Assembly: GCA_003605065.1 (NCBI GenBank)
Contig: QZJM01000068.1
Span: 1 to 34,915, forward strand
DNA from: Dethiobacter sp.
Lineage (GTDB): Bacteria; Bacillota; Dethiobacteria; DTU022; UBA8154
DNA: 34,915 nucleotides
Direction of reading: 5' to 3'
How positions within the stretch are numbered: position 1 is the stretch's first letter; each line of letters begins with the position of its first letter. A program made the translations under genes and the position numbers. Below are positions 1-34,915 of this stretch, in pieces. The notes beneath the pieces were generated by a model, which searched no databases, was not told the DNA's origin, and was given only the letters and a program-made list of their open reading frames with translations.

Positions 1-14
1 GTGCCAAATAAAAA

Positions 15-70
15 CACCCCGCGTGGGGGTGAAAAATATTTATCCACTGCGCTTGAAGCCGCATGGATAA
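15..70. other. Two consecutive hairpins upstream of the endolysin
   Basis: CACCCC pairs with GGGGTG (15-31), and TTATCCA..TGCG pairs with CGCATGGATAA (40-70) with one bulged base. Neither is followed by a T-run on the plus strand. On the minus strand the first hairpin is followed by TTTTTATTT and could act as a terminator, but I see no minus gene to terminate. They may structure the leader of the lysis transcript. Confidence 0.35.
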
Positions 71-120
71 AGGCTTTATGACTTTCTGAAACTACTTTTG
101 GTGGCAGGGAGGTGAAAAGT

Positions 121-924
121 ATGCAAATACACCCGTCTAATCTTAACTGGCGCGCTCCACTAACTCCCACCACCCGTAAAATTGAGCGGATAATTTGCCA
201 CCATCCGGCGGGCGGTACAATGCGTAGCAACCACAACTACCACAGGGACACCCTGGGGTGGAACGGGCTGGGGTATAATTACTGGATCGAGCCGAACGGC
301 ACAATCTACGAAGTACGCGGTCGCAACATAGGCGCTCACTCCGGCGCAAGTTGGAACGGAATTTCTTATGGCATCTGTTTCCAGGGAAATTTTGAAACCC
401 AATTAATGACGGACGAGCAGCTTGCCTCCGGGATTTGGCTGTGCGCCAGGCTGTGCCGGATGGAGGGGCTTGGTGCGGGCGAGATTGTCGGGCATGGGAA
501 GCGCTTTGGCGGGACCAGCAACACACTCTGTCCCGGCAAGAATTTCCGCATGGCTGAGCTGAGGACTGGCACGGAGGAAGCCTTGAAGCCCCAGCCTGCC
601 GGGAGGACCCACACCGTCCGCCAAGGCGAAACGTACTGGAGCATCGGCCAATTATACGGCGCCGACATTGAGGCGGCTAACCCACAATTCCCGGCAAATG
701 CCCTGCCCGTTGGCGCGGTAATCGCTATACCATTCGGGGACTATAAGAAAGAAGAACCCGCTCCCCTGCAAGCCGCTATTGATACCCTGACCCGCGAAGG
801 CATTATTCGGTCACCGGAATATTGGCAGGCGAATAGCCTTACAGGGCGGTTCGTTAAAGGTGAGTTCGTGGCAAGTTTAATTCTGCGTATGGCAAAACGA
901 CTGGAGGGTGATAAAAGTGCATGA
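121..924 (+). CDS. Phage endolysin: N-acetylmuramoyl-L-alanine amidase with LysM
   Basis: Predicted zinc amidase that cuts the bond between N-acetylmuramic acid and L-alanine in peptidoglycan at the end of a phage lytic cycle. The Amidase_2/PGRP domain fills about residues 10-150, with zinc-ligand candidates in ICHHPAGG near the start and GHGKRFGG...LCPGKNF near its end. A LysM cell-wall-binding domain follows (HTVRQGETYWSIGQLYG, about 165-205). The last 50 residues resemble the short C-terminal helical module seen on some Clostridia phage lysins. The ORF track starts at GTG 112, but GGGAGG at 107-112 fits ATG 121 with normal spacing. There is no signal peptide, as expected for a holin-dependent lysin. 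The 3' end overlaps the holin gene. Confidence 0.9.
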   Translation: MQIHPSNLNWRAPLTPTTRKIERIICHHPAGGTMRSNHNYHRDTLGWNGLGYNYWIEPNGTIYEVRGRNIGAHSGASWNGISYGICFQGNFETQLMTDEQLASGIWLCARLCRMEGLGAGEIVGHGKRFGGTSNTLCPGKNFRMAELRTGTEEALKPQPAGRTHTVRQGETYWSIGQLYGADIEAANPQFPANALPVGAVIAIPFGDYKKEEPAPLQAAIDTLTREGIIRSPEYWQANSLTGRFVKGEFVASLILRMAKRLEGDKSA

Positions 925-1168
925 GGTTTTGATGTTTGCGACAGTTATACTGCCCATAGTTACCGCTGTGGTTGAAGCGGTTAAGAGGGGGCTTCACCTA
1001 AACACCCGGTACGCACCCCTGCTGTCCATTGTGCTGGGTGTAGTCATTGGTGCTTTGGCCTATCCGTTCACGGATTTCGGCTTAGTTGAAAGGTTATGGG
1101 CCGGAGCCTTGGCCGGGCTTGGCGCGATGGGGCTCTTTGACCTGGGGCAAAAAATGAAAGAGATTTAA
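917..1168 (+). CDS. Holin-like small membrane protein
   Basis: A predicted 83-residue protein with two hydrophobic segments (about residues 6-22 and 31-50), a weaker third one, and a charged C-terminus (QKMKEI). This is the usual layout of small phage holins, which open the membrane so the endolysin can reach the wall. The coding sequence overlaps the amidase by 8 bp, so the two are translationally coupled. GGAGG at 903-907 fits GTG 917 (VHEVLMF) better than the track start at GTG 908. The order endolysin-then-holin is the reverse of the commonest arrangement. The family call rests on size, topology and position; exact Pfam membership is uncertain. Confidence 0.75.
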   Translation: MHEVLMFATVILPIVTAVVEAVKRGLHLNTRYAPLLSIVLGVVIGALAYPFTDFGLVERLWAGALAGLGAMGLFDLGQKMKEI

Positions 1169-1184
1169 TGAGATGAAAGAAAAA

Positions 1185-1218
1185 CGCCTGCGGAGCAATA
1201 TGCCTTGCGGGCGATTTT
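1185..1218 (+). terminator. Intrinsic terminator after the lysis genes
   Basis: CGCCTGCGG pairs with CCTTGCGGGCG (about 9 pairs, some G-T) and is followed by ATTTTCTTATTT. It sits 17 bp after the holin stop and separates the lysis operon from the integration module. Confidence 0.7.
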
Positions 1219-1238
1219 CTTATTTATAGGGTTCGAAT

Positions 1239-1265
1239 CCCACCGATTTTTCGCATATCGGTGGG
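1239..1265 (+). promoter_or_regulatory. Perfect 9-bp hairpin overlapping the RBS of the HTH/zinc-finger gene
   Basis: CCCACCGAT (1239-1247) and ATCGGTGGG (1257-1265) are exact inverse complements with a 9-base loop. The right arm runs into the GGGAGGT ribosome binding site of the next gene. No T-run follows, so a terminator is unlikely. Folding would hide part of the Shine-Dalgarno, which suggests translational control (inference). Confidence 0.5.
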
Positions 1266-1276
1266 AGGTAATGTTT

Positions 1277-1684
1277 ATGACGCGAACACCGAAGGAAAAA
1301 ATTATCCAGATGCGAAGCGAAGGCTTGAGCTATTCAAAAATTGCGGCGACACTCTGTATATCGGAAAACACGGTGAAATCCTTCTGCCGCAGGAACAACC
1401 TGGGGGGTATTGCCGCCGCAAGCCCTGACAGGCAGAACGGCGGTTTTTGCCGCCAGTGCAGGAAGGCTCTCTCCTCTTCACCGCAATCGAAAACGAAGCG
1501 TTTCTGCTCAGACCGCTGCCGTATGGCCTGGTGGAACGCACACCCTGAAGCAGTCAGCCGTAAAGCCATATACAAGCTGACTTGCGCTTTTTGCGGCAGG
1601 GAGTTTGAAAGCTATGGGAACAAGGGCCGTAAATACTGTTCTCGCACCTGTTACGGCAAGTCAAAGGTGGTGCGGCATGAGTAA
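1277..1684 (+). CDS. Small HTH plus double zinc-finger protein of the integration module
   Basis: A 135-residue protein with an N-terminal helix-turn-helix (GLSYSKIAATLCISENTVKS, about residues 14-33). Two Cys4 units follow: CRQC..CSDRC and CAFC..CSRTC. DNA binding is likely. Such proteins occur next to tandem serine recombinases in Clostridia elements, so a role as excisionase, directionality factor or regulator is plausible but inferred. The ORF track begins at 1205; I prefer ATG 1277, because the GGAGGT at 1264-1269 is 7 bases upstream. ATG 1271 is only 1 base away. The RBS lies in a strong hairpin. The gene overlaps the next one by 8 bp. Confidence 0.7.
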   Translation: MTRTPKEKIIQMRSEGLSYSKIAATLCISENTVKSFCRRNNLGGIAAASPDRQNGGFCRQCRKALSSSPQSKTKRFCSDRCRMAWWNAHPEAVSRKAIYKLTCAFCGREFESYGNKGRKYCSRTCYGKSKVVRHE

Positions 1685-1832
1685 AGAACTGGCGGTTATC
1701 CATTACAAAACGGCAATGGCGGTCTTTAAAAAGCTCTTTGACTGCCGTGCCGTTTCCGGGGAGGAACTGGCGGTGATTGAAACCATTATCGCCGGAAAAT
1801 ATGGGCTTTCTTCGTGCAGTATATTTCGCTAA
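1677..1832 (+). CDS. SHOCT-like 51-residue miniprotein
   Basis: It starts at ATG 1677 inside the end of the previous gene, giving MSKELAVIHYKTAMAVF and ending CSIFR. The region VSGEELAVIETIIAGKYGLS has the pattern of SHOCT domains, short C-terminal oligomerisation modules (a hydrophobic helix, E-E-hydrophobic, then K-Y/F-G-L). Similar miniproteins are common directly upstream of serine recombinase pairs in Firmicutes elements. The function is unknown; a recombinase accessory factor is a guess. The ORF track extends it upstream to 1605, but that part lies within the zinc-finger gene and has no RBS. Confidence 0.6.
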   Translation: MSKELAVIHYKTAMAVFKKLFDCRAVSGEELAVIETIIAGKYGLSSCSIFR

Positions 1833-1889
1833 ACGCTTGATATTACGGGCGTTTAGAGCGAATATGTCATAAACGGAAGGGGGTCTTTT

Positions 1890-3200
1890 ATGGAAAGGAT
1901 CATCACAAAAATACCGCGATCAGCCCCGCCTCTTACCAACAGACTGAGGGTTGCCGCCTACGCGCGGGTATCCTCCGGAAAGGACGCGATGCTCCAGTCC
2001 CTTGCCGCCCAGGTCAGCTATTACAGCGGCCTGATCCAGCGGCGGCCTGATTGGGAATACGCCGGAGTCTATGCGGATGAAGCGCTGACGGGAACAAAGG
2101 ACAGCCGCCCTGAGTTCCGGCGGATGCTCGCCGACTGCAGGGACGGCAAGGTTGACCTGATCATCACAAAATCAATTTCACGCTTTGCCAGGAATACCGT
2201 TACACTTCTTGAGACTGTGCGGGAACTGAAACTGCTCGGCGTGGACGTATATTTTGAGGAGCAGAACATCCACTCCATCAGTGGAGACGGGGAACTTATG
2301 TTGACCATCCTCGCGTCCTACGCACAGGAAGAAAGCCTTTCGGCAAGCGAAAACTGCAAGTGGCGGATTCGCAAGCGGTTTGAAAAAGGGGAACTGGCCA
2401 GCCTGCGGTTTATGTTCGGCTACCGTATCGTGAAGGGTAAGGTGGAGATCGATCCAGAGCAAGCGTCCGTCGTCCGCATGATTTTTGACGATTATATCGG
2501 CGGTATAGGCGGCGGCACGATTGCACAGAAGCTAAAGGAAATGAACGTGGCCACCGTGCGCAACGGTGATTGGAATAGTGAGCGTGTGATTGCCATCCTC
2601 AAAAATGAAAAATACACTGGAAACGCGTTGTTGCAGAAAAAGTATGTGGCCGACCATCTGACAAAAAAGCGGGTCTGGAACAAAGGGAGTCTCCCGATGT
2701 ATTTCGCGGAAGGCACTCACCCAGCCATCATCGATATGGCAAGCTTTGAAAAAGCACAGACAGTCATGGAGCGGCGGCGAACGCTTTGCGGAGCAAAAAG
2801 TGGCACCTCTAACCGCTACCCGTTCAGCGGAATCGTCAGGTGCGAAAACTGCGGCAAGAATTACAAGCGTAAAGTCACCGCCGGAAGGGCTGCCTGGCAG
2901 TGCTCTACTTTTTTGAAAGAAGGCAAAGCCGCCTGCCAGGCCAAGCAAATACCGGAAACCACTCTCTATGCGGTGAGTTCGGAGATTCTCGGCCTTAATG
3001 AGTTCGACCCCGACATTTTCATTGATGAGATCGCAGAAATCCGGGTACCTGAGTTCAACAAGCTGCTCTTCGTGTTCCGCGACGGCCGTACAGCCGAAAA
3101 GGTCTGGCAGGACAGGTCGCGCCGCGAAAGCTGGACGGACGAAATGCGCCGAATGGCTCGTGAAAAAGCGAAAGGAGGCCGGCAGGATGGCAAGCGTTAG
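1890..3200 (+). CDS. Large serine recombinase 1
   Basis: A 436-residue recombinase. The N-terminal resolvase catalytic domain (about 18-160) has the nucleophile Ser28 in YARVSS and the motif ITKSISRFARNT. A Recombinase domain (about 170-280) and a zinc beta-ribbon (CENCGKNY..WQCSTF, about 310-345) follow. The C-terminal coiled-coil region is much shorter than in recombinase 2. It catalyses integration or excision by double-strand cleavage with a 5'-phosphoserine link. ATG 1890 has GGAAGGGGGT upstream. Its last 14 bp overlap recombinase 2, so the two are translationally coupled and may act as a pair, in a layout like SCC ccrA/ccrB. Confidence 0.92.
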   Translation: MERIITKIPRSAPPLTNRLRVAAYARVSSGKDAMLQSLAAQVSYYSGLIQRRPDWEYAGVYADEALTGTKDSRPEFRRMLADCRDGKVDLIITKSISRFARNTVTLLETVRELKLLGVDVYFEEQNIHSISGDGELMLTILASYAQEESLSASENCKWRIRKRFEKGELASLRFMFGYRIVKGKVEIDPEQASVVRMIFDDYIGGIGGGTIAQKLKEMNVATVRNGDWNSERVIAILKNEKYTGNALLQKKYVADHLTKKRVWNKGSLPMYFAEGTHPAIIDMASFEKAQTVMERRRTLCGAKSGTSNRYPFSGIVRCENCGKNYKRKVTAGRAAWQCSTFLKEGKAACQAKQIPETTLYAVSSEILGLNEFDPDIFIDEIAEIRVPEFNKLLFVFRDGRTAEKVWQDRSRRESWTDEMRRMAREKAKGGRQDGKR

Positions 3201-4755
3201 AGTTATCCCGGCGACTATCCGCCAGAACTCCGCTCATGGCGCGTTACGGACAGCCAAACGAAGAACCGCGGCATATGCCAGGGTCTCCACCGACAGCGAA
3301 GAACAATTGACCAGCTACGAGGCGCAGGTAGACTACTACACCAAATACATTAAGGAACGCGCAGACTGGGAATTTGTGCGGGTCTACACGGATGAGGGCA
3401 TCTCGGCCACAAATACAAAAAAACGCGACGGCTTTAAGCAGATGATTGCCGATGCCCTCGACGGCAAGATTGACCTCATCATCACCAAAAGCGTATCCCG
3501 CTTCGCAAGAAACACTGTAGACAGCCTTGTAACGGTGCGCCAGCTTAAGGAAAAAGGCGTGGAGGTCTATTTCGAGAAGGAAAACATATATACGCTGGAC
3601 AGCAAAGGCGAGCTTCTCATTACCATTATGTCCTCCCTTGCGCAGGAGGAAAGCCGCTCCATATCCGAGAATGTAACGTGGGGGCAGCGCAAGCGCATGG
3701 CGGACGGAAAGGTCAGCCTGCCATACGGCCAGTTCCTCGGCTATGAGAAGGGCGAGGACGGCCTGCCTAAGATTGTGGAAAGCGAAGCGGAAATTGTCCG
3801 CATGATATTCCGGCTGTTCATAGAGGGCAAGACGCCATCGGCGATTGCTAAGCAGCTCGCCAGCCAGGGGATTCCATCGCCTGCAGGTAAAAAGACCTGG
3901 CAGGTTGCCACGGTGAAAAGCATTCTGACCAATGAGAAATACAAGGGCGATGCGCTTCTGCAGAAGAAATTCACTATAGATTTCCTGACGAAGAAACAAA
4001 AGGTCAACGAGGGCGAGGTGCCGCAGTACTATGTCCAGAACAGCCACCCCGCCATTATCCAGCCTGATGAGTTCGACGCGGTTCAGGCAGAAATCGAGCG
4101 GCGCAAGAAGCTCGGCAGGCCATCCGGCTGCAACAGCCCTTTCTCAACGAAAATTGTCTGCGGTGATTGCGGTGGTTTTTACGGCTCTAAGGTCTGGGGG
4201 TCAAACACTAAATATCGGCGCACTATATGGCGGTGCAATGAAAAATACAAGAAAGACAGGCTTTGCCGGACACCCCATGTTACCGAAGAAGATGTTAAAG
4301 AGCGTTTTCTCATAGCGTTTAACACGCTGATGGGCGGCCGGGAGGAACTGATTGACAACTGCCGCCTTGCCCAGCAAGTCCTATGCGACTGCTCAGCGAT
4401 TGAAGCTGAGCTTGCGGAACTGAGTCGGGAAATAGAGATTGTTTGCGAACTTACGAGAAAAGCCATTTATGAGAATGCTCGCTTCGCCGTCAATCAGGAC
4501 GAGTTTAATGAGCGGCATGGCGGATATTTGGAACGACATCGAAAAGCTGCGGAGCGGATAGCTGAACTGGAAGTGCTGCAACGGGAACGGCAGAATAAAG
4601 CCTTGATTCTTGAGAAGTTTATGAAAGACATTGAAGCCCGCCCGCTTGCCATAGACGAGTTTGATGAGCAGCTTTGGGCCGCGGCAGTTGACAAGGCCAT
4701 GGTGCTGGCCAACGGGAAGTTGATATTCACCTTCAAAGATGGCACGGAAATTTAG
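3187..4755 (+). CDS. Large serine recombinase 2
   Basis: A 522-residue protein. The catalytic domain has the nucleophile Ser34 (YARVSTD) and ITKSVSRFARNT. A Recombinase domain is followed by a zinc ribbon (CGDCGGFYG..WRCNEKY, about 320-365) and a long coiled-coil C-terminus (about 390-500) ending KLIFTFKDGTEI. The ORF track start at 2998 lies inside recombinase 1. AAAGGAGG at 3172-3179 points to ATG 3187. Together with recombinase 1 it probably carries out site-specific integration and excision of the element. It lacks its own complete terminator: only the left arm AGGACGCC (4783-4790) of the hairpin found after the relic copy is present. Confidence 0.93.
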   Translation: MASVRVIPATIRQNSAHGALRTAKRRTAAYARVSTDSEEQLTSYEAQVDYYTKYIKERADWEFVRVYTDEGISATNTKKRDGFKQMIADALDGKIDLIITKSVSRFARNTVDSLVTVRQLKEKGVEVYFEKENIYTLDSKGELLITIMSSLAQEESRSISENVTWGQRKRMADGKVSLPYGQFLGYEKGEDGLPKIVESEAEIVRMIFRLFIEGKTPSAIAKQLASQGIPSPAGKKTWQVATVKSILTNEKYKGDALLQKKFTIDFLTKKQKVNEGEVPQYYVQNSHPAIIQPDEFDAVQAEIERRKKLGRPSGCNSPFSTKIVCGDCGGFYGSKVWGSNTKYRRTIWRCNEKYKKDRLCRTPHVTEEDVKERFLIAFNTLMGGREELIDNCRLAQQVLCDCSAIEAELAELSREIEIVCELTRKAIYENARFAVNQDEFNERHGGYLERHRKAAERIAELEVLQRERQNKALILEKFMKDIEARPLAIDEFDEQLWAAAVDKAMVLANGKLIFTFKDGTEI

Positions 4756-4866
4756 GGCTGAACATTAGCAGATGGCAGAAAGAGGACGCCTGAAGTAAAG
4801 TCAAGCCTATCCATTTCCGTTTGCTGGTTCTGATATCACTCCAAGCTCCAAGTCGCCAGCGATACA

Positions 4867-5568
4867 CTACATCCGTAAATTGCCAGCCCTAACTCTATTG
4901 AAAAAAGTGATGAAAAGGAAGGCACTCGGAAGGAGAAAGATTATTACTTTCCAGATGTGAAAAACGATGGGCATCATAGTAAGTGGTAGCAATAGCAGCA
5001 AAGACAACAACAGCCGACGACCGGGCTCCAATAAAAGCAAAACTGTATCACCCACGGGAGTCAGCCAATTGTCATAATAGCGAATTTCCGTCTTGCCTTG
5101 TCTTAGCATAATACTCCACAGTTGCTTGCGTGTCGGTTCTACGGGTGAAGTATAATTTAAAATGGCATCCACGGTTCCCGCTATCCTCTCCGGACTGTCA
5201 GCAAGATAGAGGGCTACGTTGTCTGATAGTTGAACCGCTTCTCTCGTATAAGTCGGATCGGGGCTACTCATTTCTTTGAGGTAAACAACTCTTTCCCAGC
5301 CGCCTTCACCAAAGAACAGCGTAGCTAACTTGAATTCTTCATTAGTTGAAGCATTGATATCTACGGTGTAAACAGAGGGGACAGGGTTATGTTGCCAAGC
5401 TAGACCTACTCTTACGTCTTCCCAGCCTGCCTCCCGCAGCGCTTCAGCCACCTGAAACGTAACCTTATATTGCACTAAAGCAACTAAACCAACCGCCTGT
5501 GGATAGGCAACCAGGGCAGCAAATAAAACGTATACTGCCCCAATTACCAATAAAATGCGCTTCATCAC
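4867..5568 (-). CDS. Membrane protein of unknown function next to the element end
   Basis: I do not recognise a family. The 233-residue product has an N-terminal membrane segment (about 4-22). An extracytoplasmic region of about 135 residues follows. The C-terminus has two or three hydrophobic segments with an unusual leucine run (RRLLLSLLLLLPLTMMP). ATG 5568 follows a GGGAGTGATAGGTG leader, and a good TTGACA-N18-TATACT promoter lies upstream. The gene opposes the recombinases and lies between two related recombinase 3' ends. It may be cargo (a moron-type gene) or a host gene next to the insertion site. Confidence 0.65.
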   Translation of the reverse strand: MMKRILLVIGAVYVLFAALVAYPQAVGLVALVQYKVTFQVAEALREAGWEDVRVGLAWQHNPVPSVYTVDINASTNEEFKLATLFFGEGGWERVVYLKEMSSPDPTYTREAVQLSDNVALYLADSPERIAGTVDAILNYTSPVEPTRKQLWSIMLRQGKTEIRYYDNWLTPVGDTVLLLLEPGRRLLLSLLLLLPLTMMPIVFHIWKVIIFLLPSAFLFITFFNRVRAGNLRM

Positions 5569-5611
5569 CTATCACTCCCAATACGTTAAGAAATATGGGA
5601 TTTGTGTAAGT

Positions 5612-5641
5612 AGTATATGAAAGAATTAAGTCGGTTGTCAA
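5612..5641 (-). promoter_or_regulatory. Sigma-A promoter for the minus-strand membrane protein
   Basis: Read on the minus strand: TTGACA (5636-5641), an 18-base spacer and TATACT (5612-5617), about 44 bases before the ATG at 5568. Confidence 0.6.
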
Positions 5642-5697
5642 TAGCTCAACACGATACCAAGTATCAACAGTTATTTGAGGTGTTGTCGTTAGACACA

Positions 5698-5886
5698 CTC
5701 ATCCGCCAACTAAATTCTTTATAGCGTCGGGAACACCAGTACAAGTGCCTTTTTCTGGAGGCATTTATTAAAGATATTGAAACCCGCCCGATGGTGATTG
5801 ACGAGTTTGATGAAAAGCTATAGCTGGTGACGGTTGACAAGGTCACGGTGCTGGTCAGCGGGAAGCTGATATTCAGCTTCAAAGCT
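5698..5886 (+). pseudogene. Decayed 3' end of a serine recombinase
   Basis: The frame starting at 5698 reads LIRQLNSL-stop-RREHQYKCLFLEAF, then IKDIETRPMVIDEFDEKL-stop, then LVTVDKVTVLVSGKLIFSFKA. This aligns with the last 60 or so residues of recombinase 2 (FMKDIEARPLAIDEFDEQLW, then KAMVLANGKLIFTFKDG). There are two in-frame TAG codons; the second (5821) replaces the tryptophan codon. No catalytic or zinc-ribbon region remains. DNA similarity to recombinase 2 continues about 40 bp past the stop. It is a relic of an earlier or duplicated element, not a functional gene. Confidence 0.8.
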
Positions 5887-5910
5887 GACCAGCAGCATAT
5901 GACAGAAAAG

Positions 5911-5941
5911 AGGATGCCTGAAAACAAGGGCGTCCTTTTTA
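5911..5941 (+). terminator. Intrinsic terminator of the relic recombinase
   Basis: AGGATGCC pairs with GGCGTCCT (one G-T pair), with a 10-base loop and TTTTT after it. Recombinase 2 keeps only the equivalent left arm (4783-4790). Confidence 0.65.
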
Positions 5942-5954
5942 CGTCCGGATTATT

Positions 5955-6005
5955 TGCACCCCCCTCTTTGCACACCCCCTGAAAATCGGATGCACACCCC
6001 CCTCT
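5955..6005 (+). repeat. Three copies of a TGCAC(A)CCCCC motif
   Basis: TGCACCCCCCTCT (5955), TGCACACCCCCTG (5969) and TGCACACCCCCCTCT (5991) lie within 51 bases. Repeated short motifs like this are seen at some transposon ends (IS21-type, for example), but no transposase is nearby. Its origin is unclear. Confidence 0.5.
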
Positions 6006-6094
6006 ATCTTTTAACGGCTTTCCGGTTTCAGGTGCTAAAAAAACCGCGGTTCAAATCCCCTATGCTCCAAAGGAGGTAAAAACAAACTGCCGCA

Positions 6095-6135
6095 AAATGA
6101 TAAAAGCCACTCCGCCAAACGAGCGAAAGTGGCTT
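6095..6135 (-). terminator. Intrinsic terminator downstream of tRNA-Ala
   Basis: On the minus strand AAGCCACT and AGTGGCTT pair around a 16-base loop, followed by TTATCATTTTG. It lies about 75 bases past the tRNA 3' end. Confidence 0.5.
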
Positions 6136-6209
6136 AAATACTGCACTTTTAAGGCAAAATAGAACCACCCACCGATAAAATTCCTTTTATCAATAGATGG
6201 TAGATTATT

Positions 6210-6286
<77 letters not shown>

Positions 6287-6347
6287 ATGATTTGATACAT
6301 TATAGTTGTAACATCTTTATGCGGATTAAACTCTTTATCAGGACTCT

Positions 6348-6376
6348 ATTATAGCAGGTACCGGGGGTAAAAACAA
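6348..6376 (-). promoter_or_regulatory. Promoter for tRNA-Ala
   Basis: Minus strand TTGTTT (6371-6376), a 17-base spacer and TATAAT (6348-6353), about 60 bases before the mature 5' end. A second TATAAT-like box lies nearer the gene (about 6302) without a clear -35. Confidence 0.55.
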
Positions 6377-6379
6377 GAG

Positions 6380-6650
6380 GGCGAGTTTTAGGCCGGGAAT
6401 TGACCTCCAGTTCCTGCCATCTAGATAACCCTTTTACGGGGGTCGCTAACACCCGCTTGAGCCGCCGCCATTAAATCTCAGTAGGCCGGGAGAAATGGAA
6501 TAGATTGGCGGAAATATCCTACCCGGCGGCGGTGTCCGAAAAGTTGATTCCATAAGCATTTTGGGCATGATTTTATCATACCCTGTAAGGCCCTTGATCC
6601 CCGGGGGAAAGACCCTAGGTATTCCGGGAAGCAGCAGGTTAAGGATGACC
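6380..6650. other. Gene-free stretch with GC-rich pairing potential
   Basis: No convincing ORF. GCCGCCGCC (6461-6469) can pair with GGCGGCGGT (6525-6533), with an inner GTAGG/CCTAC helix, and a separate CGGGGGT/ACACCCG hairpin lies near 6437-6455. On the minus strand short open stretches exist (one has CPKC), but none has an RBS and a plausible length. It could be a structured RNA or an eroded gene; I cannot tell which. Confidence 0.3.
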
Positions 6651-6653
6651 TTT

Positions 6654-6992
6654 CTAGAGCATTATTCTTAAGAGGGCTGCGCTGGCCATTCCTGCCAGCA
6701 CGGTGAAAAACATATTTCTAGTCACCAGGGCACGGCAAAAGAGGGAAGGGCTGCCCAGAAATAGGTATTTAAAGAAGGATGTAGGGTCAGCTTTCCTTCT
6801 GTTATAAAAAAGAGCGGGGCCCAGCAGAGCAGCCAGGACCGCTACAGGAACGTAGGAAAGCCAGATCCTCAGCGCCGGTGACATTTTTCGCCCGGAGAGA
6901 AACAGCAGGGGAAGAAAGCGCGGCAGGTATGTTACTGCGGACATCAGCCCAATGGTCAGGATGATTTTTTCAGTGGAATAAAACATCTGCAT
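6654..6992 (-). CDS. azlD: AzlD-family branched-chain amino acid export subunit
   Basis: AzlD is the small membrane partner of AzlC; together they export branched-chain amino acids or analogues such as azaleucine. The 112-residue product has three to four membrane segments, the typical TYLPRFLPLLFLSGRK motif (about 21-36), YVPVAVLAALLGPAL, and the C-terminal TRNMFFTVLAGMAS block. Length is normal for the family. The track starts at TTG 6995; I prefer ATG 6992 after AAAAGG. No azlC is found on either side, although azlC and azlD are normally adjacent, so this copy may be a remnant or pair with a distant AzlC. The segment between the conserved blocks is less typical. Confidence 0.8.
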   Translation of the reverse strand: MQMFYSTEKIILTIGLMSAVTYLPRFLPLLFLSGRKMSPALRIWLSYVPVAVLAALLGPALFYNRRKADPTSFFKYLFLGSPSLFCRALVTRNMFFTVLAGMASAALLRIML

Positions 6993-6999
6993 CAACAGC

Positions 7000-7555
7000 C
7001 TTTTTAGTATTTTCTTAAAAAAACTTTTCCGCCCTGGCCGGGAAGAGCGTACAGTTTAGGCTCGGACATTTCCATTATTGTGACCTGCAGGGTCATGACG
7101 TTAGGATAAGCTGCATTTTGCGGTGGACAGGCTTTTCCTGGTAATATCGATTCTAAAAAGGCCTGCCGAGAAAGCCGCTGCTGATCCCGCCTGGTACTTT
7201 TGTGGGTCGCAGGCCGGGGCCGGTAGATTCTCGGCCGGATATATTTAGAAACATATTTCCAAAATACTCCTTTAATTTTGCAAAGATGTTAAAAGTTTAG
7301 TTTAAAATAATCCTCTCTTTACAGGAAGGATTATTTTTTAATTTCCTGCGAAATAAAGCGACAGAGATGATCCTGCCGGCAGGGATAGCAGCAGCAGGGA
7401 TACGGTCTTGGAGGAAAGTTTCCAGAACGGCACCGGACGCTGCTCCACACATTTTTAGATCATGAGCATAAAATGATTATACGTGGAAGCGATGTAAAAA
7501 CCCGCTCCTGCTTTTCTTTTCAGGGGAGAGGCGAGGAGCCGGCCTGGAAGGGAGG
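7000..7555. other. Long intergenic region before hdrA
   Basis: No gene-like ORF in 560 bases. It contains a strong hairpin-T-run at 7304-7341 (listed separately) and the short palindrome GGAAAGTTTCC at 7413-7423, about 130 bases before the hdrA start. It could hold an hdrA leader with an attenuator, or the end of an unseen RNA. No named riboswitch class was recognised. Confidence 0.4.
7304..7341 (+). terminator. Orphan intrinsic terminator or attenuator
   Basis: AATAATCCT (7306-7314) pairs with AGGATTATT (7327-7335), followed by TTTTTAATTT. No plus-strand gene precedes it within the window after 5886, so it ends either an unseen transcript or a leader RNA of hdrA. Confidence 0.65.
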
Positions 7556-9550
7556 ATGCTTTTTTACTTGAAAAGAATTGGTGTCTTTATATGCCGGTGC
7601 GGCACCAATATAGCCGCCAGCGTGGATATAGACGTGGTTGTCAAAGCTGCCGGGGAAATGCCGGGAGTGGTCTATGCCGGCGATTACGGGTACCTGTGCT
7701 CGGAAACCGGTCAGGCTATGATCCGTGAAGCCATAGCGCTGCAGCAGCTCCATGGCCTGGTAGTAGCCGCCTGCTCGCCGCACCTGCATGAAACTACCTT
7801 TCGCAGAACAGCAGCATCAGCCGGAATGAACCCCTATCTCGCAGAAATGGCCAACATCAGGGAACATTGTTCTTGGGTGCACCGGGATAAACAGGAAGCT
7901 ACCGCTAAAGCTGCGGCCCTGGTGCGCACCACCGCAGCCAGAGTCGCCCACAGCCGGGAGCTTGAAGCAGGAGAAATTTCCGTTGAACCCTGTGCTCTTG
8001 TCATCGGCGGCGGGATCGCCGGCATTCAGGCAGCCCTGGATATTGCCGAGGCGGGCTACCAGGTTGACCTGGTGGAGAGAATGCCCAGCATTGGTGGGCG
8101 CATGGCCCAGCTCGATAAAACTTTCCCCACCCTGGACTGTTCCTCCTGCATACTCACTCCTAGGATGGTAGAAGCAGCCTCTCATCCCGCCATTAATCTC
8201 TTTACCTTTTGTGAAGTGGAAAAAGTAGAGGGCTTTGTAGGCAATTTTTCCGTAGTACTTAGAAAGAAGGCCCGCAGCGTGGATCCCGGGAAATGTACCG
8301 CCTGCGGTCTTTGCGGGGAGATTTGCCCCGTTAAGGTAAAAAGTGAATTCGAAGAAGGCCTGGGCCTGCGCAGTGCCATCTATACCCCCTTTCCCCAGGC
8401 CGTACCAGCCATTCCGGTCCTAGACAGGGCCTCCTGCCTCTGCTTCAACGGCTCAGCATGCGGCCTGTGTCTAAAAGCCTGCCCGGCCGGTGCATTAGAC
8501 TTTGAGCAGCAGGACGAGCTTTTGGAGCAAAAGTACGGTGCCATTGTGATGGCTACAGGCTTTAACCTCCTTAACATGGAGGGGTTTGGTGAATTAGCTT
8601 ATGGCAGGCACCTCGATATAATCACCAGCCTGCAGCTTGAACGGCTCCTGAGCCCCTCGGGACCCACCGGCGGCAGGATCCTTAAGCCTTCCAGCAAGCA
8701 GCCGCCGCAGAGCATCGTCTTTGTCCAATGTGCCGGCTCCAGGGATAAATCGCACAGCGCCAGGCCTTACTGTTCCAAAATATGCTGCATGTACAGTGCC
8801 AAACACGCTCTGCTGTTCAAAGAACAATACCCCGAGGCCTGGGTTTACCTTTTCTATACGGATATTTGCACCCCCGGCAAGGGTTTGGAGGAATTATACC
8901 TCCGTGTGGAAGAGAAGTACGGTGTCTTGTATCTAAGGGGCCGCGTAAGCAGGGTAACCCCCGGGGGCGATATGCTGCTGGTGGAGGGGATCGATACCTT
9001 GAGCGGGCACCCCGTAAAAATTGAGACCGATATGGTTGTCCTGGCCCCGGCCATAACGGCCCGAAGTGACGCCGCCGAAGTAGCGCGCCTGCTTGGTATC
9101 AGTACCGATAATCACGGTTTCTTCACAGAAGCCCATCCCAAGCTGCGACCCGTGGAAACCCGGTTGGCGGGGATTTTTTTGGCCGGTGCCTGCCAGGGGC
9201 CCGGAAACATTCCCGAGACGGTTATCCAGGCCGGTGCTGCCGCGGCCAAAGTTATTGGCCTGCTCAGCTATGATCTCCTGGTGGGCAACCCCTATGTCTC
9301 CTTTGTAAATGAATCCCTTTGCAGCGGCTGCCTGGACTGTAAAGAGGTATGCCCCTACGGAGCTATCATGGAAAAAACCATCGAGGGAAAGATCCATGGT
9401 AAAAATGTCAAGCGCCGGGTTGCGGAGGTCAACGGGATCCTCTGCCAGGGGTGCGGTTCCTGCACTGTGGCCTGCCGTCCCGGCGCTCTGAACCTTAACG
9501 GTTTCAGCGCTGAACAGCTGCTGGCGGAGGTGGATGCCATATGCCTGTAA
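7556..9550 (+). CDS. hdrA: HdrA-type FAD iron-sulfur protein
   Basis: Heterodisulfide-reductase subunit A family, a cytoplasmic flavoprotein that in methanogens and many anaerobic bacteria splits electron pairs between ferredoxin and a second acceptor. In the 664 residues I see an N-terminal RIGVFICRCGTNI block and an FAD Rossmann motif GGGIAGIQAA (about 150-160). CSSCILTPRM follows, then ferredoxin motifs CTACGLCGEICP and CGLCLKACP. The C-terminus has two more clusters, CSGCLDCKEVCP and CQGCGSCTVACRPG. Length matches HdrA without fusion. No HdrB/C follows. The start is uncertain: ATG 7556 touches its GGGAGG, and TTG 7568 would give the family-typical start MKRIGVF. The gene overlaps flpD by 10 bp. 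Confidence 0.92.
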   Translation: MLFYLKRIGVFICRCGTNIAASVDIDVVVKAAGEMPGVVYAGDYGYLCSETGQAMIREAIALQQLHGLVVAACSPHLHETTFRRTAASAGMNPYLAEMANIREHCSWVHRDKQEATAKAAALVRTTAARVAHSRELEAGEISVEPCALVIGGGIAGIQAALDIAEAGYQVDLVERMPSIGGRMAQLDKTFPTLDCSSCILTPRMVEAASHPAINLFTFCEVEKVEGFVGNFSVVLRKKARSVDPGKCTACGLCGEICPVKVKSEFEEGLGLRSAIYTPFPQAVPAIPVLDRASCLCFNGSACGLCLKACPAGALDFEQQDELLEQKYGAIVMATGFNLLNMEGFGELAYGRHLDIITSLQLERLLSPSGPTGGRILKPSSKQPPQSIVFVQCAGSRDKSHSARPYCSKICCMYSAKHALLFKEQYPEAWVYLFYTDICTPGKGLEELYLRVEEKYGVLYLRGRVSRVTPGGDMLLVEGIDTLSGHPVKIETDMVVLAPAITARSDAAEVARLLGISTDNHGFFTEAHPKLRPVETRLAGIFLAGACQGPGNIPETVIQAGAAAAKVIGLLSYDLLVGNPYVSFVNESLCSGCLDCKEVCPYGAIMEKTIEGKIHGKNVKRRVAEVNGILCQGCGSCTVACRPGALNLNGFSAEQLLAEVDAICL

Positions 9551-9978
9551 ACCCCCGACAGCATTCCTTTGAGCCGTTAATTGTGGCATTTTGCTGCAAC
9601 TGGTGCAGCTATGCCGGGGGGGACCTGGCTGGAGCCGACCGCTTGTCTTACCCTGCCGGTGTTCGCATTATTCGTGTTCCCTGCTGCAGCCGTGTAAGCC
9701 CCAACCTGATCCTGCGTGCCTTCCAACGGGGTGCTGATGGGGTAGTTGTGGCCGGTTGTCATCCCGGGGATTGTCACTATGACGGCGGCAATTACCTTGC
9801 CCGCCGGCGTTTGACCCTTCTCCATCGTTTCCTGGAGTTTCTGGGCATGGAGGCGTCACGCTTTACCGTGTGCTGGATCTCTGCCTCCGAGGGTGAAAGG
9901 TTTGCCGCTGTAATGACGGAGATTACGCAGAAGATATGGTCTCTGGGACCCAACAGGAAGTTGAGGGATACCAGATGA
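9541..9978 (+). CDS. flpD: FlpD/MvhD-type iron-sulfur electron-transfer subunit
   Basis: A 145-residue protein of the hydrogenase iron-sulfur subunit family (MvhD, FlpD, FlxD), which passes electrons from a dehydrogenase to HdrA through a [2Fe-2S] cluster. Conserved Cys blocks are AFCCNWCSYAGGDLAG, RVPCCSRVSP (most relatives have CSGR here) and VAGCHPGDCHYDGGN. GGAGGTGG at 9525-9532, inside hdrA, serves ATG 9541; the 10-bp overlap implies equal dosage with HdrA. The stop shares ATGA with the start of the next, truncated frame. The electron donor is not encoded beside it; formate dehydrogenase, hydrogenase, MetFV and Flx partners are all known for this pair in other organisms. Confidence 0.9.
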   Translation: MPVNPRQHSFEPLIVAFCCNWCSYAGGDLAGADRLSYPAGVRIIRVPCCSRVSPNLILRAFQRGADGVVVAGCHPGDCHYDGGNYLARRRLTLLHRFLEFLGMEASRFTVCWISASEGERFAAVMTEITQKIWSLGPNRKLRDTR

Positions 9979-10025
9979 CGCAGCTTTCAGAACTGATCAA
10001 AGAAATATCTCCCGTTTTTAAATAA
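9975..10025 (+). pseudogene. 16-codon stub of a lost third gene of the hdrA operon
   Basis: ATG at 9975 overlaps the flpD stop as ATGA and the frame reads MTQLSELIKEISPVFK then TAA. ATGA coupling marks real genes in operons, and the beginning resembles the amphipathic N-terminus of iron-sulfur subunits that often follow hdrA-flpD. The frame ends at once in an A-rich tract, so the rest was probably deleted. It could also be a genuine tiny ORF. Confidence 0.45.
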
Positions 10026-10102
10026 AAAAAAGTAACTTTTTTAATTTTAAAACGTTAATCCAGGTACAAATCAATTTTGTAAGGCGGGAGGAAAAAACAA
10101 TT

Positions 10103-10912
10103 ATGCGCAGGATAATTGCTGTGATGGTAATACTGTTAATTGTTTTTTCTGTGCCTGTACCTCTGGCTGCAAATGAAAAAGAAATTAAAATCTTTGTTGA
10201 CGGAGAAGAGGTTGGGTTCAGGGTTCCCCCCGTATTTTTAAACGGCTGCCTGCTTGTGCCCATGCGCCCATTGCTGGAGGCCCTGGAAGCGGAAATCAAC
10301 TGGGATGGAGCAACCGGTACCGTTACCGCCAGGCGAGGAGACGATACTATTGTTCTCCAAATAAAGGAAACATTTGCCCTGGTTAACGGTAAACGGGTCG
10401 AACTCGATGTGCCGGCCACTATTATCCAGGGGAGCACGATGGTGCCCCTGCGCTTTTTCTCCGAATTTTTAGGGCTGTATGTCCGCTGGAATGCAGAGCC
10501 GAGGATAGCGGAAGTGGACAGCAGCATCCTGATCCCCTTTGAGCGTCCTGGTAAAGATACAGAAAAATGGCAGCCCTGGATCCGGGAATGGGTGGAAAGT
10601 TCCTGGGATGAGCTAAACATCCAGGTTAAAACGGAAAAAGGGAAAATGTACATTCTTACCACCTTTGGCTTGAGGCCTACCGGAGGTTATGAGGTAGAGA
10701 TTAAAAGGATTGAACGTACCCGGGAAGCTGTTAAACTTGTCATAGATTTTACGGAGCCTTCGCGGGAGCAGTATACCATACCGGTTTTTAACCGTCCCTA
10801 CGATCTGGTTTGCCTGGATCCTGTGGAGATGGGAGCTTGCACCTATTTCATTTGCCTTCACCGGGGGTTAAAAGAAGGAACGCTTCCGGTAAGGCTGGAA
10901 CTTAATCCCTGA
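10103..10912 (+). CDS. Secreted protein: copper amine oxidase N-domain plus PrcB-like domain
   Basis: A 269-residue exported protein. The signal peptide covers residues 1-24 (MRRIIAVMVILLIVFSVPVP, cut near PLAA). A copper-amine-oxidase N-terminal-type stalk domain follows (about 28-140), with its two usual LVPMRPLLEALEA and MVPLRFFSEFLG repeats. This domain is common in Clostridia surface proteins and has no oxidase activity. The C-terminal part (about 165-265) has FGLRPTGGYEVEIKRIE, typical of the PrcB/protease-complex C-terminal domain. It is probably extracytoplasmic with an unknown ligand. AGGCGGGAGG precedes ATG 10103. It shares a convergent terminator with the anti-sigma gene. Confidence 0.8.
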   Translation: MRRIIAVMVILLIVFSVPVPLAANEKEIKIFVDGEEVGFRVPPVFLNGCLLVPMRPLLEALEAEINWDGATGTVTARRGDDTIVLQIKETFALVNGKRVELDVPATIIQGSTMVPLRFFSEFLGLYVRWNAEPRIAEVDSSILIPFERPGKDTEKWQPWIREWVESSWDELNIQVKTEKGKMYILTTFGLRPTGGYEVEIKRIERTREAVKLVIDFTEPSREQYTIPVFNRPYDLVCLDPVEMGACTYFICLHRGLKEGTLPVRLELNP

Positions 10913-10961
10913 TGATAAACCCGGGCAACGGAGGCAGGTTCCGGTAGTTTGGCCATAAATT

Positions 10962-11000
10962 AAAAGAGGGCTCGTTGTATGTCGATGAGCCCTTTAAAAA
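10962..11000. terminator. Bidirectional terminator
   Basis: AGGGCTC (10967-10973) and GAGCCCT (10987-10993) form a stem extended by a few weaker pairs. T-rich bases follow on the plus strand and TTTTAATTT on the minus strand. It separates the convergent genes at 10103 and 11053. Confidence 0.75.
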
Positions 11001-11052
11001 TTTGCAGGTTACCGCTGCCGTTCATTTTTTTGCCGTGTATGTGCCATGGAGA

Positions 11053-12102
11053 TTACCTCTCCTCTTCCGCAACATAGTCTTCCAGGGAGGCAACTATTTT
11101 ATAAAGCTGTTCTTCCTCCAGTTCCCCTGACAGGGTTACAGTTGATTTTTCCTGTAACCATGTTAAGGTGTGGAGCCCGGGATGCCTGCGCCGGAGATAC
11201 CCGCTGTAAGGGCCTACCTGAATAGACTGGGCCAGGCTGTCTGCCGTGGTAATACCCATACCAAAACCCATTTCCTCGTGGAAAAATTGCTGCGCAAGCG
11301 AAAATTTATGCCCTTCCTGGTTTTCATATTCCTGGCAGACGCTGAGAAGAAGGCGGTCCGTTTTAATAATAGCTCCTTCCCGGAAATAAAAGCCGGTGGG
11401 GATGTATTTCACCAGCCATATTCCTTCGGGAGCAAAATGATTTACTTCCCCCAGGCTCAGGATAAAGGATCTTTCTTCCTTAAATAATAATTCCTGCGTT
11501 TTTTGCTCTGCAGCGGCCTCATATTGTTGAATCTCATAAAAACCCTCCTGGGGCCTGGCTCCTGCTTGCTCTTCAAGGCTGAAAGCGGACTTGAATTCAC
11601 TTTCCTGGCCTTTTTCTTTTAACCCCCCCGCGGCACTTTCGGGCAAGGCATCTTCAGCAGAGCGCAGGGGAATTTTTAAGGGCATCTCAGTAATTTGAGG
11701 CGCCGTACTGTTTTTATCCCGAACTTCACTTTTCATGCTTATTTCCATATTGCCTTTCATACCCCCCCGGGTGAAAGCCAGCAATTCGTTCACAAAGCTT
11801 TCTATCCCTCCTGAAGCCGGAGCAAACTGGGCATAAAGTACTACCAGCACAAAACAGGCTGCCACCAGGCTCGTCAAATACCTGTGTTTTCTCCAGAAAG
11901 CATTGTAGCCCTTTCTCCCGGGTTTCTGCTCCTTTGGCATTCCGGCAAGTATTTCTTCCAGGTCTGGTAGTTCTGCAAATTCCGGACGCAGCTGCAGTTC
12001 TGCCCAGAGTTTTTGGCTGGAGGGAGGCACTATTTTTTCCACCTGTTCCTGGAACAGCTTGCGGAGCATTTTATCCAGTTTTTTCATTCTTAATTCTGTC
12101 AT
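11053..12102 (-). CDS. Anti-sigma-like membrane protein with DUF4367-type C-terminus
   Basis: A 349-residue single-pass protein. About 70 N-terminal residues are cytoplasmic and charged, a membrane helix follows (TSLVAACFVLVVLYAQF, about 76-93), then a variable linker and an external domain near the C-terminus (IWLVKYIPTGFYFREG, through EEEQLYKIVASLED). That end looks like DUF4367, frequent in outer parts of Firmicutes anti-sigma factors. There is no HxxxCxxC zinc anti-sigma motif. GAGGGAG precedes ATG 12102. It lies 34 bp downstream of an ECF sigma gene on the same strand, so it most likely holds that sigma at the membrane and responds to an envelope signal. The signal is unknown. Confidence 0.75.
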   Translation of the reverse strand: MTELRMKKLDKMLRKLFQEQVEKIVPPSSQKLWAELQLRPEFAELPDLEEILAGMPKEQKPGRKGYNAFWRKHRYLTSLVAACFVLVVLYAQFAPASGGIESFVNELLAFTRGGMKGNMEISMKSEVRDKNSTAPQITEMPLKIPLRSAEDALPESAAGGLKEKGQESEFKSAFSLEEQAGARPQEGFYEIQQYEAAAEQKTQELLFKEERSFILSLGEVNHFAPEGIWLVKYIPTGFYFREGAIIKTDRLLLSVCQEYENQEGHKFSLAQQFFHEEMGFGMGITTADSLAQSIQVGPYSGYLRRRHPGLHTLTWLQEKSTVTLSGELEEEQLYKIVASLEDYVAEEER

Positions 12103-12136
12103 TTTATCTCCCTCTGGAGTACAGATTTAAATAGCC

Positions 12137-12676
12137 TTAAAATTTTGTGGAAACCTTATTTAATTGACGTTTATTATCTTTCCCGGGTTGCAACAAAAAT
12201 TTTACTTTTTTTCTGGCACGGAATAAACGTGATTTGATTGTCCCGGCGGGCATATCGATTATGGCGGAAATTTCCCTGATGCTTAACTCGTTAAAATATT
12301 TTAAGACAAGTATTTCCCTTTCCTCCGGTTCAAGCAGGGAAAGGGCCTCCCTGACTTCCTGGGATGTTTCCGTCTTTTCCCAGGATTCCCGGGGAGAAAT
12401 ACTGGGATTGCTGTCAGCATGTTGGGAAATATTATCAGTAAAGATCAATTTTTTCTTTTTTCTCAGAAGATCAATGGCGTAGTTGGAAGCGATTACACTG
12501 ACCCAGGAACCGAATTTCTCCAGGTCCCTGAGCGTCTCTATGTTGGCAAAAGCCTTTAAAAAGGCTTCCTGGGTGGCATCTTCAGCCATTTGATGATCGC
12601 CCGTAACAAGGTATGCAGTCCGGTATGTCTTGTTGAAATACTGGTGGTACAGGTTTTCCAAAATGCTCCGATCCAT
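12137..12676 (-). CDS. ECF RNA polymerase sigma factor
   Basis: A 179-residue sigma-70 family protein with only regions 2 and 4. Region 2 (about 8-75) contains YLVTGDHQMAEDATQEAFLKAF for core binding and -10 recognition. Region 4 (about 110-165) carries LLEPEEREILVLKYFNELS and the helix-turn-helix IREISAIIDMPAGTIKSRLF. A short charged tail follows. It is co-transcribed with the membrane anti-sigma gene downstream. ATG 12676 has AAAGGTGGG about 13 bases upstream. Targets are unknown; no clear AAC-type ECF promoter was found before its own gene. The 208-bp spacer to iclR1 is divergent. Confidence 0.92.
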   Translation of the reverse strand: MDRSILENLYHQYFNKTYRTAYLVTGDHQMAEDATQEAFLKAFANIETLRDLEKFGSWVSVIASNYAIDLLRKKKKLIFTDNISQHADSNPSISPRESWEKTETSQEVREALSLLEPEEREILVLKYFNELSIREISAIIDMPAGTIKSRLFRARKKVKFLLQPGKDNKRQLNKVSTKF

Positions 12677-12884
12677 TAAGATAAATTCCCACCTTTAATC
12701 CGTCTGGATATTATTTTATCATATTATTTTTAGTACCGCTAAAAAAATGTTTTATTCCCCAATTATTTTGCTTTATGATATAATCGTACTGGCTGGTCAA
12801 CAAAAATTTGACAAAGCCCTTTATTTTCAGAACAATTTTAAATATAATGGTTTTGCAGAAGAAAAATTTAGCGTGAGGAAAAAT

Positions 12885-13721
12885 ATGAAAAAAATGGATC
12901 TTGAAGAAAGAGAAGGAAAATATGTTCAATCGGTGGAAAGGGTTCTCAATATTGTGGAAGTTATGGCCCAGGAAGGTACGCCTGTTACTGTAACAGACCT
13001 TGCGGAAAAGGTCGGACTGAAAATTAGTACCGTGCACCGGCTGCTGTCCACCCTGACTCATCGGGGATATGTGGAGCAGGACCCTGATGACAACAAATAC
13101 AGGCTGGGCTTAAAATTGCTGGAAGTGGGAAATGCCGCCCTGTATTCCTCTGACATAAGAAGCGTAGCCAGACCCTACCTGGAGGAACTGGTGGAAAGAT
13201 GCAATGAAACCGCTAACCTGGCCATATTGGATAAAACTGATGTCGTTTATATTGATCAGGTTGAATCCAAAAATTTCATTATCGTGAAGATGTTTGCACA
13301 GGTGGGTAATCGTGGTCCGGTACACTGTACTGCTTCGGGAAAAGCGCTGCTGGCTTTTCTTCCCGACGAAAAACTGGAGGAAATATTGAACCAGACTCAA
13401 CTGACAAGGTTTACCAATGAAACCATTACAGATGCGCAGCACTTGAAAAAAGAACTAAAAAGAATCAGGGAAGAAGGGTATGCCCTGGACTGGGGCGAAA
13501 GGGAAGAACATGTCCGCTGCATTGCCGCCCCCGTATTTAATCATGAAGGCAGGGTGGCTGCCAGTATTAGTGTTTCCGGGCCGAGCACCCGTATAACTAC
13601 CTATTATATGAAAAACGAGCTGGTGGATATCATCAAAGATATTGCCGCTAAAATCTCTCATAGAATGGGCTATAATGCCAATGGTAAAAATGGTAATGGT
13701 GCTGACCGCCCTGTGGAGTAG
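12885..13721 (+). CDS. IclR-family regulator 1
   Basis: A 278-residue IclR regulator. The N-terminal winged HTH (about 12-70) contains VTVTDLAEKVGLKISTVHRLLSTL. The C-terminal effector domain (about 85-260) includes the conserved NLAILDKTDVVYIDQVES and HCTASGKALLAFLP blocks. A short NGKNGNG tail follows. The ORF track starts at 12747, but the first 46 residues are AT-rich and unlike IclR proteins; GAGGAA at 12875-12880 fits ATG 12885. Effectors in the family are usually small organic acids or aromatics. It is followed by a terminator and then the FMN glutamate-synthase-like gene, and it is clearly paralogous to regulator 2, so both probably control the redox locus. Confidence 0.93.
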   Translation: MKKMDLEEREGKYVQSVERVLNIVEVMAQEGTPVTVTDLAEKVGLKISTVHRLLSTLTHRGYVEQDPDDNKYRLGLKLLEVGNAALYSSDIRSVARPYLEELVERCNETANLAILDKTDVVYIDQVESKNFIIVKMFAQVGNRGPVHCTASGKALLAFLPDEKLEEILNQTQLTRFTNETITDAQHLKKELKRIREEGYALDWGEREEHVRCIAAPVFNHEGRVAASISVSGPSTRITTYYMKNELVDIIKDIAAKISHRMGYNANGKNGNGADRPVE

Positions 13722-13766
13722 TGTCATGATCTGCAGGTAAAACAGTTATTAAATAAATTCTTTTTC

Positions 13767-13791
13767 AGCCGGTTTAAGAACCGGCTTTTTG
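13767..13791 (+). terminator. Intrinsic terminator after iclR1
   Basis: AGCCGGTT TAAG AACCGGCT followed by TTTTTG: an 8-bp perfect stem with a 4-base loop. Confidence 0.85.
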
Positions 13792-13835
13792 TTATGGGCA
13801 AAAAAGGGGGCTTTGGCAGCAAAAATATAAATAGT

Positions 13836-13852
13836 TTTCCACGATACGGAAT
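13836..13852 (+). promoter_or_regulatory. Candidate IclR operator O1
   Basis: TTTCCACGATACGGAAT is an imperfect palindrome with TTCC..GGAA arms, ending 8 bases before the -35 box. It shares its first ten bases, TTTCCACGAT, with the site downstream of the nuoE promoter. IclR-type operators are often TGGAAA/TTTCCA palindromes. Binding is inferred. A position just upstream of -35 would suit activation or repression. Confidence 0.5.
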
Positions 13853-13860
13853 ATTATTTC

Positions 13861-13889
13861 TTGACAGTTAGCAGGGGGGATATTATAAT
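13861..13889 (+). promoter_or_regulatory. Consensus sigma-A promoter of the gltS-like 1 operon
   Basis: TTGACA (13861-13866), a 17-base spacer and TATAAT (13884-13889): a perfect consensus about 72 bases before the start codon. Confidence 0.88.
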
Positions 13890-13961
13890 CAAAAAAAGCC
13901 TATTTAAATTAGAATATATTTTCATAATACGGAAACTTCTCAACGGGGAGGAGAGAGAGGG

Positions 13962-15566
13962 ATGAGTTTCAGCAAAGGTTTAAACGCTTCCAGCAGTACT
14001 TTAACTAAAAACCGCACTCCTGGCAGTGTGTCTCCTTTCAGCGGGCTGTGCAGCACCTGTATAGAGGGCTGCATGGGACTCTGCGAGGTAGGCAGGTCTG
14101 CATTCCGGGGAAGGGAGGTTATTTACCCGCAGCCGTTCGGTACAACTACATTTGCATCGGAAAAAAATTACCCGGTAGATTTTTCTCATTTTAACATCAT
14201 GGGCAGTGCCGTTGGCGCCCGGGGAATTGAGGCCGACAGCAATAAAGCTGTTTTTCATGCTGTAGATACCGGGGTATCCCTGGGAGAGAAAGAAAAGATC
14301 AAGCTTAAACTTCCGGTGGTCATAGCTGCCATGGGTTCAACCAAGGTGGCGGCCGATAACTGGGAGGGCTTGGCAGCAGGAGCGGCCCTATCCGGGGTTG
14401 CCATTGTTGTTGGGGAAAACGTATGCGGCATGGATATGGGGGCAGAGTTTAAGGACGGCAGGGTGGTAAACTCTCCGCAGCTTAGGAAAAGAGTGGAAAG
14501 CTTCTGGCGCTGGTATGACGGCTACGGCGTTATTGCTGTCCAGGCCAACGTGGAGGACAGCGGGTTTGGCGTTTACGAATATGCTATAAAAGAGTTGGGA
14601 GTCCAGGCGGTTGAGCTGAAATGGGGGCAGGGTGCCAAATCAATAGGCGGGGAAGTAAAAATAACCGAACTTGAGAAAGCTGTGGAGCTTGCCAAACGCG
14701 GCTACCTGGTTTATCCCGATCCCATGGATCCCACCGTCCAGGAACTTTTTAAAAAAGGAAGCATCAAAGAATTTGAGCGTCATTCGCGTATCGGTATGTT
14801 GGAAGAACAAACTTTTCTGCAAAGAGTGAAAGAACTGCGAGAGATGGGGGCCAAGTATGTTTTCCTAAAAACGGGGGCTTACAGGCCTTCCGATCTGGCT
14901 CGTGCCGTAAAACTGGCTTCGGAAGCCAGAATAGATCTTCTTACTATTGATGGTGCCGGCGGGGGAACAGGTATGAGCCCGTGGAGAATGATGAACGAAT
15001 GGGGTATTCCCACTATTTACCTGGCAGGCTTATGCTATCAATATCTCCACGTTTTAAAGGAGGACGGCGCGTATATTCCTCCTGTAGCCCTGGCGGGCGG
15101 GGTTTCCCTTGAAGATCATGTTTTTAAGGCACTGGCCCTGGGAGCACCCTACTTTAAAATGGTAGGAATGTCACGGTCTCCGGTAACAGCGGTTTTAGTG
15201 GGCAATACCATTGGCAAGTTTATAAAAAATGGCAAGGTGCCCGCCAGTGTTTCGGAAAAATATGGTGCTTCTCTGGAGGATATTTTTGTTTCGGCTTATA
15301 AATTGAAAGAAAAACTGAACAGTGATTTTGACAATTTCCCGGCAGGGGGCCTCGGTCTTTATACTTATTTTGAAAGAATTACTACGGGCCTGCAACAGCT
15401 TATGTGCGGGGCCAGAAAATTTTCTCCGGAATATATTACCAGAGATGATATTGCTGCGCTTACGGAGGAAGCAGCCAGGGTTTCAGGCATAAAACATGTC
15501 CTGGATATGGACCTTGAGGAGTCAAAAGAAATTTTAAAGCGAAATTTCGCCTCCATACAGATATAA
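13962..15566 (+). CDS. FMN-binding glutamate-synthase-like protein 1
   Basis: A 534-residue protein matching the FMN/synthase barrel of glutamate synthase large subunit, without glutaminase or GXGXG domains. The FMN-barrel region (about 150-470) contains ELKWGQGAKSIGGEVK and IDGAGGGTGMSPWRMMNEWG. N-terminal cysteines 30, 33, 37 and 41 (C-x2-C-x3-C-x3-C) probably bind an Fe-S cluster. The canonical C-rich CPVGVAT loop of GltS is replaced by SPVTAVLVG, so it is not an ordinary glutamate synthase. The substrate is unknown. A consensus promoter precedes it, and no terminator separates it from iclR2 79 bp downstream. A close paralogue lies at 20234. Confidence 0.85.
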   Translation: MSFSKGLNASSSTLTKNRTPGSVSPFSGLCSTCIEGCMGLCEVGRSAFRGREVIYPQPFGTTTFASEKNYPVDFSHFNIMGSAVGARGIEADSNKAVFHAVDTGVSLGEKEKIKLKLPVVIAAMGSTKVAADNWEGLAAGAALSGVAIVVGENVCGMDMGAEFKDGRVVNSPQLRKRVESFWRWYDGYGVIAVQANVEDSGFGVYEYAIKELGVQAVELKWGQGAKSIGGEVKITELEKAVELAKRGYLVYPDPMDPTVQELFKKGSIKEFERHSRIGMLEEQTFLQRVKELREMGAKYVFLKTGAYRPSDLARAVKLASEARIDLLTIDGAGGGTGMSPWRMMNEWGIPTIYLAGLCYQYLHVLKEDGAYIPPVALAGGVSLEDHVFKALALGAPYFKMVGMSRSPVTAVLVGNTIGKFIKNGKVPASVSEKYGASLEDIFVSAYKLKEKLNSDFDNFPAGGLGLYTYFERITTGLQQLMCGARKFSPEYITRDDIAALTEEAARVSGIKHVLDMDLEESKEILKRNFASIQI

Positions 15567-15645
15567 ATCAAGCTATTTTTGCCCTTAAGGTTGCCTTTTC
15601 TCCAGGAGCCGTAGCAGCTTGAGCTCATTAGAGGAGTGATTTGCC

Positions 15646-16437
15646 ATGGGGATGGTGAGCGGTCCTGTTAAGGAGAAATCGGTTCAATCTGTGGAGAGAA
15701 CACTGCGTATTCTTGAGCTTATGGCCGAAAAAGGAAATCCTATGGCTTTGAGTGATATCAGCAACCAGCTGGGCTTAAAAATCAGCACAACACACCGCCT
15801 GCTCAAAACGTTGATTATCAAGGGGTTTGCCGAGCAGGATCCCTATACTGGGAAATACCAGCTGGGGATTAAGACTTTCAGGATTGGTAACACAGCCCTG
15901 TATACGTTGGATATCCGCTCTGTGGCCAGGCCATATCTTAAGCACCTTATGGAAAAGTACAAAGAGACGGCAAACCTGGCTATTCTGGACCACGGTGATG
16001 TTGTGTATATCGATCAGGTCGAATCGGAAAAAATGGTGAAGATGATTGCCAGGCTTGGCAGCAGGGGGCCTTCTCATTCCAATGCTGTGGGGAAAGTTCT
16101 CCTGGCATATCTCAGCAGTTTGGAACTGGAGCGTTATTTAAAGAGTAAAAAACTGGAAAAGTATACTGCGCAGACAATTACTTCCCCGGAACTACTGAAA
16201 AAAGAACTGGAGAAGGTAAAAAGTCAGGGCTATGCCCTGGATCTTGAAGAGACTGAAGAGGGAATATGCTGCGTGGCCGCTCCTGTCTGGAACCACCTGG
16301 GAAAAGTAAATGCGGCTATCGGTATTTCCGGACCCAGTAACCGTATCAGCTTCAGCTATATAAAAAAAGAACTGGCGCAGGCTGTAAAGAATACGGCCGA
16401 AGAAGTATCTCTGAAGCTGGGGTATCAGGATATCTAG
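15646..16437 (+). CDS. IclR-family regulator 2
   Basis: A 263-residue IclR regulator. The HTH (about 30-60) contains LSDISNQLGLKISTTHRLLKTL, and the effector domain has NLAILDHGDVVYIDQVES and SNAVGKVLLAYLS. It is very similar to regulator 1 over its whole length, with shared stretches such as LDIRSVARPYL-type and YIDQVES, so the two arose by duplication. GAGGAGTG precedes ATG 15646 (ATG 15652 is also possible). It is probably co-transcribed with the FMN protein and ends at a strong terminator just before the nuoE promoter. Autoregulation through O1, and control of nuoEFG through O2, is the simplest model. Confidence 0.93.
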   Translation: MGMVSGPVKEKSVQSVERTLRILELMAEKGNPMALSDISNQLGLKISTTHRLLKTLIIKGFAEQDPYTGKYQLGIKTFRIGNTALYTLDIRSVARPYLKHLMEKYKETANLAILDHGDVVYIDQVESEKMVKMIARLGSRGPSHSNAVGKVLLAYLSSLELERYLKSKKLEKYTAQTITSPELLKKELEKVKSQGYALDLEETEEGICCVAAPVWNHLGKVNAAIGISGPSNRISFSYIKKELAQAVKNTAEEVSLKLGYQDI

Positions 16438-16476
16438 GCACATTTGTTAAATAATTGGAAATAAATTTACTTTACT

Positions 16477-16507
16477 AAAGAGGATCACTGCGATCCTCTT
16501 TTTTTTG
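16477..16507 (+). terminator. Strong intrinsic terminator after iclR2
   Basis: AAAGAGGATC and GATCCTCTTT form a perfect stem around ACTGC, with eight T residues following. Confidence 0.92.
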
Positions 16508-16539
16508 GGATTTATTTTCATTTCCTTAAAAAAACATTA

Positions 16540-16569
16540 TTGACAGTACAAATACCCCTGTTTTATAAT
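16540..16569 (+). promoter_or_regulatory. Sigma-A promoter of the nuoEFG-like operon
   Basis: TTGACA (16540-16545), an 18-base spacer and TATAAT (16564-16569). The expected start near 16576 lies just before operator O2. Confidence 0.85.
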
Positions 16570-16579
16570 GGAGTAAATG

Positions 16580-16596
16580 TTTCCACGATGTGAAAA
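16580..16596 (+). promoter_or_regulatory. Candidate IclR operator O2
   Basis: TTTCCACGATGTGAAAA is a near-perfect palindrome (TTTCCAC / GTGAAAA, 6 of 7 pairs). It sits 11 bases after the -10 box, where a bound protein would block initiation. It shares TTTCCACGAT with O1. The repressor role is inferred from position. Confidence 0.55.
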
Positions 16597-16630
16597 TCAT
16601 TTCAAAAAATACTGTACAAAAGAGAAAATC

Positions 16631-16729
16631 ATGGCAAAAACAATTAAATTTCCGGCGGATGAAAACACAAAAGGAAAAGATTTATTCTTAAACGGAAACC
16701 GTTTTAAAAATTTGAAAGGGGTGAATTAA
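16631..16729 (+). CDS. Candidate 32-residue leader peptide before nuoE
   Basis: ATG 16631 begins MAKTIKFPADENTKGKDLF and the frame ends TAA one base before the nuoE ATG. AAAAGAGA lies upstream at a workable distance. The peptide is hydrophilic and resembles nothing I know. The nuoE Shine-Dalgarno lies within its last codons, so translation of the two would be coupled. It may be a small subunit, a regulatory leader or chance. Confidence 0.35.
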   Translation: MAKTIKFPADENTKGKDLFLNGNRFKNLKGVN

Positions 16730-16730
16730 A

Positions 16731-17267
16731 ATGGAAGAGAGGACAAAAACAGACCTAGAAAACCTTAAAAAACAAAATGGCAGTTCTGTTGTTTCATTAC
16801 TGCAGGAAGTCCAGGAAAAGTACAACTATCTCCCCGAGGAATTATTGAGGGAGATAGCCAAAGAAAGAAACATCCCCCTTATGGACATTTACAGTGTGGC
16901 GACTTTCTATAAAGCATTCAGCCTGTCCCCCAAGGGCAAGCACAAGGTTGTAACCTGTTCCGGCACTGCCTGTCATGTCCGGGGAAGTGAAAAGGTAACC
17001 AGGGAAATTTCCCGTACACTGGGTATAGAGTCGGGTCATACCACTGAGGACGGACTGTATTCCCTGGAAAACGTCAGCTGTCTGGGTGCCTGTGCTCTGG
17101 CTCCGCTTGTTGTTATCGACGGGGAGTATCACGGCAGCATGACATCTGCTAAAATCCTGGAGATTTTGAACGGGCATACAGCAGGAAAAAAAGAAAATGG
17201 GTGTTGCTGTCATGATCAAGGGAAAAAGGAAAATGACTGCCGCCAGGTCAGTTTGCCAAGGGCGTAA
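16731..17267 (+). CDS. nuoE: NuoE/HydC-like [2Fe-2S] thioredoxin-fold subunit
   Basis: A 178-residue subunit of an NADH-oxidising module (NuoE of complex I, HydC of bifurcating hydrogenases, StnC of Sporomusa-type transhydrogenase). The helical N-terminus (about 15-60) has the typical YNYLPEELLREIAKERNIP. The [2Fe-2S] ligands are Cys76 and Cys81 (CSGTAC) with Cys117 and Cys121 (CLGAC). An unusual tail after residue 150 has GCCCHDQ and a further Cys170, which normal NuoE lacks and which may bind metal. AAAGGGGTG precedes the ATG. It is first of the nuoEFG-like set (after the candidate small ORF), with its own promoter and operator. Confidence 0.92.
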   Translation: MEERTKTDLENLKKQNGSSVVSLLQEVQEKYNYLPEELLREIAKERNIPLMDIYSVATFYKAFSLSPKGKHKVVTCSGTACHVRGSEKVTREISRTLGIESGHTTEDGLYSLENVSCLGACALAPLVVIDGEYHGSMTSAKILEILNGHTAGKKENGCCCHDQGKKENDCRQVSLPRA

Positions 17268-17349
17268 AGTTATCTTTTTTCAGCTGGCAGTATAGAAATT
17301 TGCTATTTTTTGGGTAATTCTTTTATTTAGTTTTTGGAAGGAGATTGCT

Positions 17350-19215
17350 ATGAACGTTTTACATAGCAGGTTAAAAACAACTCAAGATTTGGAAAAGCTT
17401 CGGGAACAGCTGAGAAAAAACAGGGAAGAAAAAAGCACTTACCTGGCAGTCTGTGGTGATACAGGCTGTGCTGTCTGGGGCTCAAAAACGGTCAAAAACT
17501 TTTCTCAGGAATGCCTGGAAAAAAAGGGGCTTGCCGGTACAATTGGCCTGAAATTTACAGGCTGCCTGGGTCTCTGCGAAAGCGGTCCCGTTGTCATTGT
17601 CTTTCCCCAGGAAATATTTTATCAAAAAGTCCAGGAGGACGACGTAGAAGAGATTATTGAAAAAACAGTTTTAAAAGGTGAAGTTATCGAACGCCTGCTA
17701 TACAATGATCCTGTAACCGGCGAAAAGTATATTTATGCCCGGGATATACCTTTTTATAAAAAACAGCAGAGGACACTCCTTGCCAGCAACTGGAAAAATG
17801 ATCCTACCAGCATTGAGGACTACCTGGCTCTGGACGGGTATGAAGCATTTGAGCAGGCTTTAACGAAGATGACACCGCGGGAAATTATTGCCGAAGTAAA
17901 AAACTCCCTGCTCAGGGGGCGCGGCGGGGCCGGTTTTCCCACCGGTGCCAAGTGGGAAGAATGTTATGAAGTCCATGCTGACCAAAAATATATTATTTGT
18001 AATGCCGATGAAGGTGATCCGGGAGCTTTTATGGATAGAAGCTTGTTGGAAGGAAACCCCCATTCCGTCCTGGAAGGGCTGATCATCGGCGGTTATGCTA
18101 TTGGTGCCCGGGAGGGGATCGTCTATATCAGAGCTGAATACCCTACGGCGGTGGCTAAGGTACGCCTGGCCATTGCCCAGGCGGAAGAACTGGGGCTTTT
18201 AGGGGAAAACATTCTGGGCTCCGGTTTTAATTTTAAGGTATCTGTGAGTATCGGGGCGGGTGCCTTTGTCTGTGGGGAAACATCGGCCCTGGTCGCTTCT
18301 GTGGAGGGACGCGTCGGCGAGCCCCGTCAAAAGCCTCCCCATCTTGCGGAGCGGGGCTATCTTAACAAGCCCACGGTAATTAATAATGTGGAGTCCCTGG
18401 CCAATATACCGTACATTATCCGTCATGGGGCTGTCAGCTACTGCCTTACCGGCACAGAAAAATCTAAGGGGACGAAGATTTTTTCCCTGGTAGGGAAGGT
18501 CCTCAATACCGGGCTGGTGGAGGTTCCCCTGGGCATGACTTTAAGGGAGATCATTTTTGAGATCGGCGGCGGTATCAAGAACGGGAAACAATTTAAAGCA
18601 GTGCAAACGGGAGGCCCTTCCGGCGGCTGCCTGCCTGCTTCACTGCTGGACAGCCCCACTGATTTTGAAGAGCTTAGTGCAGCCGGTTCTATGATGGGTT
18701 CCGGCGGTATGATTGTCATGGACGAGGAGACCTGCATGGTAGATATCGCCCGCTATTTTCTGCGTTTTCTGGAAGATGAATCCTGCGGCCGCTGTTTTTC
18801 CTGCCGGGAAGGCATCAGCAGGATGCTGGAAATGGTGGAGGATATCACCAGGGGGGAAAGTTCGCCCGGGCAGCTGGATCTTCTCAGGGAACTGGCCCAT
18901 GTCGTGAAGGATTCTTCCCTGTGCGGCCTGGGCCAAACGGCAGCCAATCCCGTCCTGGCCACCATACGTTATTTTGAAGATGAATACCTGGCCCATATCC
19001 TGGAAAAAAGATGCCCGGCCGGAGTGTGCCGGGAGCTGATTCAATTCAGTATTAATGAAGAACTCTGCCAGGGTTGCGGCCTCTGCCTGAAAAAATGTCC
19101 GGGCGAGGCCATCCGGGGGGAAAAGAAACAGCCCCACGCCATCCTGGGGGATAAATGCACCAAATGCGGTATTTGCCTGGAGACGTGCAAATACAATGCC
19201 GTGCTAAAAAGTTAA
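17350..19215 (+). CDS. nuoF: NuoF/HydB-like NADH-binding flavoprotein
   Basis: A 621-residue FMN subunit, the NADH site of the module. Domains in order: a thioredoxin-like [2Fe-2S] domain (Cys35, 40, 72, 76), then the NADH/FMN domain (about 175-400). That domain carries the glycine-rich RGRGGAGFPTGAKWEE and the NADEGDPGAFMDR block. An SLBB domain follows, then the N3-type [4Fe-4S] site CGRCFSCREG with Cys near SSLCGLG. Two C-terminal ferredoxin clusters (CQGCGLCLKKCP, CTKCGICLETCK) complete it. This layout is that of HydB/HndC-type subunits, longer than complex I NuoF. GGAAGGAG precedes ATG 17350. No hydrogenase, formate dehydrogenase or membrane subunit accompanies it. Confidence 0.95.
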   Translation: MNVLHSRLKTTQDLEKLREQLRKNREEKSTYLAVCGDTGCAVWGSKTVKNFSQECLEKKGLAGTIGLKFTGCLGLCESGPVVIVFPQEIFYQKVQEDDVEEIIEKTVLKGEVIERLLYNDPVTGEKYIYARDIPFYKKQQRTLLASNWKNDPTSIEDYLALDGYEAFEQALTKMTPREIIAEVKNSLLRGRGGAGFPTGAKWEECYEVHADQKYIICNADEGDPGAFMDRSLLEGNPHSVLEGLIIGGYAIGAREGIVYIRAEYPTAVAKVRLAIAQAEELGLLGENILGSGFNFKVSVSIGAGAFVCGETSALVASVEGRVGEPRQKPPHLAERGYLNKPTVINNVESLANIPYIIRHGAVSYCLTGTEKSKGTKIFSLVGKVLNTGLVEVPLGMTLREIIFEIGGGIKNGKQFKAVQTGGPSGGCLPASLLDSPTDFEELSAAGSMMGSGGMIVMDEETCMVDIARYFLRFLEDESCGRCFSCREGISRMLEMVEDITRGESSPGQLDLLRELAHVVKDSSLCGLGQTAANPVLATIRYFEDEYLAHILEKRCPAGVCRELIQFSINEELCQGCGLCLKKCPGEAIRGEKKQPHAILGDKCTKCGICLETCKYNAVLKS

Positions 19216-19228
19216 GGGGGTGGTGTCA

Positions 19229-19921
19229 ATGCTAAATTTAACCCTGAACGGCCTGGAGATTTCCGTGGAGAAGGGGACGACTCTGCTGGAAGCGGCCAAA
19301 TTTTATGGTATGGAAATCCCCACGCTCTGCAGCGATGAAGCTTTAAGCCCTTACGGGGCCTGCAGGCTCTGTCTGGTGGAAATCGGTACGGGTAACCATT
19401 CCAGGCTGGTTTCCTCCTGTACTTATCCTGCCAGGGAGGGTTTAACTGTAAGGACGCACACGGAAAGGGTCGTACAAGCCAGAAAACTTCTCCTCGAGCT
19501 GTACCTGGCCACCTGTCCTTCTTCGAAAACCATCCAGGATATGGCCTCCAAATTAGGTGTGACAAAGGTTCGTTTTAAACAAAAACATGAGGAGTGTATC
19601 CTCTGCGGCCTTTGCGTCAGGATGTGCGCTGAGCAGATGCAGGGCAAAGCCATCGGTTTTGTAAAAAGGGGCATAAAACGCCGTATTACCGCTCCCTTTG
19701 CTAAAAAATCGGAGGATTGCCGCCTCTGCGGAGGCTGTATGTATATCTGTCCTGCCTGCCAGGCCAGGTGCCAGGGGCCGCAGGAAAAAAGCCCCATTTG
19801 CAACGCTTGTTTGAACCTTTCTGCTCCCTGCCTTGATTATTTTGAAGAAGCCATGTGCTACATGGACCCCTGTGTGGCCTGTGAACTGGGCACGGGAAGG
19901 AAAGCAAAAGCACAAAGTTAA
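19229..19921 (+). CDS. Stand-alone NuoG-N-like iron-sulfur protein
   Basis: A 230-residue protein equal to the Fe-S N-terminus of NuoG, HydA or FdhA, without a catalytic domain. The [2Fe-2S] ferredoxin ligands are Cys34, 45, 48 and 64. The normal His-Cys [4Fe-4S] site is absent: only Cys96 (LATCPSSKT) remains. Two [4Fe-4S] sites follow at Cys123-133 (CILCGLCVRMC) and Cys164-174 (CRLCGGCMYICP). A C-terminal tail adds Cys177, 181, 191, 194, 201, 210, 215 and 218. It probably wires NuoF to a separate partner. The track start GTG 19220 overlaps the AAGGGGG RBS; ATG 19229 is better. It is 13 bp after nuoF. Confidence 0.88.
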   Translation: MLNLTLNGLEISVEKGTTLLEAAKFYGMEIPTLCSDEALSPYGACRLCLVEIGTGNHSRLVSSCTYPAREGLTVRTHTERVVQARKLLLELYLATCPSSKTIQDMASKLGVTKVRFKQKHEECILCGLCVRMCAEQMQGKAIGFVKRGIKRRITAPFAKKSEDCRLCGGCMYICPACQARCQGPQEKSPICNACLNLSAPCLDYFEEAMCYMDPCVACELGTGRKAKAQS

Positions 19922-19974
19922 CAACACCGGCGTTATAATGAAAATGACCGAACTTGAGCTGGTACGCTTACCTT

Positions 19975-20217
19975 GGGCGGAAATGTTGCCGTTGTTTTAA
20001 ATCAGCAAGTTCGGAATTAAAAGCGCGAGGAGCTTAAGGTCAAGGCGAGCAACTGTCTCCCGCGCAGCGAGTTGTTGGGAGCCTCCTGAGCTATGAGCGC
20101 CACCTTAATGTGAGTTGAACTTGCCTAAAACAACGGCAACTTTCCGCCCATCGTGGAACTTGGCTCCAGTTGAACCAGAACTGCGCCACCAGCAAAACGC
20201 TGCGCTATTTTCATACT
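19975..20217 (+). repeat. MITE-like palindromic repeat, copy A
   Basis: The core 19975-20149 has terminal inverted repeats GGGCGGAAATGTTGCCGTTG and (from the right) GGGCGGAAAGTTGCCGTTG, with further internal pairing such as CTCCC/GGGAG. A 68-bp arm (20150-20217) follows. The reverse complement matches 24021-24256 closely. It fills the spacer between the NuoG-like gene and gltS-like 2 and ends at that gene's RBS. No ORF of its own; non-autonomous element or structured RNA. Confidence 0.75.
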
Positions 20218-20233
20218 AGAGAGGAGAATGATC

Positions 20234-21817
20234 ATGACTCTTTCCAGGTTGAATGCCTCTGCCGCTACTCTAACGAAAAACCGCACCGAAGGTTCGATCA
20301 GCCCTTTTAGCGGTATGTGCGTGACATGTGTGGACGGATGTGTAGGCATGTGTGAAATAGGAAAATCAGCTTACCGGGGACATGAAACTATTTATCCCCA
20401 GCCTTTTGGCATTATAACTACCGCTTCGGAGAAAAAATACCCCCTGGATTATTCGCATTTTTCCATCATGGGTACCGCCGTAGGGGCTGTAGGGATAGAA
20501 GCCGACAGCGACAAGGCTATTTTTCCGGCAGTAAATTTACAGACGAGGGTAGGCCGGGGGGAGGGTATCAAGGTAAAACTGCCCTTTGTTATTCCCGGTA
20601 TCGGCTCTACCGATGTGGCCAGGAATAACTGGGAAGGGCTGGCCATAGGTTCCGCCCTGGCGGGAACCATTTTGACTATCGGTGAAAATGTCTGCGGTAT
20701 GGACGAACAGTCCGTCATTAAGGACGGCCGGGTTGTAAGCACAGTTGACCTGGACAGGAGGGTTAAGCTTTTTAAAGATTGGCAGAGAGACGGGTACGGT
20801 GCCATCGTCGTCCAGGCCAATGTGGAAGATACCAGGCTCGGTATTCAGGAGTATGTTATCAGCCAGCTTGGCGTGGAAGTGGTGGAGCTTAAATGGGGTC
20901 AGGGGGCCAAGGACATCGGCGGGGAAGTTAAAATTAAAAGCCTGGAGAAAGCCCAGATGCTGCAAAAAAGAGGATATGTGGTTCTCCCCGATCCGGAAAA
21001 CCCTGCTGTGATCAACGCTTTTCACAAAGGGGCCTTCAAGGAATTCGAACGGCATTCGCGTATCGGCATGGTAGAGCTGGAATCATTCCTGCAGAGGGTT
21101 GAGGAACTGAGAAAAGCAGGTGCCAGGTACGTATTTCTGAAGACAGGGGCGTACCGGCCGGCGGATCTGGCTCGTGCCGTAAAATTTGCCTCCCTTGGCA
21201 AAATCGACATGCTCACCGTAGACGGAGCCGGGGGCGGCACCGGAATGAGCCCCTGGAGAATGATGAACGAGTGGGGTATTCCTTCGGTGGAGCTGCATTC
21301 TCTCCTCTACCAGTACTGCCGGAAGCTGGCCCTTAAAGGGGAGTATGTGCCCGATATAGCCCTGGCCGGCGGTTTTACCCTTGAAGACCAGGTATTTAAA
21401 GGGCTGGCCCTGGGGGCTCCTTACGTTAAACTTATCGGTATGGCCCGGGCCCCCATCGCTGCTGCTATGGTGGGTAAGACCATCGGCAGGCGCATCCACG
21501 AGAACAAGCTGCCTGTTTATGTGGAACGCTTCGGGCAGAACGTGGAAGAAATCTTTGTCACGGCTTCGGCTCTTAAGGAAGAATTGGGGGAGGAAACTTT
21601 TAATAAAATACCCCCCGGGGCCCTGGGCCTCTATACCTACTACGAGCGTCTGGCCCAGGGGTTAAAGCAGCTTATGTGCGGGAGCCGCAAATTCGATCTC
21701 CAGTACATTTCCCGGGATGATATCGGGGCGTTAACCAGGGAAGCGGCCGAGGTAAGCGGGATCACTTATATTATGGACCTGGACAGGGAAGAGGTAGACA
21801 AAATCCTGGAGATGTAA
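20234..21817 (+). CDS. FMN-binding glutamate-synthase-like protein 2
   Basis: A 527-residue paralogue of the protein at 13962, collinear over its whole length. It has the same N-terminal four-cysteine motif (Cys29, 32, 36, 40; CVTCVDGCVGMC), the barrel motifs KWGQGAKDIGGEVKIK and DGAGGGTGMSPWRM, and a late single cysteine (LMCGSRKF). The CPVGVAT cluster loop of true GltS is absent (ARAPIAAAMVGKTIG instead). The track starts at 20228; GAGGAG at 20221-20226 spaces better to ATG 20234, which also aligns with paralogue 1. As the last member of the nuoEFG-like unit it is the best candidate for the partner that takes or gives electrons. The reaction is unknown. Confidence 0.85.
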   Translation: MTLSRLNASAATLTKNRTEGSISPFSGMCVTCVDGCVGMCEIGKSAYRGHETIYPQPFGIITTASEKKYPLDYSHFSIMGTAVGAVGIEADSDKAIFPAVNLQTRVGRGEGIKVKLPFVIPGIGSTDVARNNWEGLAIGSALAGTILTIGENVCGMDEQSVIKDGRVVSTVDLDRRVKLFKDWQRDGYGAIVVQANVEDTRLGIQEYVISQLGVEVVELKWGQGAKDIGGEVKIKSLEKAQMLQKRGYVVLPDPENPAVINAFHKGAFKEFERHSRIGMVELESFLQRVEELRKAGARYVFLKTGAYRPADLARAVKFASLGKIDMLTVDGAGGGTGMSPWRMMNEWGIPSVELHSLLYQYCRKLALKGEYVPDIALAGGFTLEDQVFKGLALGAPYVKLIGMARAPIAAAMVGKTIGRRIHENKLPVYVERFGQNVEEIFVTASALKEELGEETFNKIPPGALGLYTYYERLAQGLKQLMCGSRKFDLQYISRDDIGALTREAAEVSGITYIMDLDREEVDKILEM

Positions 21818-21833
21818 CCTGTGCAGATTAACC

Positions 21834-21887
21834 GAAGTCAAAATAACTGTTGGAAGACAGGAAGCCAAAATAACTGCTGGAATATGG
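21834..21887 (+). repeat. Two tandem 27-bp units
   Basis: GAAG(T/C)CAAAATAACTG(T/C)TGGAA occurs at 21834 and 21861 with only two differences over 22 bases. It lies just after the gltS-like 2 stop. Function unknown. Confidence 0.6.
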
Positions 21888-21945
21888 AATAATGAGCCTT
21901 CGCTACAAGGATCTTTTAAAAGAGCCCTAAAATTACGGTTTAAGT

Positions 21946-21986
21946 AATCTCCTCTGAATATCTGTATAGAGGAGATTATTTTTTAA
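21946..21986 (+). terminator. Intrinsic terminator ending the nuoEFG-gltS2 unit
   Basis: AATCTCCTCT and AGAGGAGATT form a perfect 10-bp stem with a 12-base loop, followed by ATTTTTTAA. Confidence 0.88.
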
Positions 21987-22060
21987 AGAGTCATGACCGT
22001 TTAAATGTGGTAATATTGTACAGGAGAATATTAATATATTGAAGGTGAGGAAAACTTAAA

Positions 22061-23326
22061 ATGCGCTGTGAAATAATTGCCGTAGGCACTGAACTGCTCT
22101 TGGGACAGATTACCAATACCAACGCCAGGGATATTGCCAGGGAGCTCTCTTCCCTGGGGATCGGTGTCTACTACCAGACGGTGGTGGGGGATAATGAGAA
22201 AAGGCTGATGGAAGTTTTTAACGAGGCCTTAAAAAGAGCAGATTTAATAATCTTAACAGGGGGCCTTGGTCCTACGGATGACGATCTTACCCGTGAGACT
22301 GTGGCCGGGGTTTTGGAGCTCCCCCTGGAAAAAAACGAAATCTGGGAACAAAAATTACGTGAATTTTTCAGCCGTTTTAAACGGCCCATGTCGGCCATAA
22401 ACTTAAGGCAGGCCATGGTCCCCCGTGGGGGGAAGATTTTACTGAATGACCGGGGTACGGCCCCTGGTATTTTCCTGGAAGAAAGGGATAAAGTCATTAT
22501 TTTATTACCGGGGCCTCCCCGCGAACTGCTGCCCATGTTCAAAGAGCAGGTAATCCCCCTGCTCCGGGAAAAATTAAGGGAAAAAGAGAACCTGGCCGTG
22601 CTGCAGTCCAAAGTTCTGCGCATTATTGGCCTGGGTGAATCTGCCATGGCGGAAATGATCAGCTCTCTGCTGGAAAACCAGAGCAATCCGACTATTGCTC
22701 CCCTGGCTAAAGGGGCGGAGGTGCACCTGCGTCTTACAGCGCGCGGCAGCTCCGGCGCGGAAACAGAATCCCTCCTTGCTTCCAAGGCCGAAGAGATCAA
22801 AAAGGTGCTGGGAGATTATATTTACGGGGAGGATGAAGAAGAGCTGGAGTTTGCCGTAGCCCGTTTACTCTGGGAACAGGGTAAAACCATAGCCCTGGCG
22901 GAGTCCTGCAGCGGGGGGCTTTTATGCCATCGCCTGACCAATATCCCCGACAGTTCCCGTTATTTACTGGCAGGTCTGGTTACGTACAGTAATGAGGCCA
23001 AAATCAATATTCTCGGTGTGGACCCCGCGGTCATAGCAGTAAAGGGAGCCGTCAGTGCCAAGGTGGCGGAAATGATGGCTGCCGGAGTACGCCGGCTTTG
23101 CCGTGCGGATATCGGTGTGGGTATCACGGGGGTAGCCGGGCCGGGGGGAGGCACCCCGCAAAAGCCTGTGGGTCTAACTTATATCGCCCTGGAAGCGGAA
23201 AACTTAAAGCTGGTCCAGCGCTATGAATATTGGGGAAGCCGCCTGGATATTAAAGAGAGGGCTTCCCAGGCGGCCTTGCATCTTTTACGCCTCTATCTCC
23301 TGAAAAAATTAAAAAAAGCAGAATAA
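22061..23326 (+). CDS. cinA: CinA: NMN deamidase / competence-damage protein
   Basis: A 421-residue protein of normal two-domain CinA layout. The N-terminal MoCF-like domain (about 1-170) has AVGTELLLGQITNTNA, LTGGLGPTDDDLT and LPGPPRE, a fold tied to ADP-ribose pyrophosphatase activity. The C-terminal PncC domain (about 260-415) has ALAESCSGGLL and GITGVAGPGGGTPQKPVG; it deamidates nicotinamide mononucleotide in pyridine-nucleotide salvage. GGTGAGGAAAA precedes ATG 22061. It stands alone between a terminator and a convergent gene. NAD-salvage activity next to an NADH module may be coincidence. Confidence 0.95.
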   Translation: MRCEIIAVGTELLLGQITNTNARDIARELSSLGIGVYYQTVVGDNEKRLMEVFNEALKRADLIILTGGLGPTDDDLTRETVAGVLELPLEKNEIWEQKLREFFSRFKRPMSAINLRQAMVPRGGKILLNDRGTAPGIFLEERDKVIILLPGPPRELLPMFKEQVIPLLREKLREKENLAVLQSKVLRIIGLGESAMAEMISSLLENQSNPTIAPLAKGAEVHLRLTARGSSGAETESLLASKAEEIKKVLGDYIYGEDEEELEFAVARLLWEQGKTIALAESCSGGLLCHRLTNIPDSSRYLLAGLVTYSNEAKINILGVDPAVIAVKGAVSAKVAEMMAAGVRRLCRADIGVGITGVAGPGGGTPQKPVGLTYIALEAENLKLVQRYEYWGSRLDIKERASQAALHLLRLYLLKKLKKAE

Positions 23327-23365
23327 AAAAGGGAAAAAAGTGTTTCCGTGAAAAATACCCAAAAC

Positions 23366-23392
23366 GTGCCGGGGAATTCCCGGACATTTCTT
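23366..23392 (+). terminator. Possible weak terminator after cinA
   Basis: CCGGG GAATT CCCGG followed by ACATTTCTTTC. The stem is only 5 bp, so confidence is low. Confidence 0.3.
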
Positions 23393-23403
23393 TCATTATT
23401 ACT

Positions 23404-23964
23404 TTATAGCTCTCCCTCATCTTTTAGTCCACCAATGCCCTGTTTTAAATAGTCATCACGCAGCTGGTGATAGATTTCCGCACTCTCCCTGATATACCAC
23501 AGCGATGTTCCGGAGATTTCTTTCTTGACCTGTGCGGGAGTCCCTGCCGCCAGGTGCCGGGGGGGTATGACCGCTTTGTCTCCCACTACACTTCCGGCGG
23601 CGACAATGGACTCTTCTCCCACGTTGGCGAAATCCAGGACTACGGCGTTTATACCTATAATGGCCCCCCGGCCGATGGTGCAGTCGTGTAAAATGGCACC
23701 ATGGCCTATGGTGGCGTTTTCTCCGATAACGGCCTGGCTGCCGAAAAGCTTGAGGTGAACAACGGTGTTGTCCTGCACGTTGGCCCCTGCTTTGACAACT
23801 ATGGAACCCATGTCTCCCCGCAAAACTGCCCCAAACCAGATGCTGGCTCCTTCTTCCACGGTTACATCTCCGATAAGTACTGCTGTAGGGGCTACAAAAG
23901 CTCCCTTAGCCACTTGTGGTTTTTTACCGTTGTAGGGTACTAAAATCATCTTTTTTGCTGCCAT
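23404..23964 (-). CDS. Gamma-carbonic-anhydrase-family hexapeptide protein
   Basis: A 186-residue left-handed beta-helix protein (YrdA/PaaY/gamma-CA family), a zinc trimer that in some members hydrates CO2. Hexapeptide repeats run from about residue 20 to 145. Zinc-ligand histidines are in NTVVHLKLFG and in GHGAILHDC (both His), all three present. The conserved NVQDN precedes the first. The C-terminal helix closes the trimer. AAAGGAGA lies just before ATG 23964; the spacing is tight, so ATG 23949 cannot be excluded. Convergent with cinA. Many family members have no measurable activity, so carbonic anhydrase is a family name, not a proof. Confidence 0.9.
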   Translation of the reverse strand: MAAKKMILVPYNGKKPQVAKGAFVAPTAVLIGDVTVEEGASIWFGAVLRGDMGSIVVKAGANVQDNTVVHLKLFGSQAVIGENATIGHGAILHDCTIGRGAIIGINAVVLDFANVGEESIVAAGSVVGDKAVIPPRHLAAGTPAQVKKEISGTSLWYIRESAEIYHQLRDDYLKQGIGGLKDEGEL

Positions 23965-24020
23965 TCTCCTTTCAGGTGAATGGCCTAACCTCCCTTCAAA
24001 ATATGCCGGTTCTTTTTTTA

Positions 24021-24256
24021 TTATGAAAATGGCGCAGCGTTTGCTGGTGGTGGAGCTCCGGGTTCAACTGTAACAAGTTCTACGATGGCCGTAAAGTTGC
24101 CATTGCTTTAGGCAAGTTCAACTCACACTAAGGTGGCGCTCATAGCTCAAGGCTCCCAACAACTCGCTGCGCGGGAGACAGTTGCTCGCCTTAACCTTCG
24201 CTCCTCGCGCTTTTAATTCCGAACTTGCTGATTTAAATCAACGGCAACATTTCCGC
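24021..24256 (-). repeat. MITE-like palindromic repeat, copy B (inverted)
   Basis: Reverse-complement copy of 19975-20217: the arm TATGAAAATGGCGCAGCG starts at 24021 and the palindromic core ends CAACATTTCCGC at about 24256. Differences are scattered substitutions and small indels. It follows the 5' side of the gamma-CA gene. The two copies bound a roughly 4-kb segment in inverted orientation. Confidence 0.75.
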
Positions 24257-24539
24257 TCAAAGTGGGAAAAAGTATACCAGTTTAAAATTCTCAACCTTAG
24301 TATATTTCGCCTTGTAACCCCAAATTCCTTTTAGCAGCAAGTCTAAAAGATTTACTTCAGGCAAAAAGGAAAGAAGTTGCTGTGAAAAAAAGCTTATGCA
24401 CAGCAGGAAAAATTTTTCCGAAGAAGAATTAATATATTTAAAGAAAGAATCGGAGGTCAGGGTTATTTTTTGCATTTTTTTACCTTATAGCGAAAGCTCC
24501 AGGCGGGAAGCTTAAAGACTTTAAGAAGGAGTGAACAAG
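24257..24539. other. AT-rich spacer before the GltD-FlpD gene
   Basis: No supported gene. The minus ORF 24257-24475 has a biased, AT-driven composition and no convincing family. A 39-codon plus frame at 24396 (MHSRKNFSEEELIYLKKES) lacks a good RBS. It probably contains the promoter of the next gene, but I see no clear -35/-10 pair. Confidence 0.35.
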
Positions 24540-26627
24540 ATGGCAAACAGCAACGGTGCATTAAAAGAGGGTTCTCCCGGGATACCCCCCTGTCAGGCAG
24601 CCTGTCCTATTCATCAGGAGGTACGGGAATACTTGCGCTTGATCGCCATTGGGGACTTTAACCGTTCCTTAGAGGTTATTAAAAAGGCAAATCCCGTTTC
24701 CTCGGTATGCGGGACTATCTGTGCCCATCATTGTGAAGACGAATGCAGGCGCCAGAATGTGGACGAACCCGTTTCCATTCGGGGCTTAAAAAGAGCAGCG
24801 GTGGAATTCGGCCAGGCGGATTTTGCCGCCCCGGCAAATGTAGATGCCGGTAAAAAAGTAGCTATTATCGGTTCCGGGCCGGCGGGATTAATCGCCGCTT
24901 ATGACCTTGCTTTGCAGGGCTGCCCCGTAACTATTTTTGAACGGGAAAAATACCTCGGCGGTGCTCCGCGCAACTTTATTCCCCTCTACCGCCTCCCCGA
25001 TGAGACTGTTGAGCGGGATATTGATAATCTTAAAAAATTAGGCGTAGAGTTTAGAACTGGAGTAGAATTCGGCACGGATTTTGGGTTGGAAGAATTGAAG
25101 AAGGAAGGTTTTAAAGCTGTACTTATAGCGGTAGGCCTTACGGCAAGCCGTGGCCTGCCTATCCCCGGAGCTGATCACAAAGATGTCCTTTTGGCCCTGG
25201 AATTTTTAAAGGCGGCCAAGAGAGATAACTTCAGGCTGGACGGGCGCGAGGTTATCGTAATCGGCGGCGGTAACGTGGCCATGGATGTGGCCCGCTCGGC
25301 AGTACGCTGTGGCGCAGCCAGGGTAAGACTGGCCTGCCTGGAGTCCGAAAAGGAAATGCCGGCTTTTTCCTGGGAAATTGAAGAGGCCAAGGAAGAGGGC
25401 GTTGAATTCAACTGCTCCTGGGGGCCAAAAGCTATCAAGGTGGAAAACGGCGGGATTACGGGGCTGGAGCTCAAAGAATGTACCGCTGTTTTCGATGCGG
25501 AAAAAAGGTTCAACCCCAGCTATAATGAGGAAAATATCCTTGTAATCCCCGGAAATACCGTCATTTTTGCCATCGGCCAGGGCTCCGACCTGGAAGCGGT
25601 GAAAAAAGCCGGTGTTCCCATAGATGAAAGAGGCCGCCTGGTGTTCGACCCGGCAACCATGAAAACCCCTCTGGAGGGAGTCTTTGCCTGCGGGGAGATA
25701 GTAGCCGGCCCCAGCACGGCGGTTAAGGCCATGGCCAACGGCAGGGTGGCGGGCATGTCCATTTATAACTATCTTGCCGGAAAACCTTTTGTGGCCTCCA
25801 TGGTCGCGGAGGAGACACCACTCTCCGAGCTGGCCGCTGATGTTGCCGAAAACGTCAAGAAAATAGCGCGCCATGAAATTCCCATGTTAAACGCTGCAGA
25901 GCGCTCCAGCAACTTCCTGCCCGTAGAAAAGGGTTACACCATGGCTATGGCCGTATGGGAGAGCCGCCGCTGCCTGGGTTGTGCTGCCGGTGCCCAGCGG
26001 ATCGTGGAAAAATGTGCCGACTGCCTTACCTGCCTGCGTACGTGTCCCTATAACGTTCCGGTGGTCAGCGACCAGGGCGACTTAATGATCCGCGATCACC
26101 AGTGCCAGGCCTGCGGTCTTTGCCTTACTGTCTGCCCCAACCTGGCCATCGAGTTCAGGGCTCCTTATATCGCCGAGGCGGAGGAGCAGCTTGAGCCTGT
26201 AGTCAGTAAACTAATGGCTTCCCGAAACGGGTCGCCGGCAGTGTTGGTTTTATCCTGCGGCCTGGGCGCCTATGCTCTGCCAGGATTTAATGAAGGCTTC
26301 TTAAAGAACAAAGGCGGGAATGTGGATGTTGTCAAATTCCCCTGTATTTCCAAAATTGACACCACCCACATCCTTAAAGCTTTCCAGCTGGGGGCGGATG
26401 CAGTTATTGTCGCGGGCTGTGCGGAAGAAGACACAAATAACTGTCCTTTCCAAAAAACCATGTACTGGGCCGGCCAGCGTGTCAGCCGCGTTAAGTCTAT
26501 CCTGAAAGATGTGGGCATCGAGGAGGAACGCCTTGCCCTCTGCAGCTTTGCCCCGGAAGCAGTGGATAATTTCGGAGAAGCTGTCAGCGAAGTTCTAACT
26601 AAAATTAACGAACTTGGCAAGCGGTAG
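24540..26627 (+). CDS. GltD-like NAD(P)/FAD oxidoreductase fused to ferredoxin and FlpD domains
   Basis: A 695-residue cytoplasmic electron-transfer flavoprotein. Order: N-terminal Fe-S domain of glutamate synthase small subunit/NfnB type (Cys18, 22, 57, 61, 65, 69). Next, an FAD motif IIGSGPAGLIAAYDLA (about 109-124) and a NAD(P)H motif VIGGGNVAMDVARSAV (about 240). Then two [4Fe-4S] sites, CADCLTCLRTCP and CQACGLCLTVCP. Last comes an FlpD/MvhD-like domain (about 565-690) with FPCISKID, GADAVIVAGCAEEDTNNCPF. It therefore joins a NAD(P)H flavin site to the kind of wire HdrA uses. AAGGAG fits ATG 24540 better than GTG 24531. It is a possible partner of HdrA or of the NuoEF-like module (inference). 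Confidence 0.88.
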   Translation: MANSNGALKEGSPGIPPCQAACPIHQEVREYLRLIAIGDFNRSLEVIKKANPVSSVCGTICAHHCEDECRRQNVDEPVSIRGLKRAAVEFGQADFAAPANVDAGKKVAIIGSGPAGLIAAYDLALQGCPVTIFEREKYLGGAPRNFIPLYRLPDETVERDIDNLKKLGVEFRTGVEFGTDFGLEELKKEGFKAVLIAVGLTASRGLPIPGADHKDVLLALEFLKAAKRDNFRLDGREVIVIGGGNVAMDVARSAVRCGAARVRLACLESEKEMPAFSWEIEEAKEEGVEFNCSWGPKAIKVENGGITGLELKECTAVFDAEKRFNPSYNEENILVIPGNTVIFAIGQGSDLEAVKKAGVPIDERGRLVFDPATMKTPLEGVFACGEIVAGPSTAVKAMANGRVAGMSIYNYLAGKPFVASMVAEETPLSELAADVAENVKKIARHEIPMLNAAERSSNFLPVEKGYTMAMAVWESRRCLGCAAGAQRIVEKCADCLTCLRTCPYNVPVVSDQGDLMIRDHQCQACGLCLTVCPNLAIEFRAPYIAEAEEQLEPVVSKLMASRNGSPAVLVLSCGLGAYALPGFNEGFLKNKGGNVDVVKFPCISKIDTTHILKAFQLGADAVIVAGCAEEDTNNCPFQKTMYWAGQRVSRVKSILKDVGIEEERLALCSFAPEAVDNFGEAVSEVLTKINELGKR

Positions 26628-26699
26628 ACTTATAAATGAGTGGTATTAGAAAGTATATGGCAGGCGTTGTAAGGTATGATTCAGTTTGGGGGAAATAAA

Positions 26700-27395
26700 A
26701 TGGTTGTTGCCGATCTTAATGTGGCCGTTGCTTTTGGGGCAGGTCTCCTTTCCTTTTTTTCCCCCTGTGTTCTGCCCCTTATTCCAGCCTATATGGCTTC
26801 CATGGGAGTGCAGTTATCTGCAAAAGAACCGGCTTTAAAAGGTCGTCTCCTTACCATGTCCCTGGCCTTTGTGCTGGGATTTACCCTCATTTTTATCATC
26901 ATGGGCATATCTGCAGGGCTGCTGGGAAGCCTGCTGCTGGAGTACCGGGAAGCCCTGTACCGCCTGGGAGGGGTAATTGTATTTTTCTTTGGCCTGAAAC
27001 AGCTCGGTATTTTCAACCTTCCCTTTTTGGAGCGCAGCTGGAGCGGTATTTCCAGGGCGCCGGCAGCCAGGGGCATATTTAGTTCTTTTCTGATGGGGGC
27101 CATTTTTTCCCTGGCCTGGAGCCCCTGTGCCGGGCCGGTGCTGGCCGGTATCCTGCTGCTGGCCATGGGGGCAGGGAGCCCCTCTACGGCGGCTTTTTAT
27201 CTTTTCGTCTATTCCATGGGATTGGCGGTGCCATTTATAGCGCTGGCTGTTTTCTGGGATGTATTCCTGGGCAGGTTAAAGAAATTAAACCGTTTCCACG
27301 CTGTATTTACCCGCTTAAGCGCTGTTTTTCTGCTGCTGCTGGGGTTTTTGCTTTTCAGCGGGCTATTTTTGAAAATTACTTCCATCTTAATATAA
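26700..27395 (+). CDS. ccdA: CcdA-type membrane thiol-disulfide transporter
   Basis: A 231-residue, six-helix protein of the CcdA/DsbD-beta family. It moves reducing equivalents from cytoplasmic thioredoxin to the outer face. The two redox cysteines are in SFFSPCVLPLIPAY (helix 1) and AWSPCAGPVLAG (helix 4), both present. The track starts at 26676, but GGGGGAA at 26688 fits ATG 26700. It lies 72 bp after the GltD fusion with no terminator between, so co-transcription is possible. The following TlpA/ResA-like gene is the natural partner, as in cytochrome c or extracytoplasmic protein maturation. No c-type cytochrome gene is in the window. Confidence 0.92.
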   Translation: MVVADLNVAVAFGAGLLSFFSPCVLPLIPAYMASMGVQLSAKEPALKGRLLTMSLAFVLGFTLIFIIMGISAGLLGSLLLEYREALYRLGGVIVFFFGLKQLGIFNLPFLERSWSGISRAPAARGIFSSFLMGAIFSLAWSPCAGPVLAGILLLAMGAGSPSTAAFYLFVYSMGLAVPFIALAVFWDVFLGRLKKLNRFHAVFTRLSAVFLLLLGFLLFSGLFLKITSILI

Positions 27396-27518
27396 AGGTG
27401 ATCCGGAAGGGGATGAGGACAGCCGGGCCAGGGGTCTGCTCTGCTTCTTTATTTGACTCAGCAAGCCGGGTTAATTTTGTTTTCGTTGTATAATTAAGAC
27501 GGAAGAGAGTATATTTTG

Positions 27519-28103
27519 GTGGAAAAAAAGAAAAGAATAATTAACATTTTCCTGCTGGTGCTTGTTCTTTTTGCTTTTTTTCTTTTCCTGAATTTCTTTA
27601 GCACGGCCTGTAATTTAATGCCGGGAGGAATCAAAAGACCGGGGCAAAGCGGAACAGAAACCGGGGAAAAAACGGCAGAATATGCCCCGAAAATAGGATC
27701 ACCTGCTCCTTTATTTTCTTTGAGGGATCTTGAAGGAGAAGTCCGTAAACTGGAAGATTTTCGTGGGAATCCCGTTATCCTGAATTTTTGGACTACCTGG
27801 TGTCCGTACTGTGTGGATGAAATGCCTCTTTTGCAGGAACTGCACACCTCCGGTGAAGATGTTGTGGTGCTGGCTGTTAACGTCCGGGAGAGTAAAGAAT
27901 CAGCGCAGAAGTTTATTGTTGATAAAGGCTTTACTTTCCCCGTTTTGCTGGATAGCGAGGGGAAAGTGTTCAAAAGCTACCGCTTGAGGGCATATCCTAC
28001 TACTTTTGCTTTAAACGCCGAGGGAATCGTTACTTCCATCAAAATCGGCGCTTTTAATGCTGCCGGCCTGGAGAAGCTTGTACGCAGCGCCCGGGAGAAG
28101 TAA
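27519..28103 (+). CDS. Membrane-anchored TlpA/ResA thioredoxin-like protein
   Basis: A 194-residue protein with an N-terminal membrane anchor (about 7-28; STAC at its end may be a weak lipobox) and an AlkC-TSA/redoxin fold. The active site is WCPYC in FWTTWCPYCVDEMP, and the cis-proline region is AYPTTFAL. It probably reduces disulfides outside the membrane with electrons from CcdA just upstream. The start is uncertain: TTG 27516 and GTG 27519 both follow GAAGAGAG; I chose GTG. Confidence 0.88.
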   Translation: MEKKKRIINIFLLVLVLFAFFLFLNFFSTACNLMPGGIKRPGQSGTETGEKTAEYAPKIGSPAPLFSLRDLEGEVRKLEDFRGNPVILNFWTTWCPYCVDEMPLLQELHTSGEDVVVLAVNVRESKESAQKFIVDKGFTFPVLLDSEGKVFKSYRLRAYPTTFALNAEGIVTSIKIGAFNAAGLEKLVRSAREK

Positions 28104-28318
28104 CCTGGTTCCTGTCATACAGCCGGGTGCCGGGAAGGGGAAAAACATGGATCCCCGCAGCAAAGCCTTTGTGGAAGGGCATGTGGTTTATTAGATTATT
28201 TTAATGTTAAGATAAATTAAGGGAACCTTTTTTGCTGTGAAACGTTATCTTAATAGATGCTAAATAAAGGGCAAAAGGGGGGAGCTTTCGCTCCGGACAG
28301 CGGAGGGGAGCAGGCAAA

Positions 28319-29302
28319 ATGTTAAAAGGTAAAAGGGAGAGAAAAAAAGGAGTTTTTGCTCTACTTTCCTTAATTCTGGTACTCATAATTCTCAGTGTTG
28401 TTACAGGATGTGCTTCTCTGCAAAAAGCAGCGTTTTCACTGGAAAACAGTGCTAAATCGGGGGGAATGGGGTCTCCTCCACAGGCGGCAATGGATGAAGC
28501 CAAATTTGCCGCAAGCATGTCCTATGACAGGGCTTCGGAAAGCGGAGCTGTAGCGGATTCGCGGGAATCTTCCCCACAGTATATTATTCGCAATGGTCAT
28601 CTTACCCTGATTATTACCGATATCGAGGAGGCGGTCACAGAGATCCAGCAAAAAGCAGCCCAGTTCCAAGGATATGTGTCTTCCCTGGAGCTTTACGACC
28701 TTACCCAGGAACGCAGAGCCGGCCGTATTTCCCTGCGCATTCCCGAGGATAAATTCGATTCAGCCCTTGTTATGCTGGAAGAAGTGGGAAAAATTAAAAA
28801 TAAGAGCACCAGTGAAGAAGACGCAACTTTGCATTATATTGACCTGGAAGCCCGGATTACAAACATGGAGGCTCAGGAGAAAAGATTACGCGAACTGCTG
28901 GACAGGGCGCAAAAAGTGGAGGAAGTCCTGGAGGTTGAAAAAGAACTGTGGAGGATCCGGGGCAACCTGGAATCCATGATTGCTGAATTTAGGCATTTAA
29001 AACAACGTGTAAGCTACTCTTCCATCAATATCTACCTGGAGGAAAAAGATCCCCTTACTACCTCCCTGGTAGAAGGCCTCGGCACCTGGGAAAAAGTTGG
29101 CAGCCTATTAGCTTTGAATACAAACCGTCTTATAAAAGGAATCTCCACTTTAATTATCGTTTCCATAGGATCGCTTCCCATACTGGTTCCCCTGGCTTTG
29201 CTGGTCGTTCTTGTGGGGAAAATTGTTGTCGTTGTTAAAAATAGAAAAAAAGCCAAAAGCCAGGATACAAAAGATCAAGGTCCTTCTACTCCGGCGGCCT
29301 GA
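28319..29302 (+). CDS. DUF4349 lipoprotein
   Basis: A 327-residue protein. A signal peptide ends in the lipobox VVTGC (about residues 27-31), so it is a predicted lipoprotein. The DUF4349 domain (about 85-265) contains IRNGHLTLIITDIEEAV, RISLRIPEDKFDSAL and a coiled coil with LDRAQKVEEVLEVEKELWRI. A C-terminal membrane helix (about 283-305) is followed by a basic tail, so both ends would be membrane-attached. Function in this family is unknown; envelope sensing or support is a guess. ATG 28319 has GGAGGGGAGCAGG upstream. It ends 7 bp before a fragment of the MITE-like repeat. Confidence 0.85.
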   Translation: MLKGKRERKKGVFALLSLILVLIILSVVTGCASLQKAAFSLENSAKSGGMGSPPQAAMDEAKFAASMSYDRASESGAVADSRESSPQYIIRNGHLTLIITDIEEAVTEIQQKAAQFQGYVSSLELYDLTQERRAGRISLRIPEDKFDSALVMLEEVGKIKNKSTSEEDATLHYIDLEARITNMEAQEKRLRELLDRAQKVEEVLEVEKELWRIRGNLESMIAEFRHLKQRVSYSSINIYLEEKDPLTTSLVEGLGTWEKVGSLLALNTNRLIKGISTLIIVSIGSLPILVPLALLVVLVGKIVVVVKNRKKAKSQDTKDQGPSTPAA

Positions 29303-29308
29303 AACTAA

Positions 29309-29336
29309 TATGAAAATGGCGCAGCGTTTGCTGGTG
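29309..29336 (-). repeat. 28-bp fragment of the MITE-like repeat
   Basis: TATGAAAATGGCGCAGCGTT and the next eight bases are identical to the arm start of copy B (24022 onward). The rest of the element is missing. Confidence 0.7.
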
Positions 29337-29344
29337 AAAGAATA

Positions 29345-29399
29345 GGTGCCTGGCACTTAACTTATTTACTTATTGGGTAATTTGGTGCCTGGCACCAAA
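29345..29399. repeat. Pair of GGTGCCTGGCAC palindromes
   Basis: AGGTGCCTGGCACTTAACTT (29344) and TTTGGTGCCTGGCACCAAA (29381-29399, a palindrome around one central base) lie 38 bases apart, both followed by an AACTTATTTA-like run. They look like dispersed repeats. No clear terminator T-run. Confidence 0.6.
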
Positions 29400-29411
29400 C
29401 TTATTTATTTC

Positions 29412-29439
29412 TTGACAAAATAATTTTAAAAAGTATAAT
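29412..29439 (+). promoter_or_regulatory. Promoter of the arsR-like gene
   Basis: TTGACA (29412-29417), a 16-base spacer and TATAAT (29434-29439). Confidence 0.82.
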
Positions 29440-29443
29440 GTAG

Positions 29444-29459
29444 TTAAGTAATTACTTAA
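29444..29459 (+). promoter_or_regulatory. Candidate ArsR operator
   Basis: TTAAGTAATTACTTAA is a perfect 16-bp palindrome starting 4 bases after the -10 box and covering the expected start site. Position suggests autorepression. Confidence 0.65.
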
Positions 29460-29480
29460 TTAGTTTTGGTGAGAATATTT

Positions 29481-29954
29481 ATGGATGAACTCCTTATTAA
29501 TTTAAAAGCGTTGGCTGATGAAACCCGTTTTAAAATAATCGACCTGCTTTTGACTCATGATTTTTGTGTGGGTGCCCTGGCAGCACGCCTGGGTATTTCC
29601 GAGGCAGCAGTTTCCCAACAATTACAGGTTTTAAGAAAAGCGGGTTTGGTTAAGGGAGAAAAACGCGGCTACTGGACCCATTACTCGGTAGAACAGGATG
29701 TACTTAAGCAAGTTGCCGCCAGCCTGAAAAAGGTGGCAGAACGGTCGCCTGGCTGCAGGCATGCCTGCCAGAAAGAGTTATCAGGGGTAAAAGACCATAC
29801 TTCAGAGGGGAGGGAAAAGAAAGTGTGTAAGTGCGGCTGTGAGCATCCGGAGAAATTGGAAAGCGAACCGGGAAAATGTACTCCGGAAAAAATTAAGGAG
29901 TGTCACGGGGAAAATAAAGAACATCCCTGTGAGAGAGAAGATAATTGTTGCTAA
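29481..29954 (+). CDS. ArsR-family regulator with cysteine-rich tail
   Basis: A 157-residue winged-helix regulator (HTH about 25-75, CVGALAARLGISEAAVSQQL). The canonical CxC metal box is reduced to one cysteine (DFCVGAL). After residue 95 a hydrophilic tail carries ten cysteines (CRHAC, CKCGC and others, ending DNCC), as in a metallothionein-like metal trap. The track starts at TTG 29466; GGTGAG fits ATG 29481. Metal or metalloid sensing is likely, but no metal transporter or reductase gene is adjacent, and a strong terminator follows directly. The perfect palindrome upstream suggests self-repression. Confidence 0.85.
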   Translation: MDELLINLKALADETRFKIIDLLLTHDFCVGALAARLGISEAAVSQQLQVLRKAGLVKGEKRGYWTHYSVEQDVLKQVAASLKKVAERSPGCRHACQKELSGVKDHTSEGREKKVCKCGCEHPEKLESEPGKCTPEKIKECHGENKEHPCEREDNCC

Positions 29955-29968
29955 TGCTAAGGGTACAA

Positions 29969-30004
29969 AAGTGAGCAGGATTTTTTAATCCTGCTCACTT
30001 TTTT
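29969..30004 (+). terminator. Strong terminator after the arsR-like gene
   Basis: AAGTGAGCAGGATT and AATCCTGCTCACTT form a perfect 14-bp stem with loop TTTT and six T residues at and after the end. Confidence 0.95.
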
Positions 30005-30165
30005 AGGAGATTTGGCAAGAATCCTCTCCATTTCAATGGAGAGTAGTTTACTGTGTGTATCGAGGGTGTTAAAGTTTACCATCAACATGGTAGGTAACAG
30101 CTAACTCCTGCTTTTATACATTATTAACGCCGTGGTGGAGCCAAGACAGGAGGGAGACAGGCAAA

Positions 30166-30873
30166 ATGAACATTTTAGAAGCGTGTAACTTAACTAAAAA
30201 ATACGGTGATTTTACGGCGGTGGAAAGTATAGACTTTTACATTAAAGAGGGGGAGATCTTTGGATTCCTCGGCCCCAATGGTGCCGGAAAAACTACAACC
30301 ATAAATATGCTGACAGGATTGGCCCGGATAACATCTGGGTTTATCCGCTTATCGGGAACTGATTATACCCGCCGGATTAAAAAGGCGCAGCATTTAATGG
30401 GTATTGTTCCTGATGAGAGCAATCTTTACGAAGAGCTCGGCGGGTTCCAAAACTTGAGTTTTTGTGCGGCTCTTTATGGCATGGAAAGGAGTAAACGCGA
30501 GGAAAGGGCCTGGCAGCTTCTTAAACAATTTGGACTTGCTGAGGCGGGAAAGAAGCCCTTCAGGTCTTTTTCCAAAGGTATGAAAAGAAAGTTAACCATC
30601 GCTGCCGGAATCATTCACGAACCCAAAATTCTTTTTTTGGACGAATCCACAACCGGTATTGATGTTGTAAGTGCAAGGCAAATTCGTAAACTGATCCTGG
30701 AATTGAACGAAAAAGAGACTGCCATTTTTTTGACGACACATTATATTGAAGAAGCAGAAAGGCTTTGCCATAGAGTAGCATTTATCGTCGATGGGAAAAT
30801 CGTGCGTATTGGCACAATCGAAGAACTGATGAAAGATATGAGAAACTATTACCTGAAGCCCCCAATATATTAA
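30166..30873 (+). CDS. ABC-2-type transporter ATPase, permease lost
   Basis: A 235-residue ATP-binding subunit. Walker A is GPNGAGKTT (about 37-45), the signature is FSKGMKRKL (a variant of LSGGQ), Walker B is ILFLDESTTGID, and the H-loop is TTHY. It resembles ABC-2 drug or multidrug export ATPases. GGAGGGAG precedes ATG 30166. The C-terminus after GTIEELMKDM is short and diverges (NYYLKPPIY), where the sequence passes into a permease fragment in another frame. So a deletion has probably joined ATPase and permease ends, and the transporter is likely dead unless it borrows another permease. Confidence 0.88.
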   Translation: MNILEACNLTKKYGDFTAVESIDFYIKEGEIFGFLGPNGAGKTTTINMLTGLARITSGFIRLSGTDYTRRIKKAQHLMGIVPDESNLYEELGGFQNLSFCAALYGMERSKREERAWQLLKQFGLAEAGKKPFRSFSKGMKRKLTIAAGIIHEPKILFLDESTTGIDVVSARQIRKLILELNEKETAIFLTTHYIEEAERLCHRVAFIVDGKIVRIGTIEELMKDMRNYYLKPPIY

Positions 30874-30969
30874 AACATTCCATCACCGGCAATGGGCAGA
30901 TCCTGCCCGGGCTTAGTTTTTTAATGTTGATTTTATTCAGCCTTTTTTTATTTGGCTATAGCATAAGAA
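30852..30969 (+). pseudogene. C-terminal fragment of an ABC-2 permease, split by the IS
   Basis: In a different frame from the ATPase, 30852 onward reads PEAPNILKHSITGNGQILPG, then a membrane segment LSFLMLILFSLFLFGYSIR. The IS enters here. If the IS and one target copy are removed the frame continues after 32685 as NVKRKWIY and a stop at 32709-32711, a typical basic tail after a last membrane helix. The remaining permease is absent. The family call is from topology and context. Confidence 0.6.
30963..30969 (+). repeat. Left target-site duplication of the IS
   Basis: ATAAGAA, identical to 32679-32685 on the other side. Confidence 0.8.
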
Positions 30970-31062
30970 CCTAACTTCCCGTACATTTTATAACTATGCC
31001 ACTTCGAAAGCCCTAAAATAAGCTGCTTTACAGCGATTTTTGCCTTGCAATCCCCATTAATA

Positions 31063-31082
31063 ATAGTTATAATTATAACTAT
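31063..31082 (+). promoter_or_regulatory. 20-bp palindrome in the transposase leader
   Basis: ATAGTTATAATTATAACTAT is a perfect palindrome 15 bases before the transposase ATG. Its half-site ATAGTTATAA is also the inner part of both terminal repeats, so transposase may bind here and repress itself (inference). Confidence 0.55.
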
Positions 31083-31097
31083 GAGAGGAGGATTTGC

Positions 31098-32654
31098 ATG
31101 GCATATCGCGTTCATCAGGTGAATAAGAAAACCGGCGTTACATACGTCTATGAAGCAACCTCTGTCTGGGACAAGGAAAAGAAACAGCCGCGTAACAAAC
31201 AGGTCTGTATTGGCAAGCTGGATCCCCAGACAGGTGAGTTCATCCCGTCGAAACGCCTGGATCCCGAACAAGCAGCCGCCCGGGATCCGGCCGTCACCGC
31301 CACAGCGAAGATTGTGGGTCCTGCACTACTGCTGGACAAGATTACAGCTGAACTGGAACTGGACAAAGTTTTGAAAAACTGTTTTCCGAAGGCGTATCAA
31401 CAAATCCTATGTATGGCCTACTACATCACCGCGCGGGGCGGGCCGTTATGCCACTGCAAAGCCTGGAGCAAAAGCCATGCCCATCCTTTTGGCAAAGAGC
31501 TGACCAGCCAGCGTATCAGCGATATTCTCCGGACACTGGAAACTAACGGACAAAAGACTTTCTTCAAAAAGTGGGGCCAGAAGATCCTGGAAAATGATTA
31601 TTTGTGTTATGATATCACTTCAGTCTCTTCTTATGGAGAATTGAATGAATACGTCAAGTACGGCTACAACCGGGACGGGGAAAGCCTGAAGCAGATCAAC
31701 CTGGCCCTTCTCTTTGGCCAGAAAAGCCAGTTGCCCGTTTACTACAACCGGTTGCCCGGAAACATCAGTGATGTCAGTACCCTGCATCATTTTTTAAAGA
31801 CCTTTAGCTACTTAGAGATGTCCAAGCTGCACCTTGTGATGGACAAAGGCTTTTACAGCCAGAAGAATGTGGATGAACTGCTGGCAGCACGGGACAAGTT
31901 TATCCTGGCAGTTCCTAACAGGCTTAAATGGGTCCAAAATATCATTGACGAGGTCCGGGAGACCATCCAGAACCCGGATGGTTACCGAAAGATAGACGGC
32001 GAAATTCTCTATGTGCATACGAGACTGTACCCCTGGGGCAAAGAACGGCGGCGCTGTTACGTGCACCTCTACTACAATGCCCATGCAGCAGCCGAAGCCA
32101 CGGACAGCTTTACCGAAGAACTGCTGGCCTACAAAGAAGAATTAGAAACAGGTCTGTTGGTCAGCGGCCATGAAGATGCTTACAAAACCTTTTTCACCAT
32201 CAAGGAAACCCCGGTGCGTGGCCGCAAAGTACTCTTTAACAACGAAGCCATTCAGAAATACCGTAACCGGTATGCCGGGTTCTATGCACTTCTTACCAAC
32301 GATATCAAAGATCCGGTAGAAGCCCTGATGGTTTACCGGAATAAAGACAACATTGAGAAATGCTTTGACGATCTGAAAAACCAACTGGACATGAAACGCC
32401 TCCGTATTCACAGTTCCCCTGCCATGGATGGCCGGCTTTTTGTCCAGTTCATTGCCCTGATCTACATGAACGCTTTGCGTAAAAAGATGCGGGATACCGG
32501 GCTTATTGAGAAGTACACGGTCCGGGAACTGCTCCTGGAAATGGAGACGCTGACTCAAGTCCGCTATTCCGGCAAGTATGGGCATATCCTCACGGAGATC
32601 ACCAAACCACAGCGTCAAATTATGGAAAGCTTGGAGATTAATCCGCACACATAG
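31098..32654 (+). CDS. IS1634-family DDE transposase
   Basis: A 518-residue transposase of the IS4-like superfamily, IS1634 group. Catalytic residues: Asp in CYDITSVSSYG, Asp in LVMDKGFYSQ, and Glu in YRNKDNIEKCFDDLK, which fits the Y-(2)-R-(3)-E-(6)-K signature with Lys in place of Arg. GAGAGGAGG precedes ATG 31098. The gene is intact and the stop TAG lies within the right inverted repeat. Length is typical. It cuts and rejoins the IS ends during transposition. Confidence 0.93.
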   Translation: MAYRVHQVNKKTGVTYVYEATSVWDKEKKQPRNKQVCIGKLDPQTGEFIPSKRLDPEQAAARDPAVTATAKIVGPALLLDKITAELELDKVLKNCFPKAYQQILCMAYYITARGGPLCHCKAWSKSHAHPFGKELTSQRISDILRTLETNGQKTFFKKWGQKILENDYLCYDITSVSSYGELNEYVKYGYNRDGESLKQINLALLFGQKSQLPVYYNRLPGNISDVSTLHHFLKTFSYLEMSKLHLVMDKGFYSQKNVDELLAARDKFILAVPNRLKWVQNIIDEVRETIQNPDGYRKIDGEILYVHTRLYPWGKERRRCYVHLYYNAHAAAEATDSFTEELLAYKEELETGLLVSGHEDAYKTFFTIKETPVRGRKVLFNNEAIQKYRNRYAGFYALLTNDIKDPVEALMVYRNKDNIEKCFDDLKNQLDMKRLRIHSSPAMDGRLFVQFIALIYMNALRKKMRDTGLIEKYTVRELLLEMETLTQVRYSGKYGHILTEITKPQRQIMESLEINPHT

Positions 32655-32678
32655 TTATAATTTTTCCGGGAATTTAGG

Positions 32679-32685
32679 ATAAGAA
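32679..32685 (+). repeat. Right target-site duplication of the IS
   Basis: ATAAGAA, matching 30963-30969. Confidence 0.8.
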
Positions 32686-32922
32686 ACGTAAAACGAAAAT
32701 GGATTTATTAGGATTTTTGCTCCCTGCTGTCAGATCCGGTTTCTTAGATACGCGCCGGTAAAACACCTCTTTTTTTCTAGAGGGGTGAAAGTATAATAAA
32801 GTATAATAAACCCGGTTCCGAAGGCAGGTGTCAGCTAATACCTACCTGTAGACAGAGGGAAAAGCTTCACTGGCTGATTTTAACTTCGTGTATTCTACAT
32901 GTTGTAGTTTTAAAATTCTTTC

Positions 32923-32952
32923 TGGACAAAACTTATTTTTTGGGGTATATTC
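32923..32952 (+). promoter_or_regulatory. Promoter of the marR-MATE operon
   Basis: TGGACA (32923-32928), an 18-base spacer and TATATT (32947-32952). A second -10-like TATAAT is at 32955. Confidence 0.55.
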
Positions 32953-32962
32953 ATATAATGAA

Positions 32963-32978
32963 ATTAGGCATGCCTAAT
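32963..32978 (+). promoter_or_regulatory. Candidate MarR operator
   Basis: ATTAGGCATGCCTAAT is a perfect 16-bp palindrome between the -10 box and the start codon, at or near the transcription start. It is suited to autorepression by the MarR protein encoded next. Confidence 0.65.
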
Positions 32979-32993
32979 AATAAGGGGTATTTT

Positions 32994-33425
32994 GTGGACG
33001 AGATTAGACGAATACTGCAGTTGCTGCAGGAGTATGACAGCGCCAGGAAGGAATACCAGAGGCTGTTGCGGGCAGGAGGCTGGGATGTTACCGGTCCCCA
33101 GGTGGGTGTCCTGCGCATTGTTAATACACATCCGGGTATCAGTATTTCCGAATTGGCGGAGAAGATGAGTATTCATATTACCACCGCTGAAGGGTATGCC
33201 CAAAGGCTTTCCCGGCTGGGTTATGTAACAATTAAAGAAGACCCGGGCGACCGCCGCAGGAAGATCATAGTAAATACCGAGATGGGGATGAGCATTATTA
33301 AAGAGGTGCCCCTGGGTTACAAATCCCTGCTTGTTCATAACCTGGCCAAAGCTGGAATTGAGGAAAGAAAAGCCATCGTAACAGGTCTGGAATACTTGAT
33401 ACAGCACATGAAGGAGCATAACTAG
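32994..33425 (+). CDS. MarR-family regulator
   Basis: A 143-residue winged-helix repressor. The HTH (about 45-90) contains SISELAEKMSIHITTAEGYAQRL and the wing DPGDRRRKIIV, with helices at both ends for dimer contact. The track starts at TTG 32940, but AAGGGG at 32982-32987 fits GTG 32994, and the earlier ATG codons lie before or inside the palindromic operator. The stop is one base before the MATE start, so the pair forms an operon in which the regulator most likely controls drug or metabolite efflux. The ligand is unknown. Confidence 0.88.
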   Translation: MDEIRRILQLLQEYDSARKEYQRLLRAGGWDVTGPQVGVLRIVNTHPGISISELAEKMSIHITTAEGYAQRLSRLGYVTIKEDPGDRRRKIIVNTEMGMSIIKEVPLGYKSLLVHNLAKAGIEERKAIVTGLEYLIQHMKEHN

Positions 33426-33426
33426 A

Positions 33427-34806
33427 ATGGAACAAAAACAAAACAACGTGGCAAGCATGGGTGAAGAGAATATCACCAAGCTGCTTTTACGCTTTTCTTT
33501 GCCGGCCACACTGGCCATGGCCGTCATGGCTTCCTATAATATTGTCGATACGATTTTTGTGGGGCGCCTGGGCAGCCAGGCCATTGCGGCTCTTTCTGTT
33601 TCTTTTCCCATTCAGATGCTGTTGGGAGCGATAGCTATCGGCACCGGTGTTGGTGCGGCTTCCCTTATTTCACGCTCTCTTGGTGCCGGGAAAACAGAAG
33701 ACGCCACCATTGCTGTCGGGCAGGTTTTCCTGCTGGCGCTGCTCTTTGGATTGGTCATCATGCTGGTTAATTCCTTTTTCCTGCGGCCGCTGCTGCTCTT
33801 TTTTGGAGCTACGCCGGAGATCTTGGAGCTGACTGTAGACTATATGTCTGTAATTGCCAATGGTGCGGTCCTGATTTTCCTGATCATGATGCTCAACCAT
33901 GTTGTTCGTGCCGAGGGGAATGTTATCCTGCCCATGCAGGTTATGATTATTTCAGCCGTATCCAATATTATCATGGATCCCATTTTTATTTTTGTCCTGG
34001 ATATGGGTGTACGCGGTGCGGCGGTAGCTACCATTCTGGCCAAGATAATAGGTGTTTTCTTGATGCTGAGGCACTACCTGACTCGCAGGAGCGTCCTACA
34101 TTTACACCTGCAAAACCTGCGCCCCAACTGGAGAATTATCCTGGATATCTATAAGGTGGGATTGCCTTCACTGTTTATCCAGATGTCGGCAAATATATCG
34201 TTGATCATTGTAAACCGGATTCTGGGGGAATTTGGTTATCTCCCCATTGCCATAATGGGCCTGGTCACACGCTTCCAGATGTTTGCCTTTATGCCCGTTC
34301 TGGGTATCGCCCAGGGGCTGCTTCCCATTATCGGCTTTAATTTCGGCGCCGGCAAATATCCCCGTATCCGGGAGGCTTTGTTGAAAGGTAGCGGGGCGGG
34401 TACTGTTTTTGTTACCCTGGCCGGCCTGGCTTTTTTTATCTTCCCGGGTTTTTTCCTGCGTATCTTTAGTTCAGAAGAGGAACTGCTGTCTGCAGGGGTG
34501 CAGGCTGTCCGGATCATGGTGCTCATGTACCCGCTGCTTTCCGCGCAGACCAATTCCATTATTTATTTCCAGGCCATTGGTAAGGGCACATCATCCCTTT
34601 TTCTGTCTCTGCTGCGCCAGTTCCTGTTTTACCTTCCCTTTATCATTTTTATGCCCCACTATTTTGGCCTGACCGGTATCTGGCTGGCTACCCCGATGGC
34701 TGACCTGCTGGCCTTCCTTGTTACAGTAATACTTATCTCCAGGGAGTTTAACAGCAGGGGTATCCCCTTGTATGTTCCAAAGGAACCAAGGTGTAATACC
34801 AGGTAA
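33427..34806 (+). CDS. MATE-family efflux transporter
   Basis: A 459-residue membrane protein with about 12 helices in two homologous halves. The N-terminal half has LLLRFSLPATLAMAVMASYN and DTIFVGRLGSQAIAALSVSFP; the second half starts near residue 235 (YKVGLPSLFIQMSANISLII). It is an antiporter of the DinF/NorM type, driven by Na+ or H+, exporting cationic drugs or unknown metabolites. ATG 33427 follows the marR stop by one base, so translation is coupled. A strong terminator follows. Length and topology are normal and no damage is seen. Confidence 0.94.
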   Translation: MEQKQNNVASMGEENITKLLLRFSLPATLAMAVMASYNIVDTIFVGRLGSQAIAALSVSFPIQMLLGAIAIGTGVGAASLISRSLGAGKTEDATIAVGQVFLLALLFGLVIMLVNSFFLRPLLLFFGATPEILELTVDYMSVIANGAVLIFLIMMLNHVVRAEGNVILPMQVMIISAVSNIIMDPIFIFVLDMGVRGAAVATILAKIIGVFLMLRHYLTRRSVLHLHLQNLRPNWRIILDIYKVGLPSLFIQMSANISLIIVNRILGEFGYLPIAIMGLVTRFQMFAFMPVLGIAQGLLPIIGFNFGAGKYPRIREALLKGSGAGTVFVTLAGLAFFIFPGFFLRIFSSEEELLSAGVQAVRIMVLMYPLLSAQTNSIIYFQAIGKGTSSLFLSLLRQFLFYLPFIIFMPHYFGLTGIWLATPMADLLAFLVTVILISREFNSRGIPLYVPKEPRCNTR

Positions 34807-34813
34807 AAAAGCA

Positions 34814-34853
34814 CGGGGTACCCGGCTTTATGGTTACCGGGTACCCCGTTTTT
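34814..34853 (+). terminator. Strong terminator of the marR-MATE operon
   Basis: CGGGGTACCCGG and CCGGGTACCCCG form a perfect 12-bp stem followed by TTTTT. The remaining bases up to 34915 show no gene. Confidence 0.95.
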
Positions 34854-34915
34854 GCTATCCTTTAAACTCCTTCGGAATATATGGGATATGGGTCTCTTGG
34901 CCGGGTATTGGTTTC

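Follow-up and report, generated by a model that had tools for sequence, protein, structure and literature searches.

A predicted electron-bifurcating core joined to a glutamate-synthase-like flavoprotein in Dethiobacter sp. and its relatives

Four consecutive genes of a Dethiobacter sp. locus, BfuC, BfuB, BfuA and GltS_B, may encode a single soluble enzyme of the Bfu family in which a glutamate-synthase-like (GltS-like) FMN subunit handles a third substrate of the glutamate/2-oxoglutarate type, a proposal to which we give slightly less than an even chance and in which the reaction, its direction and the physical assembly are what we infer. The joining of a Bfu core to a GltS-like flavoprotein, often beside a glutamate dehydrogenase (GDH) gene, points to a bifurcating enzyme of glutamate metabolism that has gone unreported, and a literature search for a published GltS-Bfu link found none. 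Somewhat more tentatively still, such enzymes could be widespread bifurcating or confurcating glutamate synthases/dehydrogenases that use NAD(H) and ferredoxin; a second, NADP-linked form would carry GltD in place of the ferredoxin site. If so, we know of no earlier case in which electron bifurcation is coupled directly to nitrogen assimilation or to the oxidation of glutamate. The preliminary description of this DNA had suggested a new redox complex; the idea of a GltS-linked enzyme stands, but not as a free-standing new class, as it falls within the Bfu family described in PMC9304861, and the best reading is a new third-substrate branch within that family.

Locus organisation and transcription

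The window, i.e. the whole stretch of DNA analysed, is the 34,915-nt Dethiobacter sp. sequence GCA_003605065.1 QZJM01000068.1:1-34915; the preliminary description concerned positions 13836-21817. ORF calls and family matches place GltS_A, an IclR regulator, the NuoE-like, NuoF/HydB-like and NuoG-N-like genes and GltS_B all on the + strand, confirming the head-to-tail arrangement of a NADH module with a GltS-like FMN gene described earlier. The features are as follows.

12747-13721, +, IclR-family regulator 1 (PF01614 and PF09339; syntenic in relatives)
13861-13889, +, sigma-70-type promoter 5' of GltS_A (by a 12/12 consensus match alone)
13962-15566, +, GltS_A, paralogue of GltS_B (63% identity)
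15646-16437, +, IclR-family regulator 2 (PF01614 and PF09339; syntenic in relatives)
16477-16501, +, terminator-like hairpin 3' of IclR2 (10 pairs, T run)
16540-16569, +, sigma-70-type promoter 5' of BfuC (by a 12/12 consensus match alone)
16731-17267, +, BfuC, NuoE/HydC-like, [2Fe-2S] thioredoxin-like ferredoxin (178 aa; PF01257, E 1e-47)
17350-19215, +, BfuB, NuoF/HydB-like (621 aa; PF01512, PF10531, PF10589, PF00037)
19220-19921, +, BfuA, NuoG-N/HydA-N-like (233 aa, GTG start; PF13510, PF12838)
19965-20155, +, MITE-like repeat between BfuA and GltS_B (inverted arms 19982-19999/20126-20143)
20228-21817, +, GltS_B, glutamate-synthase-like FMN protein, proposed third-substrate subunit (529 aa; PF01645)
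24531-26627, +, GltD-like NAD(P)H/FAD protein with 2x[4Fe-4S] and an FlpD/MvhD domain (PF07992, PF14691, PF02662)

The two 12/12 promoter matches and the hairpin at 16477-16501 indicate two apparent transcription units, GltS_A-IclR2 followed by BfuC-BfuB-BfuA-GltS_B; GltS_B is last in its unit, as described. In the lineage of the window, control of the operon probably falls to the IclR regulators. A sensor kinase and a sigma-54 regulator lie upstream of many Bfu-linked operons. The 306-nt gap between BfuA and GltS_B holds a repeat of about 190 bp with inverted ends, which has eight long copies genome-wide (seven beyond the locus copy) plus fragments and is therefore read as a lineage-specific insertion, outside the system, that widened this gap. 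A tRNA was the sole match of an Rfam scan. In agreement with the preliminary description, the scan of window proteins turned up neither a hydrogenase nor a formate dehydrogenase nor a membrane arm, so that none of the membrane-arm genes of complex I was found with NuoEFG. That description had also named the GltS-like proteins as the only catalytic-looking partners; a GltD-like/FlpD protein, which may or may not be connected with the system, also lies at 24531-26627.

GltS_B and its proposed third substrate

The family of GltS_B has so far been recognised by a generic glutamate-synthase domain match alone (PF01645). The AF2 model of GltS_B has an FMN TIM-barrel fold whose foldseek matches include GltS 1ofd, with low confidence in the N-terminus and in the active-site loop 335-349, and the protein aligns with the GOGAT FMN subunit of its own genome (hhalign probability 93, 30% identity), sharing its QGAK and GGTG motifs. 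A PDB sequence search with GltS_B gave no match, and the profile of alignment A2 matched only designed TIM barrels. Catalytic-type residues (E153, Q225, K228, K305, D387, K391 and R407) are invariant across the whole aligned family. Glu233 stands where GltS has Q978, R248 is the R992 equivalent in a region of uncertain alignment, and there is an insertion relative to GOGAT. An N-terminal Cys4 motif (C31-C34-C38-C42), universal in the family, is a probable [4Fe-4S] site judged by its sequence. The [3Fe-4S] Cys triad of GOGAT is absent from GltS_B (P0006), while P0008 has CQRCNSGKC at that place, and neither a GATase_2 glutaminase nor a GXGXG domain was found in 100 loci with a GltS-Bfu operon. 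GltS_B was also considered as an alpha-hydroxyacid oxidase and rejected, since DGAGGGTGMSP stands in place of an SNHGGRQ-type His motif and PF01070 is unmatched.

The preliminary description had placed an unnamed substrate X at a GltS-like protein; the linkage to GltS_B holds, and two independent lines, GDH neighbours and sister-clade context, point to glutamate/2-oxoglutarate as the probable third substrate. Of 96 non-redundant loci, 17 have a glutamate-type GDH gene adjoining the operon, where about 1.3 would be expected, although these counts take in related genomes, so that the Poisson figure overstates significance. Thirteen of the GDH genes share the operon's strand at a distance of no more than 1.5 kb, either up- or downstream, and the GDH genes belong to two subfamilies; the operon-side GDH has the glutamate-specific Lys and Ser motifs. 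Similarly, 15 of the 40 loci sampled from the sister GltS clade, a clade without Bfu, have glnA, ANTAR regulators, GOGAT subunits and GDH nearby. The two clades agree in the active-site residues listed. In a distant member the gene is flanked by pyroglutamate (PxpABC) genes and by those of a 2-oxoacid oxidoreductase. The 2-oxoglutarate/glutamate couple has a potential of about -0.12 V, above that of NAD. As the well-studied third substrates of Bfu enzymes lie near -0.4 V (PMC9304861), the branching order would be unlike that of the model enzymes.

The same Bfu-GltS complex and electron path might instead serve another amino acid/2-oxo acid pair, an N-substituted glutamate or a 2-hydroxy acid, which we consider possible but unlikely. 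The likeness of the modelled barrel to alpha-hydroxyacid oxidases and IDI-2, the Glu at the Q978 position and the insertion all favour such a substrate, as do a LarA-like racemase and TRAP transporter adjoining the operon in L013/L128 and a LarA-like gene in L129. Moreover, this genome already has a canonical GOGAT on another contig, accompanied by its only GATase_2 match, and GltS-like members of glutamine synthetase operons adjoin complete canonical GOGAT genes (L196, L204), which leaves room for a reaction other than the synthesis of glutamate. However, the His motif of the oxidases is missing where the GltS-type GGTG motif is present, and glutamate-type GDH and GS/GOGAT neighbourhoods recur in many phyla or genera.

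The predicted electron-bifurcating core

From its domains and diagnostic cluster ligands, the NuoE/NuoF/NuoG-N-like module is identified as an electron-bifurcating Bfu (HydABC) core. BfuB (P0004) comprises, in order, a 2Fe-2S thioredoxin-like domain, a NADH/FMN domain, SLBB, a 4Fe-4S domain and C-terminal 2x[4Fe-4S], and its best PDB match is the NiFe-Bfu chain 7t2r_B (E 1e-231). Its PF01512, PF10531, PF10589 and PF00037 domains correspond to the FMN/NADH, SLBB, NADH_4Fe-4S and ferredoxin domains that define BfuB (IPR011538, IPR019554, IPR019575, IPR017896; PMC9304861), and BfuC, encoded with it, has the NuoE domain (IPR002023; PF01257). The five B2-cluster ligands (C462, T500, H549, C555 and C560) align with C438, C476, H525, C531 and C536 of 7t2r_B, and an alignment of 87 GltS-linked BfuB shows H549, C462, C555 and C560 to be invariant (B2 His in 87/87). 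A pentacoordinate B2 [2Fe-2S] cluster with a His among its ligands is a trait of the Bfu family, and this His is described as diagnostic of bifurcating BfuB and absent from non-bifurcating homologues (PMC9304861). Two C-terminal Fer4 motifs in the window BfuB match the B3/B4 clusters that reach ferredoxin; B3/B4 occur in 42 of the GltS-linked BfuB and are missing from the 43 relatives that have a fused GltD instead, one or the other being kept in nearly all. By its predicted ligands the bifurcating core is thus complete, with the NADH/FMN site, B1, His-ligated B2, the B3/B4 ferredoxin-site clusters and C1.

BfuA (P0005), a protein of 233 aa, consists of N-terminal clusters alone, with no catalytic domain of its own, and its closest solved chains are 9mqx_A, for which no published description tied to PDB 9MQX was found, and that of HydA. 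It carries one [2Fe-2S] and two [4Fe-4S] sites (PF13510, PF12838), so at least one 2Fe-2S and 4Fe-4S ferredoxin domain as in Bfu enzymes, and lacks the H-cluster domain of HydABC hydrogenases. PF10588, which we take as a marker of the A3 cluster, has no match in BfuA, whereas this genome's Fdh-type BfuA does have one. The C-terminal extension has eight conserved Cys between C180 and C221 (conservation scored over 79 alignment rows), which bear on the question of an A5 cluster; the AF2 model is of low confidence there, the C-terminal half being mostly below pLDDT 50.

These ligands uphold the earlier suggestion of a possibly bifurcating NADH:X enzyme and argue against a non-bifurcating NADH-GOGAT-like enzyme, in which the module would feed GltS_B and B3/B4 or GltD would be relics or alternative inputs. 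In its favour, 2-oxoglutarate accepts NADH electrons well without coupling, and PMC9304861 describes the homologous NuoEF modules of Fdh, HoxEFU and complex I as non-bifurcating; yet retention of the B2 His throughout, and of B3/B4 or GltD almost throughout, makes this improbable.

Conservation and co-divergence with GltS_B

The 80 closest relatives found for GltS_B in other genomes span at least 17 phyla, and many of their loci are cut by contig ends. In 79 of them the gene directly upstream of GltS is BfuA, with BfuB also present in 72 and BfuC upstream of BfuB in 67. Gaps are short (median near 23 nt), and the adjacency, which the preliminary description had named as a check for all five families, is far beyond chance. 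All 60 Bfu-linked GltS tested form one clade (SH-aLRT 99), and distances correlate for BfuA-GltS (0.83), BfuB-GltS (0.80) and BfuA-BfuB (0.78), so that GltS tracks BfuA as closely as BfuB does. GltS_A falls outside this clade and has its own promoter, and is therefore probably not a subunit of the complex; the idea that both paralogues belong to it also finds no support in their separate transcription units and in the GDH found at the GltS_A position in three relatives (L013/L128, L129, L130).

In addition, the GltS-linked BfuB fall apart from the five other BfuB/HydB of this genome, four of which have partners of their own, namely formate dehydrogenase, an Nfn-like protein, formate dehydrogenase with methylene-THF reductase, and a sulfhydrogenase-like enzyme; the contig breaks off within the locus of the fifth. 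The distant partner that would have undone the earlier hypothesis was thus not borne out by the genome survey.

A non-catalytic GltS_B, acting as an electron-transfer or redox-sensing partner that links the ferredoxin/NADH state to control of glutamine synthetase and GDH, is very unlikely: non-Bfu relatives do stand beside glnA, ANTAR regulators and complete GOGAT, and the sensor kinase and sigma-54 regulator of many Bfu-linked operons would suit this role, but the catalytic-type residues of GltS_B are invariant. We think it highly unlikely, too, that GltS_B is just a co-regulated neighbour of a BfuABC completed by a distant partner such as the GltD-FlpD protein at 24531. BfuA's own extra Cys-rich tail and the MITE separating it from GltS_B fit that arrangement, and GltD-FlpD is syntenic in L123, L124, L128, L129, L131 and L142; against it, this separate downstream gene is limited to close relatives, whereas the 79/80 adjacency crosses phyla, Bfu-linked GltS have a single origin and diverge tightly with BfuA, and the other BfuB with intact loci are already partnered. 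A fragment of complex I or of a hydrogenase diaphorase with a distant partner is rejected as the main reading, because those four BfuB have their own partners and GltS_B is the conserved one here.

Proposed reaction and implications

In the proposed glutamate-type Bfu enzyme, electrons would pass reversibly from NADH through FMN/B1 of BfuB, the BfuA clusters and the Cys4 cluster to the FMN of GltS_B, with the Cys-rich tail of BfuA possibly forming the contact toward the Cys4 cluster. This FMN would interconvert 2-oxoglutarate plus NH4+ with glutamate, or else a closely related 2-oxo acid with its amino acid, without a glutaminase, while a second branch would run over C1-B2-B3-B4 to ferredoxin. 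The net reaction, in either direction, is likely to be

2-oxoglutarate + NH4+ + 2 NADH + Fd(ox) = glutamate + 2 NAD+ + Fd(red)

Forward, reductive amination would yield back low-potential electrons; in reverse, reduced ferredoxin would pull an otherwise uphill NAD-linked glutamate oxidation, which would suit syntrophic amino-acid degraders. As a fused GltD (FAD, NAD(P)H) replaces B3/B4 in many other phyla, NADP may take the place of ferredoxin there.

If true, the Bfu family would gain a new third-substrate class and the GltS-like family a testable function, and in many phyla without cultured members central nitrogen metabolism would be tied to ferredoxin/NADH energetics. The two natural forms, with B3/B4 or with GltD, would also offer a ready-made test of the way in which a single-FMN Bfu core bifurcates.

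Comparison with known systems

The closest parallel is Type 2 of the Bfu family (Wor-Bfu, Bam-Bfu; Schut et al. 2022, PMC9304861), which likewise has a BfuBC core with all cluster ligands, a short BfuA without a catalytic domain and an extra third-substrate subunit. Type 2 BfuA is defined as lacking the A3 and A5 clusters. Here, by contrast, that subunit is a GltS-like FMN protein, BfuA has the eight-Cys tail, and many members swap B3/B4 for a fused GltD. The main text of PMC9304861 does not mention glutamate synthase; the study leaves 17 BfuB clades without assignment, among which the GltS-linked BfuB might fall. HydABC bifurcating [FeFe]-hydrogenase shares the NuoE/NuoF-like core and the HydA N-terminal clusters, but the present system has a GltS-like subunit and no H-cluster domain.

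The BfuBC core is also found in the Sporomusa-type Stn/Nfn-Bfu transhydrogenase (PMC7483475, PMC10482914), whose GltD/NfnB-type module is common to the GltD-fused relatives. In Nfn-Bfu, however, the NADP-binding NfnB-type domain sits in BfuA and there is no GltS (PMC9304861), whereas in the operons described here any GltD is part of BfuB by fusion, and GltS is an additional subunit. The FMN/synthase domain of GOGAT and archaeal-type three-subunit GOGAT likewise have an FMN TIM barrel with QGAK and GGTG, and the conserved Glu of their GEGG/GENV motif is shared by GltS_B; unlike GOGAT, GltS_B lacks the glutaminase, the GXGXG domain and the [3Fe-4S] motif, and has the N-terminal Cys4 and an attached Bfu core. 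Finally, Sub-type I BfuB of Hydrogenedentota (PMC11406978) likewise has DPD_II and FAD/NAD(P) (GltD-like) domains in place of B3/B4, but accompanies an [FeFe]-hydrogenase, whereas the operons described here are linked to GltS in many phyla.

Gene organisation and the NADH module

The preliminary description had placed six genes at this locus, and their positions were confirmed, all on the plus strand and preceded by a further IclR gene:

13962–15566, plus strand: GltS_A, upstream glutamate synthase-like (GltS) FMN paralogue
15646–16437, plus strand: IclR2, second IclR gene
16731–17267, plus strand: NuoE-like protein (BfuC)
17350–19215, plus strand: NuoF-like protein (BfuB)
19220–19921, plus strand: NuoG-N-like protein (BfuA)
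19965–20155 and 24082–24263: MITE-like repeat, ~190 bp with inverted ends, of which the genome contains 8 long copies and numerous fragments
20228–21817, plus strand: GltS_B, GltS-like protein proposed as third-substrate subunit

Two perfect sigma-70 promoters and one terminator divide the genes into two units, GltS_A–IclR2 and NuoE–NuoF–NuoG-N–GltS_B, and the multicopy MITE-like repeat fills most of the 306-nt gap 5′ of GltS_B. The window also encodes a 664-aa HdrA-like protein with FAD and multiple [4Fe-4S] clusters upstream of the locus (7556–9550) and a GltD-like protein (24531–26627) with two [4Fe-4S] clusters and a FlpD/MvhD domain, which is syntenic 3′ of CinA in several relatives and is a possible NAD(P)H/ferredoxin partner.

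The NADH module is predicted to be a core of the electron-bifurcating, HydABC-type Bfu family. The best match of the NuoF-like protein was 7t2r_B, a bifurcating NiFe-hydrogenase subunit (E 1e-231), and spans nearly the whole protein, including its C-terminal ferredoxin domain. Its B2-cluster ligands are complete, among them the diagnostic His reported missing from non-bifurcating homologues (Schut et al., PMC9304861), and this His and three Cys are invariant across 87 GltS-linked BfuB homologues. BfuC and BfuA also fall within the family definition, and BfuA of the GltS-linked type carries eight additional C-terminal cysteines, a possible bridge.

Five further BfuB genes occur in the genome. 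Formate dehydrogenase accompanies two of them, in one case together with methylene-THF reductase; a third is paired with a BfuA that bears molybdopterin and Nfn-like domains, a fourth with sulfhydrogenase-like subunits, and the fifth sits at a contig end. The sole conserved partner of the sixth, in the window, is GltS_B. Among this genome's Bfu loci outside the window, L146 (contig C49, 5732–11109) has a BfuBC pair with no obvious BfuA, beside DHODB-type and sulfhydrogenase beta/gamma-like subunits, and may represent a further variant of Bfu. At L147 (contig C1, 9300–13025), folD-like genes adjoin a 1241-aa BfuA that combines an Nfn/GltD-like module with a molybdopterin domain like that of formate dehydrogenase.

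Conservation and phylogeny

A genome-wide scan with GltS_B gave more than 560 relatives among the matches listed, and 80 loci from at least 17 named phyla were kept. BfuA lay directly 5′ of GltS in 79 of the 80, and BfuB was present in 72 and BfuC in 67, many loci lacking BfuB or BfuC ending at contig boundaries; the BfuA–GltS gap was mostly 0–50 nt. All 60 Bfu-linked GltS proteins in the tree formed one clade (SH-aLRT 99), and GltS-linked BfuB separated from the genome's other five (SH-aLRT 91), with which the BfuB of a second Bfu copy at one locus (L079) grouped. Distance correlation was 0.83 for GltS–BfuA versus 0.78 for BfuA–BfuB. From this single clade, the separate BfuB and the correlations, we read BfuABC and GltS as one complex that probably formed once and later spread. 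The case for a conserved GltS-containing Bfu complex is strong, and our literature search found no published report of one.

GltS_A and three orthologues form their own clade outside the Bfu-linked GltS. One genome belonging to the same class (L181, 9330–12860) has a single BfuABC set followed by a tandem GltS pair, both within the Bfu clade. Genes for a histidine kinase with a GAF domain and for a sigma-54 response regulator lie 5′ of the operon (L014, 1439–4556), with equivalents in about 40 loci from many phyla; in 17 loci they are accompanied by a small Cys-rich protein that belongs to no known family.

Bfu is not required across the wider GltS-like family: of 40 loci sampled in the window's phylum, it occurred at one. 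Glutamine synthetase, ANTAR regulators, canonical glutamate synthase (GOGAT) subunits or glutamate dehydrogenase (GDH) were found at 15 of these loci, and IclR genes at eight. The nitrogen-linked members group in a single clade close to the Bfu-linked one, and the two clades are identical at the active-site residues compared.

The GltS-like protein and its candidate substrate

GltS_B is weakly but clearly related to the GOGAT FMN domain and is modelled as an FMN TIM-barrel. GltS residues Q969, K972 and E903 are kept as Q225, K228 and E153; Q978 is replaced by Glu and the counterpart of R992 is uncertain; in GltS, Q969 and R992 act in 2-oxoglutarate binding. The [3Fe-4S] motif is absent, and a Cys4 motif (31, 34, 38, 42), present in all 103 aligned members save one Cys in one row, likely binds a cluster.

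In three relatives, GDH stands in the place of GltS_A between the two IclR genes. Glutamate-type GDH, representing two subfamilies, occurred at 17 of 96 non-redundant Bfu–GltS loci against about 1.3 expected (taking three GDH genes per 3.5 Mb), an excess whose formal probability is too small given kinship among loci, though the phyla are nonetheless diverse. Thirteen of the 17 lie on the same strand within 1.5 kb, up- or downstream of the operon. One locus (L135) adds a 2-oxoacid:ferredoxin oxidoreductase, and a distant GltS member (L145) lies within a pyroglutamate-to-2-oxoacid cluster. Glutamate as the substrate of the complex is proposed with moderate confidence. Neither a glutaminase nor a GXGXG gene turned up at the Bfu–GltS loci examined, which makes ammonia likelier than glutamine as the nitrogen partner. 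A LarA-like nickel racemase, nearest to the malate racemase LarAH6, lies 3′ of GltS_B at L013/L128 and L129, with a TRAP transporter as well at L013/L128.

Energetics and comparison with known Bfu complexes

The 2-oxoglutarate/glutamate couple lies near −120 mV. As E′ is about −280 mV for NADH and about −500 mV for ferredoxin (PMC9304861), either a bifurcating reductive amination or a confurcating oxidation of glutamate makes thermodynamic sense. In contrast to H2 or formate, however, this third substrate lies above NAD, so that the core would use a different branching order, which is the main mechanistic uncertainty.

The GltS-linked complexes may also differ in cofactor content. A GltD-like FAD/NAD(P) module is fused to BfuB in 43 cases, while two C-terminal [4Fe-4S] motifs (those of the B3/B4 clusters at the ferredoxin site) occur in 42 unfused BfuB and one more with a GltD gene nearby; a single unfused BfuB has neither. 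The tree implies at least seven switches between the fused and unfused states. The BfuBC core has been termed absolutely conserved in cofactor content (PMC9304861), to which the GltD-fused proteins would, judged by their motifs, be exceptions, as is the sub-type I BfuB of Hydrogenedentota (PMC11406978).

Follow-up and report, generated by a model that had tools for sequence, protein, structure and literature searches.

The window analyzed here is the whole stretch of 34,915 nucleotides of Dethiobacter sp. contig QZJM01000068.1. It contains a four-gene cassette, nuoE-nuoF-nuoG-gltS2, in which nuoG encodes a small subunit with a cysteine-rich tail, and a second gltS2-type gene lies upstream. The features discussed below are the following.

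13962..15566, + strand: GltS1, a second GltS2-type protein, 63% identical to GltS2, upstream of nuoEFG and found only in some relatives.
16731..17267, + strand: nuoE, a BfuC-like subunit with [2Fe-2S] ligands C76, C81, C117, and C121 (PF01257, E=9.9e-48; PDB matches).
17350..19215, + strand: nuoF, a BfuB-like subunit with the Bfu ligand set (Pfam, PDB match, ligand alignment).
19229..19921, + strand: nuoG, a BfuA-like subunit of 230 amino acids with [2Fe-2S] and two [4Fe-4S] motifs and an eight-cysteine tail (ORF, Pfam, PDB, alignments).
19328..19420, + strand: [2Fe-2S] ligand region of NuoG, C34, C45, C48, and C64 (Fer2_4, E=2.4e-16; invariant in 81 sequences).
19514..19516, + strand: C96 of NuoG, the sole remnant of the His-Cys (N5/A3) site (alanine in 25/81 homologues).
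19595..19750, + strand: two [4Fe-4S] motifs of NuoG, C123-C133 and C164-C174 (Fer4_7; invariant).
19757..19882, + strand: eight-cysteine tail of NuoG, C177-C218 (CxxxC, CNAC, C201, C210, CVAC; conserved in alignments).
20228..21817, + strand: gltS2, encoding an FMN TIM-barrel protein related to the FMN domain of glutamate synthase (PF01645, E=3.9e-15; AlphaFold2 model; fold matches).
20318..20353, + strand: N-terminal CxxCxxxCxxxC of GltS2 (C31, C34, C38, C42), a possible [4Fe-4S] site (invariant, 24/24 and 46/46).

Several other elements lie close by. Two IclR-family regulator genes flank GltS1 (window 12747-16437), and 24531-26627 encodes a GltD-like protein with a fused FlpD/MvhD domain, whose gene remains close to the cassette in the Dethiobacter group. 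An interspersed repeat of ~300 bp sits between nuoG and gltS2 in the window (19925-20222, 298 bp); a 90% copy is found on the other strand at 24019-24263, and the genome holds 35 full or partial matches.

Pfam recognizes in NuoG the [2Fe-2S] domain and, weakly, the [4Fe-4S] pair (C123/126/129/133 and C164/167/170/174), and nothing else. The NCBIfam HydA, HoxU, and NuoG models score the protein far under their cut-offs, and TIGR01973 is under its own. The His-Cys N5 site and the long C-terminal region of complex I NuoG are both absent from this 230-residue protein. As the initial annotation had read it, the HxxxCxxC...C site is down to a single cysteine, C96. We considered this residue as a leftover ligand and rejected it; because alanine replaces it in 25 of 81 homologues, C96 is unlikely to bind a metal. 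The eight further cysteines claimed at 177-218 match the translation of the ORF exactly: C177, C181, C191, C194, C201, C210, C215, and C218, with CNAC at 191-194 and CVAC at 215-218.

The annotation also expected a cofactor set different from those of HydA, NuoG, and FdhA. The set does differ, although the missing His-Cys site was already known from other A subunits, among them 9mqx_A. In particular, a Type 2 BfuA is defined by the absence of clusters A3 and A5 and by a separate third-substrate subunit (PMC9304861), and we infer from PMC8880783 that cluster A3 is the His-Cys cluster. Since Type 2 A subunits lack A3, the absence of the His-Cys site is to be expected here, and the tail is the addition. 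Loss of the His-Cys cluster is thus not new; the eight-cysteine tail is the new part.

The other two core subunits place the cassette among the Bfu enzymes. The best PDB matches of NuoE are bifurcating HydC chains, and it carries the four ligands of the BfuC [2Fe-2S] cluster. NuoF has the domains of a BfuB subunit, namely PF01512 (FMN/NADH 51K), PF10531 (SLBB), PF10589 (NADH_4Fe-4S), and a C-terminal Fer4 pair; it matches 7t2r_B over its full length (E=1.3e-231) and aligns to bifurcating-hydrogenase B subunits. Its ligands are C479/482/485/525 for B1, C462/T500/H549/C555/C560 for B2, C573-C613 for B3/B4, and C35/40/72/76 for B5. One or two B5 cysteines are missing in many NuoF homologues. The Bfu-specific B2 histidine is present in all 76 of them, and it is reported to be absent from non-bifurcating homologues (PMC9304861). 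Because NuoF and NuoE here retain the Bfu-specific B2 site and the ferredoxin arm, ferredoxin is likely to be a further electron partner, which is also its role in other Bfu enzymes. With a BfuA that has neither A3 nor A5, the cassette corresponds to Bfu Type 2, in which GltS2 would be the separate third-substrate subunit.

Whether homologues keep the tail had been set beforehand as one of the points on which it should stand or fall, and they do keep it. A search with the whole NuoG protein against 60 related genomes, which carries no bias toward the tail pattern, recovers a distinct group of full-length orthologues at 65-90% identity, and all eight tail cysteines are invariant in 20 of these orthologues. 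We also made a wider scan, with one genome per species, that yielded 80 loci. These come from genomes labeled Bacillota (Dethiobacter, Syntrophomonadaceae), Aminicenantes, Zixibacteria, Planctomycetes, Gemmatimonadota, KSB1, Elusimicrobia, Ignavibacteria, Coatesbacteria, and Syntrophaceae; most sequences in the analysis are metagenome assemblies. One seed pattern of the scan, [ML]DPC[VA]ACE, sits in the tail and biases the set to tail-bearing members, and the whole-protein search agrees with it on conservation. In this set, the seven positions in 177-210 and at 218 are cysteine in 80-81 of 81 sequences from many phyla. Position 215 is cysteine in 54/81; in the Aminicenantes group the second knuckle is displaced by a few residues (CGTC), with eight cysteines kept.

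The conserved block ends abruptly, mean identity being 0.58 in the tail and 0.22 downstream of its last cysteine. At a cysteine content of 1-1.5%, at least eight cysteines would fall within 54 residues by chance with p ~1e-7 to 1e-6, and conservation is a stronger test than this count. The tail is sparse in the phylum but compact: a tail-only profile matches 3 of 399 genomes. In one genome, a second NuoG copy (L058) no longer has the tail's end; two further copies are interrupted, one by a stop (G052) and one by frameshifts (G009). Chance or an assembly artefact was rejected as the tail's origin, given the conserved cysteines in orthologues and the constant pairing with GltS2.

Sister BfuA proteins encoded beside a 2-oxoacid oxidoreductase (L061), CODH (L063), and a sulfite-reductase/sulfhydrogenase-like set (L060) do not carry the eight-cysteine tail. 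A different C-terminal pair, CxxC...CPxC, is seen in the paralogues at L061:6251-6988, L062:1902-2636, and L063:6146-6991, of which the first adjoins 2-oxoacid oxidoreductase genes and the last CODH genes. This difference suggests that BfuA tails may be partner-specific.

Both [4Fe-4S] and zinc are possible as the metal of the tail. Searches of Pfam and the PDB with the tail alone gave no real match, the hits to DDT, Zn_clus, and FwdG being insignificant, and an AlphaFold2 model of NuoG built with 20 orthologues (pLDDT 54) leaves the tail disordered at pLDDT ~25-40. The tail could be a structural zinc domain of the ribbon-like CxxC...CxxC kind that docks GltS2, which would then be fed directly by the distal [4Fe-4S] cluster of NuoG. 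Its two CxxC knuckles stand ~24 residues apart, as in a ribbon, their spacing is flexible in Aminicenantes, and the paralogues beside 2-oxoacid oxidoreductase and CODH genes end in a pair of their own. However, eight cysteines with a CxxxC right after the [4Fe-4S] motif fit one or two more clusters at least equally, and zinc-ribbon families gave zero significant matches in the tail-only Pfam search. We consider a zinc tail realistic, at odds distinctly below even.

The best explanation of the tail is its partner gene, gltS2. In all 80 loci, as far as the DNA reaches, gltS2 is the next conserved gene 3' of nuoG, and every intact tail-bearing nuoG gene lies directly upstream of it. Among the 60 related genomes, the 22 with the tail protein all carry GltS2 as well (22/22), and the 38 without it hold one divergent full-length GltS2-like protein and two fragments. 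In one genome (G045), the divergent gene has 5-oxoprolinase on one side and 2-oxoacid:ferredoxin oxidoreductase genes on the other; at L154:8003-9556, a divergent GltS2-like gene with no tail-bearing NuoG belongs to a 5-oxoprolinase/2-oxoacid oxidoreductase cluster. Adjacency by itself is no proof of a complex, and in the window the 298-bp repeat separates the two genes, so that GltS2 might be an unrelated neighbour and NuoEFG a free-standing enzyme with another partner. Such an arrangement is highly improbable, as the pairing occurs in 80/80 loci, spans many phyla, and survives exchange of NuoF.

GltS2 has 529 residues in the window and 525-530 across loci, and its relatives share 70-86% identity with it across phyla. 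It scores 56.4 bits against PF01645 (cut-off 20.4), with part of the profile covered, and retains the GltS motifs KxxQGAK and DGxxGGTGxSP. The GltS [3Fe-4S] motif, C-x5-C-x4-C after the FMN barrel, is absent; the aligned GltS2 region, IGMARAPIAAAMVG, has zero cysteines. Pfam finds no glutaminase (GATase) domain in GltS2, and the GATase gene of this genome is located with the C63 synthase on another contig. A PDB profile search returned only designed TIM barrels with weak E-values, and no PDB chain was matched by sequence. The AlphaFold2 model (pLDDT 84, pTM 0.88) resembles FMN-dependent TIM barrels, for example glycolate and lactate oxidase; the first 50 fold matches include no GltS chain. The model confirms the predicted FMN-barrel fold, and the substrate is not thereby fixed.

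The cassette is retained while all other neighbours change. In fact, the complete single-contig genome G361 has only nuoE-nuoF-nuoG-gltS2-gltS2' in common with the window. A 132-residue cysteine-rich protein with no Pfam match is encoded upstream of nuoE in about five loci (L118:4397-4792). The core itself also varies: 28 of 76 NuoF ORFs exceed 950 residues, and in these the ferredoxin-like B3/B4 end is swapped for a GltD unit (Fer4_20 plus an NAD(P)/FAD domain), the B2 His/Cys site being retained (L085:4868-8005, L095, L102, L103, L135, and others). GltD is the electron-input subunit of glutamate synthase. In a BfuB tree, the cassette NuoFs are not one group; those of L071, L073, L082, and G361 fall with a CODH paralogue (100/99), and those of L085, L095, and L143 with the A. 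mobile NiFe enzyme (100/99). The tail-bearing NuoGs do form one group, in a quick tree with long paralogue branches. With NuoF split across the tree and the tail-bearing NuoGs together, the core appears to have been exchanged while the NuoG-GltS2 pair stayed constant, and the simplest reading of the sequences is that tail-bearing NuoG and GltS2 are a fixed pair that used several Bfu cores.

The gene neighbourhoods point to nitrogen and glutamate. NtrC-type regulators are found at 21 loci, and 8 loci from several phyla have glutamate dehydrogenase adjacent to the cassette or close by; glutamine synthetase occurs at 8 loci, all in the Aminicenantes group, and this one-lineage link and the IclR regulators of the window say little. 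Glutamate supply in the window genome does not require GltS2, as a glutamate dehydrogenase and a canonical-type glutamate synthase, split into subunits that include glutaminase and GXGXG ones, are also encoded there; we rejected GltS2 as the sole glutamate source. Nor is glutamate synthesis established for a protein with neither the GltS [3Fe-4S] motif nor a glutaminase domain. The most likely couple would be 2-oxoglutarate/glutamate with free ammonia.

GltS2 might instead be mainly catabolic, or act on an amino or hydroxy/oxo acid other than glutamate, a substantial possibility that falls somewhat short of even odds. The canonical-type synthase elsewhere in the genome, the divergent GltS2 within a 5-oxoproline degradation cluster, the lactate and glycolate oxidases among the fold matches, and the IclR regulators, often catabolic, that flank the window copy all speak for it. 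However, in several phyla the cassette has NtrC-type regulators and glutamate dehydrogenase as neighbours, which favours glutamate or ammonium.

Taken together, we read these observations, with a probability of roughly 0.6, as an NAD(H):GltS2 oxidoreductase of the Bfu type that works on an amino/oxo-acid couple. We envisage a soluble complex of four subunits, NuoE (BfuC), NuoF (BfuB), NuoG with its tail (BfuA), and GltS2. Hydride would be exchanged with NAD(H) at the NuoF FMN, and NuoF would exchange electrons with the three NuoG clusters, one [2Fe-2S] and two [4Fe-4S]. The tail, directly after the distal [4Fe-4S] cluster (the A4 position), would dock GltS2 and probably holds one or two extra metal sites, linking to the four-cysteine site and FMN of GltS2. 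At that FMN, the amino/oxo-acid couple would be reduced or oxidised.

At standard potentials, NADH lies at about -320 mV, 2-oxoglutarate/glutamate at about -120 mV, and ferredoxin at -400 to -500 mV, so NADH-driven glutamate formation leaves room for ferredoxin reduction by bifurcation. The same potentials make electron flow from NADH to 2-oxoglutarate/glutamate downhill without ferredoxin, and the fused NuoF-GltD forms have no ferredoxin arm; the complex could accordingly be a plain NADH-dependent GltS2 reductase without ferredoxin coupling. This simpler enzyme is credible, if rather doubtful, since window-type NuoF has both B3/B4 and the B2 histidine, which non-bifurcating homologues lack (PMC9304861). 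Within the four-subunit oxidoreductase that we prefer, a more specific proposal is a bifurcating ammonia-dependent glutamate synthase/dehydrogenase, in which the Bfu core would couple NADH-2-oxoglutarate/glutamate to ferredoxin via the eight-cysteine metal domain, with NADP(H) replacing ferredoxin in the NuoF-GltD fused forms. We consider this unlikely. If true, energy conservation in many uncultured anaerobes would be tied to the assimilation of nitrogen or the oxidation of amino acids, and the metal domain would be a previously unknown one.

A four-protein enzyme joining a bifurcation-type NADH module to a glutamate-synthase-like FMN enzyme is apparently undescribed; we found no description of a GltS-Bfu or NuoF-GltD enzyme in the open-licence literature. 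Bfu enzymes share an NADH/ferredoxin core and vary chiefly in the parts joined to it, and many Bfu clades have no assigned partner in the published survey (PMC9304861). The cassette adds an unlisted partner, the GltS-like FMN enzyme, and a distinct connector, the eight-cysteine tail, which appears to mark that partner. It also offers a natural case in which a GltD domain replaces the ferredoxin arm, and it makes the coupling of amino-acid/oxo-acid redox chemistry to ferredoxin testable in anaerobes of many phyla.

Comparison with known systems shows which parts are shared. Type 2 Bfu (HydABC-like) enzymes such as Wor-Bfu and Bam-Bfu (PMC9304861) have the same BfuB/BfuC core, for which the window copy has the B1-B5 and C1 ligands, the same A subunit plan of [2Fe-2S] and two [4Fe-4S] clusters without A3 His-Cys or A5, and an extra catalytic subunit encoded next door. 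Unlike these, the window BfuA bears the eight-cysteine tail, the partner is GltS-like and FMN-dependent and does not appear in the list of third-substrate modules in PMC9304861, and some cassette members have GltD replacing the B3/B4 ferredoxin arm. The closest solved A subunit, 9mqx_A (E=1.5e-38), likewise has no His-Cys site, and 9mqx chains B (NuoF-like) and C (NuoE-like) match too; the alignment to 9mqx_A ends near residue 196, with no counterpart of the complete cysteine tail seen.

NADPH-dependent glutamate synthase (GltB/GltD) shares its FMN-domain motifs (PF01645) with GltS2, and about a third of loci have a GltD domain fused to NuoF. Unlike GltB, GltS2 has no glutaminase, central, or GXGXG domain and no [3Fe-4S] motif, and it has the N-terminal CxxCxxxCxxxC instead; a Bfu core stands in place of, or is joined with, GltD. 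One survey (PMC10327494) reports from Dehalobacteriia a NuoEFG-like cluster that has no assignment and may or may not have a connection with the cassette. Finally, Stn, the Sporomusa-type Nfn (PMC7483475), likewise combines a NuoE/NuoF core with NuoG-like and GltD-like modules. In Stn, GltD is joined to the NuoG-like subunit, whereas in the cassette GltD, where fused, replaces the end of NuoF, and the cassette adds the GltS-like FMN enzyme.
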